Below the pieces are notes generated by a model. It was given only the letters and a program-made list of their open reading frames with translations, had not been told where the DNA came from and searched no databases. DNA of 64,000 nt from Sapientia aquatica (GTDB lineage: Bacteria > Pseudomonadota > Gammaproteobacteria > Burkholderiales > Burkholderiaceae_D), in assembly GCF_004358105.1 (NCBI RefSeq), contig NZ_SMYL01000004.1, positions 1 to 64,000 of the forward strand, written 5' to 3'. The position numbers and the translations under genes are program-made. Each line of letters begins with the position of its first letter. Positions within the stretch are counted from its first letter, which is position 1. Positions 1 through 64,000 of this stretch are shown piece by piece.

Positions 1-1
1 C

Positions 2-88
2 AACGTTGTTGACTTAAATCCAGACAAAACTAACAAGGAAACATTAAATCATGAGGAGGTATATCAAGAACTGAAACTGGCGGCATAA
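2..88 (+). CDS. C-terminal end of an unidentified protein (5' truncated by window edge)
   Basis: One frame is open from the left edge to a TAA at 86-88 and gives 28 residues ending in QELKLAA. An AGGAGG-like string at 53-58 lies inside it. Nothing in the fragment identifies a family. Its spacing to the next gene (about 50 bp, same strand) would fit a shared transcript. It could also be a chance open frame. Confidence 0.35.
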   Translation, partial: NVVDLNPDKTNKETLNHEEVYQELKLAA

Positions 89-137
89 AAATTTACTTTT
101 AGGCGACAACTAGCTTGAAAAACTCCGTGGTATTCCG

Positions 138-845
138 TTGGAGTCGATCCCGAAACAAGAACCTGCATTATCAGTTCATGGCTGGAATGGCGTTGTTTCA
201 TCAATTGACATGCTGATTTATTGTGGCTCCAGAATATTGGATATAGGAATTGATAGGATTCAAGCTCCTCTGGTGGCCAACATGCTCATGAGTTTATCGA
301 TGTGGGATGTCGAGTTAGCCGAAACATTTTTCACAGAGGGCGTCAAATTTCTCTACAAACCTAATGGGCTCTTAATAGATTTTGCAAAACAACGAGGCTG
401 GGATACTTTGACGGAAAGAAATGACAGCACATTCTGGCACCACGGTGTCGTCGATTCATTTGACGGAGTTGAGTCTCATCACGCGTCTTGGCATAGCATA
501 AATGGGGGAGAAAAAAAAATTGAGAAGCTTATATGGTCAGCTCAAGTAGCAATATTGCTTCCCAAAATTGAAATGCATCGTCACAAATTGGCACCGATAA
601 TTTGTGAAAAAGTCAAATTTCCTTATAACGAAGATGGCTATATTTTCCAAGATGTAAATGATGTCGAAATTGGAAGCCTGGCCTATTTTGCGTCGAACCC
701 GAGAATGATAACTCCAGGCCGCATTCCTGAATTCGCAAAAAAATTACGAAATCTACGCAATGATTTAGCACACATGAGAATTTTGGAAGAACATCGCGCA
801 ACAGATTTGGAGCTGCTTTCTTCTTTTGATCCCCGCAAACGATAG
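138..845 (+). CDS. Hypothetical protein with C-terminal HEPN-like RNDLAH motif
   Basis: A 235-residue soluble protein with no signal peptide or membrane segment; no family is recognised overall. The start shown is a TTG at 138, and the real start is uncertain because no strong ribosome binding site is visible. Near the C-terminus is R207-N-D-L-A-H212 in a charged helix. This R-x4-H spacing is the signature of HEPN-type RNases and of many HEPN-like four-helix proteins in defence loci. The gene is AT-rich compared with the hsd genes 135 bp downstream, suggesting separate acquisition. It could be an accessory or toxin-like protein of the island, but the motif alone does not prove RNase activity. 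Confidence 0.55.
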   Translation: MESIPKQEPALSVHGWNGVVSSIDMLIYCGSRILDIGIDRIQAPLVANMLMSLSMWDVELAETFFTEGVKFLYKPNGLLIDFAKQRGWDTLTERNDSTFWHHGVVDSFDGVESHHASWHSINGGEKKIEKLIWSAQVAILLPKIEMHRHKLAPIICEKVKFPYNEDGYIFQDVNDVEIGSLAYFASNPRMITPGRIPEFAKKLRNLRNDLAHMRILEEHRATDLELLSSFDPRKR

Positions 846-980
846 GCTAACAGAAATATCGGTGGATTTATGGCGTATTAATACTTACCGCAACTCAGCA
901 TAGTGCCCAGCGTTGAAAACGTATTAAAAACAGCTGGTATTCGATTCAAATTTTACGTATTTAAATAATTAAAACTATAT

Positions 981-1451
981 ATGGCTATCAAAAAATCTGA
1001 TCTTTATTCATCACTATGGGCATCTTGTGACGAACTGCGTGGCGGCATGGATGCCAGCCAGTACAAGGACTACGTCCTGTTCATGCTGTTCATCAAGTAC
1101 GTCTCGGACAAGTACGGGGACTCTGATGACTTTGCACCTCCAGTCACCATTCCGCCCGGAGCCAGCTTCAAGGACATGGTCGCCCTCAAGGGCAAGAGCG
1201 ATATCGGCGACAAGATCAACACGCAGGTCATTCAGCCGCTGATCGACGCTAACTCGCGCCTTGCCCGCAGCGACTTCCCTGACTTCAATGACCCGAACAA
1301 GCTCGGTGAAGGTCAGGCGATGGTGGATCGCCTCAGCAACCTGATCGGCATCTTCCAAAAGCCCGAACTGGATTTTTCGAAGAACCGTGCCGAGAACGAC
1401 GACATCCTGGGCGATGCCTACGAATACCTGATGCGGCACTTCGCCTCTTAG
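981..1451 (+). CDS. hsdM: HsdM N-terminal fragment (before the amber codon)
   Basis: This 156-residue piece starts with ATG at 981 and ends at the TAG at 1449-1451. It matches the HsdM N-terminal helical domain, with the typical opening of a short Lys-rich helix, then a block ending in KDYVLFMLFIKYVSDKY and a final GDAYEYLM segment. On its own it lacks the AdoMet-binding and catalytic parts. No good Shine-Dalgarno sequence precedes the ATG; the leader is AT-rich. It is the first cistron of the hsd operon. Confidence 0.75.
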   Translation: MAIKKSDLYSSLWASCDELRGGMDASQYKDYVLFMLFIKYVSDKYGDSDDFAPPVTIPPGASFKDMVALKGKSDIGDKINTQVIQPLIDANSRLARSDFPDFNDPNKLGEGQAMVDRLSNLIGIFQKPELDFSKNRAENDDILGDAYEYLMRHFAS

Positions 1452-1502
1452 AGTGGCAAGAGCAAGGGCCAGTTCTATACCCCATCCGAAGTCAGTCGGA
1501 TC

Positions 1503-3461
1503 ATGGCCAAAGTTGTCGGCATCTCCCCATCCAATGCCGTGGCCTCGACGACTGCTTATGACCCCACCTGCGGTTCGGGCTCCTTGCTGCTCAAGGTGGC
1601 TGCCGAAGCTGGCAAGCACATCACGCTGGAGGGGCAGGAAATGGACGTGACCACCGCTGGTCTCGCCCGTATGAACATGATCCTGCACGACTTCCCGACG
1701 GCCAACATCCTGCAGGGCAACACGCTGGCATCGCCCAAATTCAAGGACGGTGAGTCACTGCGCACCTATGACTACGTCGTCGCCAATCCACCATTCTCAG
1801 ACAAGACCTGGAGTACCGGCCTTACCCCGGCCAGCGACGCCCACCAGCGCTTTGCGTGGGGCGAACCGCCCAAGAAGCAAGGCGACTATGCCTACCTGTT
1901 GCACATCATTCGCTCACTGAAAAGTACCGGCAAAGGCGCATGCATTCTCCCGCACGGCGTCTTGTTCCGGGGTAATGCCGAGGCTGTCATCCGTGAGAAG
2001 CTGGTGCGATCCGGCGTCCTCAAAGGCGTCATCGGCCTTCCGGGCAACCTGTTCTATGGCACAGGCATCCCCGCCTGCATCTTGGTGCTGGACAAGGAAA
2101 ACGCATCGGCCCGCAAAGGCATCTTCATGATTGATGCATCGAAGGGCTTCATCAAAGATGGCCCCAAGAATCGCCTGCGCGAGCAGGACCTTCACAAGAT
2201 CGTCGATGCCTTCACCAAGTTGGCTGAGCTGCCACGTTACTCGCGCATGGTGCCGCTCACTGAGATCGCGGACCCGAAGAACGACTACAACCTCAATCTG
2301 CCGCGTTACATTGACAGCACTGAGCCTGAAGACATCCAAGACATCGATGGCCATCTGCGGGGCGGCATTCCTGAGCCTGATCTCAACGCGTTGGGCGACT
2401 ACTGGAAGGTGATCCCCTGTGTGCGCAGCGCCCTGTTCGAATCAGCCGGTCGCGCTGGTTATGCACAGTTGAGGCTGCCCATCTCCGAGGTGAAGACCAC
2501 CATCTTTGCGCATCCTGAGTTCACTGCATTCAATCAGGCAGCCACCAAGGTGTTTGCTGAGTGGAACCAGGCCAGCACCCCGTTGCTGAAGGCCTTTGCG
2601 CAAAACGGCCACCCAAAGCAATTGATCGAGGCTTTGTCTGAGGATTTGCTTACCCGATTCAAGTCGACACCCCTGGTCAATGCCTATGACGTGTATCAGC
2701 ACCTCATGGATTACTGGGCAGAGACGATGCAAGACGACTGCTACCTGATCGCGGATGCAGGCTGGCACGCTGGTGCGCAGCCGCGCGAAATTCTTCAAGT
2801 CAAGAATAAGGACGGCAAGCTGGCTTGGCCCGAGGCACATGACTACAAGAAAGGCAAACGTCGCTTTAAGTCTGATTTGATTCCAGCCCCGATTTTGATC
2901 GCCCGTTACTTCATTACCGAGCGCGACGCCATTGAAACGCTCGAGGTCAAACTGGCCGAAGTCGAGCAGCAACTTCAGGAAATGATGGAAGAAAACAGCG
3001 GCGAAGAAGGGCTGCTGGCCGAAGTCATTGAGGGCGAAGGCGACAAACAAAAGATAACCGCCAAGGTCGTCAAAGCACGGTTGAAAGAAATCGGCAAAGA
3101 CCCCGACTACGCGGACGAGCGCAAGGCGCTGCAGGACTACGCAGCGCTGCTCGACAAGCAAACCGATGTGAAGGGCAAGCTGAAAGCCGCGCAGGATGAC
3201 CTTGAGGCCAAGCTGGATGCCAAGTACCCCAAGCTGACCGAGGAGGAGATCAAAACGCTTACGGTGGACGACAAATGGCTGGCGACCTTGGCCGATGCCG
3301 TGCAAGGCGAGCTTGATCGAGTTTCTCAGACGCTCACAGGCCGCATCCGCCAGCTTGCAGAGCGGTACGCCACGCCGTTGCCGACGCTAACTAAAGAGCT
3401 CACAACACTTTCAGCGCGGGTGGATGAGCACCTGAAAAAGATGGGGGCGGTATGGAACTGA
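1503..3461 (+). CDS. hsdM: HsdM catalytic and C-terminal fragment (after the amber codon)
   Basis: This 652-residue frame begins at the first in-frame ATG after the TAG. It keeps AdoMet motif I (DPTCGSGS, residues about 20-27) and the N6-adenine methylase motif NPPF (95-98). Reinitiation here would leave out GQFYTP, encoded between the TAG and this ATG; no alternative ATG, GTG or TTG in frame lies between them. No ribosome binding site is evident before the ATG. After residue about 280 comes a long charged region rich in Glu and Lys with coiled-coil character. The stop overlaps the hsdS start by 10 bp. Confidence 0.7.
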   Translation: MAKVVGISPSNAVASTTAYDPTCGSGSLLLKVAAEAGKHITLEGQEMDVTTAGLARMNMILHDFPTANILQGNTLASPKFKDGESLRTYDYVVANPPFSDKTWSTGLTPASDAHQRFAWGEPPKKQGDYAYLLHIIRSLKSTGKGACILPHGVLFRGNAEAVIREKLVRSGVLKGVIGLPGNLFYGTGIPACILVLDKENASARKGIFMIDASKGFIKDGPKNRLREQDLHKIVDAFTKLAELPRYSRMVPLTEIADPKNDYNLNLPRYIDSTEPEDIQDIDGHLRGGIPEPDLNALGDYWKVIPCVRSALFESAGRAGYAQLRLPISEVKTTIFAHPEFTAFNQAATKVFAEWNQASTPLLKAFAQNGHPKQLIEALSEDLLTRFKSTPLVNAYDVYQHLMDYWAETMQDDCYLIADAGWHAGAQPREILQVKNKDGKLAWPEAHDYKKGKRRFKSDLIPAPILIARYFITERDAIETLEVKLAEVEQQLQEMMEENSGEEGLLAEVIEGEGDKQKITAKVVKARLKEIGKDPDYADERKALQDYAALLDKQTDVKGKLKAAQDDLEAKLDAKYPKLTEEEIKTLTVDDKWLATLADAVQGELDRVSQTLTGRIRQLAERYATPLPTLTKELTTLSARVDEHLKKMGAVWN

Positions 3462-4714
3462 TACCTGGCTACAAGCAGGCCGAGATCGGCATCATCCCGG
3501 ATGACTGGGATATTCGTCCGCTCTTGAGCACCGTCCGCATCGCAAACGGCCAAGTCAGTCCGAAGGTTGAGCCCTACAAGTCGATGGTTCTGGTTGCACC
3601 AGACCACATCGAAAGTTCAACAGGGAAACTCCTCGCTAAGGAAACCGCAGCCGAGCAGGGAGCGATTAGTGGGAAGTATTTCTTCGAGAACGGAGACATC
3701 GTTTACAGCAAGATTCGTCCATATCTGCGCAAGGCGATTTTGGCTGACTTCTCCGGGTTATGCAGCGCGGACATGTATCCACTCAGACCAGCCACGGACA
3801 TTTCAGCCCGCTACATCTTGGCCGTCATCTTGGGCTATCGCTTTTCCAAGTATGCCGAATCCGTTTCGGTTCGCAGCGGAATGCCCAAGATTAACCGAAC
3901 AGAAATGGCAGATTTCTCACTTGCTGTTCCGCCTCTCCCCGAACAACGCGCCATCGCGGAGGCGCTAAGCGATGTCGATGCGTTGCTCGCCACCCTTGAC
4001 CACATGATCACCAAGAAGCGTGACCTCAGACAGGCGGCCAGGCAGCAACTGCTAACTGGTAAAACGCGGCTGCCAGGGTTTAGTGGTGAGTGGAATAAAA
4101 GAGCACTTGGGGGGCTTGGGTCAATCTACGGCGGGTTAACCGGAAAAACCAAATCAGACTTTGGGGTCGGTACTGCTAAGTACATCACTTTCATGAATGT
4201 GATGACCAATGCGGTTATCGATTGCACGGTTTTTGAGCAAGTTAACGTGGCAGCCTCTGAGACTCAAAACAGTGTGCTACGCGGCGACTTGCTTTTCAAC
4301 GGCTCCTCCGAAACGCCTGAAGAGGTTGCATTTTGCTCGCTGATGGCTGAAGAGGTGCCGGATTTGTATCTCAACAGTTTCTGCTTCGGATTCCGTCTTT
4401 TCGACGATCAGCAAGTGGACGGTCTATTTTTGACTTATTACATCCGTGCCAATCCGGGGCGCGAAATGATGAAGTCGCTCGCACAAGGTTCAACGCGGTA
4501 CAACCTCTCTAAAACAGCTCTGCGTGAGGCAGCGGTTCTGCTGCCCCTGAAAGATGAACAAGTCGCCATCGCCGAAGTTCTTTCTGGACTGGACGCTGAG
4601 CTGATTGCACTTGAAGCACGTCGCGATAAATGCCGCAACATCAAACAAGCCATGATGCAGGAGCTGCTCACCGGCAAAACGCGGCTGATTGCCAAGGAGG
4701 AAAGCCATGTCTGA
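3452..4714 (+). CDS. hsdS: Type I restriction-modification specificity subunit HsdS
   Basis: A 420-residue target-recognition subunit that chooses the bipartite DNA site for the HsdM/HsdR complex. It has the classic two-fold layout: a variable target domain (about 1-150), conserved helix 1 ([17 protein letters not shown] to QLLTGKTRL), a second variable domain, and conserved helix 2 ([17 protein letters not shown] to ELLTGKTRL). The two conserved blocks are clearly repeats of each other. The length is normal for a full two-domain HsdS. The start overlaps the end of hsdM by 10 bp and the end overlaps hsdR by 8 bp, so the operon is tightly coupled. Confidence 0.93.
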
Positions 4715-7700
4715 ACAAGCCCGCTCTGAGCGCAAGACGCAGAACCGCGTTGCAGCCCTGTTTTCGGATACGAGTCGCCCTGACTGCCTTGGCTACGATC
4801 ACTTGGGTGAGTGGAGCAAACGCGACAACAACCGACCCATCGAAGCTGACACATTGCGCAGCAATCTCAAGAAGCGTGGCTATTCTGATGCGCACATTTC
4901 TGCGGCTCTGCAGAAGCTGCAGACTGCAGCAGATTCCACTGGCATCACCCTCTATCAAGCCAGTCTGCGCACGTACCAACTGTTGCGCTACGGCGTGCCC
5001 GTGCAGATTGCAGCCGGTCAGGCACACGAGACCGTGCATATCATCGATTGGGAAACGCCCGGCAACAACGACTTTGGCTTGGCCGAAGAGGTTACCTTGC
5101 GAGGTGGCTATGAACGACGGCCTGATCTGGTGGTGTACATCAATGGTGTCGCCATTGCAGTCATCGAACTGAAACGCAGCTCGGTGGAGGTGGCCGACGG
5201 TGTTCGCCAGCTCATCACCAATCAGGAAGAGATCTTCAACAAAGGCTTTTTCAGCACTGTGCAGCTTGTGCTGGCGGGCAGCGACTCCCAGGGGCTGCGA
5301 TACGGCACCACCGGAACACCGGAGAAGTTCTTTGTAGAGTGGAAGGAGCGCAAAGACAAAAGCGCCACCACATCCGAGCCGCTTGCTGAGGGCGCGCTGC
5401 TAGATAAGCCGCTGGCGCAGATGTTTTACAAGGTGCGTCTTCTGGATCTGATCCGCAACTTCATCATCTTTGATGGTGGCCAGAAGAAGGTGCCCCGCGT
5501 TCATCAGTACCTCGGCGTGAAAGCCGCCCAGGAGCGAGTCAAGCAGCAGGAAGGCGGTGTGATTTGGCACACCCAAGGTAGCGGCAAGAGCATTCTGATG
5601 GTGCTGATTGCCAAGTGGCTGCTGGAGTTTGACCCGCACGCCCGCATCCTGGTCATCACCGACCGCGATGAATTGGACAAGCAGATCGTGGGTGTGATGA
5701 AGAATGCTGGCGTGATTGGCGAGGATGCCGCATCGCCGCGCATCACCTCCCGCGCGGAATTAGTCGAAAAGTTGGGTGCGGCCACGCCGCGCCTGATGTG
5801 CGCGCTGATCCACAAGTTTGACACGACCGATCTGAAGGGTGAGCCTCCCAAAGTGGTGGGCCGTGTCTACGTCTTCGTCGATGAATGTCATCGCACGCAA
5901 GGTGGCGACATGAACAAGCAGATGAAGCGTTGGCTGGAAGCCGCGATCTTCATCGGCTTCACCGGCACGCCACTGCTGCGCAAAGACAAGCAGACCACCC
6001 GCGAGGTGTTCGGCACCTACATCCACACCTACAAATTCGATGAAGCGGTAGCCGACAAGGTTGTGCTTGACCTGAAGTACGAAGCGCGTGATGTGCCGCA
6101 GCGCCTGACGTCAAAGAAAGCCATCGATGCGTGGTTTGATCAGAAAACTAAAGGGCTGAACAACTTTCAGCGTTCTGTTCTGCGCAAGCGCTGGGCGACG
6201 ATGGAAGAGCTGATGAGTGCCGGTGAGCGCAAGCAACGCATCATCGCCGACATCATCCACGACTTCGGTGTGCAGCCGCGCCTGAACAATGACCGGGGTA
6301 CGGCCATCCTGGTGGCAGCCTCCATCTACGACGCCTGCCATTACTTCCGCCTGCTTCAGAACACTTCGTTCGGCAAGTACTGCGGAATCATTACCTCTTA
6401 CGAGCCCAATCACAACGCGATCTCGCGCGAGCCCAAGGATAGTGACGAGCGCTACAAGTTCGACACCTACACCCAGCACGTCCTGCAGAAAGATCAGACC
6501 ACGAAGGACTATGAGGACAAGACCAAGCAGCGCTTCATCGACGAGCCTGCTAATCTGAAACTGCTGATCGTGGTGAGCAAATTGCTGACTGGGTTCGATG
6601 CGCCTTCTTGCACCTACATCTACCTCGACAACGAGCTGCGCGATCACAACCTGTTCCAGGCTATCTGCCGCACTAACCGGCTCGACGGGGACGACAAGGA
6701 CTATGGCCACATCGTCGACTACAAAGAGCTGTTCGAGAAGGTGCAGGACTCCATCGCCGTTTACACCTCGGACGAGTTGGACATCGACGATGGTGGTGAC
6801 GACGGCAATGTCACCGTAAAAAACTGGCTGAAGGAAGGCAAGGCGCAGCTCGATGCTGCCCGCGAGGCTTTGCGCTATTTGTGCGAGCCGGTGGCCACAC
6901 CGCGCGAGATGGAGCAGTACCTGCATTATTTCTGCGGTGATGCCAACGATCCGGAGGCGCTGCTGAACACCGAGCCGCTGCGCATTTCGTTCTACAAGTC
7001 GGCAGCTGCGTTCCTGCGAGCCTATGCGGCAATTGCCCAGAACCTCGAAGAAGCAGGATATTCAACGGCTGACATCGCTGCCCTCGAAAAAGAAATTGAG
7101 TTCTACAGCGACACGCGCACTGCGATCAAAAAGCATTCAGGCGAAGAGCTGGACATCAAGCCTTACGAGGCGGACATGCGTCACCTCATCAACACCTACA
7201 TCCAAGCAGATCCGGCTGAAGATTTGGGTAACCTGAGCTCGCTCTCACTGACCGAGCTGATCATCGAGACCGGCATTCACGACGCCATTGCCAAGAAGCT
7301 CAACCAAAAGGGAAAGCTGTCTCGGAATGCGATTGCTGAAGGCATCATCAACAACGTCCGCAAGACGATCATTCGTGACCAGCTGACTGATCCGAAGTTT
7401 TACGACGAGATTTCCAAGCTCCTCGAAGACTTGATCAAGCAAAAGCGCGACGACACCGATGCCTACGAGAAATTTCTCCATAAGGCAGAGGAGTTGGTGA
7501 AGAAGATGGCGGCAAAGAATACGGGTAGCCATCCCCATGTACTCAACGGCCACCCTGAGGCCATCGCCCTTTTCAACAATCTGGCTAGCATTGCTGCAAC
7601 AACTTTCGTTTGTCCGACTGATGAGGATAGCAAGGCGACGCTCGCGCTTGAACTTGATCGGGCGATGCGAGAGCAGGCACCAGCAGGCTGGAAAGGCGAC

Positions 7701-7808
7701 GACACCCGGGAGAAGCAGGTGCTGAATGCCTTGTTCCCCCTCATGTCGCGGGATCGAGTTGCCACTCAGGCTATTTTTGAAATCATCAAGAACCAACCGG
7801 GGTACTGA
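4707..7808 (+). CDS. hsdR: Type I restriction endonuclease subunit HsdR
   Basis: The ATP-dependent translocase and nuclease of the type I complex. The N-terminal nuclease shows a PD-(D/E)XK core with D140, E154 and K156. It is followed by a superfamily 2 helicase motor: Walker A GSGKS near residue 293, DECH box, FTGTP motif III and a later TGFDAP segment. The length of 1033 residues is typical. ATG at 4707 is chosen over an upstream TTG (4689) because AAGGAGG (4694-4700) stands 6 bp before it. It overlaps hsdS by 8 bp and its stop overlaps the next gene (TGATG). The reading frame is intact although hsdM is broken, so restriction should be silent if HsdM is not made. Confidence 0.95.
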
Positions 7809-8524
7809 TGAACGAGACGATCCAACTAGGCGAGATTTCGATAACGGTGACCAGGAAGGACATCAAGAATGTCCATCTCACCGTTCATCCGCCTGATGGA
7901 CGTGTGACCCTTGCCGCTCCGAGCAATACACGCCTAGAAGTAGCGCGCGCCTACGCGATCTCCAAGTTGGCCTGGATTCGTGAGCAGCAGAGAAAACTGG
8001 AATGTCAGGCGCGGGAAACACCACGCCAGTTTATTGAACGCGAGAGCCATCGTGTTTGGGGGCGTCGCTATTTGATGACGGTCGATTATCAAGATGTGAA
8101 GCCCTCAGTTTTCCTCAGCAACAAGCGGATCAAGTTGATTGTTCGTCCTGGCTGCAGTGCAGAAAAGCGCGCAGAAGTGATGCATGAGTGGCACAAATCG
8201 CTAATGCATGAGGTCGTGCCACCACTGATTCAAAAGTGGGAGCGGAAGCTCAAGGTGAACGTTTCGGGCTACTTCCTGCAGCGGATGAAAACCAAATGGG
8301 GCAGTTGTAATCACGCAGCGGGAAATATCCGCCTCAATACGGAATTGGTGAAAAAGCCGAAGGATTTGCTCGAGTATGTCATTGTGCATGAAATGGCCCA
8401 TTTGATTGAACCAACGCACAGCGATCGCTTTATTGCAATTCTTGATGAGCACTACCCTAGATGGCGCGAAGCACGTCTTGAACTCAATGAGCTACCACTG
8501 GCAGTGGAAGTTTGGAATAAGTGA
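7808..8524 (+). CDS. YgjP-like (DUF45) zinc metalloprotease
   Basis: A 238-residue protein with a gluzincin-type active site, H194-E-M-A-H198, followed by E and H residues in EPTHSDRF, and the family hallmark KTKWGSCN at 171-178. This is the YgjP/DUF45 (M48-like) family, whose substrates are largely unknown. No signal peptide or membrane segment is visible, so it should be cytoplasmic. The ATG overlaps the hsdR stop (TGATG), which implies translational coupling and membership of the RM operon. DUF45 genes are often found in type I RM loci, and a role in processing or turnover of the complex is a reasonable but untested inference. Confidence 0.88.
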   Translation: MNETIQLGEISITVTRKDIKNVHLTVHPPDGRVTLAAPSNTRLEVARAYAISKLAWIREQQRKLECQARETPRQFIERESHRVWGRRYLMTVDYQDVKPSVFLSNKRIKLIVRPGCSAEKRAEVMHEWHKSLMHEVVPPLIQKWERKLKVNVSGYFLQRMKTKWGSCNHAAGNIRLNTELVKKPKDLLEYVIVHEMAHLIEPTHSDRFIAILDEHYPRWREARLELNELPLAVEVWNK

Positions 8525-8590
8525 ACCACAATAAAATCAAGTTTCATCAGCACTTTTAAATTGAGTGTCAAAATTACCTAGAAAAATTAT

Positions 8591-9676
8591 ATGTCAATTC
8601 GAACAGCAGTATGGAAAGTAGGATCGCAGCCCCAAGTGCTTGCCGAATCAGAATTAGCAAGTGAGAAGTTGTTGGAAGATATGATTGTATCTGCTCCAAA
8701 TTTGCTTTCTGAAGATTGGCTGCTCATTGGAAGGCAAGTTTCAACGTCTTTTGGTGGAATAATCGATTTATTAGCGATTGCTCCGGATGGTGGCCTGGTG
8801 GTCATTGAAATTAAACGCAATCGCACACCTCGGGAGGTGGTCGCGCAAGCCCTAGATTACGCAAGTTGGGTTCACACACTGAATGCTGAAGAAATAGCAA
8901 ATATTTATTCGAAGTTTGCTCCTGGCAAAAATTTATCAAATGAATTCCAAAATAAGTTTGGACATGATCTGGATGCGGACTCAATAAATGAAAGTCACCA
9001 GATAGTGATTGTTGCCGGATCACTTGATGACAGTACAGAGCGTATCATCAATTATTTGAGTGATCGAGAAATCGCCATCAACGTTTTATGTTTTCAGGTC
9101 TTTTCAATAGGATCAGAACAACTCATTAGTCGCGCTTGGCTGCATGATCAACTCCAGGTGCAGGTCACGTCATCAGCATCAGTTTCAGGACCAACAGAAC
9201 CTTGGAATGGGGAGTTTTACCACTCGTTCGGAGATTCAGAAAGCCGCTCATGGGAAGATGCCAGAGAATTTGGATTTATTTGTGGAGGCGGAGCTCCGTG
9301 GTACAGCAGAACGCTAAAATTACTTTCTCCTGGGGATAGAGTTTGGGTAAATATTCCTGGTTCAGGCTATGTGGGTGTTGGTAAAGTGATCGGAAAAATG
9401 CAACCTGCAATCGATTTTAAAGTTCAAACTCCAAACGGAGAGCAGTCAATTCTCGAAGTTGCGAAACGCGGAAGCTATCATTCTGAGCAAATCAATGATG
9501 CCGAGCGCTGCGAATATTTTGTTCCAATCAGCTGGCTGCAAACTGTGACTTTGCAGGAAGCAATACAGGAAATCGGACTTTTCGGAAATCAAAATACCAT
9601 TTGTCGGCCTTCGACCTCAAAATGGCGTTCTACCGTCGAACGATTGAAGTTATTTCTACCAAAGTGGAACGGGTGA
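8591..9676 (+). CDS. PD-(D/E)XK nuclease-like protein
   Basis: A 361-residue protein. Residues about 20-150 form a PD-(D/E)XK fold: D59 in GGIIDLL, then E73-I-K75 in VVIEIK, with Q86 in the next helix. This pattern is typical of NucS/DUF91-like and related nucleases. The C-terminal part, from about residue 195, is a separate domain with a beta-rich stretch (GDRVWVNIPGSGYVGVGKV), possibly nucleic-acid or partner binding; it is not recognised further. The gene is AT-rich compared with the hsd operon, starts 66 bp after it, and may have its own promoter. It may be an extra defence gene, but no catalysis can be proved from sequence. Confidence 0.7.
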   Translation: MSIRTAVWKVGSQPQVLAESELASEKLLEDMIVSAPNLLSEDWLLIGRQVSTSFGGIIDLLAIAPDGGLVVIEIKRNRTPREVVAQALDYASWVHTLNAEEIANIYSKFAPGKNLSNEFQNKFGHDLDADSINESHQIVIVAGSLDDSTERIINYLSDREIAINVLCFQVFSIGSEQLISRAWLHDQLQVQVTSSASVSGPTEPWNGEFYHSFGDSESRSWEDAREFGFICGGGAPWYSRTLKLLSPGDRVWVNIPGSGYVGVGKVIGKMQPAIDFKVQTPNGEQSILEVAKRGSYHSEQINDAERCEYFVPISWLQTVTLQEAIQEIGLFGNQNTICRPSTSKWRSTVERLKLFLPKWNG

Positions 9677-9729
9677 ATGGCCGCCTTTTTTAGTATTGAT
9701 AAAGTTGCTGAGTTCGGTGTCGGTGAAAA

Positions 9730-10008
9730 TCAGTATGGCGGAGCTTCCCTGATTTCGTAGACGCTCAAAATTTCTGAGGGCGACAGATGACGCATACCAG
9801 GTTCATTGGATAGGATGGTTTTTTCAAGCTCAACTTGGGAGATCAATAAATTGAGGTAAGTGCCATTTTCCACCATCCTTTGTGCAACACTCGGCCAGCC
9901 CAACACCCAGCGGTTGGCGATGCCGATGGCAATTCTACCTAATTGTTCAACCTCGCTGGCAAGATCTGCGCCATACATTTCCCGGTCGTATAAATTTTCC
10001 ATGAACAA
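9730..10008 (-). CDS. Small hypothetical protein of the island
   Basis: A 92-residue acidic protein that matches no family I know. The start is either ATG at 10008 or the second Met (10002). It has no signal peptide or membrane helix, and it ends in a Pro-rich REAPPY. It lies convergent to the nuclease-like gene and directly downstream of the integrase on the same strand (46 bp gap), so it may be co-transcribed with the integrase. This could be an excisionase-like or cargo gene, but there is no motif evidence for either. Confidence 0.5.
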   Translation of the reverse strand: MFMENLYDREMYGADLASEVEQLGRIAIGIANRWVLGWPSVAQRMVENGTYLNLLISQVELEKTILSNEPGMRHLSPSEILSVYEIREAPPY

Positions 10009-10054
10009 ATTATCCTAGTTAAGCCAATTTATAAATTTTCAAATTGTTCGGAAT

Positions 10055-11284
10055 TTATTTGGTTAATCCATCAAGGTAATCAGCATATCTTTGCATCATT
10101 ACTTTGCGCTCTTCAAGAAACATAGCCCTGTCATAGGCCTCGCCATAGGTGTCACCAGAGGCGTGTGACAATTGTCGGTCCGCTACTTCATGCCGATAGC
10201 CCAGTCTTTCCTTAATTACGCCCATTGCAAGTGACCTGAATCCATGGCCGGTCATTTTTCCGCTATAGCCCATTCGCTTTACTGCGGCCAATATCCCGAA
10301 ATTAGTCGCAGGTATTTCATGATCACGGATATTAGGGAATAAAAATTTACTGTTCCCGGTATGTTCGTGAAGTTCTCTTAGCAGGGTCCAACCTTGCTTT
10401 GGAAGAAAAACTTGGTGGTCGACTTTACGTGGATTCAATTTCTTTTTACCCATTTTCATCCGCTGCCAAGGTATCGCCCATTTTTCATTTACCAAATCGA
10501 TCTCTGACCATTCTGTCGTGGTCAATTCACTGGTTCTCACAAAAGTAAGCATCATTAATCTAAACATGATTCTAGTTGGCGCATACATCCGGCCTTCGAT
10601 TTTTTCAAATGCTCGAATAAAGTCTGGTAACTCATCAACGGTTATCGCCGCATGATGCCCCTTACTGGTTGATTTAAGGGCGCCGCGCAAATGAGGGATT
10701 GGGTCGGCGTCAGCTTTGCCAGTCGCAATTGCATACCTAAATATTTGCCCACAAACCTGACCTTGGCGTTTTGCCATGTCAGTAGCACCGCGTTTTTCAA
10801 TCTGGCGCAGCATTTCCAACAGAACCGGGGCCTTAATATCTGACACAGGAAGCTTTCCGATTATCGGAAAAACATCTTTTTCCAATCTATGGAGAACGTT
10901 TGCGGATGTTCGTGGTTGCCAGGAATCATTTTTATTTGCATGCCATTCGCGCGCCACAACCTCAAATGTGTTGGCGGAGGCAATCGTAGAGGCCATTTTT
11001 TCCTCCTTCCTAGCGTGCGCAGGATCGATGCCCTTAGCAATTAATCTACGAGCATCCAATCGCTTTTGGCGCGCCTCTTGCAACGTCACCTCTGGATAGG
11101 AGCCAAAAGATAATTTATTTGATTTACCGTTGGATGGCTGGGTGAATTTCATCCTCCAGAGCTTCGCCCCCAGCGTAGTGACCTCTAAAAATAGGCCTTC
11201 GCCATCGAATAATGAATAGCTTTTATCCTTAGGTTTGGCATTTTTTACCTGTATATCAGTAAGTGGCTTTACGATTTTTGGCAT
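10055..11284 (-). CDS. Tyrosine site-specific integrase of a genomic island
   Basis: A 409-residue integrase of the P4/CP4-57 type. The N-terminal part (about 1-90) is the Arm DNA-binding DUF4102-like domain, with SLFDGEGLFLEV and LSFGSYPEVTLQEAR. A SAM-like core-binding domain follows (about 105-185), then the catalytic domain with Arg in FVRTSELT, the HGFR box, and LSH followed by the catalytic Tyr in AYDRA. It lies about 165 bp beyond the 3' end of a tRNA-Met gene, the usual place for such integrases. The gene points away from the tRNA into the island. The protein appears full length and plausibly active. Confidence 0.95.
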   Translation of the reverse strand: MPKIVKPLTDIQVKNAKPKDKSYSLFDGEGLFLEVTTLGAKLWRMKFTQPSNGKSNKLSFGSYPEVTLQEARQKRLDARRLIAKGIDPAHARKEEKMASTIASANTFEVVAREWHANKNDSWQPRTSANVLHRLEKDVFPIIGKLPVSDIKAPVLLEMLRQIEKRGATDMAKRQGQVCGQIFRYAIATGKADADPIPHLRGALKSTSKGHHAAITVDELPDFIRAFEKIEGRMYAPTRIMFRLMMLTFVRTSELTTTEWSEIDLVNEKWAIPWQRMKMGKKKLNPRKVDHQVFLPKQGWTLLRELHEHTGNSKFLFPNIRDHEIPATNFGILAAVKRMGYSGKMTGHGFRSLAMGVIKERLGYRHEVADRQLSHASGDTYGEAYDRAMFLEERKVMMQRYADYLDGLTK

Positions 11285-11380
11285 TTTTTAGACCTTCTCA
11301 TTTTAAGCACAGTGCGTATGTGCTTAAGAATGGTCTAATGAGGGTAGGATGTCAATAAATGTTATAACACGCTAAAAAAC

Positions 11381-11416
11381 AAAAAACCCGCATGAACACT
11401 GGGTTTCAGGCGGGTT
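11381..11416 (-). terminator. Rho-independent terminator after tRNA-Met
   Basis: Read on the minus strand, AACCCGC (11416-11410) pairs with GCGGGTT (11391-11385) and a T-rich tail follows. It stands 35 bp downstream of the tRNA 3' end and would stop tRNA transcription before the integrase promoter. Confidence 0.8.
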
Positions 11417-11450
11417 ATTGTACGTTTTAGGACATCTTAAAACATGTTTT

Positions 11451-11527
11451 TGGTGGTGATAGGTGGATTTGAACCACCGACCCCAGCATTATGAGTGCTG
11501 TGCTCTAACCAACTGAGCTATATCACC
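11451..11527 (-). tRNA. tRNA-Met (anticodon CAU), elongator type; island insertion site
   Basis: A complete 77-nt cloverleaf on the minus strand, including an encoded CCA. Acceptor arms GGTGATA and TATCACC pair fully, the D arm is GCTC/GAGC, and the anticodon stem CAGCA/TGCTG holds loop CTCATAA with anticodon CAT. The T stem is GGTGG/CCACC. The anticodon-arm context (GAGCACA-C-ACTCATAAT-G-TGGGGTC) resembles elongator tRNA-Met rather than the lysidine-modified tRNA-Ile2, which also reads CAT in DNA. Its 3' end faces the integrase, so it is the probable attachment site. Confidence 0.93.
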
Positions 11528-11646
11528 AAGAAGCTGAGCATTATGACTTTGGGGCGTTTTGCTGTCAAGAAAAAAGTGCTTTTGGGGCGTGATTTTGCTT
11601 GATTTGTGGCTCTTTTCACTAAGATTTCTGGCTTAAATTCACCGGA

Positions 11647-12486
11647 TTACTCTTGTCTGCCGAACTCGTCGCCTAGTTCACGGCCGCGGTCGGAGGCGGC
11701 TTTTAGGGCGGTGACTATGGCGGCGGCTATGCCGCTGTGGTCCATGCTGGTGATGGCGGCGTGGGTGGTGCCGCCTTTGGAGGTGACGCGCTCGCGCAGG
11801 ACGGATACTGGGTCGGCGGATAGCGCGGCTAGTTGGGATGCGCCGGTGAAGGTGGCGATGGCGAGCTGGGTGCCTTGTTCTGTGCTTAGGCCCATTTCTT
11901 GGGCGGCTTTTTGCATGGCTTCGATGAAGTAGAACACGTAGGCTGGGCCGCTGCCGGAGATGGCGGTTACTGGGTCGATTAGGGCTTCGTCGGCGATCCA
12001 GACGGTGCTGCCTACGGCGCTCAGGATTGCGTCGGCGATTTCACGTTGGGCTAGGTCAACGTCTGGCATGGCGTAGATGCCTGTGATGCCTTGGTTGATT
12101 AACGCTGGGGTGTTGGGCATGGTGCGCACAATGGCGGGGTGGTGGCCTAGCCAGCGCGATAAATCTAGGGCACGGATGCCGGCGGCAATCGAGATGATGA
12201 GTTGCTTGCCTATGTGCGGTAACAATTGGGCGGCTACTTCGCGCATTTGCTGTGGTTTGACTGCCAACACAATAACGTTGCTAGAAGTAAGTTGTGCGTC
12301 AATCTGCAAGGCGGTGCTGACGCCAAATTTGGTCTGCAATTGGGCCAGATTCGCGGAATTAATGTCGATGACGTGGATGTTGCTGCCTTCGACGCCTTGT
12401 TTGCACAGGCCGCTGATGAGCGCTGTGGCCATGTTGCCGCCGCCGATAAAGGCGATTTTGGTGCCGTTCAATTGATTATTTCGCAT
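11647..12486 (-). CDS. proC: Pyrroline-5-carboxylate reductase
   Basis: Catalyses the last step of proline synthesis, the NAD(P)H reduction of pyrroline-5-carboxylate. The N-terminal Rossmann motif is IAFIGGGNMATALISG, and the C-terminal dimerisation domain carries the signature from SGSGPAYVF through RERVTSKGGTTHAAI. The frame is open to 12540, but the ATG at 12486 gives the usual N-terminus and 279 residues; it overlaps the end of yggS by 11 bp. The gene is therefore translationally coupled to yggS, a common pairing in proteobacteria. This is the first core gene next to the island and tRNA. Confidence 0.95.
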   Translation of the reverse strand: MRNNQLNGTKIAFIGGGNMATALISGLCKQGVEGSNIHVIDINSANLAQLQTKFGVSTALQIDAQLTSSNVIVLAVKPQQMREVAAQLLPHIGKQLIISIAAGIRALDLSRWLGHHPAIVRTMPNTPALINQGITGIYAMPDVDLAQREIADAILSAVGSTVWIADEALIDPVTAISGSGPAYVFYFIEAMQKAAQEMGLSTEQGTQLAIATFTGASQLAALSADPVSVLRERVTSKGGTTHAAITSMDHSGIAAAIVTALKAASDRGRELGDEFGRQE

Positions 12487-13180
12487 AGTTTCTATTTCCA
12501 AAAATGGCGCTTCCGATGCGCACGATGGTACTGCCTTCAAGAATGGCGGCGGCTAGGTCAGCCGACATGCCCATGGATAAGGTATCTAGCTGCAAGCCAT
12601 GCTCGTTGAGTTGGTCTTGCAGCAACTTCATCTGACGATACGGCGCGCGTTGCAACTCCAGTGTAGGCAAAGGCTCGGGGATTGCCATTAAACCGCGCAG
12701 GCGCAGATGTGGTAGGCGGGCAATTTGCTGAGCTAAATCAAGCGCTTGGTCTGGCGTGGCGCCGCTTTTGCTGGCTTCGCCGCTAATATTGATTTGCAGG
12801 CAGATGTTGAGCGGGGGAAAACCGGCGGGGCGTTGCTCGGACAAGCGTTCGGCAATTTTTAAGCGATCTACCGCATGCACCCAAGCAAAGTGTTGGGCGA
12901 TTTGGCGAGTTTTGTTGCTTTGAATCGGGCCGATAAAGTGCCATTCCAAGCCTAAATCGGGCGCTAATTGCAGGGTTAAGGCGATTTTATCGATAGCTTC
13001 TTGCAAATAGTTCTCACCAAAGGCGCGCTGCCCTGCTTGCGCGGCATCGAGCACGGCGTGGGCATCAAAGGTTTTGGAGACCGCTAATAGTTGAATTTGC
13101 GATGGCGGACGCTGCGCGGTGTGCGCGGCGTCGGCAATCTGTTGCTGTGCGGCTTGCAAGTTACTCGTGATTGTGGACAT
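12476..13180 (-). CDS. yggS: PLP homeostasis protein, YggS/PROSC family
   Basis: A 234-residue fold-type III PLP-binding protein with no known catalysis, which keeps pyridoxal phosphate and amino-acid pools balanced. The PLP lysine is K36 in LLAVSKTF. Later conserved blocks are FGENYLQEA, WHFIGPIQSNK and LSMGMSADL followed by VRIGSAIFG. The length fits the family. It is upstream of and overlaps proC, and is divergent from pilT with a shared intergenic region of about 160 bp, as in many beta- and gammaproteobacteria. Confidence 0.95.
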   Translation of the reverse strand: MSTITSNLQAAQQQIADAAHTAQRPPSQIQLLAVSKTFDAHAVLDAAQAGQRAFGENYLQEAIDKIALTLQLAPDLGLEWHFIGPIQSNKTRQIAQHFAWVHAVDRLKIAERLSEQRPAGFPPLNICLQINISGEASKSGATPDQALDLAQQIARLPHLRLRGLMAIPEPLPTLELQRAPYRQMKLLQDQLNEHGLQLDTLSMGMSADLAAAILEGSTIVRIGSAIFGNRNYAK

Positions 13181-13338
13181 AATCGGGATAATTTTATTTC
13201 TTGCGTATTGGTAATATTTTCATGCGGCCTTGAATCGGGCCGATGTGATCAATTAGGCGCGGATTTACTGCAATTTTATGTATCGACTTTCGTGCAACGA
13301 CTTATTTAATCAGCTTTTACAGACTGCCAGGATTATAA

Positions 13339-14382
13339 ATGGATATCTCCGAACTACTCGCCTTCTCCGTTAAGAATAACGCATCCGATTTGCACTTATC
13401 CGCTGGCTTGCCGCCGATGATCCGTGTGCACGGCGACGTTCGTCGGATCAATTTACCGCCATTAGAGCATAAAGACGTGCACGCGCTGATTTACGACATC
13501 ATGAACGATGGACAGCGCAAAGAGTACGAAGAATTTTTGGAATGCGACTTTTCGTTTGAGATCCCGGGCTTAGCACGTTTCCGTGTGAATGCGTTTAATC
13601 AAGAACGTGGCCCCGCCGCCGTTATGCGTACCATTCCGTCCAAGGTGCTGACGCTGGAGCAGTTGAATGCGCCGAAGATTTTTGCCGATTTAGCGTTAAA
13701 GCCACGCGGCTTGGTGTTGGTTACTGGCCCAACCGGTTCGGGTAAATCGACGACCTTGGCGGCGATGGTAAACCACGTCAATGAAAACGAATACGGCCAT
13801 ATTTTGACCGTCGAAGACCCAATCGAATTTGTGCACGAATCGAAGAAATGCCTAATCAACCAACGTGAAGTCGGCCCGCACACTATGTCGTTTAATAACG
13901 CGCTGCGCTCTGCACTGCGTGAAGATCCTGACGTCATTCTGGTCGGTGAGTTGCGTGATCTGGAAACCATTCGTTTAGCGTTGACCGCTGCGGAAACCGG
14001 TCACTTGGTGTTTGGCACTTTGCATACGTCATCCGCCGCCAAAACCATCGATCGTATCGTGGACGTGTTCCCTGCCGAAGAAAAAGAAATGGTGCGGGCG
14101 ATGTTGTCCGAATCATTGCAAGCGGTTATTTCGCAAACGCTGTTAAAAACCAAAGACGGCGCAGGCCGCGTGGCGGCGCACGAAATTATGCTCGGCACAC
14201 CAGCGATTCGAAATCTGATTCGCGAAAGTAAAATTGCGCAGATGTATTCCGCAATTCAAACCGGTAGCAACATCGGTATGCAGACCTTGGATCAGTGCTT
14301 AACTGAACTGGTTAAACGTAATCAAATTTCACTTGGCGCAGCGCGGTTCGCGGCCAAAATCCCAGAAAACTTCCCTGGCTAA
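13339..14382 (+). CDS. pilT: Type IV pilus retraction ATPase PilT
   Basis: A hexameric cytoplasmic ATPase that powers pilus retraction and twitching motility. Of 347 residues, the N-terminal part is PAS-like (SDLHLSAGLPPMIRVHG). The RecA-like core has Walker A GPTGSGKS (130-137), an Asp box around the conserved VEDPIE, Walker B-like VILVGELRD and a His box TGHLVFGTLHT. The PilT-specific C-terminal AIRNLIRESK segment, needed for retraction, is present. pilU follows after 19 bp on the same strand, so the two form one operon. Confidence 0.97.
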   Translation: MDISELLAFSVKNNASDLHLSAGLPPMIRVHGDVRRINLPPLEHKDVHALIYDIMNDGQRKEYEEFLECDFSFEIPGLARFRVNAFNQERGPAAVMRTIPSKVLTLEQLNAPKIFADLALKPRGLVLVTGPTGSGKSTTLAAMVNHVNENEYGHILTVEDPIEFVHESKKCLINQREVGPHTMSFNNALRSALREDPDVILVGELRDLETIRLALTAAETGHLVFGTLHTSSAAKTIDRIVDVFPAEEKEMVRAMLSESLQAVISQTLLKTKDGAGRVAAHEIMLGTPAIRNLIRESKIAQMYSAIQTGSNIGMQTLDQCLTELVKRNQISLGAARFAAKIPENFPG

Positions 14383-14401
14383 TTAAAAGAGAGAATCCAC
14401 G

Positions 14402-15538
14402 ATGGAACGCGATCAAGCCACCAAGTTCATGACCGATTTATTGCGTCTGATGCTAACTAAAAACGGCTCAGATTTATTTATCACGGCTGACTTCCCACCC
14501 GCCTTTAAGATCGACGGCAAAGTCACGCCGGTATCGAATCAGCCATTATCGGCCACGCACACGATTGAGTTAGCGCGCGCGATTATGAACGATAAACAAG
14601 CGGCGGCTTTTGAACAAACTAAGGAATGCAATTTTGCGATCAACCCAGCAGGTTTGGGGCGCTTCCGCGTGTCTGCATTTGTGCAGCAAAGCCGTGTTGG
14701 CATGGTGTTGCGGACGATTACTACAACGATTCCCAAGTTTGAAGATTTAGGCTTGCCAACAATTTTGAGCGAAGTAGCCATGACCAAGCGCGGTTTGGTC
14801 ATTATGGTGGGTGCGACTGGCTCAGGTAAATCGACCACCTTGGCCGCCATGGTGGGGCATCGTAACGCCAACAGCTACGGCCACATTATTACGGTTGAAG
14901 ATCCGATTGAATATGTGCATCCGCATAACAATTGCATCGTCACCCAGCGTGAAGTTGGGATCGATACCGAAGACTGGTCGGCGGCGTTAAAGAACTCCTT
15001 GCGTCAAGCCCCCGACGTGATTCAGATTGGTGAGATTCGCGACCGCGAAACCATGGATCATGCGATTGCTTTCGCTGAAACCGGTCACCTATGTTTAGCC
15101 ACGTTACACGCCAACAGCACCAACCAAGCGCTAGACCGGATCATCAACTTTTTCCCTGAAGAGCGTCGCCAACAATTGCTCATGGATTTGTCGCTCAACT
15201 TGAAGGCCGTGATTTCGCAGCGTTTAATTCCGTTGCGTGGCACCAAGGGTCGCGCCGCGGCGCTAGAGATTTTGCTCAATACACCGTTGATCGGTGACTT
15301 GATCTTTAAAGGTCAAGTGCACGAGATTAAAGAGGTGATGAAAAAATCGCGCGAACATGGCATGCAGACATTTGATCAATCCTTATTCGAACTGTACGAA
15401 GCGCAAAAAATTTCGTATGAAGATGCGTTACGTAACGCCGATTCGGTCAATGAATTGCGTTTAGCAATTATGTTGCACGGCAAAGAAGCCAAAGAGCGTG
15501 ACCTCAACAGCGGCACGCAACATTTAGGAATTGTATGA
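14402..15538 (+). CDS. pilU: PilT-like ATPase PilU
   Basis: The accessory retraction ATPase that works together with PilT. At 378 residues it keeps the same plan: SDLFITADFPPAFKIDG in the N-terminal domain, Walker A GATGSGKS, VEDPIEYVH, VIQIGEIRD and the His box TGHLCLATLHAN. It carries the longer C-terminal tail (ending in LNSGTQHLGIV) that separates PilU from PilT. The stop codon overlaps the start of the glutathione peroxidase gene (ATGA at 15535-15538), so the peroxidase is probably translated from the pilTU mRNA. Confidence 0.96.
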   Translation: MERDQATKFMTDLLRLMLTKNGSDLFITADFPPAFKIDGKVTPVSNQPLSATHTIELARAIMNDKQAAAFEQTKECNFAINPAGLGRFRVSAFVQQSRVGMVLRTITTTIPKFEDLGLPTILSEVAMTKRGLVIMVGATGSGKSTTLAAMVGHRNANSYGHIITVEDPIEYVHPHNNCIVTQREVGIDTEDWSAALKNSLRQAPDVIQIGEIRDRETMDHAIAFAETGHLCLATLHANSTNQALDRIINFFPEERRQQLLMDLSLNLKAVISQRLIPLRGTKGRAAALEILLNTPLIGDLIFKGQVHEIKEVMKKSREHGMQTFDQSLFELYEAQKISYEDALRNADSVNELRLAIMLHGKEAKERDLNSGTQHLGIV

Positions 15539-16020
15539 CCAGTGTTTATGATTTTTCAGCAGTGAGTTTGTCGGGCCACCCAGTGTCATTAAGTGAGTAT
15601 CAAGGCAAAGTTATTTTGATCGTCAATACCGCAAGCTTCTGCGGCTTTACTCCGCAATACCAAGGATTAGAAAAGCTGTATCAGCAGTTTAAAGATTTGG
15701 GCGTGGTGGTGCTAGGTTTTCCGTGCAATCAATTTGGTATGCAAGAGCCAGGCGACTCGGAAAAGATTGGCGCGTTTTGTGAGAAAAATTACGGCGTGAC
15801 TTTCCCACTATTTGAAAAAGTCAATGTGAACGGCGACAAAGCGCATCCCTTATTTAATTACCTCAAAGAGCATGCGCACGGCGTGCTGGGCAGCGAGGCG
15901 ATTAAGTGGAATTTCACCAAATTTTTAATCAAAAAAGACGGCACCGTATTCAACCGCTACGCGCCATTAACCAAACCCGAAGATTTAATTGGCGACGTAC
16001 AAAAACTGTTAGCCGAATAA
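15535..16020 (+). CDS. Glutathione peroxidase (thioredoxin/glutathione-dependent)
   Basis: A 161-residue peroxidase of the BtuE/BsaA type that reduces hydrogen peroxide and lipid hydroperoxides. The catalytic site is a Cys-type variant: C36 in NTASFCGFTPQY. The partner block FPCNQFGMQEPG and the WNFTKF motif supply the Gln and Trp of the tetrad. There is no signal peptide, so it is cytoplasmic. It overlaps pilU by 4 bp, an arrangement that suggests coupling to the pilus operon. No selenocysteine codon is involved. Confidence 0.95.
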   Translation: MTSVYDFSAVSLSGHPVSLSEYQGKVILIVNTASFCGFTPQYQGLEKLYQQFKDLGVVVLGFPCNQFGMQEPGDSEKIGAFCEKNYGVTFPLFEKVNVNGDKAHPLFNYLKEHAHGVLGSEAIKWNFTKFLIKKDGTVFNRYAPLTKPEDLIGDVQKLLAE

Positions 16021-16061
16021 GTTAGCCAAGCACCTATTTACACTACTTAAATTAATTACCC

Positions 16062-16673
16062 ATGAAAAAATTTATCCAGTTCTGCGCCGCTGCTGCGTTA
16101 GCCTCATTAATCAGCGCCAGCGCCGTTGCACAAACAACCAAGCCAACCAAAGAATCGCTAGAAAAGCTATTTGAATTGACCGAAGTGCACGCGATGATTC
16201 CACAGATGCAAAGTCAGCTCGACAGCATGATGAACACCATGTCGCAAGAAATGTTAAAGGGTAAAAACATCACGCCAGAACAGCAAAAAGCGCTGGATAC
16301 TTTCCGCGCCAAAGTAGTTAAAATCGGTCGCGATGAAATTAGCTGGGATGTGATTCAGCCGCGTATTTATGAGATTTATTCCAGCACACTAAGCCAATCG
16401 GATGTAGATGGAATGATCGCGTTTTACCAATCTCCGGCAGGACAATCGTTCATCAAAAAAATGCCGCAGATTATGAATCAAACGATGGTGATGATGCAAA
16501 AAACGTCGGTGCCATTGATGAAGAAAATCGAAGCTGCGGGCAATGAATTCCAACAGGATATGCAGCGCTTGGCTGCGCCGGTTAGCCCAGCTGCAGCTGC
16601 TGCGCCTGCTACTGCTACTGCTCCTGCCGCTCCTGCTGCTCCTGCTGCTCCAGCTGCACCAGCCGCTCAATAA
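16062..16673 (+). CDS. Secreted DUF2059-family protein with Ala/Pro-rich tail
   Basis: A 203-residue protein with a clear Sec signal peptide (MKKF then a hydrophobic stretch ending SASAVAQ). The middle (about 30-165) is a DUF2059-type helical domain with the conserved ISWDVIQPRIYEIYSSTLSQSDVDGMIAFYQSPAGQSFIKKMP block. The last 30 or so residues are nearly all Ala, Pro and Thr, encoded by repeating GCT/CCT codons from about 16588 to 16670. The function of the family is not established; it is likely periplasmic. A strong terminator follows directly. Confidence 0.85.
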   Translation: MKKFIQFCAAAALASLISASAVAQTTKPTKESLEKLFELTEVHAMIPQMQSQLDSMMNTMSQEMLKGKNITPEQQKALDTFRAKVVKIGRDEISWDVIQPRIYEIYSSTLSQSDVDGMIAFYQSPAGQSFIKKMPQIMNQTMVMMQKTSVPLMKKIEAAGNEFQQDMQRLAAPVSPAAAAAPATATAPAAPAAPAAPAAPAAQ

Positions 16674-16696
16674 ACTCGTTTCATTTATGCATAAAA

Positions 16697-16724
16697 AAAG
16701 CACGAACATCGTTCGTGCTTTTTT
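16697..16724 (+). terminator. Rho-independent terminator after the DUF2059 gene
   Basis: Perfect inverted repeat AAAAGCACGAAC / GTTCGTGCTTTT with an ATC loop, followed by more T. The A-run on the other side lets it also serve the convergent metF gene. Confidence 0.9.
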
Positions 16725-16756
16725 ATTTCTAACGCTCACCTGCGATTAACTACCCA

Positions 16757-17584
16757 TTAGACCAAGCGTTGCCAAATCGCCGTTGTGGCGGCAGCTTGAT
16801 TCATAGAATAAAAATGTAAACCCGGTGCGCCACCGGCTAATAGTTTTTCGCATAATTGCGTCACCACATCCAAACCAAACGCTTTGATTGAAGCGCTGTC
16901 GTCGCCGTAGCTGGCTAATTTCAACCTTACCCAACGTGGGATTTCTGCGCCGCACATTTCCGAGAAACGCATCAATTGGGTGTAATTGGTAATCGGCATA
17001 ATGCCGGCCACAATGGGGACATCGATGTTTAATTTATGGGCTTGCTCGACGAACTGAAAATAGGCGTCGGCGCTATAAAAATATTGAGTAATCGCGCCAT
17101 CCGCACCCGCGGCGACTTTGCGGGCAAAATTAGCTAAATCGTCTTGCGGCGAACGCGCTTGTGGATGCATTTCTGGGTAAGCGGCGACGTCGATACGGAA
17201 CCAGTCGCCGGTTTCTTTGCGAATAAATTCGACCAACTCGTTGGCATAACGAAACGCTCCACCAGCACCGTACCCGCTAGGTAAATCGCCGCGCAAGGCG
17301 ACTAAGCGGCGGATATCGTTGTCTTTATATTGCTGCAAAATTGCGCGTATCGATTCGGCGCTACCACCGACACACGATAAATGTGGCGCGGCGTCTAAGC
17401 CTTCGGCGCGCATTTCTAACACGGTGTCTAACGTGCCTTGCTGAGTGGTTCCACCAGCACCGAAAGTAACTGAGAAATAGGTCGGATTTAAAGCGGCTAA
17501 CTTAGTGCGAGTAGCGCGTAATTTTTCGGCACCTTCGGGAGTTTTAGGCGGGAAAAATTCAATACTAAAATTAGGTTGTGACAT
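16757..17584 (-). CDS. metF: 5,10-methylenetetrahydrofolate reductase
   Basis: Flavin-dependent reduction of methylene-THF to methyl-THF, the methyl donor for methionine synthase. At 275 residues it matches the short bacterial MetF. Visible motifs are SIEFFPPKTPEG at the N-terminus, the substrate and FAD region VALRGDLP, and ADGAITQYFYSAD with VPIVAGIMPITN. It is the third gene of an apparent ahcY, membrane protein, metF unit, placing methyl-group supply next to S-adenosylhomocysteine removal under the upstream SAH riboswitch. Confidence 0.95.
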   Translation of the reverse strand: MSQPNFSIEFFPPKTPEGAEKLRATRTKLAALNPTYFSVTFGAGGTTQQGTLDTVLEMRAEGLDAAPHLSCVGGSAESIRAILQQYKDNDIRRLVALRGDLPSGYGAGGAFRYANELVEFIRKETGDWFRIDVAAYPEMHPQARSPQDDLANFARKVAAGADGAITQYFYSADAYFQFVEQAHKLNIDVPIVAGIMPITNYTQLMRFSEMCGAEIPRWVRLKLASYGDDSASIKAFGLDVVTQLCEKLLAGGAPGLHFYSMNQAAATTAIWQRLV

Positions 17585-17640
17585 AAAAAAGTCTTTACAT
17601 TATTGGGCGCAGCGATACGCTCTGTTATCGCTGGGCTGTT

Positions 17641-17982
17641 TTAATTCTTCAATATCAGAGTGGACAATGCCCAAGAAATGACGCTGTACAACATCGCCGC
17701 GAATACCGCCGACCAAAATCCGGCCACATGAAAGCCAGTAAACATCGTCGCCACCATCCAAAACAGCAAACCATTAATCACCAGCACAAACAAACCCAAA
17801 CTCACGACGGTGACGGGCAAAGTTAGAATGATTAAAATTGGACGTAAAACGGTGTTCACAAAGCCCAAAACGACTGCAACTAATAAGGCAGTAGCAAAGC
17901 TGTCGATACTGACTGAATGCATTAAATAAGGCAATGCCAGCAAAGCTAGGGCATTGATTAACCATGTTACCAATAAACGCAT
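17641..17982 (-). CDS. Small four-helix membrane protein, phage holin superfamily IV type
   Basis: A 113-residue, very hydrophobic protein with about four membrane segments (LLVTWLINALALLALPYLM; ALLVAVVLGFVNTVL; LVILTLPVTVVSLGLFVL-like; the last around WSAVFAAMLYSVISW). It fits the family PF04020 (mycobacterial 4-TM holin-like, YvlD). Despite the name, chromosomal members are not phage genes and their function is unknown. It sits between ahcY and metF, an arrangement conserved in Burkholderiales, so it is probably co-transcribed with the methyl-cycle genes. Confidence 0.85.
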   Translation of the reverse strand: MRLLVTWLINALALLALPYLMHSVSIDSFATALLVAVVLGFVNTVLRPILIILTLPVTVVSLGLFVLVINGLLFWMVATMFTGFHVAGFWSAVFAAMLYSVISWALSTLILKN

Positions 17983-18051
17983 ACCATCTCCTTAACAATT
18001 GTTCTGCATAATTTGCTGCGCCAGAATACTCCTGGCGCAGCAAAAGAACAA

Positions 18052-19476
18052 TTAATAACGATAATGATCGGTTTTGTAAGGACCTTCTTTTGGCACGCCG
18101 ATGTAGGCGGCTTGCTGGTCGGTCAATTCACTCAATTGGGCATTGAGCGTTTTCAATTGCAAACGCGCGACTTTTTCGTCCAAATGTTTTGGCAAGGTAT
18201 ATACGCCAACTGGGTATTTGTCTGGGTTAGCAAACAATTCAATCTGCGCAATCGTTTGATTGGCAAACGACGAGCTCATCACATACGACGGGTGACCGGT
18301 TCCGCAACCCAAGTTCACTAAACGACCTTTAGCCAACAAGATGATGCGTTTTCCGTCTGGGAAAATGACGTGATCGACTTGCGGCTTGATGTTTTCCCAC
18401 TCGTATTTTTCTAACGAAGCGACATCGATTTCATTATCAAAATGGCCGATGTTGCAGACGATCGCTTGGTTTTTCATCGCGGTCATGTGGTCATGCGTGA
18501 TCACATGGTAGTTACCAGTTGTGGTGACAAAGATGTCGCCGAGTGCTGCAGCGTAATCCATCGTCACAACGCGGTAGCCTTCCATCGCGGCTTGCAATGC
18601 GCAGATTGGATCGATTTCAGTGACCCACACTTGGGCCGACAACGCACGCATCGCTTGAGCGCAACCCTTGCCTACATCACCGTAACCAACGATGACTGCG
18701 ACTTTACCGGCGATCATCACGTCGGTAGCGCGCTTGATACCATCAACCAAGGATTCGCGGCAGCCGTACAAGTTATCGAATTTGGATTTGGTGACGGAAT
18801 CGTTCACATTAATTGCTGGGAAGGCCAATTTACCTTCTTTGTGCATTTGGTATAAGCGGTGCACGCCAGTAGTCGTTTCTTCGGTCACGCCTTTGATCGC
18901 GGCTAGACGTTTGGAATACCACGTTGCATCTTCGGCCAAATGTTTTTTGATCGAATTGAACAGGCAGATTTCTTCTTCAGACGTTGGGTGATTCAACACG
19001 CTGCTATCGGTCTCAGCGCGGGTGCCCAAATGCAGCAACAACGTCGCGTCGCCGCCGTCGTCCAAAATCATGTTGGCGTGGTGATCGTGCCATTCAAAAA
19101 TACGATGGGTGAATTCCCAGTATTCGTCCAGATTTTCACCCTTGAAGGCAAACACTGGATGACCCGCTTCGGCAATCGCTGCCGCCGCTTGGTCTTGAGT
19201 AGAGTAAATATTGCAAGAAGCCCAACGCACTTCGGCACCCAAAGCGGTCAATGTCTCAATCAACACCGCAGTTTGAATCGTCATGTGCAACGAACCAGCA
19301 ATACGTGCGCCACGCAACGGCTGGCTAGCGGCAAATTCTTCACGAATCGCCATCAAACCGGGCATTTCTGTTTCAGCAATAGCGATTTCTTTACGACCCC
19401 ATGCCGCCAAACTGATGTCAGCGATGAAATAGTCTTTGGATAGTTCTTTGGATAAATCTTTTGAAATGGCGTTCAT
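18052..19476 (-). CDS. ahcY: Adenosylhomocysteinase (S-adenosylhomocysteine hydrolase)
   Basis: Splits S-adenosylhomocysteine into adenosine and homocysteine, relieving product inhibition of methyltransferases. The 474 residues include the substrate site [20 protein letters not shown], the NAD site [14 protein letters not shown], and the conserved terminus DHYRY. A GTG at 19479 directly precedes the ATG at 19476; the ATG is preferred because AGGAGGG (19487-19481) would leave only 1 base before the GTG. It is preceded by an SAH riboswitch and followed by the membrane protein and metF, so expression should rise when SAH builds up. Confidence 0.97.
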
Positions 19477-19505
19477 CACGCCCTCCTTTCAGTTGAAAAA
19501 AGTAA

Positions 19506-19600
19506 CGTGAGCGCGGTTGCGGTAGATAATTCCAAGCCTGGCAAAAATGTACTTGATACAACAACCTCAAGCAATTTCGTCGCAACGCTCCTTGGAGACC
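19506..19600 (-). promoter_or_regulatory. SAH riboswitch upstream of ahcY
   Basis: Read on the minus strand the leader has the conserved SAH aptamer order: CCAAGGAGCGTTGCGACG (from about 19597), a variable arm, GCCAGGCTTGG (19543-19533), then ACCGCAACCGCGCTCAC ending at 19507. GGAGCG/CGCTC and CCAAG/CTTGG pairings give the known pseudoknotted core. It lies about 25 bp before the ahcY ribosome binding site. SAH binding normally turns these leaders on. Confidence 0.9.
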
Positions 19601-19619
19601 GAGAGTATACAATAAAAAT

Positions 19620-20100
19620 CATGCCGCCGAGGAACAGCCGACGCATGTTAAGTACAAAACCGGTTCAGATCAGTGTAGGAAAGAATTTAGGAAGTTGTAG
19701 GGGGATTTGATTGTAAATTTACAAACCGCGATTTGTGAAATTTGCATACAGGGCGATTGAGGTTGGTTTTGAAGTTGGCCTAGCATCTGCCGCCGCCACA
19801 TTAACTGAGTAAAAATAGATCAGAAATGACCGATGTTTGCGCCGCAAGCAAGTTTCGCTCGCTTCCTATTTTTTAGCCAGTTTATGCGGGGTTTCAGCGG
19901 CGGCTGAGTCGATTTTTTTGCTTACTGTTTTGGCGAGGAAAAAAAGGTAATTAGCCGTCGGATGGAGCAAGGAATTCGATGCGTATGCTCATCACTTGCG
20001 GAAGGGTGTTCGCATTTAGGCGCACAGTCCCTATCGGAACACATTCCCCCGCCGCCAACATACCCTCAGCGATCCAATAAGCAAAAAAGAAAACCCAACC
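19620..20100. other. Intergenic stretch without recognisable gene
   Basis: About 480 bp between the ahcY leader and the ABC transporter gene. It should hold the ahcY promoter near its left end. No convincing ORF, tRNA or strong terminator hairpin is visible. Several G+C-rich fragments (GCCGCC, GGCGGC) occur near 19785, 19908 and 20050, but they do not build a clear structure. Confidence 0.5.
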
Positions 20101-21867
20101 TCACTCCTCCAAGGCCTGCAACAAATATAACTTAGCGTAAATTCCGCCCACGATTTCCATCAACTCCGTATGACTCCCCCGCTCCACCAACTTCCCATGA
20201 TTCAACACAATAATCTGGTCCGCATCGCGTATCGTAGAAAGCCGATGTGCAATCGCAATAATCGTCACCTTGCCGCGCAATTCAGTTAGCGCTGTCTGCA
20301 CCACCTGCTCGGTCTCACTATCAATATGCGAGGTCGCTTCATCGAGCAACAACAATACTGGCTCACCCGCCAAGGCGCGGGCAATTGCCAATAATTGTTT
20401 TTGACCAGTCGATAACTTCGCCCCACCTTCGCCTAACTCAGTGTCATAACCTTGCGCGAGCTGCTCAATAAATCCGTGCGCATGGGCGCTCTTTGCGGCA
20501 GTTTGAATTTGCCAGTCGGTTAAATCCCGCCCCATCGCAATATTGTCGCGCACGCTCGCGGCTAACAAAAAAGGCTCTTGCGGCACTAGGCCAACTTTGA
20601 GTCGGAATTCTTCTTCCGACACCGCGGCGAGCGGCAAGCCATCCAACTCAATTCGTCCCGATTGCGCGGTATAAAAGCGCAGTAACAAACTCAGCAAGGT
20701 TGATTTGCCGCTACCGGTATGACCGACCACGCCATAAAAATGACCGGCTTGAATCTTCAAATTAATGTTGTGTAAAACCGGATGCGCGGGATCGTAGCCA
20801 AAACTAATGTCGTGGAATTCGACTTTGCCACTGGTGAGCTTTTGCGCCGAGTCGGGATATAACTCGGTCTCTTCTTTTAACAAGGTATTGACCCGCGCCG
20901 CCGAAACCACGGCTTGTTGAATCTGACCAAACTGCATGGTGATTTGAATCAAGGGATCAACAACCCGTGCAATATAGCTGACGAAGGCGTACAAAATCCC
21001 CACCTCAATGCCGCTAAAAGTGCGCTGACTAAAACTGTAAATCACCACCACCAACAAGACCGAATTCATCAAATCCAAGGCAGGTCGCAACAGCCACGCA
21101 TTGGCACGTAATTCTGCAATCCGCGCTTGATAATGTTCCCGATTGGTGGCATCAAACCGACTGGCAAAACGTGCGTCGGCCAAGCTGGCTTGCAGCACAC
21201 TCATGCCTGCAATACTCTCGGCTAATTGCGCGTTAATGTCGCTGCGTAATTGGCGCGTTTTAGCCACCGCTGGAGCACTCCAACGTTGATACAACGTAAC
21301 AATCACTATCATGCCAGGAATCAGCGTGGCGACGATTAACATCAAGCGCCAATCCAACCACGCCATTGCAGTCAAAGCGCCCAACACAACGATGGAGCTA
21401 TCTAACATCACGAATAAGACTTGGACGTAGAGATTCTTTACCGCCTCGGTATCGTTGGTGACGCGACTGACCAATTGACCGGTAATGGCTTTATCAAAAA
21501 AACGCATCGGCAAGCGCAATACGTGGGCATAGACTTGTTCGCGCAAACGCCGCACCGAGCGCATGGCCACGCCAGCTAAACGCAGCAATTGTTTGTAACG
21601 CATCCAAGTCGCTAAGCAACCGGTTAATAAATTAGCGCACAAGAGCAAACCTATCATGGCCCAATCAGCGTGCTTAGGCAGCAGGTAATTATCGATAAAG
21701 GCTTTGCCTAATAATGGACCAGCGGCCTCTAATAGCGCGGCGATAGCGAGTAATGCAATCCCAATCCAAATGTGCGAACGATCAACGTAGGCGGCGCTTT
21801 TTAATAATTGAACGGCTTGCAGACGTTCGTCGCCAGTTAATTTTTTAGTTTCCACATTAGAGCTCAT
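20101..21867 (-). CDS. ABC exporter half-transporter, MdlB-like
   Basis: 588 residues: six-helix type I exporter membrane domain (about 30-310) followed by a nucleotide-binding domain with Walker A VGHTGSGKSTLL, a noncanonical signature LSTGQKQ, and Walker B LLLLDEATSHID. The partner gene upstream has the standard LSGGQ, so the pair looks like an asymmetric heterodimer with one degenerate ATP site, as in MdlAB-type multidrug or lipid exporters. It overlaps the partner by 11 bp, which implies coupled translation. The substrate cannot be read from sequence. Confidence 0.9.
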   Translation of the reverse strand: MSSNVETKKLTGDERLQAVQLLKSAAYVDRSHIWIGIALLAIAALLEAAGPLLGKAFIDNYLLPKHADWAMIGLLLCANLLTGCLATWMRYKQLLRLAGVAMRSVRRLREQVYAHVLRLPMRFFDKAITGQLVSRVTNDTEAVKNLYVQVLFVMLDSSIVVLGALTAMAWLDWRLMLIVATLIPGMIVIVTLYQRWSAPAVAKTRQLRSDINAQLAESIAGMSVLQASLADARFASRFDATNREHYQARIAELRANAWLLRPALDLMNSVLLVVVIYSFSQRTFSGIEVGILYAFVSYIARVVDPLIQITMQFGQIQQAVVSAARVNTLLKEETELYPDSAQKLTSGKVEFHDISFGYDPAHPVLHNINLKIQAGHFYGVVGHTGSGKSTLLSLLLRFYTAQSGRIELDGLPLAAVSEEEFRLKVGLVPQEPFLLAASVRDNIAMGRDLTDWQIQTAAKSAHAHGFIEQLAQGYDTELGEGGAKLSTGQKQLLAIARALAGEPVLLLLDEATSHIDSETEQVVQTALTELRGKVTIIAIAHRLSTIRDADQIIVLNHGKLVERGSHTELMEIVGGIYAKLYLLQALEE

Positions 21868-23599
21868 CTAGCGACTCCTCTAATTGCTGGTAACGCCATT
21901 GGCTGGCGTACCAACCGTTTTGTTCGACCAATTCGGCATGACTTCCCTGTTCAATTATTTTTCCATCGCGCAGCACGACAATGTGATCCGCATCGGCTAC
22001 CGCACTCAAACGGTGGCTGACAATGAGCACTGAGCGGCCCACACGCGCGCCACGCAGATGTTGCAAGATGCTGGTTTGAGTTCCGGTATCGACTGCCGAT
22101 AAGGCGTCATCTAATAACAGTAAAGGACTGTTGGTTAATAAGGCACGCGCAATCGCCACGCGCTGACGCTGTCCTCCAGATAAAGTCACACCGCGCTCAC
22201 CCACGGGCGTGTCATAACCTTGCGGGAAGCGCAAAATATCTTCATGCACTGAAGCGAGTTGCGCGGCTTGTTCGATGTCGGCTTGGGTAGCATCTGGCTT
22301 GCCAAGAGCGATGTTGGCCGACACGCTGGCGGAGAATAAAAACGGTTCTTGCGCGACCCAACTAATGTGACCGCGCAGATTGTCTAGCTTGTATTTGTCG
22401 AGTTGATGCTGGCCCCAGCGGATGCTACCTTGTGCGGCGGTGTATTGGCGCAACAGCAAACGTATCAAGGTTGATTTACCCGCACCGGTTGGGCCAACTA
22501 AGCCAACTGTTTGGCCCTGCTGCAAACTTAAACTTACGCCTTGCAAAGCCGCTTTAGCCTGCTCGGAATAAGCAAAATGCACCCCATCAAATTCAACCCT
22601 ACCCTGCGGTGCGGCGGTGATTGTGCCTTTGTCTTCTATCGTCAATGGCAAGCTTAAAATCGGCCCCAGGCGCTTCCATGCCGCGCGTCCACGTTCGATA
22701 ATGGAGAGCACCCAACCCGCGGCAAACATCGGCCAAATGAGCTGGCCTAAATACATCGTGAAACTGGTCAGCGAACCAATGCTCATTTGCGCATGCCACA
22801 CTAAATAGCCGCCCAAACTTAAGGTCAAAAATCCGGCTGATGTCAGCGCCAAACCAACCGCAGGTTCGTAAGCTGCTTCCCAACGCTGCGCGCGCAAACT
22901 GGCGTCGGCGGCTTGCTCGGCTAGCGCCGCAAAGTGAGTTGCGTTGCGCGCTTCCAAACCGAGTGCGCGCACCGTTCTGACTCCAGCAATGCTTTCTTGT
23001 ACTTGGTCGTTCAATTGACTAAAGCAAGTTAGCGCTTGATGCGACGCGTCGTGCACTTCTTGCGTAATTTTTTTAAAAGCAATTGCCATGAACGGAAACG
23101 GCAACAACGCAATCAACGTTAAGCGCCAATCAACGCCCAACAACATCATGCCCAGCACCATCAGCAAGGTCATCGTCCCATCAAAGCCGGCTAGCATTGC
23201 TTCGCCAGCGGCTAATTCAATCGCGTCAGCGTCATTAGTCCCTAAGGCCATTAAATCGCCGGTGCGCTGTTGCTGGAAGAAGTCCGGCCCTTGCAAACAC
23301 AAGCGCTTATATAGCTCGGTACGTAAATGCACGCCGAGTTGATACGACGCGACAAAGAGTTGCATACGCCAGCCGACGCGCAAAAAATAAATCACGATTC
23401 CCATCAGCAGCAAGATACCCAACTCTTGCAAAATCACGCTCTGATCGAGTTGGCCCTGGACCAATTGATCGACCAAATGTCCGACGCGCCGAGGAATGAG
23501 CACCGTCAATATCCCAACCGACAACAGCATTGCGGCGGCGGCAATGTAATGGCGGCGGTGACGACCGACAAAGTCAAAAATTAATTGATAAAACGACAC
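21857..23599 (-). CDS. ABC exporter half-transporter, MdlA-like
   Basis: Membrane domain with six helices (first IAAAAMLLSVGILTVLI) and an NBD with Walker A VGPTGAGKSTLI, canonical LSGGQRQ and LLLLDDALSAVD. The frame is open to 23689, but the first 30 residues look non-native; a GTG at 23599 gives the typical start VSFYQLIFDF and a 580-residue protein. No strong ribosome binding site settles this. It forms an operon with the MdlB-like gene and the two products should assemble as one exporter in the inner membrane. Confidence 0.85.
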   Translation of the reverse strand: MSFYQLIFDFVGRHRRHYIAAAAMLLSVGILTVLIPRRVGHLVDQLVQGQLDQSVILQELGILLLMGIVIYFLRVGWRMQLFVASYQLGVHLRTELYKRLCLQGPDFFQQQRTGDLMALGTNDADAIELAAGEAMLAGFDGTMTLLMVLGMMLLGVDWRLTLIALLPFPFMAIAFKKITQEVHDASHQALTCFSQLNDQVQESIAGVRTVRALGLEARNATHFAALAEQAADASLRAQRWEAAYEPAVGLALTSAGFLTLSLGGYLVWHAQMSIGSLTSFTMYLGQLIWPMFAAGWVLSIIERGRAAWKRLGPILSLPLTIEDKGTITAAPQGRVEFDGVHFAYSEQAKAALQGVSLSLQQGQTVGLVGPTGAGKSTLIRLLLRQYTAAQGSIRWGQHQLDKYKLDNLRGHISWVAQEPFLFSASVSANIALGKPDATQADIEQAAQLASVHEDILRFPQGYDTPVGERGVTLSGGQRQRVAIARALLTNSPLLLLDDALSAVDTGTQTSILQHLRGARVGRSVLIVSHRLSAVADADHIVVLRDGKIIEQGSHAELVEQNGWYASQWRYQQLEESLDEL

Positions 23600-23667
23600 A
23601 GAATTCTTTCGCTGAATGATTTTTATAGAATAGGTTGAATTCGAGGAAGAAACAGACGGAAACAAAA

Positions 23668-23693
23668 AAACGTGCAGTTTGCGCTGCACGTTT
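23668..23693 (-). terminator. Rho-independent terminator after the S9 peptidase gene
   Basis: Inverted repeat AAACGTGCAG / CTGCACGTTT with a six-base loop. On the minus strand it is followed by a run of T, 36 bp past the peptidase stop codon. Confidence 0.85.
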
Positions 23694-23728
23694 CGATGAT
23701 TTATTACTCATTACGTGGTCAGTTGACC

Positions 23729-25876
23729 TTATTTTACGGCATCTGAACTTTTTGTTGGTTGCAACATTTCCCACATAAAGGTGTACTGCAACGCATTCAT
23801 ATCTGCCCGTTGCGCGTTGTTGGCCGCGCCGCCGTGACCGCCTTCGGTGTTTTCGTAATAACGCACGTTGGTATGACCTTGGTCTAACATTTTGGCCGCC
23901 ATTTTACGCGCGTGGCCAGGATGCACGCGGTCGTCGCGCGTCGATGTGATGAACAGCACATTCGGATACGCGACTTCCTTATGCACGTTGTGATAGGGCG
24001 AGAATTTACGGATGTAAGCCCACTCTTCTGGCACATCCGGATTACCGTATTCACCTACCCATGACGCACCCGCAAGTAATTTATTAAAGCGCTGCATATC
24101 GAGCAATGGCACTTGGCTAATCACCGCATTGAACAACTCAGGATGCTGGGTCAACATCACACCCGCTAACAAGCCGCCATTGCTGCCACCTTGCATACCA
24201 AGATGCTTGGCGCTGGTGACTTTGGTATTGATTAAGTCTTGTGCAACGGCGGCGAAATCGTCGTAAGCCACTTGGCGATGTTCTTTCAGCGCGGCTTCAT
24301 GCCAGGCCGGACCAAACTCGCCACCACCGCGAATATTAGCGACCACATACACGCCGCCTTTATCGAGCCAACCCAATCCAATACCTGCCGAATACGCAGG
24401 CGTTAATGAAATTTGAAAACCGCCATAGCCATACAAGAAAGTCGGATTGGATCCATCCAACACCATGTCTTTGCGGTGAATAATGAAATACGGGATCAAC
24501 ACGCCGTCTTTTGATGCCGCTTGTTTTTGCTCAACTTGATAAGGGCTGGCATCGAAGAATGACGGGGCTTTTTTCAACACTTCGCGCTGATCGTTACCGG
24601 CTTGCGCGAGCATGTACGTGCTAGGCGTGAGGTAATCGGAATAGCTTAAAAAATACCCATCCGAATGTTCGTCATCGACCGCCGCAATCCCGACGCTGCC
24701 AATGGTCGGTAAATTGACTAAGCGCGCTGTCCATTTGCCGTCGGCAAACTTCCATTCGGTCAAACTGCTTTTAACGTTATCCAAGGCTTGCACCAACAAG
24801 AAATTTTTGGTCGCAACCGATTCCGCCAACGACGTGCGCTCGGTTGGTTGGAACAAGGTCGTAAAGTGCCGATCGCCTTTTTTAAACGCATCAAAATCAA
24901 TCGCGATCAAGGAGCCAGAAGGATATTTACCGTCTTTGGTGGCCCAGTCTTCGCGCAGCGTTACCAGCATTTGTGTGCCATAGAAACCGACGCCCGCTTT
25001 GCCCGGCACATCGAGTTTTACCAGCTTGCCGTGCTCGATTACGTATTGCTCACTGTGGAAAAAATCGACCCCGCGCTCAGCCAATTCATGCCGCACACCG
25101 AGGTGATTGCTGGTGTAGGCAGAAACGCTGATATCGGTCTTTTCGCCCGTCAATAATACGGCCGCTTTCGCGAGCGGTTTGCCGCGCTGCCAAACTTTGA
25201 CGATGCGTGGGTAGCCCGATTCGGTCAAGCTACCTTTACCAAAATCGGTCGCCACAAATAGACTATTTTTATCGCGCCAGTTCACACTGCTTTTGGCTTC
25301 TGGCAAAGTAAAGCCGTTTTTGACAAACTGCTTGCTAGCCAAATCAAACTCACGCACCACGACCGCATCGGCGCCGCCGCGCGACAAATTAATTAAGCAA
25401 CGATCAAATTCTGGTTCACGGCACACGCTGCCTTTAAATACCCAGTTCTCTTTTTCGGACTTGGCCAAGGCATCCAAATCCAGCACGGTTTCCCACACAG
25501 GATTGTCAGTGCGGTATTGCTCTAATGTGGTTCTGCGCCACACACCGCGCTGATGATCGCCGTCCTGCCAGAAGTTGTAATAAAACTCGCCCATTTTATT
25601 AATGCCGGGGATTTTATCTTTGGAATCTAACGCGGCTTGGAGCTTAGTGCGCAGGGTAAAAAAATCTGGCTGCTGTTCTAATTCGGCGCGCGTAATCGCA
25701 TTGCGCTGCTTTACCCAATCCAGGGCTTTTTCATCGGTGACTTGCTCTAGCCATTGATACGGATCGGCTGCCGCCGGTTGAATCGGCGCATTGGTTTGGT
25801 CGGCCGATTGCGCGATATGGGCGTTCGTTAGCATGGCAAAAATTAGGCCTAATTTGGCTATGGTGGTTGATTTCAA
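23729..25876 (-). CDS. Prolyl oligopeptidase family serine peptidase (S9A), exported
   Basis: 715 residues with a signal peptide (MKSTTIAKLGLIF to AHIAQSA), so periplasmic or exported. The N-terminal two thirds form the beta-propeller that limits substrates to short peptides; the start of the mature part, DPYQWLE, is typical of the family. The C-terminal alpha/beta hydrolase has the nucleophile Ser in GGSNGG (around residue 565), Asp in TRDDRVHPGHA and His in EGGHGG. It cleaves after proline in oligopeptides. It is a single gene, with a terminator behind it and a divergent gene in front. Confidence 0.93.
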   Translation of the reverse strand: MKSTTIAKLGLIFAMLTNAHIAQSADQTNAPIQPAAADPYQWLEQVTDEKALDWVKQRNAITRAELEQQPDFFTLRTKLQAALDSKDKIPGINKMGEFYYNFWQDGDHQRGVWRRTTLEQYRTDNPVWETVLDLDALAKSEKENWVFKGSVCREPEFDRCLINLSRGGADAVVVREFDLASKQFVKNGFTLPEAKSSVNWRDKNSLFVATDFGKGSLTESGYPRIVKVWQRGKPLAKAAVLLTGEKTDISVSAYTSNHLGVRHELAERGVDFFHSEQYVIEHGKLVKLDVPGKAGVGFYGTQMLVTLREDWATKDGKYPSGSLIAIDFDAFKKGDRHFTTLFQPTERTSLAESVATKNFLLVQALDNVKSSLTEWKFADGKWTARLVNLPTIGSVGIAAVDDEHSDGYFLSYSDYLTPSTYMLAQAGNDQREVLKKAPSFFDASPYQVEQKQAASKDGVLIPYFIIHRKDMVLDGSNPTFLYGYGGFQISLTPAYSAGIGLGWLDKGGVYVVANIRGGGEFGPAWHEAALKEHRQVAYDDFAAVAQDLINTKVTSAKHLGMQGGSNGGLLAGVMLTQHPELFNAVISQVPLLDMQRFNKLLAGASWVGEYGNPDVPEEWAYIRKFSPYHNVHKEVAYPNVLFITSTRDDRVHPGHARKMAAKMLDQGHTNVRYYENTEGGHGGAANNAQRADMNALQYTFMWEMLQPTKSSDAVK

Positions 25877-26257
25877 TTGTCGTCCTCGCTGTTGTCGTTA
25901 TGAATGGTGAGCAATGAAGCTGGATTTGGTGTCGCCGTGATTGAAACTCTGCTTAGCCTAACCGCCTTGTTGGTGAACTTCCTCAAGATGCGCATTCTAA
26001 CAACATCGTTGCGCCAACCGAATTCACCAATCCAGCGAACGAATCCAATTCACTCAAGCCGCGCATCTGCGTTTCAATCAAGCAATATATTCTAAAGCGT
26101 CTGCGCCCGTTGTTTGCTCGTATTTTTGCGGCAATTCCCAAACTTTATCTTGCAATTGCTTCAATAAACATTTGATTTGTAATGCGAATCATTATCATTT
26201 ACAATAGCGCGCTTCGCTTCTTAATCGCTACGGCAGTACTTTTCCCCGAGTTTTCGC
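25877..26257. other. Divergent intergenic region with Fur-type promoter
   Basis: About 380 bp between the S9 peptidase and the PepSY reductase. The right part holds a Fur box (26181-26199) and the reductase promoter. The left part must hold the peptidase promoter. A 63-residue open frame at 25904-26095 has no family features and is not called. Confidence 0.5.
26181..26199 (+). promoter_or_regulatory. Fur box
   Basis: AATGCGAATCATTATCATT, matching most of the 19-bp Fur consensus (overlapping GATAATGAT units on the minus strand). It lies about 60 bp before the PepSY flavoreductase start, consistent with iron-dependent repression. Confidence 0.8.
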
Positions 26258-28687
26258 ATGTTCAAAAAAATCTTGTTTCAACTGCATTGGTTCCTCGGCA
26301 TTACCGCCGGTCTCGTGTTGCTCTTAGTTGGCGTCACCGGCGCGATGCTGTCGTTCGACAAACAATTAATGACCCTAATCAATCCGCATGTCATGCGCGT
26401 GCAGCAGGTCAATGAACAACGTCTGCCCATGCAAGAGCTGATCGACCGAATCGCTCAGCAAGAACCATTAAAACGCATCGCTGCGATCACCATCGACGCC
26501 GATCCAAGTCGCGCCGCGCAAATTGGCTTTGCACTCCCGCCTGAGGCCAAGAGCAAGCGCGGCTTTGATAGCCAATACGTTAATCCCTACACCGGCCAAT
26601 TGTTAGGCAAGGCGCAGGGTGAAGCGTTTTTCCTCACCGTGATGAAGTTGCATCGCTGGTTGGCGTTAGACGAAGTTGGCAAACAAATCGTGGGCGCTTC
26701 GACGGTGACCTTGATTTTTTTCTGCCTCTCCGGCTTATACCTGCGCTGGCCGCGCAAGGTGTTGAGCTGGCGCAGTTGGTTTCACCTGAACTTTAAACGT
26801 ACTGGTCGCGGATTCTTGTGGGATTTACATTCGGTGATAGGAACGTGGTGTTTGGCGTTCTATTTATTGTCTTCATTGACCGGTTTATATTGGTCGTATG
26901 GCTGGTATCGCGACATGCTTTATCAAGTCACGGGCGCGGAAAAACCAGAGCATATGCGCGAGCGTAAAAAGGAACAAAATGGTCCTGCAGTCGCGGAGAA
27001 CAAATCAAAGCCGAACAAAGAGATCCCCGTCCCACCGAGCAACGCCAATCAAATCTGGGCTAGCTTTATGTCGGTCGGCGCAAACTTTCAAAATGTCAGC
27101 TTCCGCTTCCCGGAAAAACCCGGTGGCGATATCACTATCAGTTATCTCAAAAAAGCCGCAGCGCACGATTATGCGACCGACAAATTAAGCATTAACTCCG
27201 AATCGGGCGCAATTATTAAGCAAGATAATTACCAAGATCGCAGCGCTGGTCAGCAACTAATGAACAGCATTTTTGCCCTACATAATGGCAGCTATTTTGG
27301 TCTGACCGGAATGATCTTGATGATGTTGGCTAGCTTATGTATGCCGTTATTTGCGGTCACTGGCTGGATGTTGTATCTCGATCGGCGCGCCAAAAAACGG
27401 GCACTACAGCAAGAGAAAAATCAGCTCAGCAGCAATCCGGTTGCCACGGCAACTAGCCAGCCAATGTTAATCGCGTTTGCCAGCCAAACCGGCTTTGCCG
27501 AACAGCTTGCTTGGCGCACAGCAAAATTATTGCAACATGCTGGTCTGCCAATCGCCGTTAAATCGTTGGCCGACATGCAGCATCATCAACTCGCCAATTA
27601 CAGTCAAGCGTTGTTCGTGGTGAGTACCTTCGGCGATGGCGAAGCACCGGATTCGGCGCGTCATTTTATGAAAGCGTTCGCGCAACAAAATACTTTACGC
27701 GAGCTGCGCTTTGGCCTTCTGGCGTTGGGCGATCGTCAATATCAACGCTTTTGCCAATTTGGCCGTCAATTAGAAGATTGGCTGCAAGCGCAAGGCGCAA
27801 CAACCTTGTTTGAGCGCGTGGAAGTCGATCAACAAGATAAAGCGGCGTTGAATTTATGGCGCTCGCATTTAAGCGTGCTGGCACCAATTACAGGCGAACA
27901 ATTGATCGAGCCGGACGTATTTCACGAGTGGACCTTACGCTCGCGTGTTTGCGTTAATCCGGATGGCGTCGGGATGCCGATTTATCGTTTGGAATTGACT
28001 TCAGAAGAAAAATTACCTTGGGAAGCAGGTGACTTACTGGAAGTGCTGCTGCCCGACGAAAAGACGCGACGCCAATATACGATTGCTTCTTTACCGACCG
28101 ATAAATCGGCGCAGCTTTTGATACGCCAAGTGCAGTTGACCGAACACAACGAAGCGCGATTAGGAAAAGGTTCTGGTTGGCTGACGCAGTATTTGCCGTT
28201 AGGCGCAGAATTCAAAGCACGCATTAAAAACAATCCCGAGTTTCATCTGCCAGCGACAGCCAAGCCGTTAATTTTGATCGGTAACGGCACCGGTATTGCA
28301 GGCTTAATGAGTCATTTAAAGCAGCGCATCGCGCAGGGCAATCATTGCAACTGGCTTATTTTTGGCGAGCGCAATTTAGAGCATGATTTCCATTATGGGA
28401 ATGAGTTAATGGCGTGGAAAAAACAAGGTTGGATTAAGCAATTGGATGCCGTTTTCTCGCGCGATCAAGTCGGCACCAGCTCCAATGAAAAGCATTACGT
28501 TCAACATCGATTGCAACAACGCGCACAACAATTAACGGAGTGGGTGGAACAAGGCGCGGCGATTCTCGTGTGTGGCAGCTTGCACGGAATGGCCGGCGAA
28601 GTAGATGCGGTATTACGTGGTGCGCTGGGTGAGGAACAGGTCGATCAACTGATTGCTCAGCGACGCTATTTACGCGACGTTTATTAA
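26258..28687 (+). CDS. PepSY-TM flavoreductase (probable ferric/siderophore reductase)
   Basis: An 809-residue fusion. Residues 1-390 are a PepSY-associated membrane protein with about four helices (first FQLHWFLGITAGLVLLLVGVTGAML, last near LTGMILMMLASLCMPLFAVTGWMLYL) and His residues suited to haem. Residues about 405-545 form a flavodoxin domain starting LIAFASQTGFAEQ. The rest is an FAD/NADPH reductase of the sulfite-reductase flavoprotein type (RRQYTIAS, IGNGTGIAGL). Such proteins pass electrons from NADPH across the inner membrane to reduce ferric siderophores. The Fur box just upstream supports a role in iron uptake. Confidence 0.9.
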   Translation: MFKKILFQLHWFLGITAGLVLLLVGVTGAMLSFDKQLMTLINPHVMRVQQVNEQRLPMQELIDRIAQQEPLKRIAAITIDADPSRAAQIGFALPPEAKSKRGFDSQYVNPYTGQLLGKAQGEAFFLTVMKLHRWLALDEVGKQIVGASTVTLIFFCLSGLYLRWPRKVLSWRSWFHLNFKRTGRGFLWDLHSVIGTWCLAFYLLSSLTGLYWSYGWYRDMLYQVTGAEKPEHMRERKKEQNGPAVAENKSKPNKEIPVPPSNANQIWASFMSVGANFQNVSFRFPEKPGGDITISYLKKAAAHDYATDKLSINSESGAIIKQDNYQDRSAGQQLMNSIFALHNGSYFGLTGMILMMLASLCMPLFAVTGWMLYLDRRAKKRALQQEKNQLSSNPVATATSQPMLIAFASQTGFAEQLAWRTAKLLQHAGLPIAVKSLADMQHHQLANYSQALFVVSTFGDGEAPDSARHFMKAFAQQNTLRELRFGLLALGDRQYQRFCQFGRQLEDWLQAQGATTLFERVEVDQQDKAALNLWRSHLSVLAPITGEQLIEPDVFHEWTLRSRVCVNPDGVGMPIYRLELTSEEKLPWEAGDLLEVLLPDEKTRRQYTIASLPTDKSAQLLIRQVQLTEHNEARLGKGSGWLTQYLPLGAEFKARIKNNPEFHLPATAKPLILIGNGTGIAGLMSHLKQRIAQGNHCNWLIFGERNLEHDFHYGNELMAWKKQGWIKQLDAVFSRDQVGTSSNEKHYVQHRLQQRAQQLTEWVEQGAAILVCGSLHGMAGEVDAVLRGALGEEQVDQLIAQRRYLRDVY

Positions 28688-28724
28688 ATCGAGCGCTGAG
28701 TAAATAGCACTTTTCGGGTAGGTA

Positions 28725-29642
28725 CTATTTCGCCGCGACTTTGTTTTGCGCTGGCACGCTTTGCTCAACCCAATTCAACATGTCTTGCCAAATCCGCGCA
28801 ACCTCGGCGTCGCTCGGCATTTGCTGCGAGTTGGGCAATTCAATCGTAACTACCGGAATATCTTTATGCAGCCCGCCGTAATTACCCAACGAACCGGGAT
28901 AGACGCCAACCCGATTAAACAACAAGCGCCCGAATTTGCTCGGCGGTGTTCCGGCTCCGTCAAAGTCCAACACGCCGAATGGTGCATGCACCGAGATAAT
29001 CACATCCGGTTGAAATTGTTCGATCTGATTAAATATCCAGCGGCTTTCTGGCTCAGACAAAGCGGCTTTGCCGGGAAAGCGACGCGGATCGCTTTTGGTC
29101 TTTTCGCGCCAATATTGCGGCGCTTCTTTATTCCAGTTTGGCGTTGGGAAGTTGCGGTTTAAATCGACGCCGTTGGCGTTCACACGAGTTGGTTTTTGCG
29201 CGAGCAATCCATCAGGATTAATGGCGGGAGCGATTTTCCAATGGAATTCATTACCGCCTTGTTTATTTAATTTGTCGATCCATTGAAAGACAATCGCGAA
29301 CGCGGTTTTTTCGTCGCCATGGATTCCACCAATGAGCAATATTTTGATCGGCGCTTTGTCGCCATTTTTGCTGGTTGCCGTTTTTACGGGATATTCTTTG
29401 ATTAAAAGGGGGAAGCCCTTTTTAGACTGCGCGCCGCTGGCAACCAACTGGCTGCGCTGACATTGCGCTAAAGTGACTTTGGGCAAACGCTTTACTAATG
29501 GCGTGCACCATTGGCTCAAGGTTTCTTTAGATTTATCCGCTTTGGCTGGAGAGGCAAAGGAGGCAGCGCTGGCTGCCAACCCGGAACAAAAAATCACACT
29601 TCCAATCAGAACTGCTCTATTAAAACTAGTAACAATGCGCAC
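28725..29642 (-). CDS. M14 family zinc peptidase, MpaA-like murein peptide amidase
   Basis: A zinc carboxypeptidase-fold enzyme. Zinc ligands are H and E in GGIHGDEKTA and the later His in ISVHAP; substrate Arg lies in NANGVDLNRNFP and the catalytic Glu in VTIELPNS. MpaA relatives cleave the D-Glu/mDAP bond of murein tripeptides during cell-wall recycling. The frame is open to 29726, inside metK, but a GTG at 29642 (AAGGA 11 bp upstream) starts a normal signal or anchor segment (FNRAVLIGSVIFCSGLAASAASFASPA) and is preferred, giving 305 residues. It lies 29 bp downstream of metK. Confidence 0.85.
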   Translation of the reverse strand: MRIVTSFNRAVLIGSVIFCSGLAASAASFASPAKADKSKETLSQWCTPLVKRLPKVTLAQCQRSQLVASGAQSKKGFPLLIKEYPVKTATSKNGDKAPIKILLIGGIHGDEKTAFAIVFQWIDKLNKQGGNEFHWKIAPAINPDGLLAQKPTRVNANGVDLNRNFPTPNWNKEAPQYWREKTKSDPRRFPGKAALSEPESRWIFNQIEQFQPDVIISVHAPFGVLDFDGAGTPPSKFGRLLFNRVGVYPGSLGNYGGLHKDIPVVTIELPNSQQMPSDAEVARIWQDMLNWVEQSVPAQNKVAAK

Positions 29643-29671
29643 TGGAGTGTGATTCCTTACATGTTGATGGA

Positions 29672-30838
29672 TTATTTTAAACCGGCTGCGTCGCGCAACA
29701 AGGCGGCTTTGTCGGTGCGCTCCCACGAGAACTCAGGTTCTTCGCGACCAAAATGACCGTATGCTGCCGATTTTTGATAGATCGGACGTAATAAATCCAG
29801 CATTTGCACAATACCCTTTGGACGCAAATCAAAGAACTGGTGCACCAATTGTGCGATTTTATCATCCGGAATCACGCCTGTGCCTTCTGTGTACACCGTG
29901 ATGTTAATCGGCTTAGCCACACCGATGGCATAACTAATTTGAATTTGGCATTGACGTGCCAAACCCGCCGCCACGATGTTCTTAGCCACATAACGCGCCG
30001 CATATGCCGCCGAACGATCCACCTTGGTGGGATCTTTACCCGAGAACGCACCGCCGCCGTGTGGGCAAGCGCCGCCGTAGGTATCAACGATGATTTTGCG
30101 ACCAGTCAAACCGCAATCGCCTTGCGGGCCGCCGATCACAAAGCGACCAGTTGGGTTGATTAAGTAGCGGGTGTTTTTGAGCCATTCTTTTGGCACAACT
30201 GGATTAATAATGTCTTCAATGGCCGCTTCTTCAATCGCTTTATGCGTCATTTCTGGCGAATGTTGAGTGGACAAAACGATGGTATCAATGGCCACAGGAC
30301 GACCATCCACATAGCGCAATGTCACTTGCGATTTGGCGTCAGGCCGCAACCAAGGTAGGCGACCATCTTTACGCAATTGCGATTGGCGCTCAACGATGCG
30401 GTGCGCGTAGTAAATCGCAGCAGGCATTAATTCAGGCGTTTCGTCGCAAGCATAACCAAACATTAAACCTTGATCGCCCGCGCCTTGATCTAAATCCAGA
30501 CCACGGCCTTCGTCCACACCTTGAGCGATGTCAGGCGACTGTTTGTCGTAGCACACCATCACGGCGCAGCCTTTATAGTCGATGCCGTATTCGGTGTTGT
30601 CGTAACCGATGCGTTTAATCGTATCGCGCGCAACGTTGATGTAATCGACGTTAGCGTGGGTGGTGATTTCGCCCGCCAAAACGACCAAACCAGTATTGCA
30701 AAGCGTCTCGGCAGCAACACGAGCGTGGGGGTCTTGGGCTAGAATCGCGTCCAAAATCGCGTCCGAGATTTGATCGGCGACTTTGTCGGGATGGCCTTCT
30801 GAAACGGATTCAGAGGTGAAGAGGTAATCATTTGACAT
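29672..30838 (-). CDS. metK: S-adenosylmethionine synthetase
   Basis: Makes S-adenosylmethionine from methionine and ATP. At 388 residues it is the normal length. Signatures are the ATP loop [10 protein letters not shown], the phosphate loop [16 protein letters not shown], and the N-terminal [21 protein letters not shown]. The ATG at 30838 has GGAAA 8 bp upstream. It has a structured leader (see 30876-30926). Together with ahcY and metF elsewhere in the window it completes most of the activated methyl cycle. Confidence 0.97.
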
Positions 30839-31151
30839 CGCAGTTTCCTTTACTTTCTTGCTGATGGTTGACCATGTCGCAGAAAAAATGGAGCCTGCGA
30901 CGCTTTAGCGGAGATTTATAGACCGCCTCGCAAGTTGTCTGTTAACTCGGCGGTAAGATTCAGTTTCATAACATTCTGCTACGCATCGATTCGCTTACCA
31001 ATGAGGTAAATCAATCAATGATTTTAGCTTAGTCAAAAATAGGGGATTTACCAGATTTTTTGGCCAATTCGGGGATTGCTACGGCTGAATTTCATGCTAT
31101 TTTACGCGTCTTGCAATTTTTTTGCATTACACCATTGTTTTCCGAGACCAT
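30839..31151. other. Divergent region between metK and the first acyltransferase gene
   Basis: About 310 bp. It holds the metK promoter and leader hairpins near 30876-30946, and an AT-rich stretch that must carry the acyltransferase promoter. No further gene is seen. Confidence 0.5.
30876..30926 (-). promoter_or_regulatory. metK leader: promoter-proximal inverted repeats
   Basis: GTCGCAG (30876-30882) and CTGCGAC (30895-30901) form a perfect 7-bp stem with a 12-nt loop. Beside it are CGCTTTAGCG and a GCGG/CCGC pair at 30908/30923. A minus-strand promoter candidate TTAACA-19-TATAAA (-10 at 30920-30915) would start the RNA near 30908, placing the 7-bp hairpin at the 5' end of the metK mRNA. 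It does not match any SAM or SAH riboswitch class that I can recall. Confidence 0.45.
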
Positions 31152-32024
31152 ATGCTGGTTGCTTTATTCCGATTACTGTCATTTTTACCACTGCCAATTT
31201 TGCACGCCATTGGTGCGGCCTTAGGTTGGCTGGTCTATCTATGCAGCCCGTCGTATCGCAAGCGGTTAAAGCAAAATATTAGCCAAGCGGGTTTTGCCGA
31301 ATTCACCCTTAGCTCGGTGCCGGAAGCGGGTAAAAATATCGCCGAACTGCCCTTTATTTGGTGCGCCTCACCGCAGCGCGTGCTAAAAACGGCGCGTATC
31401 GAAAACTGGGAAGTCGCTCAACAAATGTTGGATGCCAAAACCGGCGTGATTTTTTTAACCCCGCACCTAGGTTGCTTTGAAATTATCGCCCAAGCGATTG
31501 CCGTCAAAACGCCCCTCACCGCTTTGTACCGCCCACCGCGCAAGCAAGCCTTGCAGCCACTCATGGAAGATGCACGCGGACGGACTAATTTATTGCTAGC
31601 GCCTGCCAATCTATCTGGTGTGCGCAGCATGTTAAAGGCTCTAAAGAGTGGTGCAGCAGTCGGCTTATTGCCCGACCAAGTCCCGCAAGAAGGTGAAGGC
31701 GTTTGGGCCAATTTTTTCGGTCGTCCGGCCTACACCATGACGCTGTCATCCAAATTGCACACCATGACCAATGCGCCCATTATGCTGACCTATGCGGAAC
31801 GCTTATCCTGGGGGCGCGGATTTCTGATTCGGTTTGTGCCATTTTCTAGTTTGGTCAGCGAAGAAATTGCTGGCACTCCGACCGAGCAAGCCAGCCAGAT
31901 AAATCTAGCGATGGAAAAACTGATCGCGCATTGTCCCGCGCAGTATTTCTGGAGCTACAACCGCTACAAAGTACCGCCCAACGTTGCGCCGCCAACCTCA
32001 CATTCTGACAATAAGACCAATTAA
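31152..32024 (+). CDS. LpxL/HtrB-type lysophospholipid (lipid A) acyltransferase, copy 1
   Basis: An inner-membrane acyltransferase that adds a secondary acyl chain to lipid A or a related lipid. The N-terminal hydrophobic anchor (LVALFRLLSFLPLPILHAIGAALGWLVYL) is followed by the HX4(D/E) active-site motif HLGCFE in TPHLGCFE. The ATG at 31152 gives 290 residues; an earlier TTG (31122) adds a few unlikely residues. The next gene, a paralogue, begins 5 bp after the stop. LpxL and LpxM roles cannot be told apart from sequence alone. Confidence 0.9.
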   Translation: MLVALFRLLSFLPLPILHAIGAALGWLVYLCSPSYRKRLKQNISQAGFAEFTLSSVPEAGKNIAELPFIWCASPQRVLKTARIENWEVAQQMLDAKTGVIFLTPHLGCFEIIAQAIAVKTPLTALYRPPRKQALQPLMEDARGRTNLLLAPANLSGVRSMLKALKSGAAVGLLPDQVPQEGEGVWANFFGRPAYTMTLSSKLHTMTNAPIMLTYAERLSWGRGFLIRFVPFSSLVSEEIAGTPTEQASQINLAMEKLIAHCPAQYFWSYNRYKVPPNVAPPTSHSDNKTN

Positions 32025-32028
32025 AATC

Positions 32029-32898
32029 ATGCAAATATTATTAGGCTTCATGTGGCTTCTGCATTTTTTACCGCTACCGATTTTAGGGCGCTTTGGCGAA
32101 ATCATCGGCACCATTTTCTATTACATCCTACCCTCGCGGCGTCACATCACCTTAACCAATCTGCGCCTGTGCTTCCCAGAAAAATCGGAAGCCGAACGCA
32201 AAACTATCGCCAAACAACATTTCCGCGCATACGCTCGCAGCGTGTTTGAGCGCAGTATTTTGTGGTGGAGTTCGGAAGAGCGCGTGCGCAAATTGATCCA
32301 TGTCGAACCCGCCGTTCCCAAAGAGATGATCGCCGCTGGGCCAGTGATTTTGTTGTGCCCGCATTTCGTTAGTTTGGATGTTGCCGGAATTGGCTTGGTA
32401 CTCGAAACGCCGATTTGCTCGATTTATGCACCGCAGAAAAACAAAGTGTTTGATGAAGCCTTAAAAAATGGTCGTAATCGTTTTGGCTTAGTGCGTTTAT
32501 TATCCCGCGCTGAGGGCGTCAAGCCTATCATTCGTGCGATGCGCGAGGGGTATGGATTTTTAATGTTGCCGGACATGGATTTCGGCATCAAAGACGCTGA
32601 ATTCGTGCCATTTTTTGGTGTGCCTGCTGCCACCCTAACCGCACCAGCCCGCATCTCAGCGGCCACCAATGCCAAGGTGGTTCCGGTGATCGCCACCATG
32701 CTGCCGAACTATCAGGGTTGGCGCGTTAGCGTGCATCCCGCTTGGGAAAACTATCCTGGCAAAGACATCGTTGCTGCCACGCGCTTTATGAATGAATTCT
32801 TGGAGGAGCAAATCCGCTTAACCCCGGCGGAATACTTCTGGTCACACCGCCGCTTTAAAACGCGCCCCGAAGGCGAAGCGGATTTATATCGCCAATAA
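32029..32898 (+). CDS. LpxL/HtrB-type lysophospholipid (lipid A) acyltransferase, copy 2
   Basis: A paralogue of the preceding gene, 289 residues, with a hydrophobic N-terminus (LLGFMWLLHFLPLPILGRFGEII) and the catalytic HX4D motif HFVSLD. Both proteins share the LHFLPLPIL-type anchor. ATG at 32029 is chosen because it follows the upstream stop by 4 bp; the frame open from 31984 would overlap copy 1. Tandem acyltransferases in one operon are usual in Burkholderiales and should add the two secondary acyl chains of hexa-acylated lipid A. Confidence 0.9.
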   Translation: MQILLGFMWLLHFLPLPILGRFGEIIGTIFYYILPSRRHITLTNLRLCFPEKSEAERKTIAKQHFRAYARSVFERSILWWSSEERVRKLIHVEPAVPKEMIAAGPVILLCPHFVSLDVAGIGLVLETPICSIYAPQKNKVFDEALKNGRNRFGLVRLLSRAEGVKPIIRAMREGYGFLMLPDMDFGIKDAEFVPFFGVPAATLTAPARISAATNAKVVPVIATMLPNYQGWRVSVHPAWENYPGKDIVAATRFMNEFLEEQIRLTPAEYFWSHRRFKTRPEGEADLYRQ

Positions 32899-33085
32899 TC
32901 CCAACCGCACTGCATCATCCACAGCGAAGTATTACCTAAAAAATAATAATCGCTAGGCCAAGTTATCTTTTTAGCCAACAAATTTATACTAAATTGCTAC
33001 TAAAGACAGAGCCGCCTATAATCCAATTTACTTTCCGGCAAAAGCTGTTCTAACAATCGTCCACCAACTTGAAAATGAACACAGC

Positions 33086-33937
33086 ATGAAAATAAAATTC
33101 ACAAAAATGCATGGCGCTGGAAACGACTTTTTAGTATTTGATGGCATTCATCAAGCAATCAATTTCACCCCAGAACAATGGAAAAAATTGGCTGACCGCC
33201 GCTTTGGCGTTGGTGCAGACCAAATGCTGGTGGTAGAACGCTCTGAAATCGACGGCGTCGATTTTCGCTATCGCATCTACAATTCGGACGGCGGCGAAGT
33301 CGAACATTGCGGCAACGGTGCACGCGCTTTCGTCAAATTTGTGCACGAAAAAAAGCTCATTAAAAAAACCCGCATTCGGGTCGAAATCATGAAGGGCATT
33401 ATCGAGCTAAACCTTGAGGCCAATGGGCTCATCACGGTAGCGATGGATTCGCCTGAATTTGAGCCAGCCAACGTCCCATTTGATAGCAGCGATCTGAAAC
33501 CTAAAACCGAAGGTCAAGCGCAACTTTGGCCGCTAGAGATCAACAAAAAGAAAACCTTGTTTGGCGTGGTCTCGATGGGCAATCCTCATGCGGTGCAAAT
33601 CGTCGCCGATGTTGATGCCGCGCCGGTTGAAATCGATGGCCCAGTGATTGAAAATCATCCGCGCTTTCCCCAGCGCGTCAACGCCGGCTTTATGCAAATC
33701 ATTGATGCGCACCATATTAAGTTGCGCGTGTTTGAACGCGGTGCTGGCGAAACCTTAGCCTGCGGAACTGGCGCTTGCGCGGCAGTCGTATCGGGCATTC
33801 TGCGCGAAAAATTAATCTCACCTGTCACGGTGACCGCGCGCGGCGGCGAGCTGCTGATCCGCTGGGATGGCGTCGGGCACGAGGTATTTTTAACCGGCCC
33901 AGCGGTGACAGTGTTTGAAGGCGAATTTCATATTTAA
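33086..33937 (+). CDS. dapF: Diaminopimelate epimerase
   Basis: Converts LL- to meso-diaminopimelate for lysine and peptidoglycan synthesis, without a cofactor. The two catalytic cysteines are visible: C75 in [10 protein letters not shown] and C226 in [10 protein letters not shown]. The N-terminus [13 protein letters not shown] is the family signature. The length of 283 residues is normal. It starts the run dapF, DUF484, xerC, whose order is conserved across proteobacteria; DUF484 follows after 15 bp. Confidence 0.97.
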
Positions 33938-33952
33938 CCAAGGACTGAATTC

Positions 33953-34597
33953 ATGGATCACAACGAAGTTGCGCAGTATCTGGCCGACAATCCACATTTT
34001 TTTGAAGAGCACGCTGAGCTGTTAGGTACGATTAAACTAACCAGCCCATTGCTTGGTCGGGCAGTGTCTTTGCAAGAACGCCAAATGGAAGTGGTGCGCG
34101 ATAAATACCGCCAACTGGAATTGCGCTTATCGGATTTGCTGCGCTTGGCGCAAGAAAATGATCACGCCATCACTAAGTTTCAACGCTGGACCAATTCGCT
34201 TTTGTTAGCGCGTAATGATGTGGACTTGCCGCATTTATTGTGCACCAATTTGCAGGATATTTTTGCGCTACCGCACGCGACTTTGCGCTTGTGGGATGTT
34301 GCCGATGAATACAATCACACTTGGTTTGCTAGCCCGACAAGCGACGCGATTAAATTGTTTGCGCGCAGCTTGAAGGCACCATTTTGCGGCACGAATAACG
34401 ACTTCGAAGCGGCGACTTGGATTGATGCGCCGATCGCCTCGATCGCGATGTTGCCATTGCGAGTAGAGAATGACGTGGTTGGTTTATTGGTGTTCGGTTC
34501 GCCAGAAAAAGAGCGCTTCACCAGCAATATGGCGACCGACTTTTTAGCCCAATTGGGCGAAACCGCCAGCGCCGCATTAACCTGCTTAATTAAGTAA
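33953..34597 (+). CDS. DUF484 family protein
   Basis: 214 residues. The N-terminal short helical segment (VAQYLADNPHFFEEHAELL) and GAF-like C-terminal half are typical of DUF484. Its biochemical role is unknown; it is nearly always beside dapF and xerC, as here (12 bp before xerC). No signal peptide or membrane helix is present, so it is likely cytoplasmic, and it may serve chromosome-dimer resolution or the cell envelope by association only. Confidence 0.92.
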   Translation: MDHNEVAQYLADNPHFFEEHAELLGTIKLTSPLLGRAVSLQERQMEVVRDKYRQLELRLSDLLRLAQENDHAITKFQRWTNSLLLARNDVDLPHLLCTNLQDIFALPHATLRLWDVADEYNHTWFASPTSDAIKLFARSLKAPFCGTNNDFEAATWIDAPIASIAMLPLRVENDVVGLLVFGSPEKERFTSNMATDFLAQLGETASAALTCLIK

Positions 34598-34608
34598 CGC
34601 AGGCTATC

Positions 34609-35541
34609 GTGGAAACCGCGCCGATTCTTAATCCGGATTGCCAGGGTTTCCTCGATCATCTGGCCAATATTCGCCATTATTCGCCGCACACCATCAGCAG
34701 TTACCGCATGGACTTGATGAGCTTATCAACGCTGCTGGCAACTCAGCAGCCTAGTCAAATCACTGCACTGCAAATTCGCAAACTCACCAGCCAGTTACAC
34801 AGCCAACAGTTATCGGCGCGCTCAATTGCGCGTCATTTATCGTGCTGGCGGGGTTTCTTTGCGTGGTATTCCAATCGCTACGGATGCGATCACAATCCGG
34901 TCATGGGTATCAAAGCACCTAAGCGTGAAAAGAGCTTACCTAAAGCCTTGTCGGTGGATGAAGCGGTGCATTTGGTCGAGCACAATCTGGGCAGCAGCGC
35001 TAATCAAGCGGCCGACCATGCGATGTTTGAATTGTTATATTCCAGCGGTCTGCGGGTTTCCGAATTGGTCAGTCTTGATGTCGGGTATTGCCGCGAGCCA
35101 CAGTACACTTCGGTAAGCTGGATTGATCTAAATGAAAAGATGGTGCATGTCACGGGTAAAGGCAATAAAACCCGCGAAGTGCCGATTGGCGGCGCGGCGA
35201 TTACCGCGATTGAGCATTGGTTAGCGCAGCGATCGACATTGGTCAAAACCGATAAAAACGCGCTGTTTTTAACAAGTCGTGGAACGCGCATTTCTCCACG
35301 CTTAGTGCAATTGCGGCTTAAAGCGCACGCCCAGCAAATTGGTATCAAGAGTAATGTCCATCCGCATGTTTTACGCCATTCGTTTGCCTCGCACGTATTG
35401 CAATCGTCCGGCGATTTGCGTGCGGTACAAGAACTTTTAGGCCACGCTTCGCTCGCATCCACGCAAGTCTATACCGCGCTCGACTTTCAACATTTATCCC
35501 AAATTTACGATGCGGCACATCCACGCGCCAAAGCAAAGTAA
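34609..35541 (+). CDS. xerC: Tyrosine recombinase XerC
   Basis: Resolves chromosome dimers at dif together with XerD. 310 residues starting at a GTG; N-terminal SAM-like domain with NIRHYSPHTISSYRMDL. The catalytic set is complete: Arg in SSGLRVSELVSL, Lys in VTGKGNKTREV, HVLRHSFASH, GHASLASTQ and Tyr in VYTALDF. A short insertion (GYCREPQYTSVSW) before the beta hairpin is seen in Burkholderiales XerC. This is the housekeeping recombinase, unrelated to the island integrase. Confidence 0.95.
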   Translation: METAPILNPDCQGFLDHLANIRHYSPHTISSYRMDLMSLSTLLATQQPSQITALQIRKLTSQLHSQQLSARSIARHLSCWRGFFAWYSNRYGCDHNPVMGIKAPKREKSLPKALSVDEAVHLVEHNLGSSANQAADHAMFELLYSSGLRVSELVSLDVGYCREPQYTSVSWIDLNEKMVHVTGKGNKTREVPIGGAAITAIEHWLAQRSTLVKTDKNALFLTSRGTRISPRLVQLRLKAHAQQIGIKSNVHPHVLRHSFASHVLQSSGDLRAVQELLGHASLASTQVYTALDFQHLSQIYDAAHPRAKAK

Positions 35542-35576
35542 TCCTCACTATTATTTCATTCTGAATCAAGATAATT

Positions 35577-36629
35577 ATGGCACTCACTCCTAGCACCATC
35601 CTGACCGGCTTTTTAGGCGCGGGCAAAACAACGTTATTAAATCGCATTTTGCACGAAGACCACGGCTTTAAAATCGCCGTGATTGAGAATGAATTTGGCG
35701 AAGAAAATATCGACAACGAGATCTTGCATCGCGACACCAATGAGCAAATCGTTGAAATGAATAACGGCTGCATTTGCTGCACCGTGCGCGGTGATTTAAT
35801 CGTGGCGCTAACCAATCTAGCGGCCAAGCGCGACGCAGGTGAAATCAGTTTTGATCATTTAATTATCGAAACCACAGGCCTAGCCAATCCCGGCCCGGTG
35901 GCGCAAACGTTTTTTGTAGACGATCAAGTCGCAACACATTTTATGCTGGACGCGATCATCACCGTGGTCGATGCAAAACACGGCATGCAGCAACTCGATC
36001 AACATCAAGAGGCGCAGCGTCAAGTTGGCTTTGCTGACAAAATTTTTATCAGTAAATCCGATTTAGTGGGTGCCCAGCAAGTGCAAGAATTAACCGCGCG
36101 GCTAAAGCGTATGAATCCGCGCGCACCAATTAGCACGGCCCACTTCGGCGAAGTCGCCATTGCCGATGTGTTGGATCTGCGTGGTTTTAATCTGAACGAG
36201 AAACTCGAGATTGACGCCGATTTCCTCAAAGACGAATCGCACGATCATCAGCACGACGAACATTGCGCGCACGATGATCACACCCATTGCGGCCACGATC
36301 ATGGACACGATCACCACGCACATCAGCATTTAGACGATATCTCATCGTTTGTCTTCAAAAGCCAACGTCCATTTAATACCGCATTGCTGGATGAATTCTT
36401 AAACGAAATCATTAACAATTTTGGGCCGCAGATGCTGCGTTATAAAGGGATTTTGTACATGCAGGGCGCGGACCGCAAAGTTGTTTTCCAAGGTGTGCAT
36501 CAAATTATGGGTAGCGATGTTGGCCGAGCTTGGGAAAATGATGAAATAAAGGAAAGTAAAATTGTCTTCATAGGCAATAATCTACCAAAAGCTATTTTTA
36601 TTAGCGGTTTGGAGCAATGTCTGGTATAA
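35577..36629 (+). CDS. CobW/COG0523-family GTPase, probable zinc metallochaperone
   Basis: 350 residues. The GTPase domain has Walker A GFLGAGKTT (11-19) and the metal-binding C65-I-C67-C68 site in NNGCICCTVRGDL, both diagnostic of the COG0523 group. A His/Asp-rich stretch (about 222-252, more than ten His) lies between it and the CobW C-terminal domain, and suggests zinc or nickel storage. Zinc chaperones of this family deliver metal under starvation. It precedes a DksA homologue that lacks most zinc ligands, a meaningful pairing. No Zur box is evident in the short upstream gap. Confidence 0.9.
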   Translation: MALTPSTILTGFLGAGKTTLLNRILHEDHGFKIAVIENEFGEENIDNEILHRDTNEQIVEMNNGCICCTVRGDLIVALTNLAAKRDAGEISFDHLIIETTGLANPGPVAQTFFVDDQVATHFMLDAIITVVDAKHGMQQLDQHQEAQRQVGFADKIFISKSDLVGAQQVQELTARLKRMNPRAPISTAHFGEVAIADVLDLRGFNLNEKLEIDADFLKDESHDHQHDEHCAHDDHTHCGHDHGHDHHAHQHLDDISSFVFKSQRPFNTALLDEFLNEIINNFGPQMLRYKGILYMQGADRKVVFQGVHQIMGSDVGRAWENDEIKESKIVFIGNNLPKAIFISGLEQCLV

Positions 36630-36739
36630 ACTAGCGGATTGCTGATTTTGAGGTTTTTTTCACAAAATCAGCCGGGTGGTACGGTCAACAAAACGTGACT
36701 GTTCTTATATCAATATCTGTCGTATCGAGAGTATGCGAA

Positions 36740-37195
36740 GTGGCAACTAAAACTACCAAAACAAGTGCAGCAAGCAATAAACAAGTAGCCCTACTCACTG
36801 AGGAAGAAATTCTTAAGATGGGTGAGAAGGATTATATGAACGAAGCCCAGTTGGCTTTTTTTAAAGCGCGTTTGCAACAGTTAGAAAAAGATCTGCTGAA
36901 AAATGCTGATGAGACGACTGAACACTTGCGTGAAACCGTCTTAGTACCTGACCCAGCAGATCGTGCAACGATTGAAGAAGAACACGCTTTAGAACTGCGC
37001 ACTCGTGATCGCGAACGCAAATTGCTCAAAAAAGTACAGCAATCTATCGCCCTAATTGATGCGGGTGAATACGGCTGGTGCGAAGAAACTGGCGAACCAA
37101 TTGGTGTGGCGCGGTTATTAGCGCGTCCAACGGCGAATTTATCGTTAGAAGCTCAACAACGGCGCGAATTAAAGCAAAAGTTATATGGTGATTGA
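36740..37195 (+). CDS. dksA: RNA polymerase-binding transcription factor DksA, zinc-ligand-poor type
   Basis: Binds the RNA polymerase secondary channel and works with ppGpp in the stringent response. The coiled coil carries the conserved DPADRA tip (VLVPDPADRATIEEE). The C-terminal globular region reads WCEETGEPIGVARLLARPTANLSLEAQ: only one of the four zinc Cys is kept (CXXC is CEET; the second pair is SLEA). The start is uncertain: a GTG at 36740 gives VATKTTK and 151 residues; the frame is open to 36695. It is likely to remain active without zinc. A strong terminator follows. Confidence 0.92.
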   Translation: MATKTTKTSAASNKQVALLTEEEILKMGEKDYMNEAQLAFFKARLQQLEKDLLKNADETTEHLRETVLVPDPADRATIEEEHALELRTRDRERKLLKKVQQSIALIDAGEYGWCEETGEPIGVARLLARPTANLSLEAQQRRELKQKLYGD

Positions 37196-37220
37196 TCTCT
37201 GTGGACTTTAGTCACAACTT

Positions 37221-37260
37221 AAAAACAGGTAGCTCGCTTCAATAGCAGCTACCTGTTTTT
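37221..37260 (+). terminator. Rho-independent terminator after dksA
   Basis: AAAAACAGGTAGCT and AGCTACCTGTTTTT form a perfect 14-bp stem with a 12-nt loop, and the stem ends in a T-run. Confidence 0.93.
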
Positions 37261-37529
37261 ACATCTTGAGATCGAATTTACACTGTTCGTTATTGGGGAA
37301 AATTTGTTAAATTTCATTTATAAAATCACCAAATAATGTATTATTGTTGAGCAAAATTCGCGGTATTTTATTTGGTCTCACATTCCAAACAACGTTTCTT
37401 TCGCAAAATGTTAATCGATTAGGCTGTATGGTTTCTACGTTAGATCGAATATACTTATTTTCTTTTAGCAATACTTCGGTTAATCGGTACAACTTTCTCG
37501 TTCACACTTAATCGCACAGGGATCTGGCA

Positions 37530-38936
37530 GTGATTTTTTCGATTTTCGGTAAAAAAAATGGTGCAAAAAAAGCTACTTCAGCCGAGAACACGTCGGCCAA
37601 AGATAGCTTATTGACCACGACCGGATTAACCGATAACACGAGCGAAGAGTTCGCCAACTCAATCATGGCGCAACGCCATAAAGCACGCGCCACCGAGCGT
37701 AAAATCGACGCGATCGAATACGAAATGTCACGCGACATTGTTAAAAGAAAAGGCGAGCCGCAGCCCGAATACATCCCGCAGCAGCCTAACGCCAATACCG
37801 ATTTATTCGACGTCGATCATCCCTTAGACGTTAAAAGGCATCCGGACGACGATCATTTCGAGACGACCATGCCATTAATGGGCGCAGCAACCGAGTATCT
37901 GCTTGGTGCCAATACCGAAGGGATGAACAAACATCACGGCGCGATAGAAAATATTCCTGCCTTAGAGGAAGCCGCTATTTTGTTCGCCAGCGAGCAAATC
38001 GAAGCGACTGAAATCATCCTCAAAAATTTGATCGAAAACGAAAATTACAACGCGCTCAATCCTACCGCGTGGTTGATGTTATTCGACCTTTATCAAATCA
38101 CGAACGAGCAAACTAAATTCGAGCAATTAAGCTTGGATTACGTCAGCAAGCTTGAAATCTCTGCGCCGATTTGGGTCACGCCGCAAGCGCAAAGCGCGCC
38201 CAAAGTCGAAAAAGGCTTTGTGCCTGGCGTTTCGTTTTCAGGCAAGCTCAACGACCAAATCGGCAAACAAGTTGATAAATTAATTGGACTAGCCAAGCAA
38301 AGCCAGCAACTGCGCCTAGAGTTTGTGCGTATCACCGAAGTCAGCGCCGAGGGCTGCGAGTTGCTGCTAAAAGGCTTTCAAGCCTTGAAGAAAGCCAAGC
38401 AAGAATTGACCGTCGTTGGCGCCGCTGATTTGATTAAATATGTGCGCTCATTAATCGCTGTTGGTCGGCGCGATGCCAGCGAAGCGCCTTGGTTGCTCTT
38501 ATTAGAGTTACTTCAATTGGTCAATGACGAAGCCGGTTTTGAAGAGGCCAGCATCGATTACTGCATTACCTACGAAGTTTCACCGCCGTCTTTCGAAGCA
38601 CCCAAAAACAAATCAACCGCACCCTCGGTTGGCATCTCGATTGAATTCGTCGAAGCCGAGCGCTTTGCCCTACCGAAAATCATCGCTGGTAATACCGATG
38701 AATTAATCGGCAATATCGCCGCTTTCGCCAAAGAGCACCATTCTGTTCAACTCGATTGTTCGCAGTTAGATCGGATCGATTTTAGTTCTTGTGGCAGCCT
38801 GCTCACCGGGCTGATTCCGATTTCGAAACAGCTCAATGTGTCGATCGAATTCCACGAAGCCAATCATTTGGTGATTGCGCTATTAAACGCGATGGGCTTT
38901 AAAAACGTCGCCATCATATTCCCGCGCAAGCGTTAA
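37530..38936 (+). CDS. Protein with two STAS-like domains
   Basis: 468 residues beginning at GTG 37530 (AGGGA 10 bp before). The N-terminal 150 residues are low-complexity and charged. Two repeated units follow (about 225-320 and 365-468), each with the STAS pattern of beta strand, SFSGKLNDQ or SIEFVEAERFALPKI, then a helix ending in SAEGCELLLKGF or DFSSCGSLLTGL. They resemble MlaB- and anti-anti-sigma-type domains, but the phosphoacceptor Ser is not clearly placed. Homologues occur beside hslVU in Burkholderiales. The function is not known; a scaffold or partner-switch role is an inference. Confidence 0.75.
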   Translation: MIFSIFGKKNGAKKATSAENTSAKDSLLTTTGLTDNTSEEFANSIMAQRHKARATERKIDAIEYEMSRDIVKRKGEPQPEYIPQQPNANTDLFDVDHPLDVKRHPDDDHFETTMPLMGAATEYLLGANTEGMNKHHGAIENIPALEEAAILFASEQIEATEIILKNLIENENYNALNPTAWLMLFDLYQITNEQTKFEQLSLDYVSKLEISAPIWVTPQAQSAPKVEKGFVPGVSFSGKLNDQIGKQVDKLIGLAKQSQQLRLEFVRITEVSAEGCELLLKGFQALKKAKQELTVVGAADLIKYVRSLIAVGRRDASEAPWLLLLELLQLVNDEAGFEEASIDYCITYEVSPPSFEAPKNKSTAPSVGISIEFVEAERFALPKIIAGNTDELIGNIAAFAKEHHSVQLDCSQLDRIDFSSCGSLLTGLIPISKQLNVSIEFHEANHLVIALLNAMGFKNVAIIFPRKR

Positions 38937-39108
38937 TTTCTCGTCAAGTAGCTCAATTCGTACCACCGCAAGCAAGCGCATCGAAGTTGAAATTTGCTTG
39001 TAATTTCCAATTCTTGCCCCAAACTCCAGCCTATCGTTTGCAAATCAATTCATTCTGCTGAGTAAGCATATGAATTAATTTTCAACATTCTTCAACATAA
39101 AGGCAGGT

Positions 39109-39645
39109 ATGGAACAATTTCACGGCACAACTATTTTGTCCGTCCGGCGCGGCAACAGCGTCGCCCTCGGCGGTGACGGACAAGTCACTCTAGGTAATAT
39201 CGTCATGAAGGGCACCGCACGCAAAGTGCGTAAGCTGTACCACGGCAAAGTGCTCGCAGGCTTTGCTGGCGGAACAGCCGATGCATTTACCTTAATCGAA
39301 CGCTTTGAAGCAAAATTAGAAAAACACCAAGGCCATCTCATGCGCGCTTCAGTTGAGCTCGCCAAAGACTGGCGTACCGACCGCATGTTGCGTCGCTTAG
39401 AGGCGATGTTGCTGGTCGCTGATCGTGAAACGACCTTAGTCATTACCGGCAACGGCGACGTGCTGGAACCCGAAGATGGCATCGGCGCGATTGGTTCGGG
39501 CGGCACTTTTGCTCAATCCGCGGCCAAAGCCTTGCAAGAAAACACCGAATTAACACCGGTCGACATCGTTAAAAAATCACTCACTATCGCTGGTGAATTG
39601 TGCATCTACACCAATTTGTCGCACACCATCGAAACATTGGACTAA
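39109..39645 (+). CDS. hslV: HslV, ATP-dependent protease peptidase subunit
   Basis: 178 residues. The N-terminal nucleophile threonine is T7 (MEQFHGTT), exposed after processing; [10 protein letters not shown] and the [10 protein letters not shown] block follow, as in all HslV. It assembles as a double hexamer with the HslU ATPase to degrade regulators and misfolded proteins under heat stress. An AAAGGCAGG-like ribosome binding site precedes the ATG. hslU begins 6 bp after the stop, so the pair is one operon. Confidence 0.97.
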
Positions 39646-39651
39646 TCCAAC

Positions 39652-40992
39652 ATGAATAATTTAATTAGCATGACTCCCCAAGAAATCGTCTCGGAATTGG
39701 ACAAGCACGTTGTCGGTCAAAACAAGGCCAAACGCGCTGTGGCAATCGCCCTACGCAACCGCTGGCGACGTCAGCAAGTGGCCGAACCACTACGCAACGA
39801 AATCACGCCCAAAAATATTTTAATGATCGGACCAACAGGCGTTGGTAAAACCGAGATCGCACGTCGCTTGGCTAAATTAGCCGACGCGCCATTTATCAAA
39901 ATCGAAGCAACCAAATTTACCGAAGTCGGCTACGTTGGACGCGATGTGGATACGATTATTCGTGATTTGATTGAAATCGGCGTAAAGCAAACTCGCGCCT
40001 CTGAAATCAAAAAAGTCCGCGTGCGCGCCGAAGACGCGGCCGAAGATCGTATCCTCGATATTCTGTTACCGCCAGCACGCGATTTTGGCTTAAATCCAAG
40101 TGAGCCCGCGCCAGACAACAGCACACGCCAAACGCTGCGTAAGCGCCTGCGCGAAGGTTTGATGAACGACAAAGAGATCGAAATCGATGTCGCCGAGAAC
40201 GCACCACAATTAGAAATTATGGCGCCGCCCGGCATGGAGGAAATGACCGAGCAGATTAAGACGATGTTTTCTGGTGCCAATAGCGCGCGCAAAAAACCAC
40301 GCAAATTATTGATTCCTGAAGCGCTGAAATTATTGACCGATGAAGAAGCGGCAAAGTTACTCAACGAAGACGATATTAAGAAAAATGCGATTCAAAGCGT
40401 CGAGCAAAACGGCATCGTGTTTTTGGATGAAATCGACAAAATCGCTAGCCGCTCGGAGTCGGGCGGGGCCGAAGTTTCGCGCGCGGGTGTGCAACGTGAT
40501 TTGCTGCCATTAGTCGAAGGCACCACCGTCAACACCAAATACGGCATGATCAAAACCGATCATATTTTATTCATCGCATCGGGCGCATTCCATTTAGCCA
40601 AGCCATCGGATTTAATCCCTGAACTACAAGGTCGTTTCCCGATTCGGGTTGAATTGGAATCGTTATCGGTAGCCGACTTTGAACAGATTTTAACTAGCAC
40701 CGACGCTTGCCTGACCAAGCAATATCAAGCGCTGTTAGAGACGGAAGATGTGAAGATTAATTTCGCACAAAGCGGTATCAAAAAGTTGGCCGAAATCGCT
40801 TACTCAGTGAACGAAACCACCGAAAATATCGGCGCTCGTCGCCTGTACACCGTGATGGAAAAACTGCTGGAAGAAATCTCGTTTAACGCCAATAGCGGCA
40901 ACGGCGAAGTCATTGAAATCAATGGCGACTATGTGCAAGAACGCTTAGGCGCGCTGTCTGTGGACGAGGATTTATCGCGCTACGTGTTGTAA
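39652..40992 (+). CDS. hslU: HslU, ATP-dependent protease ATPase subunit
   Basis: 446 residues, AAA+ unfoldase. Walker A is GPTGVGKTE (60-68), Walker [12 protein letters not shown], and sensor regions follow in the C-terminal half. Between them is the I domain (about 110-245) that gates substrate entry, with GMEEMTEQ. The C-terminal DEDLSRYVL tail inserts into HslV pockets. It works with the preceding hslV gene. Confidence 0.97.
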
Positions 40993-41005
40993 ATTAGGCC
41001 AAAAT

Positions 41006-41045
41006 AAAAAACGGATCCTACTTCAAAATGGGATCCGTTTTTTTA
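41006..41045 (+). terminator. Rho-independent terminator after hslVU
   Basis: AAAAACGGATCC pairs with GGATCCGTTTTT, loop 12 nt. The T-run on the plus strand ends hslU; the A-run lets it act on the convergent gpsA transcript too. Confidence 0.9.
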
Positions 41046-41061
41046 TGTTTTTTTGACTACC

Positions 41062-42048
41062 TTAATTTAGCTCGGCTTTGGAATCCCGCGCTAGCAGTCG
41101 TTTCACCATCTCGGCAGTGCTATCACCGTCAAACAACACACCGGCCACCGCATTGGTAATTGGCATATCCACGTTCAATTGGCGACTTAATTGCTGCACC
41201 GCTTGCGCGCATCGAACGCCTTCGGCCACGTGTCCTAACTCTTGCACAATTTGCGCTAAGGGCTTACCTTGCGCCAGACCCAAACCCACGCGGCGGTTAC
41301 GCGACAAATCGCCGGTGCAGGTCAAAATCAAATCGCCCATTCCGGTCAAGCCCATGAATGTTTCCATGTGCCCACCGAGCGCCTGACCGAGCCGTGTAAT
41401 TTCAGCCAAGCCGCGGGTAATCAACGCAGCACGAGCATTCAAGCCCAAACCTAATCCGTCCGCCACGCCAGTTGCAATGGCCATGATGTTTTTAACCGCG
41501 CCACCGACTTCGACACCGATCACATCATCGCTGGAATAGACCCGCAGCGCCGGCCCATGCAAGGCGCTCACAACGAGTTCCGCCAATTCTGGGAAGTGCG
41601 ACGCAATCGTCAAAGCGCATGGTTGGCCTTTAGCGACTTCCTGTGCAAAAGAGGGGCCAGACAAAACGCCACAAGGAATTGATAAGCCTAATTCTTGCTG
41701 CACCACTTGGTGCGGTAACAAAAAGCTGCCCTCTTCCAAACCTTTGCATAACCAAACCAAATTCGGAATGGAATAAGCGCGCAAAGTTTGAGATAGCGGA
41801 CGCAAACCCGCGACCGACGAACCAATAATCAATAAGCTCTGTGGTTGTTGAACATGCGCGATTGCGTGATCCAGATCGGTGCTGAGAACAAGTTCGGGTG
41901 GGAGGTTAAATCCTTGGTGCTGGCGGGTTTGCTCTGCTTGAGCGATCGCATCGCTGTTTCGGCCCCACAGCACAACCTGATGGCGCGCTGCCAGTGAGAT
42001 TGCTAATGCACTTCCCCAAGAACCTGCGCCAAGTATGGTGATATTCAT
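41062..42048 (-). CDS. gpsA: Glycerol-3-phosphate dehydrogenase [NAD(P)+]
   Basis: Reduces dihydroxyacetone phosphate to sn-glycerol-3-phosphate, the backbone of phospholipids. The Rossmann motif ITILGAGSWGSALAISLA opens the 328-residue protein; CGVLSGPSFAQEVAKGQP and the C-terminal GLTGMGDLILTCTGDLSRNRRVG signature follow. It ends the rhodanese, grxC, secB, SH3-protein, gpsA run, an order typical of Burkholderiales apart from the SH3-protein gene. Confidence 0.96.
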   Translation of the reverse strand: MNITILGAGSWGSALAISLAARHQVVLWGRNSDAIAQAEQTRQHQGFNLPPELVLSTDLDHAIAHVQQPQSLLIIGSSVAGLRPLSQTLRAYSIPNLVWLCKGLEEGSFLLPHQVVQQELGLSIPCGVLSGPSFAQEVAKGQPCALTIASHFPELAELVVSALHGPALRVYSSDDVIGVEVGGAVKNIMAIATGVADGLGLGLNARAALITRGLAEITRLGQALGGHMETFMGLTGMGDLILTCTGDLSRNRRVGLGLAQGKPLAQIVQELGHVAEGVRCAQAVQQLSRQLNVDMPITNAVAGVLFDGDSTAEMVKRLLARDSKAELN

Positions 42049-42144
42049 GATGTTTTAAATAAGCGCATCACGCCCAAAATGGCGCAAAGTGCAGAAATTA
42101 GTAATGAGTAGTGAATTTGATCTTTGATGCGAGTTCATTACGAA

Positions 42145-42597
42145 CTACACACCCCAAATATCACTGACTTTGACGTAGCCGATCGAACCGTCGGCGTGCT
42201 TAACTTTTGCCCACGTTGTGCTAACTGGTTCGACCAATTCAAGCAACACGCCCTTGTCGGCAGAAAACACGACCTCAGCAGAATCATCTGGATTAGCGCG
42301 AATTTTTGCATTTAAATTGCGTACCAAGATGTTTTTACGCTCGACTAATTGCTTGGTTTCGATCCAAGACAAGTCGCCAGCAAAGTCGCGCACCTTGGAC
42401 CACAGGCCGTAATTAATCACGACCTCAACCGGCATACCGCGTGGCGCGACGTAGAGCTTTTGACCGCGGGACGACGGCGCGTCGTACATCACAACGGCGG
42501 TTGGGCCAACATTCTTAAACTCAACAGCAAGCGCAGCTCCAGCTTGCAAGCATGCGGCCAGCGCTACTAAAAGAACCAAGCGAGTTTGAGTTTTCAT
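42145..42597 (-). CDS. Exported protein with SH3-like (SH3_3/SH3b) domains
   Basis: 150 residues with a signal peptide (MKTQTRLVLLVALAACLQAGAAL). Two SH3-like beta-barrel segments follow: FKNVGPTAVVMYDAPSSRGQKLYVAPRGMPVEVV and ILVRNLNAKIRANPDDSAEVVFSADKGVLLELVE, each with the usual VRxxP-like opening and a Trp-containing end (LWSKV, TWAKV). Bacterial SH3b domains often bind peptidoglycan. The gene sits between secB and gpsA, 97 bp before gpsA. The specific role is unknown. Confidence 0.8.
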   Translation of the reverse strand: MKTQTRLVLLVALAACLQAGAALAVEFKNVGPTAVVMYDAPSSRGQKLYVAPRGMPVEVVINYGLWSKVRDFAGDLSWIETKQLVERKNILVRNLNAKIRANPDDSAEVVFSADKGVLLELVEPVSTTWAKVKHADGSIGYVKVSDIWGV

Positions 42598-42762
42598 ACC
42601 AGCTCCCTGCGATTTGTGATGGATAACGATGGCGTTTAGTGAAGTCGAATTCTACTAAATACCTTAGCGGTGATCGGGCGCACTCAGGCGCATTTAGCAT
42701 TACGCCGAATAATCACGGTGGACTATTCGGCGTAAGTAAAACCAATTTCTACTAATTAAGAA

Positions 42763-43254
42763 TTAATGCGTAGTTGGCTGAGTTTCCTCTGGAACTGCTG
42801 CGGTTGCCGCAGCTTGTTCAGCCGCAGCGGCTTGCAAACGTTGCTGGAAGAATACTTCGAAGTTGATTTCGGCCAAATGAATTGGAGGGAAACCAGCGCG
42901 AGTAATAGCGTCAGCAATATTTGAACGTAAATATGGATAAACAATATTTGGGCAACCGATACCAAGCAATGGTGCTAATTGGTTTTCAGGAATATTGCGT
43001 GCTTCAAAAATACCCGCTTGTTTGCCTTCAACTAAGAACGCTACTTTATCTTTGATTTTTGCTGTAACAGTCACTGTCACAGTCGATTCGTAGATACCAT
43101 CGGTCAATGGTTGTGCTGCAACGTCAACAGCAACTTCAATTGCTGGGGCTTCTTGTTCTAAGAAGATCGCAGGCGAATTTGGTTGTTCTAAGGACAAATC
43201 CTTGAGGTAGACGCGTTGGATTTGGAATACTGGCTGCAAATTTTCTTCAGACAT
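42763..43254 (-). CDS. secB: Protein-export chaperone SecB
   Basis: Keeps precursor proteins unfolded and hands them to SecA. 163 residues: the N-terminal [19 protein letters not shown] and [33 protein letters not shown] are the family hallmarks. The tail is Ala- and Gln-rich ([11 protein letters not shown]). It is downstream of grxC with about 180 bp between, and upstream of an exported SH3 protein. Confidence 0.97.
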
Positions 43255-43436
43255 GAAACACTTTCTATAAATTAGTATGGAAACTGCCGGAACGACTCAG
43301 AGCAGTGGTAAAAATTAAGATTAGCGACAACACTAAAACTTCTAACCTATCAAATCTCAATAGCGCTTCGTAACTGAGGACATCTATCTACTTATCAAGA
43401 TCTTGCTTTGTATTAAGTTACTGATCTAACGCATTA

Positions 43437-43700
43437 TCACGCAGGATGAAGCAATTCGTCCAGTTTTCCGCTTCTATCAAGTACCGATAAGTCATCAAAA
43501 CCACCCACGTGCGTGTCGCCAATGTAAATCTGAGGAACGGTACGACGACCAGTTTGCTGCATCATTAAGTCGCGCTGCGCCGGGTCTAAATCAATGCGGA
43601 TCTTTTCGATCTGCTCGACACCTTTCGAGTGCAATAAACGCTCGGCCATAATGCAATAAGGGCAAACACCGGTGCTGTACATCTTTACATTCACGCTCAT
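43437..43700 (-). CDS. grxC: Glutaredoxin 3
   Basis: 87 residues (start ATG 43700 with GGAG 7 bp upstream; the frame continues to 43745 but without typical sequence). The redox site is C13-P-Y-C16, with TVPQIYIGDTHVGGFDDL as the glutathione-binding cis-proline region. It reduces protein-glutathione disulfides. It is located between the rhodanese and secB genes, as in related genomes. Confidence 0.95.
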   Translation of the reverse strand: MSVNVKMYSTGVCPYCIMAERLLHSKGVEQIEKIRIDLDPAQRDLMMQQTGRRTVPQIYIGDTHVGGFDDLSVLDRSGKLDELLHPA

Positions 43701-43750
43701 CTTACTACTCCACGTTGCTAAAATTTTACCAATCAAATCATTCAAAAAAC

Positions 43751-44152
43751 TTACTTAACCACTGGCAAACCCTGCGCTTGCCAAGCCGACATACCGCCGT
43801 CCATGCTGACCACTTGGGTAAAGCCGGCGCGCGTGAGCATAGCAACGGCGGTGGCCGAACGGGTGCCGCTGGCACAAACCACAATCACTGGATTGGCTTT
43901 TTGTTTTTCTAATTCCGTCATGCGATTGGATAAATCGTTGAGCGGAATGTTTTTGGCTGACTTAATGTGACCGACTTCAAACTCAGCAATATCACGCACA
44001 TCGATGACGTTACTTTTGTTTTGATTCATTAACTGCGTCGCTTGCAGCAAAGAGACTTTGGCGCCACGGCGTTGCAACGATGGAATCAGTAACGCGCCGC
44101 CAGAAACGAGGACCAAAGCAATTAAGAAAATATTATCAATAATGAATTTCAC
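43751..44152 (-). CDS. Membrane-anchored rhodanese-domain protein
   Basis: 133 residues: an N-terminal membrane helix (FIIDNIFLIALVLVSGGALLI) then a rhodanese domain. The active-site loop is CASGTR, with Cys as nucleophile, in VIVVCASGTRSATAVAMLTRAGF. The loop length fits a small sulfurtransferase (GlpE-type). It is the first gene of the rhodanese, grxC, secB set, about 200 bp divergent from gpmA. The sulfur acceptor is unknown. Confidence 0.9.
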   Translation of the reverse strand: MKFIIDNIFLIALVLVSGGALLIPSLQRRGAKVSLLQATQLMNQNKSNVIDVRDIAEFEVGHIKSAKNIPLNDLSNRMTELEKQKANPVIVVCASGTRSATAVAMLTRAGFTQVVSMDGGMSAWQAQGLPVVK

Positions 44153-44354
44153 ACAACATCCAATAGGCTAAGTTAACCGTGCCATTATAAAATAGATGGC
44201 GAAACTATGTACTAATACTGTGCCAGAGTTGAATAAACGGTGAGAAAATACGCTGGCTTTAATAAAATCCGTACAGCAGGCGCGGTTAATCCAGTCCAAT
44301 CAGTAGTCAATTTGTTTATTTTGTTTTTAATTTACTATTTTTAAAGAAATCATT

Positions 44355-45101
44355 ATGTATAAACTCGTTTTAATGCGTCATGGCGAATCCACTTGGAACC
44401 TCGATAACCGTTTTACTGGCTGGACCGATGTCGATTTGACTGAAAAAGGCGTGGCCGAAGCGCGCGCGGCGGGTCAACTCCTCAAAGAATCAGGATTTAG
44501 TTTCGATGTGGCCTATACATCCGTATTAAAACGCGCCATCCGCACCTTATGGAACACCTTGGATACGATGGATTTAATGTGGATTCCAGTGCAGCACGAT
44601 TGGCGCTTAAACGAACGTCATTACGGCGCATTGCAAGGTCTAAACAAAGCCGAAACCGCTGCCAAATACGGTGACGAACAAGTTATGGTGTGGCGCCGCA
44701 GCTATGACACACCACCTTTGCCGCTGACCAAGGATGATCCGCGTACCGATTTCAACGATCCACGTTACGCCACATTAGATGCCGCGCAAATCCCATTGAC
44801 CGAATGTTTGAAAGACACTGTCGCGCGTGTGATGCCAGCGTGGGAAGACAGCATCGCTCCTGCGATTAAATCTGGCAAGCAAGTATTAATCTCCGCCCAC
44901 GGCAACAGCTTGCGCGCGTTGATCAAAATGTTGGATGGTGTGAGCGACGAAGATATCGTCGGCTTAAATATCCCTAACGGTCAGCCATTAGTGTACGAAT
45001 TGGATGCCGATTTAAAACCGATCAAGCACTATTACCTAGGCGACCAAGAAGCGATCCAAGCAGCGTTGGCAGCCGTAGCGAATCAAGGTCGGGCAAAATA
45101 A
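44355..45101 (+). CDS. gpmA: 2,3-bisphosphoglycerate-dependent phosphoglycerate mutase
   Basis: Interconverts 3- and 2-phosphoglycerate in glycolysis. 248 residues. The phosphohistidine motif is [10 protein letters not shown] with H9; substrate residues are in [15 protein letters not shown] and the second His in [13 protein letters not shown]. The length matches the dPGM class. The next gene, an EnvC-like factor, starts directly after the stop codon. Confidence 0.97.
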
Positions 45102-46454
45102 TTGTTCACTCATTCCGCGTTTAGCACAGCAATCAAACTCGTCGCGCTCTTATTGGCTGCAGCTTGTGTGGGCACAAGCTGGGCTGGCACAACTGGACGC
45201 GACGAGCAAAAACGCGCCGCCGAATCGGAACACGCTGAGCTGCGCAAAAAGCTCAACGACCTTAAGCAAGACATTCTGAAAACAGAATCCGACAAACAGC
45301 ATGCCGAAGATGAATTGGCCGAATCCGAAGCAGCCATTTCTACCGCCAATCGCAAGCTGTTCGCTCTCAATGCCGAGCAGCAGCAAACTCAGCAAAAAAT
45401 CATTGATTTAGCCAATCAACAGCAACAATTGCAACAGCAAGTCGATCAGCAGAAAAAGCAGTTTTCTACCCTGCTGCGTCAGCAATACCAAACCGGCAAT
45501 AGCGACCGAATCAAATTCCTGCTGTCTGGCGACAATCCCAATCGCATCAACCGCGATTTGCAATATCTCGGGTACGTCTCGCAAAGCCAAAATCGGCTGA
45601 TAACTCAATTGCGCGAAAACTTAGCCGCCGTCGAGAGCAACAAGCTCGCGACCGAACAAGCCAAGCTTGATTTGGACGACATCGCCAAAGAACAAGAACA
45701 ACAAAAAGCCGATCTAGTTAAACAGCAAAACAAGCGTGCGGCGCTCATCAAACAGCTTTCCAGCAAACTGACTGCGCAACGCAAAGAAGCGGGACAATTA
45801 CAGAAAAACGAAACACGTTTAGCGAGTTTGGTCGATAAATTAAATCGACTAATCGAAGAACAACGCAAAGCCGAATTGCTGCAACAAGAAAAGCGCCGAG
45901 CCGCGCAATTGGCGCAAGAAGCAAAACGCAAGGCCGAGGCCCAACAAAATGCGGCTGCGTCAAAACAAGGAAATCAAAAAACGCCAGCCAAGCCGGTGGT
46001 TACCGCGCCAGAATCGATTGAAGTCACCAAGACACCCGAAAAAATCAATGATGGCAGTCAATTTGCCCAGCTAAAAGGCCGCTTGCGTTTGCCAATCAAA
46101 GGGGAATTAACCGCCAAATTTGGTAGCCAACGTGGGGAAGGCACGGTCTGGAAAGGCTTATTCATCCGCGCCTCAGAAGGCACCGAAGTCAAAGCGATTG
46201 CGTCGGGCAAAGTCATTTTTGCTGAATGGTTGCGCGGCTTTGGTAACCTGATCATTCTCGATCATGGCGGCCAATACATGAGTATTTATGGCAATAACCA
46301 AGCCGTCCTTAAGCAAGCGGGAGAGTCAGTTAACGCTGGCGACGTCATCGCCAGCGTGGGAAACAGCGGCGGCAATGAACAATCAGGTTTATACTTCGAG
46401 CTTCGTTTCCAAGGTAAAGCCATCGATCCACTCGGTTGGGTCAACCTGAAATAA
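45102..46454 (+). CDS. EnvC-like murein hydrolase activator (M23 domain)
   Basis: 450 residues. A TTG at 45102, directly after the gpmA stop, starts a signal peptide (AIKLVALLLAAACVGTSWA) with no other Met in reach; AAGG lies 15 bp upstream. A long coiled coil (about 35-260, rich in Gln, Lys and Glu) follows, then a C-terminal LytM/M23 domain (GELTAKFGSQRGEGTVWKGLFIRASEG). The zinc-ligand sites appear incomplete (the HXH region reads LYFEL), as in EnvC, so it should activate amidases during cell division rather than cut murein itself. ctpA follows on the same strand. Confidence 0.9.
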   Translation: MFTHSAFSTAIKLVALLLAAACVGTSWAGTTGRDEQKRAAESEHAELRKKLNDLKQDILKTESDKQHAEDELAESEAAISTANRKLFALNAEQQQTQQKIIDLANQQQQLQQQVDQQKKQFSTLLRQQYQTGNSDRIKFLLSGDNPNRINRDLQYLGYVSQSQNRLITQLRENLAAVESNKLATEQAKLDLDDIAKEQEQQKADLVKQQNKRAALIKQLSSKLTAQRKEAGQLQKNETRLASLVDKLNRLIEEQRKAELLQQEKRRAAQLAQEAKRKAEAQQNAAASKQGNQKTPAKPVVTAPESIEVTKTPEKINDGSQFAQLKGRLRLPIKGELTAKFGSQRGEGTVWKGLFIRASEGTEVKAIASGKVIFAEWLRGFGNLIILDHGGQYMSIYGNNQAVLKQAGESVNAGDVIASVGNSGGNEQSGLYFELRFQGKAIDPLGWVNLK

Positions 46455-46582
46455 CAATAGAAAACAAAGATTTACTTGGAATCCAGACCAAATTACAGTA
46501 AAAACTAATGAACTGGCATTAACTGCTTGAGCATAAGCGCTGAAGAGTTATTGCCAACACTTACATACGATCAGGCGAAAAA

Positions 46583-48091
46583 ATGGGTAATAAATTAAAG
46601 AATTTGGGATTAATCACGTTGGGATTAGTGGCCGGGGTCGCCGCTTCATTGCAGTTTTCTGCAATGGCTCAAAAAAACGTTGCGCCGCTGCCGATTGAAG
46701 AATTACGCCAATTGGCCGATGTGTTTGGCTTAATCAAATCCGATTATGTTGAGCCGGTGGATGACAGCAAGCTGATCTCCGAAGCCATCTCGGGCATGGT
46801 TTCTTCCCTCGACCCGCATTCGGTTTATCTGGATAAAAAAGCCTTTAAAGAGCTGCAAGAAAGCACCCAAGGTAAGTTCGTCGGCTTGGGTATTGAAGTC
46901 GGCATGGAAGACGGCTACGTCAAAATCATTTCGCCAATCGAAGATTCTCCTGCTGACAAAGCAGGCGTCAAAGCAGGCGATTTGATTACGAAATTGGATT
47001 CCTTGCCAGTCAAAGGCATGAGTTTGGACGAAGCCGTTAAACACATGCGCGGCGAACCGAATACCAAAATCACCATCACCATTGCGCGTAAAAACGTCGA
47101 TAAGCCCATCGTCTTGACGATTACCCGCGACCTCATTAAAACCCAAAGCGTTAAGGGCAAAATCATCGAACCCGGCTACGCTTGGTTGCGCGTATCCCAA
47201 TTCCAAGAACCTTCGCTCGACGATCTGGTGAAAAAGATCAACGCCTTGTATGCACAAGATCCGCACATCAAAGGCTTGGTGCTCGATTTGCGTAATAATC
47301 CGGGTGGTTTGGTTCCTAGCGCGATTGGGATTTCAGCGATCTTCCTGCCTAAGGATGTAACCGTCGTCACGACCAATGGCCAGATTCCCGAATCCAAAGC
47401 CAATTACACAGCGAGCCGCGAATATTATTCGACTCGCAGCGGCCCTGATCCATTAGCCAAACTGCCGGAAGGTATTAAGTCCGTGCCGATGGTCGTGCTG
47501 GTAAATACTGGTTCAGCGTCGGCTTCGGAAATCGTTTCTGGCGCTTTGCAGGATTACCACCGCGCGACCATTTTAGGGACCCAAACCTTTGGTAAAGGCT
47601 CGGTACAAACCATCCGTCAAATCAGCGCTGACACTGGCGTTAAAATCACCACAGCGCGCTACTACACACCAAGCGGCCGCTCGATTCAAGCCAAAGGTAT
47701 TACACCGGATTTGAATGTGGAAGAAACGGCCGAAAACGACGGCATCAACAGCCTGCGTTTGCGCGAAGCGGATTTGCAAAAGCATTTGAATAACGATACC
47801 GACGCCAAAGCAGGCACCGAGAAGCGCGATGAAGCCGAAGACGAAAAACGCGCCATCGAATTAGAAAAAACGCTCAAGCCATTGGAGTACGGCAGCGCCA
47901 CTGATTTCCAATTGATGCAAGCGTTAAACCATTTAAAAGGTTTGCCTGTCCAGTTAGCGAAGCCAGCCGATAAAGCCGATAGCAAAGAAGACGGCAAGGA
48001 CGATACTAACGGCGATAAAAAATCCGAAGTACCTAGTGCGCCATCTGCTCCGGCAGCACAAGATTTGAAGTCAAACAAACCTAAGAAATAA
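46583..48091 (+). CDS. Carboxy-terminal processing protease CtpA/Prc (S41)
   Basis: 502 residues with an N-terminal signal or anchor (LGLITLGLVAGVAASLQFSAMAQ). A PDZ domain (about 95-170, GLGIEVGMEDGYVKIISPIEDSPADKAGVKAGD) precedes the S41 catalytic domain. The Ser lies in GSASASEI (310-317) and Lys in TFGKGSVQ. The C-terminal part is low-complexity, with many Asp, Lys and Ala. It processes periplasmic proteins or envelope lipoproteins. It shares its strand with envC and moeB, 13 bp ahead of moeB. Confidence 0.93.
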   Translation: MGNKLKNLGLITLGLVAGVAASLQFSAMAQKNVAPLPIEELRQLADVFGLIKSDYVEPVDDSKLISEAISGMVSSLDPHSVYLDKKAFKELQESTQGKFVGLGIEVGMEDGYVKIISPIEDSPADKAGVKAGDLITKLDSLPVKGMSLDEAVKHMRGEPNTKITITIARKNVDKPIVLTITRDLIKTQSVKGKIIEPGYAWLRVSQFQEPSLDDLVKKINALYAQDPHIKGLVLDLRNNPGGLVPSAIGISAIFLPKDVTVVTTNGQIPESKANYTASREYYSTRSGPDPLAKLPEGIKSVPMVVLVNTGSASASEIVSGALQDYHRATILGTQTFGKGSVQTIRQISADTGVKITTARYYTPSGRSIQAKGITPDLNVEETAENDGINSLRLREADLQKHLNNDTDAKAGTEKRDEAEDEKRAIELEKTLKPLEYGSATDFQLMQALNHLKGLPVQLAKPADKADSKEDGKDDTNGDKKSEVPSAPSAPAAQDLKSNKPKK

Positions 48092-48104
48092 CAGCGAGAC
48101 CGCT

Positions 48105-48872
48105 TTGGATGATCAACAGTTACTGCGTTATTCACGCCACATCTTGCTCAACGAGATTGGCATTGAAGGGCAAAGTAGGCTCTTGGCCGCCAAAGCGCTC
48201 ATCATCGGCGCCGGTGGACTAGGTTCACCCGCCGCGTTTTATTTGGCTTCTGCCGGAGTTGGTTCGATCACCATTGTCGATCACGACCAAGTCGATCTAA
48301 CGAATCTACAGCGCCAAATTCTGCACACCGAAGACCGCGTCGGCATGAATAAAGTTGATTCTGCCAAACTGACTTTAACCCAACTTAATCCTCACATTAC
48401 CATCAACGCATTAGCTGAAAAAGTCGATGCGGCACGTCTTCATGAATTAATTAGCGCTGCCGATATCGTGCTCGATTGTTCCGATAATTTTGCAACCCGA
48501 CACGCGGTCAATGCGGCTTGCGTGGCGCACCGCAAGCCCTTGGTATCCGGCGCGGCAATCGGCTTTGACGGACAATGCAGCGTGTTCGATTCACGCAATG
48601 AAAATACGCCGTGCTACGCCTGCATCTTCCCAGCGGATTTGCATGTCGAAGAGGTCGCTTGCTCGACTATGGGGGTATTCGCTCCGCTGGTGGGCATTAT
48701 CGGCACGACTCAAGCGGCGGAAGCGCTAAAAGTCATTATGCATCTGGGCACAAGTCTGGCGGGTAAATTACTAATGCTAGACGCTCGCACCATGGAATGG
48801 CAACAAATTAAAGCGCAACGTAATCCACATTGCGCCGTATGCGGCAGCAGTACCAAAACCGAAAATCACTAA
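48105..48872 (+). CDS. moeB: ThiF/MoeB-family E1-like adenylyltransferase
   Basis: 255 residues from a TTG at 48105. It activates the C-terminus of a sulfur-carrier protein (MoaD or ThiS) with ATP. The nucleotide site is IIGAGGLGSPAAFYL, and Arg and Asp of DNLQRQ-like TNLQRQILH are present. Zn-binding cysteine pairs are CYAC and CAVC. The active Cys candidate is in EVACSTMGVFAP. MoeB and HesA/ThiF cannot be separated by sequence alone; MoeB is favoured for the 250-residue length. It follows ctpA closely. Confidence 0.88.
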   Translation: MDDQQLLRYSRHILLNEIGIEGQSRLLAAKALIIGAGGLGSPAAFYLASAGVGSITIVDHDQVDLTNLQRQILHTEDRVGMNKVDSAKLTLTQLNPHITINALAEKVDAARLHELISAADIVLDCSDNFATRHAVNAACVAHRKPLVSGAAIGFDGQCSVFDSRNENTPCYACIFPADLHVEEVACSTMGVFAPLVGIIGTTQAAEALKVIMHLGTSLAGKLLMLDARTMEWQQIKAQRNPHCAVCGSSTKTENH

Positions 48873-48881
48873 GGAATCATC

Positions 48882-49100
48882 ATGGCAAAAAAACCGAAAC
48901 AAGACGAGATCGATCCAGAAACAATGGCGATCATTGAATGGTGCATCGAAGTCGAAGGCTTCTTAGTGGCCGGCGGCGCAACTCAAGAACAGGCGCAGGA
49001 ACATATTGAGGAAGAAGTCGAATGGTTTACCGATTTATACTACGACGGATTGACGCCAGAACAAGCGGCCAAAGAAGCCTTGGCTGATCCGCAGCCGTAA
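48882..49100 (+). CDS. Small acidic hypothetical protein
   Basis: 72 residues, strongly acidic (MAIIEWCIEVEGFLVAGG, EEEVEWFTDLYYDGLTPEQAAKEAL). Helical, with no signal peptide or known motif. GGAAT precedes the ATG, 9 bp after moeB, and a terminator follows, so it is the last gene of the moeB operon. It is not recognised. One of several short acidic proteins found beside moeB in Burkholderiales is possible, but not shown. Confidence 0.75.
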   Translation: MAKKPKQDEIDPETMAIIEWCIEVEGFLVAGGATQEQAQEHIEEEVEWFTDLYYDGLTPEQAAKEALADPQP

Positions 49101-49123
49101 TCGTTATGCGCCACAAAAATAAC

Positions 49124-49154
49124 ATCAGCCCGCCAAAAACGGGCTGATTTTATT
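49124..49154 (+). terminator. Rho-independent terminator after the small acidic protein
   Basis: ATCAGCCCG pairs with CGGGCTGAT, followed by TTTATTT. The convergent pab gene ends at 49150 within it. Confidence 0.85.
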
Positions 49155-51039
49155 TGATCAACACCGCCTTCATCACTCCACGCAGTGCGTTGCATAAAAC
49201 GAGTTCGTCTGCCCGTTCAATGTCGTCAATAGTAAGCTTGCGCTCGCTTGCTAACCACGTCGGATCATCCAACAAAACAGAACGCATCACGCCCGGCAAG
49301 ACGCCGCTGCACAAAGGTGGCGTGTACCATTTACCATCGAGCTTAGCGAACACATTTGTACGCCCGCCTTCCGTCACTTCACCTAATTCATTGCAGAACA
49401 ACATATCGAATGCGCCTTGCGTCTCTGCCTGCTGCCAAGCGTGATCGTAGTCAGCGCGCAGGGTGGTTTTGTGTTGCAACCAAATGTCGTTGGATTGGGT
49501 ACGTTGCGCGGCGAGCAGGACCTTCACCGGTTCTGTCATTGGCGCTAAGACCGCGCTTTGAATGGTAATTTCGCCTACGCCATTAAGGCTTAATTTCAAT
49601 CGATGCGCAGTCGCCACTGGCAAGTTGGCGCAATAAGTTTCTAGCTGTTGTTGAAGAGTGGATTCAGTAACCGCAATCCCAAAATAGCGCGCACTGCTTT
49701 GCAGTCGGCACAGATGTCGATCTAGCTGGCGGCAACCGTCTTCACGGGTTGCATACATCGTTTCAAACAAAGCGAACTGCGCTGGCAACGAGGTTAAAAA
49801 GCGCGCCTTTAACAGGCTTTCTTGATACTCATCCGCAGCAATGCTATCAAACACAATCCCTGCACCAACGCCCATGACACCTTGGCGAATATACGAGGAA
49901 TCGGGCTCCGTTAACTGCAAGGTACGAATCGGGACGGACAAACAAAAATCGGGCAAAGTGATGTCATCGCTTTGGGGATGAGGATCAAACCAACCAAGCG
50001 CGCCAGTGTACATTCCACGCGGCTCGGTCTCGACTTCATCGATGATTTCCATCGTGCGTAATTTAGGTGCGCCGGTAATTGAGCCGCAGGGATAAAGCGC
50101 GCGCAGTACTTGTCCCAAATTCACATCAGCACGACATTGTGCCGTAATTGTTGACGTCATTTGTAAAACAGAATTAAAGCGCTGCACCTCAAACAATTGC
50201 GGCACACGCACCGAGCCAAGTTGCGCGATTCGACTTAAATCATTACGCAACAAATCGACAATCATAACGTTTTCAGCGCGGTTTTTATTGTCCGTGGAAA
50301 GCGCCTGGCTGCGCTCGGTGTTGAGCTGACTATCGAATTCTTCGCTATCCGTCGCCGACGCGGCGGCCGTGCCTTTCATCGGACGCGCATACAAAGTACC
50401 TTTCTGATGGCGCACAAATAATTCCGGCGACAATGACAATATGGCCGAGCCATCAGGCAAAGCAATCAACGCTCCGTAGGGTACAGCTTGGCGCTCACGC
50501 AGCCGGATGTAGAGTGCAAAAATACTACCGTAAGTCTCAAAATGAAAACGAAAGGTGTAGTTGACTTGGTAGGTATCGCCCGCCGCAATGTAGTGCTGAA
50601 TGAGCTCAATGGCCGATGTAAATTCGGCTTCATCAACGCTTGCGCGCAAGTTCGCAATGCCAGCTACTGAGGCAGTTTCGGCATCAGCTATTTGAGCTTG
50701 CAACCACTCAGTGACTTGCTCTTGACTTAGTTTTTGACAGGTTCGGTACAACAGAATACGCGATGGAGTTGCTTGCAATTTTTCGCTAATCGCATCGATT
50801 TCTTGCAGCTGCGCACCCAACTCATACGAGAAAGCAGCCAGCACAAAATAGCCTTCAGCGAGAGCATTTTCCAGCTCATCAATGGCGTTAGAAAATTGCT
50901 GCTTACTTGCCCAAACTATTTCGCGCACAAACTCCGTATACAAACGTGACGTTGCCTGTGTCGCGGTGGAATGGCTATCATCAAGCAGGGCAAAACTAGG
51001 CATGAGAATCGGGATAAAAAGAGAGATGCGACAACGCAT
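49150..51039 (-). CDS. Aminodeoxychorismate synthase I / aminodeoxychorismate lyase fusion (PabB-PabC)
   Basis: 629 residues that make p-aminobenzoate for folate. The N-terminal 410 residues are chorismate-binding PabB (GDTYQVNYTFRF, RPMKGTAAA, MIVDLLRNDLSRIAQ, GSITGAPKLRTMEIID). The C-terminal 210 are PabC, a PLP lyase (LFETMYATREDG, DRHLCRLQSSARYFGI, EVTEGGRTNVF). Two starts compete: ATG 51039 gives a TAATG junction with slmA; ATG 51003 gives the usual N-terminus MPSFALLDD. Neither has a good ribosome binding site. The amidotransferase partner PabA is not in the window. Confidence 0.93.
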   Translation of the reverse strand: MRCRISLFIPILMPSFALLDDSHSTATQATSRLYTEFVREIVWASKQQFSNAIDELENALAEGYFVLAAFSYELGAQLQEIDAISEKLQATPSRILLYRTCQKLSQEQVTEWLQAQIADAETASVAGIANLRASVDEAEFTSAIELIQHYIAAGDTYQVNYTFRFHFETYGSIFALYIRLRERQAVPYGALIALPDGSAILSLSPELFVRHQKGTLYARPMKGTAAASATDSEEFDSQLNTERSQALSTDNKNRAENVMIVDLLRNDLSRIAQLGSVRVPQLFEVQRFNSVLQMTSTITAQCRADVNLGQVLRALYPCGSITGAPKLRTMEIIDEVETEPRGMYTGALGWFDPHPQSDDITLPDFCLSVPIRTLQLTEPDSSYIRQGVMGVGAGIVFDSIAADEYQESLLKARFLTSLPAQFALFETMYATREDGCRQLDRHLCRLQSSARYFGIAVTESTLQQQLETYCANLPVATAHRLKLSLNGVGEITIQSAVLAPMTEPVKVLLAAQRTQSNDIWLQHKTTLRADYDHAWQQAETQGAFDMLFCNELGEVTEGGRTNVFAKLDGKWYTPPLCSGVLPGVMRSVLLDDPTWLASERKLTIDDIERADELVLCNALRGVMKAVLIK

Positions 51040-51614
51040 TAAGAGAGTAAAAACGCGATCTGCTGCGCGGCATTCTCAAGCGGGTTTTGTTTGAAGGAGG
51101 TTTTAACAAAGCGCTGCCAGCGCCCCAGCAACATGGCAACGATCAAATTAGCGCGCACAGCTACTTCGGCTTCATTAAGTTCACCCGCCACCACCGACAA
51201 TCGCAAGGCTTGCTTTAATGCGAGTTCAATCCGATCAACAAACTGATTCATACGCAATTGCAAACGCTCGTCTTCGTTGATTAAGGCGTCGCCGATCATC
51301 ACCTTGGTCATGCCGGGATTGCGGGACGAAAAGCTCAACAACATCAAACTAATTTCCTGCGCTTGCATCACACCATTTTCTTGTTGGGTGGTGATTTGAT
51401 TGATCAGGCCAAACACGCTGCTTTCGATAAACTCAATCAAGCCTTCAAACATTTGCGCCTTGCTGGCGAAATGACGATACAACGCGGCTTCCGAAACACC
51501 GATGCGCGCGGCCAACGACGCCGTGGTGATTTTCTCTGCTTTAGGGTTCTCCAACATGCTCGCCAGAGTTTGCAAAATATGCAGTTTCTTTTCGCCCGGT
51601 TTAGAAGTTGCCAT
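51039..51614 (-). CDS. slmA: Nucleoid occlusion factor SlmA (TetR family)
   Basis: Blocks FtsZ ring assembly over the nucleoid when bound to SlmA-binding sites. 191 residues, close to E. coli. The helix-turn-helix is ITTASLAARIGVSEAALYRHFASKAQMFEGLIEF, and the C-terminal dimer domain is specific to SlmA (MLLSFSSRNPGMTKVMIGDAL). The ATG is 5 bp after the HAD gene stop. It shares its stop with the pab start (TAATG). Confidence 0.92.
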   Translation of the reverse strand: MATSKPGEKKLHILQTLASMLENPKAEKITTASLAARIGVSEAALYRHFASKAQMFEGLIEFIESSVFGLINQITTQQENGVMQAQEISLMLLSFSSRNPGMTKVMIGDALINEDERLQLRMNQFVDRIELALKQALRLSVVAGELNEAEVAVRANLIVAMLLGRWQRFVKTSFKQNPLENAAQQIAFLLS

Positions 51615-51619
51615 GGTCT

Positions 51620-52345
51620 CTACTTGGTTAAGGAAAGTCGTGATAATTGCGCTGGTAATTGTTTAATCGAACGCAGTTTTACATCTACAAAATGAGGCTT
51701 GGCAAAGCGCTTATTGGCCGCCAGCTTTAGGTACTGGGTAATCCAAACTGTTTTCATGCCAAGCTGTTTGGCGGTTTTTAAATTGTCGCGCGTGTCTTCA
51801 ATTAAAACACAATGTTGCGCCGCTAATTTTTGTTTGGCTAGGATTTTCTTCAGTAACCAACGACTAGGTTTGGGACGCAAACGTCCGTGCACCCGCATCG
51901 ATTCAATCGCAATATGCTGTTCAAAATGACTCTGCAAGCGCAAGTGCCGCACTACTTGACGAGCGTAATGGCGCGGAGCATTGGTAAACAGTACTTTGCG
52001 TCCCGGCAAACGTTGCAATAACTGCTTTAAACCAGCTTCAAAGCGCAGCATGTCAGGCAAATTAGCGAATTCATGCGCTTGCTGTAAAAACTCGGCTGGA
52101 TTGACTTGGTGATGCTCAATCAACCCTAACAAGGTCGCGCCGTATTTTTTCCAATACAGCACCCGCGCCGCATCTACCGTGGCATCGTCGGCCGGTTGTT
52201 CTGCGCTTCCCAGCAAGGTCGCCATGTACGCATTCATGTTTGCGTGCATGGCGGGAAAGACCGCATGATTGGCGTTATGCAGCGTGTTGTCCAAATCAAT
52301 CAACCACGTAATGGTTGGCCGAGAACGGTGCAAATAGTTACTCAA
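51620..52345 (-). CDS. HAD-superfamily pyrimidine 5'-nucleotidase
   Basis: 241 residues. The HAD motif I is TWLIDLDNTLHN (DXDXT type), motif II VLFTNAPR, and Asp of motif IV in CVLIEDTRDNLKTAKQLGM. This set is typical of the pyrimidine 5'-nucleotidase (YjjG/SDT1) group, which hydrolyses pyrimidine nucleoside monophosphates. It lies between argB and slmA; the same order is seen in related Burkholderiales. The product has no signal peptide. Confidence 0.9.
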   Translation of the reverse strand: MSNYLHRSRPTITWLIDLDNTLHNANHAVFPAMHANMNAYMATLLGSAEQPADDATVDAARVLYWKKYGATLLGLIEHHQVNPAEFLQQAHEFANLPDMLRFEAGLKQLLQRLPGRKVLFTNAPRHYARQVVRHLRLQSHFEQHIAIESMRVHGRLRPKPSRWLLKKILAKQKLAAQHCVLIEDTRDNLKTAKQLGMKTVWITQYLKLAANKRFAKPHFVDVKLRSIKQLPAQLSRLSLTK

Positions 52346-52366
52346 TGCGGGTTCTAAATTATTAGC

Positions 52367-53341
52367 TTAATGACTGCGTATCATGGTGCCGAACGCTTGC
52401 TCTGTCAGCACTTCCAACAACAGCGAATGCTCGATGCGCCCGTCGATAATATGCACAGTGTTGACACCCGATTTAGCGGCATCCAAAGCAGAAGAAATCT
52501 TGGGCAACATGCCGCCTGAAATCGTGCCATCGGCAAACATCTCGTCGATTTCGCGTGCGGATAAATCGGTCACCAAATTACCCTGTTTGTCCAACACGCC
52601 GGGAATATTGGTCATCATGATGAGCTTTTCGGCTTTTAAAATTTCCGCAATTTTGCCGGCCACTACGTCTGCATTGATGTTGTATGCCTGACCGTCAATG
52701 CCGAAACCAATTGGCGAAATAATTGGGATGAACGCGTCGTCCTGCAGAGCTTTGACCACCGCCGGATTGATCGCGTCGATTTCACCAACAAAACCGATGT
52801 CGAGGAATTTACCTGGGTTCTCACGATCGGGCATTTCGTAACGCCGTGCACGAATCAAGCCACCGTCTTTGCCGGTTAAACCAACTGCTTGGCCGCCGTA
52901 ATGATTAATCAACATCACAATATCTTGCTGCACTTCGCCGCCCAACACCCACTCGACTACTTCCATGGTTTCTTCGTCGGTGATCCGCATGCCTTGGACG
53001 AACGTGCCTTGCTTACCGATTTTCTTTAACGCGCTATCAATTTGTGGACCGCCGCCGTGCACCACGACGGGGTTCATACCGACCAATTTCAACAAAATCA
53101 CGTCGCGTGCGAAACCGTGTTTCAAGCGTTCTTCTGTCATCGCGTTGCCACCGTATTTGACTACGATGGTCTTGCCGTGGAATTTGCGAATATACGGCAA
53201 CGCTTCGGCCAAGATTTCGGCCTTGATGTGCGGGGCCAGGGTGTCGGTAGCGATTTCACTAATGACGGGCAAATCCGATGGCAGTTCTGAGTCGATGTTG
53301 GTGGGCAGGATGGCGGGCGGTTCGGTAGGCAGAGTAGTCAT
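52367..53341 (-). CDS. argB: Acetylglutamate kinase
   Basis: Phosphorylates N-acetylglutamate in arginine synthesis. Of 324 residues the last 290 are the kinase: [29 protein letters not shown], and the nucleotide part [37 protein letters not shown]. The first 35 residues ([19 protein letters not shown]) are a Pro-rich leader that may be nonessential or mark a later real start. It lacks the long N-terminal helix of the arginine-inhibited class, but this is not certain. It starts the argB, HAD, slmA, pab run, and is divergent from the sigma factor gene. Confidence 0.93.
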
Positions 53342-53443
53342 GTCAAATCCTAAAAAATTATCGATGAGATTTTACCGTGAAATGGTTTTTGCAATCGTGA
53401 AATTCTTGTAATAAATCAACTAATACTTTAGGCTAACGCACAA

Positions 53444-54007
53444 ATGACCGATCCCACTCTCTTCCAACAGCTCGAAGCCATGCGACCCGCCTTGCTGCGG
53501 TTTGCATTATTACAATTACGCAATCCCGAATTGGCCGAAGATGCCGTGCAAGATGCGTTGCTAGCGATCTTGGAAAAGCCCGATCAATTTGCAGGCAGTT
53601 CTAGCCTACGTACCTACGTCATTGGGATACTCAAGTTTAAGATTATTGACAGCTTGCGCGTGGCTGGACGCACCGTTCAGATTGAGACTGAACCAGATCA
53701 ATCCGAAGACGATGTCATTGATCATTTATTTACCGCCAACGGCCACACGGTCGATCCGCCACAAGCTTGGGGCAATCCAGATGCGGTGTTGCAGCAGCAA
53801 GACTTTTTTCGGGTGATGGAAATCTGCCTAGAGAAGTTACCAGCGCAAAACGCACGGGTATTTATGATGCGCGAGTGGTTGGATTTGGAAACCGAAGAAA
53901 TTTGTAAGGAATTGCAGTTGAGTTCGTCTAATCTCTGGGTGATTCTTTATCGCGCCCGCTTACGGTTAAGAGAATGTCTTGATATCAACTGGTTTGCCAA
54001 CCAATAG
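53444..54007 (+). CDS. ECF-like RNA polymerase sigma factor
   Basis: 187 residues with sigma-70 region 2 (LRNPELAEDAVQDALLAILEKPDQFAGSSSLRTYVIGILKFKIIDSLR) and region 4 (ICKELQLSSSNLWVILYRARLRLRECL). There is no region 1.1 or 3, so it belongs to the ECF group. The gene that follows after 45 bp encodes a small protein with a HX3CX2C zinc motif, the arrangement of an anti-sigma factor. The regulon is unknown. Confidence 0.9.
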   Translation: MTDPTLFQQLEAMRPALLRFALLQLRNPELAEDAVQDALLAILEKPDQFAGSSSLRTYVIGILKFKIIDSLRVAGRTVQIETEPDQSEDDVIDHLFTANGHTVDPPQAWGNPDAVLQQQDFFRVMEICLEKLPAQNARVFMMREWLDLETEEICKELQLSSSNLWVILYRARLRLRECLDINWFANQ

Positions 54008-54052
54008 ACGTTGGTGAATAACAAAGACTGAATGAAGTATTGGAGTGTTAGC

Positions 54053-54247
54053 ATGGGCATCAAACCAACTTGCAAAGAAGTACATCGCTTGGTATCCGAG
54101 CAAATGGATCGCGATTTAAACATCGTCGAAAAAGCACGGATGCGCGTTCATTTAATGATTTGTGATGCCTGCACCAATTTCAGCGCTCAGATGCAGCTCA
54201 TTCGGCGCGCCATGCATCAGTTTCCCTTGGACAAAGACGGCAAATGA
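54053..54247 (+). CDS. Small zinc-binding anti-sigma-like protein (zf-HC2 type)
   Basis: 64 residues. The cluster H-L-M-I-C-D-A-C (HX3CX2C), with an upstream Cys and His in CKEVHRL, is the ZAS zinc-binding anti-sigma signature. There is no membrane segment, so it acts in the cytoplasm. ATG 54053 is preferred to 54032 because GGAG precedes it by about 8 bp. It sits 45 bp after the sigma gene and overlaps the next gene by ATGA. Redox-released anti-sigma factors of this kind are known, and that function is inferred here. Confidence 0.8.
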   Translation: MGIKPTCKEVHRLVSEQMDRDLNIVEKARMRVHLMICDACTNFSAQMQLIRRAMHQFPLDKDGK

Positions 54248-54465
54248 GCATTTGCCCGCGCTGCGCGAGTCAATTTACCTGTGCAATGGCCGACAATACT
54301 GGCCAACCTTGCTGGTGCACCACCTTACCCATTGCGCCTGTGTTACCGATTTATCCCGAGCTAGCTGGCCAATCTGGCGCCAGCTGCTTTTGCCCGATCT
54401 GTTTAAAGGAATGGAGCCAATCCGCTGCAACAGAAAACGCGGTTGCGCCTACCCAAAAGCCATAA
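54244..54465 (+). CDS. Cysteine-rich CWC-family protein
   Basis: 73 residues with eight cysteines: CPRC near the N-terminus, F-T-C, C-W-C and CFCPIC near the C-terminus. This pattern is the CWC family (PF14375), thought to bind zinc; the function is not established. It overlaps the anti-sigma-like gene by 4 bp (ATGA), so the two are co-translated after the sigma gene. Confidence 0.8.
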   Translation: MSICPRCASQFTCAMADNTGQPCWCTTLPIAPVLPIYPELAGQSGASCFCPICLKEWSQSAATENAVAPTQKP

Positions 54466-54622
54466 CGCACCTAAGATCGGTAAATTTCGCTTCTTAAAAA
54501 CCCTGTTTCATCACCAAAATCACGTCTTTTGCCGCATAGATTGCGCTTTTTATCTGCTCAAAAATATAATTCGGTCACATAATTGGTTGTTAATGGTGAA
54601 TCAACTTTATAGAGGACAAGAT

Positions 54623-55354
54623 ATGACAACGGAAACTAGCGTACCTGCAACCTCCGCGCCAACGAGCGGCTCGGCTTTTTCAACGTTATTAGCGATTTTT
54701 ACCGAACCGGCCAAAGCATTTGTTGCGGTGGAAAAACGCTCCATGATCTTGCTACCCCTAATTTTGATGGTCGTGGGCATGGTCGGCATGCTGTTTTTCT
54801 ACTATCAAAGCGTGGACATGAGTTGGTTGCAAGACAAAATGTTCGCTGGCAAAGACATGGATCCAGCTCAACTTGAAGCGGCTAAAAAAATGGTGAGCAA
54901 AAACATGCTGCTCACCACATCCGCCATTGGCGGTGCAATCGGCCCGTTGATTATGTACGCCATCGTGGCGACCTATTTCACAATTGTTAGCAAGATCACC
55001 AATGTACCAATCAACTTTGGCAAATGGTTTGCCTTTGCCACGTGGTCTGCAGTTCCGGGCTTATTGGCTATCCCGCTGGGCCTATTACAAATTGTGTTAG
55101 CGCAGCAAGGGCAATTGGCGCCTAACCAATTAAATCCACTGTCGCTCAATCAATTGTTTTTCCATCTCGACATGAACGCGCATTGGGCCACCTTACTCGA
55201 CACAATCAACGTCACCACGTTGTGGACGATGTTTGTTACTGTGGTGGGCTTCGAAACATGGACTAAAAAATCACGTGCTACGAGCATCGCTGTGGTCGTT
55301 ACACCGTACATCGTGGTGTTTGCGATTATGACTGCGATCAATCTAGCTCACTAA
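54623..55354 (+). CDS. Yip1-family integral membrane protein
   Basis: 243 residues with about five membrane segments (LLPLILMVVGMVGMLFFYY, IGGAIGPLIMYAIVATYF, WSAVPGLLAIPLGLLQIVL, WTMFVTVVGFETW region, AVVVTPYIVVFAIMTAI). It matches Yip1/DUF1282-type proteins of unknown function in bacteria. The start at 54623 has AGAGGA 8 bp upstream; the frame is open to 54443 but the preceding 60 residues are not like the family. It leads into the export operon downstream, though a hairpin (55390) may separate them. Confidence 0.85.
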   Translation: MTTETSVPATSAPTSGSAFSTLLAIFTEPAKAFVAVEKRSMILLPLILMVVGMVGMLFFYYQSVDMSWLQDKMFAGKDMDPAQLEAAKKMVSKNMLLTTSAIGGAIGPLIMYAIVATYFTIVSKITNVPINFGKWFAFATWSAVPGLLAIPLGLLQIVLAQQGQLAPNQLNPLSLNQLFFHLDMNAHWATLLDTINVTTLWTMFVTVVGFETWTKKSRATSIAVVVTPYIVVFAIMTAINLAH

Positions 55355-55389
55355 GTTCAGAAATTAAGTTAGCAAATTAGCTCAAAAAT

Positions 55390-55414
55390 CGAACCCGCTC
55401 AGCAAGCGGGTTCG
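55390..55414 (+). terminator. Hairpin between the Yip1-like gene and the adaptor gene
   Basis: CGAACCCGCT pairs with AGCGGGTTCG, loop CAGCA. No clear T-run follows on the plus strand (GTCAATT), so termination is not certain; it may be a processing or partial terminator site. Confidence 0.5.
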
Positions 55415-55450
55415 TCAATTAACTCAAACCTACAACGGCAGGAACTTGTT

Positions 55451-56731
55451 ATGAAACGACGCTGGCTAATCTGGTCTGGTATTGCTTGCTTATTCGCAGT
55501 GCCTTTTATTCTCAAACTGGTTCACAGCGATCCTGCCCAGCAGGTCGATACGCAACAAGTTAGTCCGCGTGAAATTAAAGCGTCGATTCTGGCTTCCGGT
55601 AACTTGGTCTATCAAGAGCAAGCTTTGCTGTCGCCCGAAGTGATCGGTAAAGTGAAATCAATTTTGGTCAAAGAAGGCGATCATGTTGAAGCCAATCAAA
55701 TCGTGCTCATGCTCGATGACCAAACCTACCGCGCTGAAATCGCGCAGCAACAAGCGATGGTGCGCCAACAGCAAATAGATATCGAACATCAACAGCTAAC
55801 CATCGGAAATCAAGCCAGTCAATACCAGCGTAAAGAAGACATGCATAGGCAAAAAATGGTGTCCGATTCGGCCTTAGATGATGCGCGCTTTGCTTATGAC
55901 GCATCCAAAATCGAATTACGCAAAAGCCGCGAAGGCCTGCAACAAGCTCAAGCCCAGCTGAACCAAAGCATGGAGCGTTTAGCCAAAACGAGCATTCGCT
56001 CACCCATCTCTGGTACGGTCACAGCAGTTGATATTAAAGTCGGTGAGACCGCCGTGGCGAGTCAGATCGGCATTGCAGGTTCGAGCTTAATGACTATCGC
56101 CAACACCAGCAGTTTGATGGCCGAAGTCAATGTCGATGAAGCGGACATTGCGCGCATTAAGTTAGGCCAAGAAGTACAAATCCACACCGCCGCCTACCCT
56201 GAAACACCGCTGACCGGCGTGGTGAAAACGATTCCGCTGTCTCCTAAAAAAGCCGAAGCCGGACAATCTGGCACCACCTTAGCAAAAAGCTACTCGGTCA
56301 AGGTCAGCATCGACAATCCAAACGGCTTAGCCCTGCATCCTGGCATGACCTGCCGCGCCGAAATCTACACCGCCACCTCGGGCAAATCGCTCTCAGTGCC
56401 ATTGCAAGCGATCTTGTCGAACAACGATCAGCAAACCGACACCGGCGAGAATGGCGCGAAATCGAGTAAAAACAAAGCCAAAGTCGCGATTGAAAATTAC
56501 GTCTTTGTGGTGGATGGCGGTATTGCGAAAAAACGCTTAGTGACGCTCGGAATATCGGACGACTCCAACCAAGAAATCGTCTCTGGTCTGAAGCAAGGTG
56601 ACAGCGTTATCGTTGGCCCCTACAAAATTTTGCGCCACTTAAAGCCCGACGAAAAAGTTCAGGTTAATTCGTCCACGGCGGATGCGCCTAAGGCCACTGC
56701 CACCGCCAAACCAGCGGCAGATAAAAAATGA
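55451..56731 (+). CDS. Periplasmic adaptor subunit, MacA-like (HlyD/RND family)
   Basis: 426 residues: an N-terminal membrane anchor ([19 protein letters not shown]), split lipoyl domain ([23 protein letters not shown] ... [17 protein letters not shown]), a helical hairpin with many Gln ([17 protein letters not shown]), and a beta-barrel. Such proteins link an inner-membrane ABC transporter to a TolC-like channel. Its TGA overlaps the ABC gene start (ATGA at 56728), and no outer-membrane channel is in the window. Confidence 0.92.
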
Positions 56732-57447
56732 ACGAGCTCATTCGTTTAGTCGATATCGGCAAACAATACCAAATGGGCGGCGAAACGATTGCCGCACTCG
56801 ACGGAATTAATTTGACCATTGCGCGCAATGAATACATGGCTTTTATCGGCTCGTCCGGCTCGGGCAAATCAACCATGATGAATATTCTGGGCTGCTTGGA
56901 TACGCCGAGCAAAGGCAGCTACTTTCTCAATGGGCGGGATGTGGCCAGCATGAGTCAGTCGGAATTAGCGCAAACCCGCAACCGCGAAATTGGCTTTATT
57001 TTTCAAAGCTTTAACCTGTTACCACGCGCGACTGCATTGCAAAACGTGATGCAGACGCTAATTTATCGTGGGGTGCGACCAGCAGAACGTGAAAAACGCG
57101 CTCGACACGCGTTGGAGCGCGTCGGCTTAGAAAAGCGGGTCGATCATTTACCGAATCAACTCTCTGGCGGCCAACGCCAGCGGGTAGCGATTGCGCGGGC
57201 TTTGTGCGGCGAGCCGTCGATTTTATTAGCCGATGAACCAACCGGTAATTTGGACTCCTCCACCACCGCCGACATTATGGCCTTATTCGATACGCTGCAT
57301 TCCGAAGGGCATACTTTAATCTTAGTCACGCATGAGCCAGAAATCGCTAACCATTGCCAACGCACGGTGCGCTTATCGGACGGCCATGTGTTACTCGATC
57401 AAACCAAACCGGCGCAACAAAACGTGGAGGTAAATCCACATGGTTAG
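56728..57447 (+). CDS. ABC transporter ATP-binding protein, MacB/LolD type
   Basis: 239 residues. Walker A is GSSGSGKST, the signature [15 protein letters not shown], and Walker [15 protein letters not shown], in the LolD/MacB group. Unlike E. coli MacB, the ATPase is a separate protein from the permease. It overlaps the permease start by 8 bp. It would energise the export of a lipoprotein, peptide or drug through the adaptor. Confidence 0.93.
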
Positions 57448-58669
57448 TTTTCTCGAAAGCATTCGCTCAGCCTTGCTCAGTATTCGCGCCCACGCGCTGC
57501 GCAGCTTTTTAACCGCGCTGGGCATCATCATCGGCGTGGCATCCGTCATCGCTGTGGTTTCGATCGTGCAGGGATTTTCGTATTCGATCAGCGACCAATT
57601 TAAGGGCTTGGGCTCAAATAGTTTGACCGTGCATGCCTACACGCCCTTTGAGTTAGCGATGCAAGGTACCAAAAACCGCTTGAGCTTAAATGACTACGCC
57701 CACTTGGTGCAGCATATTGATGGTGTGAGTAACGTTTCCCCCTCTTTCATGCCGTTTGGCGACTTCGGTACGACCGTTAAAAACAGCAGCACGTCGGCCT
57801 TTACCCGCGTCATCGCAGTCACGGCCAATTACCAAGACGCCAATCAAATTTACCCAGAAATTGGTCGCTTTATCACCACCGACGATAATCAGTCGCGGCG
57901 CAAAGTTTGCGTGATCGGCAGTAAGCTACGCGAAAATCTCAAGCTGCCCGACAATCCTTTGGGCAGTTACATCGAAGTCGGCGGCGAGTGGTTTAAGATC
58001 ATCGGCGTGGCCGAAACCCACGGTGAAATGTTTGGCATGAGCCAAGACGATTACGCGCTCATCCCTTTTTCGGTCGGACAAACGATTGCTGGCAACGCGC
58101 AAGAAATCAGCGTTCTGATTAATTTCACGGTCGATAACATGGAGCAGATGGACGAAATCCAAGACCGTGTGATCGGCCTACTGCGTCAATTGCACCATCT
58201 CAAACCTGGTCAAGCCAATGATTTTAAAGTGCAAACTGCGCAGCAATTAACTGACACTTTTTCGAAAATTATCGATACGATGACCTTGGTTTTAGGCGGC
58301 ATAGTCAGCGTATCGCTGCTAGTCGGCGGGATCGGAATTATGAATATCATGCTGGTCTCAGTGACCGAGCGCACCCGCGAAATCGGCATCTGCAAAGCGC
58401 TCGGAGCGCAGCGGCATCATATTTTGATGCAGTTTTTGATTGAGGCGGTGTTGCTGTCTTTGTTGGGTGGATTGATCGGTTTAGGCTTGGGTTATTTGCT
58501 CGGTGCAGGAGCTGCGAAAATGATTCCTAACTTCCCATCAGCGGCGGTGCCTTGGTGGGCGGTGGCGCTGTCGTTTGGATTTTCTAGTGTGGTCGGTATT
58601 GTTTTTGGAATTATGCCCGCAGCCAAAGCGGCTAACCTAGATCCGATTGAAGCATTACGTTACGAATGA
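57440..58669 (+). CDS. ABC transporter permease, MacB/FtsX type
   Basis: 409 residues with four membrane helices: one near the N-terminus ([21 protein letters not shown]), a large periplasmic domain (about 60-270), and three at the C-terminus ([64 protein letters not shown]). It has the MacB motif [14 protein letters not shown]. It completes the adaptor, ATPase, permease operon, a tripartite efflux or export pump. Confidence 0.93.
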
Positions 58670-59011
58670 AACCTTAAGTGGCAGTTTTTAGTTCTGATTT
58701 TGGGTAGATTAATGACCGTTGTGTGAAGTAGATCAAATGATTTAAAAAATGCTGCGACTTTTGTGTCGAAAAAAGTTGAATTTCAGCATTTTTCTGCCGA
58801 TCTGCCGCTATACTTAAGCTACGATTTCAAAAAAATCGTGAATGTAAGTTAGTCGTTTGAAGCGGTGACGCCCAACAACATTGGCTGCATTGTTAGTCTG
58901 ACGAAAAAAATTTGAAATTCTTTAAAAACGCTGTCAACCACTCGCGTCTCGGCGTCGTTATTGCAGTGTCGGTTACTTAATTTTGTTGTTCTCACTTACT
59001 AAGGATCTCAT
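58670..59011. other. Intergenic region between the export operon and the Ala-rich protein
   Basis: About 340 bp. It holds the likely terminator at 58745-58793 and a short ACGATTT/AAATCGT inverted repeat at 58821-58839 without a T-run. The right part should carry the promoter of the small secreted protein. No gene is seen. Confidence 0.5.
58745..58793 (+). terminator. Probable terminator after the export operon
   Basis: AAAAATGCTG (58745-58754) pairs with CAGCATTTTT (58784-58793); an inner CGAC/GTCG stem lies between. It lies about 80 bp past the permease stop. Confidence 0.6.
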
Positions 59012-59224
59012 ATGAAAACCATCATCTCCGCATTAGTTGCTAGCTTGTTCGCTATTTCCGCTTTCGCTGCTCCACAAGCTGCAGCACCTGCTGCCGCTCC
59101 AGCTGCTGCTCCTGCTGCATCTACACCAGCAAGCACACCAGCTCCAAAGAAACACAAAAAGCATAAGAAAGCAAAACCAGCAGACGCAGCAGCTCCAGCA
59201 GCGTCGGCTCCAGCTACTAAGTAA
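59012..59224 (+). CDS. Small exported Ala/Pro-rich protein with Lys/His cluster
   Basis: 70 residues: signal peptide MKTIISALVASLFAISAFA, cut before APQAAA. The mature part is mostly Ala and Pro, with a basic KKHKKHKKAKP block in the middle. It resembles acid-shock-like or Ala-rich envelope proteins only in composition; no family can be named. AAGGAT lies 9 bp before the ATG. A strong terminator follows, so it is transcribed alone. Confidence 0.75.
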   Translation: MKTIISALVASLFAISAFAAPQAAAPAAAPAAAPAASTPASTPAPKKHKKHKKAKPADAAAPAASAPATK

Positions 59225-59259
59225 TTAGAGCGCAATCTCTTAATTAAGTAGGGCAAAAA

Positions 59260-59291
59260 GCAAAAAGACAGGTTTAGCCTGTCTTTTTTGC
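59260..59291 (+). terminator. Rho-independent terminator after the Ala-rich protein
   Basis: GCAAAAAGACAGG pairs with CCTGTCTTTTTTGC, loop TTTAG; ends in T-rich sequence. Confidence 0.9.
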
Positions 59292-59337
59292 TTTTATAGT
59301 GACCACGTTAATGAGTCATCAATTTGACTAAAAATGA

Positions 59338-59364
59338 AAACGCCCCTTACATTTAGGGGCGTTT
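59338..59364 (-). terminator. Rho-independent terminator after sppA
   Basis: AAACGCCCCT pairs with AGGGGCGTTT, loop TACATTT. The minus strand ends in TTTTCATTTTT, 70 bp past the sppA stop codon. It could also act on the plus strand. Confidence 0.85.
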
Positions 59365-59435
59365 GTTTTGGTGACGCTTTGCTTAATTTTGGCAATTCAG
59401 AACTACGATTAAATTAACGATTTAAGCAGCAAGAA

Positions 59436-61292
59436 TTACGGAGCACTGCACATGCAATGCGTCACCACGCTAAAGGCTTTGGTGCGGTCGGTCATGTCCG
59501 CTAACCACAACATATCGTTGGTCACATCTTTGGCTGCTTGCGGTGGAATTCCGTTAGTTGCTAAATTAGTGCGGAGCAATCGAGTGGCAATGTCACCTGC
59601 CGACACATCAAAAAATTTAAAGAATTTTTCTAATCCGGTCGGTTCAGTTTCAATGTAATCCAACGAATAGCTGCCAGTTAGCTTAGCGCGCTTGGCGGCG
59701 GATTTAATCGCATCAGAATAACTTCCCAAGGTATCGACCAAGCCGCGTTCTTTGGCTTGCTGTCCAGTCCAAACCCGACCTTGAGCCACTTCGTCGATTT
59801 TTTCAGCAGTGGTGTTGCGCGCTTTAGCTGCCTTGCTGGTGAAATTGGCGTAAATATGGTTGACGCTTTGTTGCACTAACTCGGCAAATCGTGGATCGAT
59901 TGGGCGAGTCGGATCATAGCCGCCGCGCAGCCAAGTCGTCGTGGTGCCGCCGCTGTGCACACCGAGCTTATCGAGCGCTTTGTCAGCAGTCGGCAATAGC
60001 GCAAACACACCGATTGAGCCCGTAATCGTGGTTGGATCGGCTATCACTTCGTCCGAGCTCATGGATATCCAATAGCCACCGGATGCAGCCACACCGCCCA
60101 TGGACACCACTACTGGCTTGCCGGCTTCGCGGGTTAATTCAAGTTCGCGCCGAATTAATTCGGAACCGAAGGCGCTACCGCCGGGGGAATTGATCCGTAA
60201 CACCACCGCTTTGATTTGATCGTTTTCACGGGCTTTACGAATTAGGTTTGCCGTCGATAAGCCGCCGATCGAACCCGAAGGAGCTGTGCCGTCGCTGATT
60301 TCACCTTCCGCCACGATCACGCCAATAGCGTCACTCAAAGGATTCATCGGTGTTTTTTGACGGGCTAAATAATCTTCAAAATTGATCTGGCGGAAGCTTT
60401 TAGTTTGGTCGTCGCGCGCACCGAGGGCCAGCATAATTTGACGCAATTCATCGCGAGTTTTTAAGGCATCCACTTGTTTGGCATTCACGGCTAACTGCGC
60501 CATGTCGCCATTAACCTGTTTGACCAAGTTCGGCAAATCGTCGATGGTGCGCATAATGCTGCCTGCTTCGAGCTTGCGCGATTTCTCCACATCATCGGTG
60601 TAGGATTTCCACAAGTCATTGTATAAATACGCTTCAGCCTCCGATGCCGCCGCCGAAGGGCCGTTTGCGATATAAGGCTCGGCAAAGCTCTTATAGGTGC
60701 CGACACGCATTAAATTGACGGTAATGCCCAGTTTATCGAGCGCGTCGCGGTAGTAGTTGCGATAGCCGCCAAAACCTTCTAAACCAACCATGCCCATTGG
60801 GTGCAGAAATACTTGATTGGCGTGCGCTGCGAGTAAATATTGACGTTGGTTGTAGCTCGAACCCCAAGCGATAATATTTTTGCCGCTGGCTTTGAAACGA
60901 TCTAAGGCGCTGGCAATTTCACGTAGCATCGGCAGACCAGCGTTTTGCATTTCGTCTAATAACAACACCATGCTGGTGATTTTTGGATCTTTTGTAGCGG
61001 CATCAATCACGGTGAGCACATCGCGCAACTGAGCGTAATCTTTCTTGTCACCTTGCGCTTGCAGCAACATCAAATCACGCGCGCTAGCACTTTGTTGCTC
61101 GACAATATTGCCGCGCAAATCAAGAATTAGGGCAGTTTTGTCTGCGAGCTTTTTAGTGCCACCGCTAAACAAACCGACCAAGATAAAAATAATAAGGATG
61201 AGGAAAAGCAAATTTAATAAGGCCTTTCTCCCTCCCTCAAGCACACGCCACAAAAAACCAGCACTAGTTTTGGCAAATCGAATTACTGACAT
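59436..61292 (-). CDS. sppA: Signal peptide peptidase SppA, 67-kDa type
   Basis: 618 residues, two tandem S49 domains. An N-terminal membrane helix (ALLNLLFLILIIFILVGLF) anchors it in the inner membrane. The catalytic Lys is in LMRVGTYKSFAEPY of the first domain, and the Ser in SMGGVAASGGYW of the second, as in E. coli SppA. It degrades leftover signal peptides in the membrane. The C-terminal tail ends in HCMCSAP. It stands alone; the upstream gap carries two sRNA candidates on the same strand. Confidence 0.96.
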   Translation of the reverse strand: MSVIRFAKTSAGFLWRVLEGGRKALLNLLFLILIIFILVGLFSGGTKKLADKTALILDLRGNIVEQQSASARDLMLLQAQGDKKDYAQLRDVLTVIDAATKDPKITSMVLLLDEMQNAGLPMLREIASALDRFKASGKNIIAWGSSYNQRQYLLAAHANQVFLHPMGMVGLEGFGGYRNYYRDALDKLGITVNLMRVGTYKSFAEPYIANGPSAAASEAEAYLYNDLWKSYTDDVEKSRKLEAGSIMRTIDDLPNLVKQVNGDMAQLAVNAKQVDALKTRDELRQIMLALGARDDQTKSFRQINFEDYLARQKTPMNPLSDAIGVIVAEGEISDGTAPSGSIGGLSTANLIRKARENDQIKAVVLRINSPGGSAFGSELIRRELELTREAGKPVVVSMGGVAASGGYWISMSSDEVIADPTTITGSIGVFALLPTADKALDKLGVHSGGTTTTWLRGGYDPTRPIDPRFAELVQQSVNHIYANFTSKAAKARNTTAEKIDEVAQGRVWTGQQAKERGLVDTLGSYSDAIKSAAKRAKLTGSYSLDYIETEPTGLEKFFKFFDVSAGDIATRLLRTNLATNGIPPQAAKDVTNDMLWLADMTDRTKAFSVVTHCMCSAP

Positions 61293-61520
61293 TGCAACCC
61301 CTTGTATTGAGCAGTCTGTTAAGTATAGGAAACGCTGATTAAATTGAGAAGAAGCATTAAATTTGCGTCAATTTAGCGCCAATGTGAGCAATTCAATGGC
61401 GAAATTGAACCAGCAAGACGTTAACCAATGTTCCCAAGCTTATTTTTGGAAAATTGTTCAGATTGTAAGCTAGATAACGGAACTAGCGGGCGGGAATACG
61501 AGGAAATTATCCGTTTGGGC

Positions 61521-61587
61521 AAAAAAAAACCCACGACCTGATGGTAGTGGGCTAAGTCCAATTCCTTAAGAGGTTTTGGAGGAGACA
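61521..61587 (-). ncRNA. Candidate small RNA with anti-Shine-Dalgarno motif, copy A
   Basis: A minus-strand promoter, TGGGCA-17-TATAGT (-10 at 61599-61594), points to a start near 61587. The RNA of about 65 nt begins CUGUCUCCUCCAA, where CUCCUCC is complementary to Shine-Dalgarno sites. UCCAA and UUGGA form a hairpin enclosing ACCUCUUAAGG. A terminator follows: CCCACUACC-AUCA-GGUCGUGGG (one mismatch) then nine U (61529-61521). The layout matches CUCCUCC sRNAs of other proteobacteria, which occur in tandem. No ORF is present. It may also influence sppA as its leader. Confidence 0.7.
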
Positions 61588-61677
61588 GGCGCAACTATAA
61601 TCACCTCCCAAACCGTTGCCCACTTTATTTTTAGCATATCCGTTATTAATAATTAATATAACGCAACATGAAAGCTT

Positions 61678-61746
61678 AAAAAAAAACCCACGACCTGTTG
61701 GTGGTGGGCTTAAATCCAATTCCTTAGGAGGTCTTGGAGGAGACAG
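61678..61746 (-). ncRNA. Candidate small RNA with anti-Shine-Dalgarno motif, copy B
   Basis: Copy B lies 157 bp from copy A. The promoter is TTGGTA-17-TATAGT (-10 at 61757-61752), with a start near 61746. The RNA starts with CUGUCUCCUCCAA and the same UCCAA/UUGGA hairpin, now enclosing ACCUCCUAAGG, which mirrors the 16S rRNA 3' end. The terminator stem CCCACCACC-AACA-GGUCGUGGG leads into nine U (61686-61678). Promoter, aSD motif, hairpin and terminator are all kept while the spacers differ, which argues for selection. Confidence 0.7.
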
Positions 61747-61910
61747 GTGTAACTATAATCGTCTCACAGCCATTTACCAAGTCACTTTTTCTCATATCAG
61801 TTATTCGGTTTTCACATAACAAGGTTATCGTAACCTTTGCAAAGCATTAGCGAAATTTTGTTAAGTGAAAAATTAAAAACATCGACTTATATTTGCTTAA
61901 GTAGCAAAAC

Positions 61911-62861
61911 CTAAGCAAAAAAATCTTGCGCACCCACAGTAAAACCTTTCAAAAATTCCGCGGTAGGCAAACGCTTACCGCCCGGCTTTTGCAGTTCAAG
62001 CAAACTTAACGCCCCTTCCCCGCAGGCAACAATCAACTGCTGATCTTTCAGAATCAGTTGCCCCACTTGGGCTGAAATCGGTTTTTCAACCACTTCAGCA
62101 CGCCAAATTTTTAAGGTGACGCCGTTCAACACCGCCGACGCCGCTGGGAAGGGATTAAATGCGCGGATTTTTTGCGCCAGTAGTTGAGCAGGCAAATTGA
62201 AATCCAGCGCCGCTTCTTCTTTGCTAATCTTTGCCGCGTAATTTACACCTTCGTCGGGCTGAGGGGATGCGGTAATGCTTCCATCAAGCAATTGTTGCAA
62301 TGTATCAACAATCATTTCACCACCCAGCCTAGCCAATTTATCGTGCAAGGTCGCGGTGCTGTCATCGGCAGCAATTGGCATGGATTCCATTAACAACATG
62401 GCGCCGGTGTCTAGGCCACGATCCATTTGCATAATCGTGATGCCAGTTTGCGCATCACCCGCCTCAATTGCACGGTGTATCGGCGCGGCCCCGCGCCAAC
62501 GCGGCAACAAGGAAGCGTGAATATTCAAGCAACCCAGTGGCGGGATGGACAACACCGACTCTGGCAGGATCAGCCCGTAGGCCGCGACCACCATCACATC
62601 GTGCGGAGTTGCTTTCAGCAGCTTATGCGCCTCCTCCGCCTGCTCTGGATATTTGCCATCCAAGCGCAACGAAACGGGCTGAGCGACAGGAATTGCGTGA
62701 TCAAGGGCGAATTGTTTTACTGCCGACGGATGCAATTGCATGCCACGACCAGAAGGCCGATCGGGCTGAGTAAGCACTAACACAACCTCGTGTCCAGCGG
62801 CGTGAATGGCGGCTAACGCGGTGGCGGCAAATTCGGGAGTTCCGGCGAAGATAACTTTCAT
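61911..62861 (-). CDS. fmt: Methionyl-tRNA formyltransferase
   Basis: Formylates initiator Met-tRNA. 316 residues. The N-terminal formyltransferase domain has [16 protein letters not shown], the catalytic set in [21 protein letters not shown] with N and H, and Asp in a later [17 protein letters not shown] block. The C-terminal tRNA-binding OB-like domain follows. The start overlaps the def stop by 4 bp (ATGA), the classic def-fmt pair. Confidence 0.97.
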
Positions 62862-63403
62862 GCGCGCCCACGTCGAGCGGCGGAAGATTTGCTTGCGCGC
62901 TCTAATTCGCGCTCTTCTTTTAACATGCGGGTTTTGATGCGATTACGCTTCAAGGGAGAGAGATACTCAACAAAAACGATCCCTTTTAAATGATCCAATT
63001 CGTGCTGAATACAAATCGCCAATAATCCGTCGGCTTTGAGTTCAAACGGTTTCCCATCCACATCAAGCGCACGCACGACAACTTCGGTTGAGCGTTCGAC
63101 GCCATCGTAAATGCCAGGAACAGATAAACAACCTTCATCCCAAACGATTTTTTCGTCGCTGGCCCACACGATTTCGGGGTTAATAAAGACTTGTAACTGG
63201 TTTTGCACTTCGGAAACATCGATCACAACCAGTTGAATATGTTCGTCAACTTGGGACGCAGCAAGGCCAACACCGGGCGCGTCGTACATCGTTTCGGCCA
63301 TATCAGCGACTAATTGCTTCAAACGGTCGTCAAATTGTGTCACCGGTTTGGCAATTTTGTGTAATCTTTTATCGGGGTACCGGAGGATTGTTAATATTGT
63401 CAT
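62858..63403 (-). CDS. def: Peptide deformylase
   Basis: Removes the formyl group from nascent chains. 181 residues from ATG 63403 (the frame goes on to 63418, but [14 protein letters not shown] is the family start). The three metal-site motifs are [16 protein letters not shown] with Cys, and QHELDHLKG with the two His and catalytic Glu. It is translated together with fmt through the ATGA overlap. Confidence 0.97.
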
Positions 63404-63572
63404 AGGACTTTCGCGCAACTTAAGCGCGTTTTTTCTTGCTAGTTCAAGGATTTATGTGCAGAATTTGATTCAATTTGGCAACAATCGGACTTAACCACTA
63501 CTTCGCATTCACATTCAATGAGCCGATTTTGTTTATATTTCTCAATATTGACTGTGTGCAATGGATAAATAC

Positions 63573-64000
63573 ATGAAAAAGTTTAGCACAATCGCGCTGC
63601 TCCTTGCTTTAAGCTCGTCGGTTTTTGCCGCTGACGAGATGAATGCTCAGCCAACCCAATGTAGTTTTTTGCCCAATGCACCAGATCAACATTTGGTGGT
63701 TAAGGGCGATACGTTATGGGGCATCTCATCAATGTTCTTAGAACACGCGTGGTGCTGGCCGCAAGTCTGGGGCATGAACCGCGAAGAAATTAAAAACCCA
63801 CATTGGATTTATCCCGGTCAAATTGTTTATCTGGACCGAACCGCTGGACGTTTGCGCTTAGGTCAACCAGGCACAAGTGGCACAGGTAACCAAGGCGGCC
63901 TGCCTACCGTGCGTCTTTCGCCACAAATTCGTAGCGGCTCCGTTGAAGCTGGCGCGATTGGATCGATCCCAGCCAATTTAATTGAACCCTTCCTGTCTCA
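63573..64000 (+). CDS. LysM-domain protein, N-terminal part (cut by the window edge)
   Basis: The frame is open from ATG 63573 (or in-frame ATG 63561) to the right edge with no stop. It begins with a signal peptide (MKKFSTIALLLALSSSVFA, cut near ADEM). A LysM domain follows: HLVVKGDTLWGISSMFLEHAWCWPQVWGMN and IKNPHWIYPGQIVYLD. Exported LysM proteins of this kind lie upstream of dprA beside def-fmt in Burkholderiales. It is divergent from def with about 160 bp between. The full length is not known. Confidence 0.88.
   Translation, partial: MKKFSTIALLLALSSSVFAADEMNAQPTQCSFLPNAPDQHLVVKGDTLWGISSMFLEHAWCWPQVWGMNREEIKNPHWIYPGQIVYLDRTAGRLRLGQPGTSGTGNQGGLPTVRLSPQIRSGSVEAGAIGSIPANLIEPFLS

Follow-up and report, generated by a model that had tools for sequence, protein, structure and literature searches.

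In the window, the 64,000-nucleotide stretch of Sapientia aquatica contig NZ_SMYL01000004.1 that was analysed, two small units lie one behind the other on the minus strand between the genes fmt and sppA. The original prediction had placed twin sRNA genes at this position, and Pfam confirmed the two neighbours as a formyltransferase gene and an S49 peptidase gene of the sppA type. Both units consist, in the same order, of a promoter, a body starting with UGUCUCCUCCAA, hairpin 1, hairpin 2 and a U run. The promoter, the UGUCUCCUCC 5' end, the UCCAA/UUGGA hairpin and the terminator that had been predicted are present in A and B, which match the Rfam family RF02278 with E-values of 1e-6 and 1.5e-7, respectively (451-base stretch against all 4227 Rfam families). 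The features are given below; palindrome positions are numbered from the first base of UGUCUCC, and R1 is a covariance model built from the 44-member alignment described further on.

59436..61292, minus strand: S49 peptidase gene, SppA type, downstream neighbour of the twins (Pfam Peptidase_S49)
61521..61589, minus strand: sRNA A, with UGUCUCC (61587) at its 5' end and the U run at its 3' end, length about 67 nt (RF02278 40.1 bits; R1 65.7 bits, A being in the R1 training set; fold)
61528..61553, minus strand: terminator hairpin of A, then U run (fold and covariation)
61557..61580, minus strand: hairpin 1 of A, UCCAA/UUGGA with inner CCU/AGG (fold and covariation)
61578..61587, minus strand: anti-Shine-Dalgarno 5' end UGUCUCCUCC of A (alignment of 44 members and predicted fold)
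61594..61622, minus strand: putative promoter of A, TGGGCA-17-TATAGT (consensus match; same register in relatives)
61636..61646, minus strand: palindrome ATAACGGATAT of A, centre -54, proposed regulator site (register fixed in 62 of 104 upstream regions)
61678..61747, minus strand: sRNA B, with UGUCUCC (61745) at its 5' end and the U run at its 3' end, length about 68 nt (RF02278 43.4 bits; R1 66.9 bits, B being in the R1 training set; fold)
61684..61711, minus strand: terminator hairpin of B, then U run (fold and covariation)
61715..61738, minus strand: hairpin 1 of B, UCCAA/UUGGA with inner CCU/AGG (fold and covariation)
61736..61745, minus strand: anti-Shine-Dalgarno 5' end UGUCUCCUCC of B (alignment of 44 members and predicted fold)
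61752..61780, minus strand: putative promoter of B, TTGGTA-17-TATAGT (consensus match; same register in relatives)
61794..61804, minus strand: palindrome ATAACTGATAT of B, centre -54, proposed regulator site (register fixed in 62 of 104 upstream regions)
61911..62861, minus strand: fmt, upstream neighbour of the twins (Pfam formyl transferase domains)

Units A and B form direct-repeat blocks with a spacing of 157-158 bp, in line with the distance of about 157 bp stated originally. The statement that the functional parts are kept while the spacers differ was likewise borne out, with an identity between A and B of 91% in the bodies, 69% in the promoter modules and 50% in a 28-base sample of the upstream spacer. 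Both twin promoters match the consensus at 9 of 12 positions; taken alone, this match is weak, because the 618-base region has four such sites compared with 1.5 (sd 1.3) in shuffled sequences. The folds predicted for the two twins reach -23.2 and -21.0 kcal/mol (z -3.1 and -2.8), and in that of B the first seven bases of the 5' end are unpaired while the next UCC opens the stem. A simple terminator scan of the 618-base region returned no terminator, whereas the predicted folds and the Rfam alignment do show one; the negative scan is outweighed because fold and covariation support the terminator hairpin. The sequence ACCUCCUAAGG in B had been likened to the 3' end of 16S rRNA. This applies to its ACCUCCU, which we take to be the anti-Shine-Dalgarno sequence, but not to the rest; moreover, the CCU is paired in the predicted fold and copy A has CCUCUU.

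As a check of coding potential, the 67-aa frame on the plus strand (61616-61819) was compared with Pfam and gave no match at E up to 0.001. The plasmid collection contained no match to the twin locus. Elsewhere in the window, a SAH riboswitch (RF01057) was found at 19502-19599 on the minus strand with 47 bits, above its cut-off.

Relationship to RF02278 and other sRNAs

For both twins, the best Rfam match was RF02278, 'Betaproteobacteria toxic small RNA' (43.4 bits for B and 40.1 bits for A), and both align to the whole model (positions 1-64). Neither twin reaches the gathering cut-off of 50 bits, and a scan of the whole window at the gathering threshold did not list them. The copy at the same locus of the sister genome G001 (C170:3037-3105) scores 52.0 bits and is above the cut-off. 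Because the scores of the twins stay under 50 bits while this copy exceeds it, we call the twins, on the basis of sequence comparison, divergent relatives of the RF02278 'toxic' or 'double-hairpin' sRNAs of Betaproteobacteria. The pair is a divergent tandem example, itself new, of an already known kind of sRNA, and the Rfam cut-off overlooks such genus-level subgroups of the family.

The genome of S. aquatica has four RF02278 places at E<0.001, none above the cut-off, namely the twins, C33:317981-318043 and C3:53816-53876. At E up to 1, 53 of 59 genomes (this one and relatives) contained a match, with up to 26 matches in a single genome, weak ones included; matches above the cut-off were obtained in 36 of the 59. 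As 8 of 14 control genomes also matched at E up to 1 and none of them above the cut-off, only strong matches are informative.

The cuckoo or CcsR sRNAs of Alphaproteobacteria carry a CUCCUCC motif and tend to occur in multiple copies, and CcsR is linked to a DUF1127 gene. The twins have the motif and the multicopy habit in common with them, a likeness noted in the original prediction; however, the nearest family is RF02278, no Rfam match to a cuckoo-type family was obtained, and the neighbours are fmt and the S49 peptidase gene rather than a DUF1127 gene. Membership in this group was therefore rejected. The comparison with the Neisseria siblings NmsRA and NmsRB (RF02877 for NmsRb) holds as an analogy, since these are also tandem siblings with anti-Shine-Dalgarno action, which control metabolism (PMC5362039). 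It does not extend to membership, given that only copy A matched RF02877, with 24.5 bits (E 0.1) against a cut-off of 52; the control of the Neisseria RNAs is also reported to involve RelA (PMC5362039).

Closer counterparts are ncS03, ncS05, ncS27 and ncS62 of Burkholderia cenocepacia, members of RF02278 that share with the twins the two hairpins, the UGUCUCCUCC 5' end, the terminator, the multicopy occurrence and the anti-Shine-Dalgarno segments. From the norm of this family the twins differ by their scores (43.4 and 40.1 bits against 50), by their arrangement as a tandem pair behind fmt and by the inner CCU/AGG in the first loop. S17 and S17S of Bordetella pertussis have the same kind of 5' end and loop as the twins. 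S17S reportedly represses genes at the ribosome binding site and is excised by RNase E from a longer transcript (PMC11722255). The twins have the palindrome promoter described below, which S17-like bodies rarely carry.

Conservation, structure and genomic distribution

The alignment comprised 44 members. The five genus genomes contributed 14 of them, and the other 30 came from relatives, each being the best match of its genome, so that these 30 represent a selection of strong hits. The sequence UCUCCUC is invariant across all 44. The consensus structure comprises 13 pairs in two helices, with 97.3% of the cells paired compared with 80.7% in shuffles, and pairing falls to 25-46% when the partners are slid by 1-3 columns. 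Covariation was found in both helices: 9 of the 13 pairs change on both sides, a number reached by 5 of 500 shuffles. A covariance analysis over relatives had been suggested with the original prediction, and its outcome is in favour.

Scanned with R1, the five genus genomes yielded 14 hits at E up to 0.001, which are included in the training set of the model; across the order, 65 of 150 genomes had an R1 match at E up to 1e-5. Copies lie directly downstream of fmt in all five genus genomes (two in G000, three in G001, one in G002, two in G003 and one in G004), followed next by sppA within the fetched locus in four of them; G031 likewise has an fmt-linked copy. Pairwise identity did not resolve position-specific orthology between the twins and the pair in G003. 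At 80 named fmt loci of other species, a copy was found at E up to 1 in just two cases (L064 and L066), and the fmt-linked position is thus particular to a narrow group. The best Fmt matches of the host are from Noviherbaspirillum, Lacisediminimonas and Herbaspirillum, from which we infer that the organism belongs with the Oxalobacteraceae. RF02278-type RNAs also occur in clusters, with several copies within 16 kb in G009 (C113:125971-141581), three copies at 185-base spacing in G018 (C1:961093-961529) and three behind fmt in G001 (L045, L049, L053).

These data bear on two alternative explanations. Since the twins are located on the same strand as both neighbours, and their terminators could end the fmt mRNA, they might represent cis elements, either attenuators or 3' ends of the fmt or sppA transcripts, instead of free RNAs. 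With a copy at only 2 of 80 fmt loci of other species, relatives at many other places and a conserved promoter module in front of each twin, we judged this unlikely. The units are near-identical, as would also be seen for a dispersed DNA repeat of the REP or MITE kind without RNA function, an explanation that is very improbable in view of the covariation in two helices, the invariant UCUCCUC, the conservation of the same place across the genus and the mere four places at E<0.001 in the genome. Sequence comparison instead supports what had been proposed at the outset, that is, autonomous, related, multicopy sRNA genes on the minus strand with an anti-Shine-Dalgarno 5' end.

Predicted pairing with translation start regions

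RNAs of the RF02278 family are expressed as short RNAs in relatives and inhibit the growth of E. coli when cloned (PMC4603805). For ncS27, overexpression is reported to slow growth and the antisense RNA to speed it; 55-80% of the predicted interactions of double-hairpin RNAs are located around gene starts, and the predicted pairing covers ribosome binding sites (PMC5688073). S17S directly represses a translational fusion and leaves the exponential growth of E. coli unimpaired, i.e., it is described as not toxic (PMC11722255).

The pairing potential of the twins was assessed in a sample of 464 kb with 297 long frames, with the first ATG taken as start. At -12 kcal/mol or better, the 5' segment paired with 12 start regions and 2 gene interiors (of 297). 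At -10 kcal/mol, the numbers were 27 and 12, while for 30 shuffled segments the count of start regions averaged 18 and did not exceed 26. The target enrichment of the 5' segment at start regions is thus modest, and the loop segments showed no enrichment in the same 297 frames. The starts predicted as targets include those of a PfkB-type kinase (L172) and an MFS-type transporter (L166), both assigned by eye from the first 60 residues. A special seed match to the commonest Shine-Dalgarno flavour of the genome was also considered but not supported, with GGAGACA found before 3 of the 297 sampled starts (0.4 expected) and GGAGAAA before 7. By analogy with the relatives, blocking of Shine-Dalgarno sites is the likely mechanism of the twins.

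Alternatively, the sRNAs could mainly titrate a protein (e.g., Hfq or another RNA-binding protein) or the ribosome rather than pair with chosen mRNAs. Such a role would be consistent with the large number of near-identical copies in a genome, the short CU-rich stretch that does not vary and the lack of target enrichment for the loop site, whereas the preference of the 5' segment for start regions over interiors at -12 kcal/mol and the specific target effects reported for relatives (PMC10987360, PMC11722255) argue against it, and we regard it as rather unlikely. Hfq is encoded in the host genome (E 1.6e-29).

A palindrome in fixed register upstream of the promoters

To the 44 aligned members we added 60 further strong RF02278 hits, which resulted in 104 upstream regions. 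An imperfect palindrome, ATATC-N-GATAT (at least 7 of 10 positions), has its centre at -54 in 40 regions and at -53 in another 22, which makes 62 of 104, both twins included. In shuffled regions, a best match of at least 7 within the ten-base span from -58 to -49 occurred in 6.0% (314/5200). On its 3' side the palindrome is followed by an A-rich stretch, a -35 element of the type TTGGAC, GCAGAC or similar and a -10 element of the type TATAGT, CATAAT or similar.

The occurrence of the palindrome between -58 and -49 depends on the type of body, with 30/36 for UCCAA stems, 22/31 for UCUAU, 4/5 for UCCAU and 5/9 for others, whereas S17-like bodies rarely have it (2/23). Their low count is consistent with the reported release of S17S by cleavage of a longer RNA (PMC11722255). 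A common upstream motif has been described for three of the four B. cenocepacia homologues (Sass et al., 2017; PMC5688073). The palindrome promoter common to the twins and many relatives appears to be a new finding. Neither the palindrome nor the LysR association described below was part of the original prediction; both were found in the follow-up analysis.

Association of the promoter module with a LysR-type gene

From the 62 sRNA promoters with the palindrome in register we dropped one near-identical copy and built a sequence-only model, R2, on the remaining 61. In the S. aquatica genome, R2 had three hits at E<0.001, namely the two twins and a site at C3:54639-54694. This third site is flanked on one side by a LysR-type gene (C3:54763-55740) and on the other by a divergently oriented unit of small proteins; past that unit lies the fourth sRNA of the genome (C3:53816-53876). 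The same LysR-side site is present in G002 and G003. LysR-type proteins commonly act on a divergent neighbour, and the position of the module matches this expectation.

The R2 module was found at E up to 0.05 in 29 of 35 family genomes (G000-G034), and a LysR relative with at least 65% identity in the same 29, both being absent from the other six (G010, G012, G014, G017, G024 and G033); these counts ignore shared ancestry. The best LysR matches at E up to 1e-40 in the six genomes were 52% identical in G014, 36% in G024 and 33% in G012, with none in the others, and G012, G014, G024 and G033 still have RF02278 members above the cut-off. The module lies inside the divergent intergenic region of the LysR gene itself at 22 of 29 loci in the whole-genome scan and at 26 of 29 when the scan was limited to the LysR and module loci (216 kb), the four added sites being weak (E 0.012-0.042); this limited scan revealed no LysR-side module in G004, G005 and G013. 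From the module start to the LysR start there are 28-110 bases in 23 of the 26 cases and 169, 302 and 442 bases in the rest. A palindrome of at least 7/10 anywhere in a 34-base span was present on the LysR side in 24 of 26 cases compared with 25% in shuffles. The LysR-divergent unit includes an R1-type sRNA further along the same strand at 13 of 29 loci (E up to 0.0035); of these sRNAs, the two in G000 and G002 belong to the R1 training set.

The product of the unit divergent from LysR is usually a small protein, about 100 aa long, that contains a membrane-like stretch and ends in a conserved sequence resembling SQPNLAAELRxLAARG (L238, L239, L240, and the LysR-adjacent loci among L284-L303, L316 and L317); the frame in the S. 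aquatica genome has just 62 aa. The LysR-divergent small proteins tested matched no Pfam family over the cut-off.

We further inspected 37 module sites not beside sRNAs of the RF02278 search, of which 34 were picked by eye from the family scan and three came from the own-genus scan, at least eight weaker sites being left out. They comprise 21 LysR-adjacent sites, one second module in the G030 unit, two sites with an sRNA directly after them (L305, L315) and 13 with neither neighbour. Three of these 13 (L293, L311, L313) precede related small proteins, and the one from L313 matches DUF3563 (PF12086, E 6.9e-13). Other members of the promoter set may be small proteins of this kind.

Among the 150 genomes of the order, a LysR match at E up to 1e-80 was found in 13. 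LysR relatives of 49-61% identity occur outside the family in 9 of the 150 genomes, from four families; 4 of these 9 loci have weak R2 sites, and in G133, from another family, an RF02278-type sRNA lies divergently about 185 bases from the LysR start. None of 26 non-family sRNA loci had an R2 match, the sole matches in that search being L064 and L066, which speaks against generality. S17-like bodies were seen at 16 of the 25 inspected loci among the 26. As far as these comparisons indicate, RF02278-type RNAs outside the family mostly occur without this LysR gene.

The nearest curated names for the C3 LysR protein are BsrA (217 bits, cut-off 480) and LeuO (167 bits, cut-off 262), the best NCBIfam matches, and it stays below both cut-offs. 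Its best PDB match is 1uth, a LysR-type regulatory protein (E 6e-49). No published link between a LysR-type protein and these RNAs was found in a search that covered few subscription papers, probably not including a 2019 study on ncS27, so that the link may be in print elsewhere. The available text of PMC5688073 does not mention LysR, and the mention of LysR in the available text of PMC6321483 concerns the target of another sRNA.

It is also conceivable that the twins are RF02278-type RNAs with a module that either binds another regulator or simply serves as a strong sigma-70 promoter including an A-rich, UP-like segment; the LysR-divergent unit would then be just another member of the set. 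In keeping with this, module sites also precede other small-protein genes, 13 of the 37 sites adjoin neither a LysR gene nor an sRNA, and a common history of the module and the LysR gene within one clade is conceivable. However, plain sigma-70 promoters do not contain a palindrome in fixed position, the same six family genomes lack both the module and a LysR relative of at least 65%, and at 26 of 29 loci the module is found in the divergent region of the LysR gene itself. We hold this alternative at somewhat below even odds. The C3 LysR-type protein is proposed as the most likely regulator of the sRNA paralogues on these comparative grounds.

Proposed mechanism

Our preferred reading, to which we assign a probability of roughly 70%, is that the twins are independent sRNA genes of the RF02278 type that block Shine-Dalgarno sites and are jointly switched at the palindrome, with the LysR-type protein as the most likely regulator. 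The two tandem genes would each be transcribed independently into a double-hairpin sRNA of about 68 nt. A sigma-70-type promoter would start each RNA at or next to UGUCUCCUCC, and hairpin 2 would end transcription. As suggested by the relatives and the modest enrichment observed here, the 5' end would pair in trans with Shine-Dalgarno regions of the GGAGGAGACA kind, with the result that ribosome binding is blocked. A dimeric regulator bound at ATATC-N-GATAT upstream of the -35 element could switch the paralogues together, as the fixed and conserved palindrome suggests. The comparative data point to the LysR-type protein whose divergent promoter has the same module, here on contig C3, as this regulator.

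Implications for the sRNA family

How the accumulation of these sRNAs is controlled has been stated as unknown for Burkholderia cenocepacia (PMC5688073). The palindrome and the LysR association turn this question into one gene deletion and one binding assay. On the comparative evidence, we see about an even chance that one LysR-type regulator resembling LeuO and BsrA governs, in Oxalobacteraceae-type bacteria, a regulon of many anti-Shine-Dalgarno double-hairpin sRNAs, the fmt-sppA twins included, and of small membrane proteins via ATATC-N-GATAT about 54 bp before the RNA, so that a single signal-sensing protein would dim the translation of many uptake and metabolism genes at once. If this is true, the divergent unit of the regulator, often ending in such an sRNA, would be the core of the circuit, and a single regulator would govern the sRNA paralogues as a set; this might partly explain the retention of so many similar copies.
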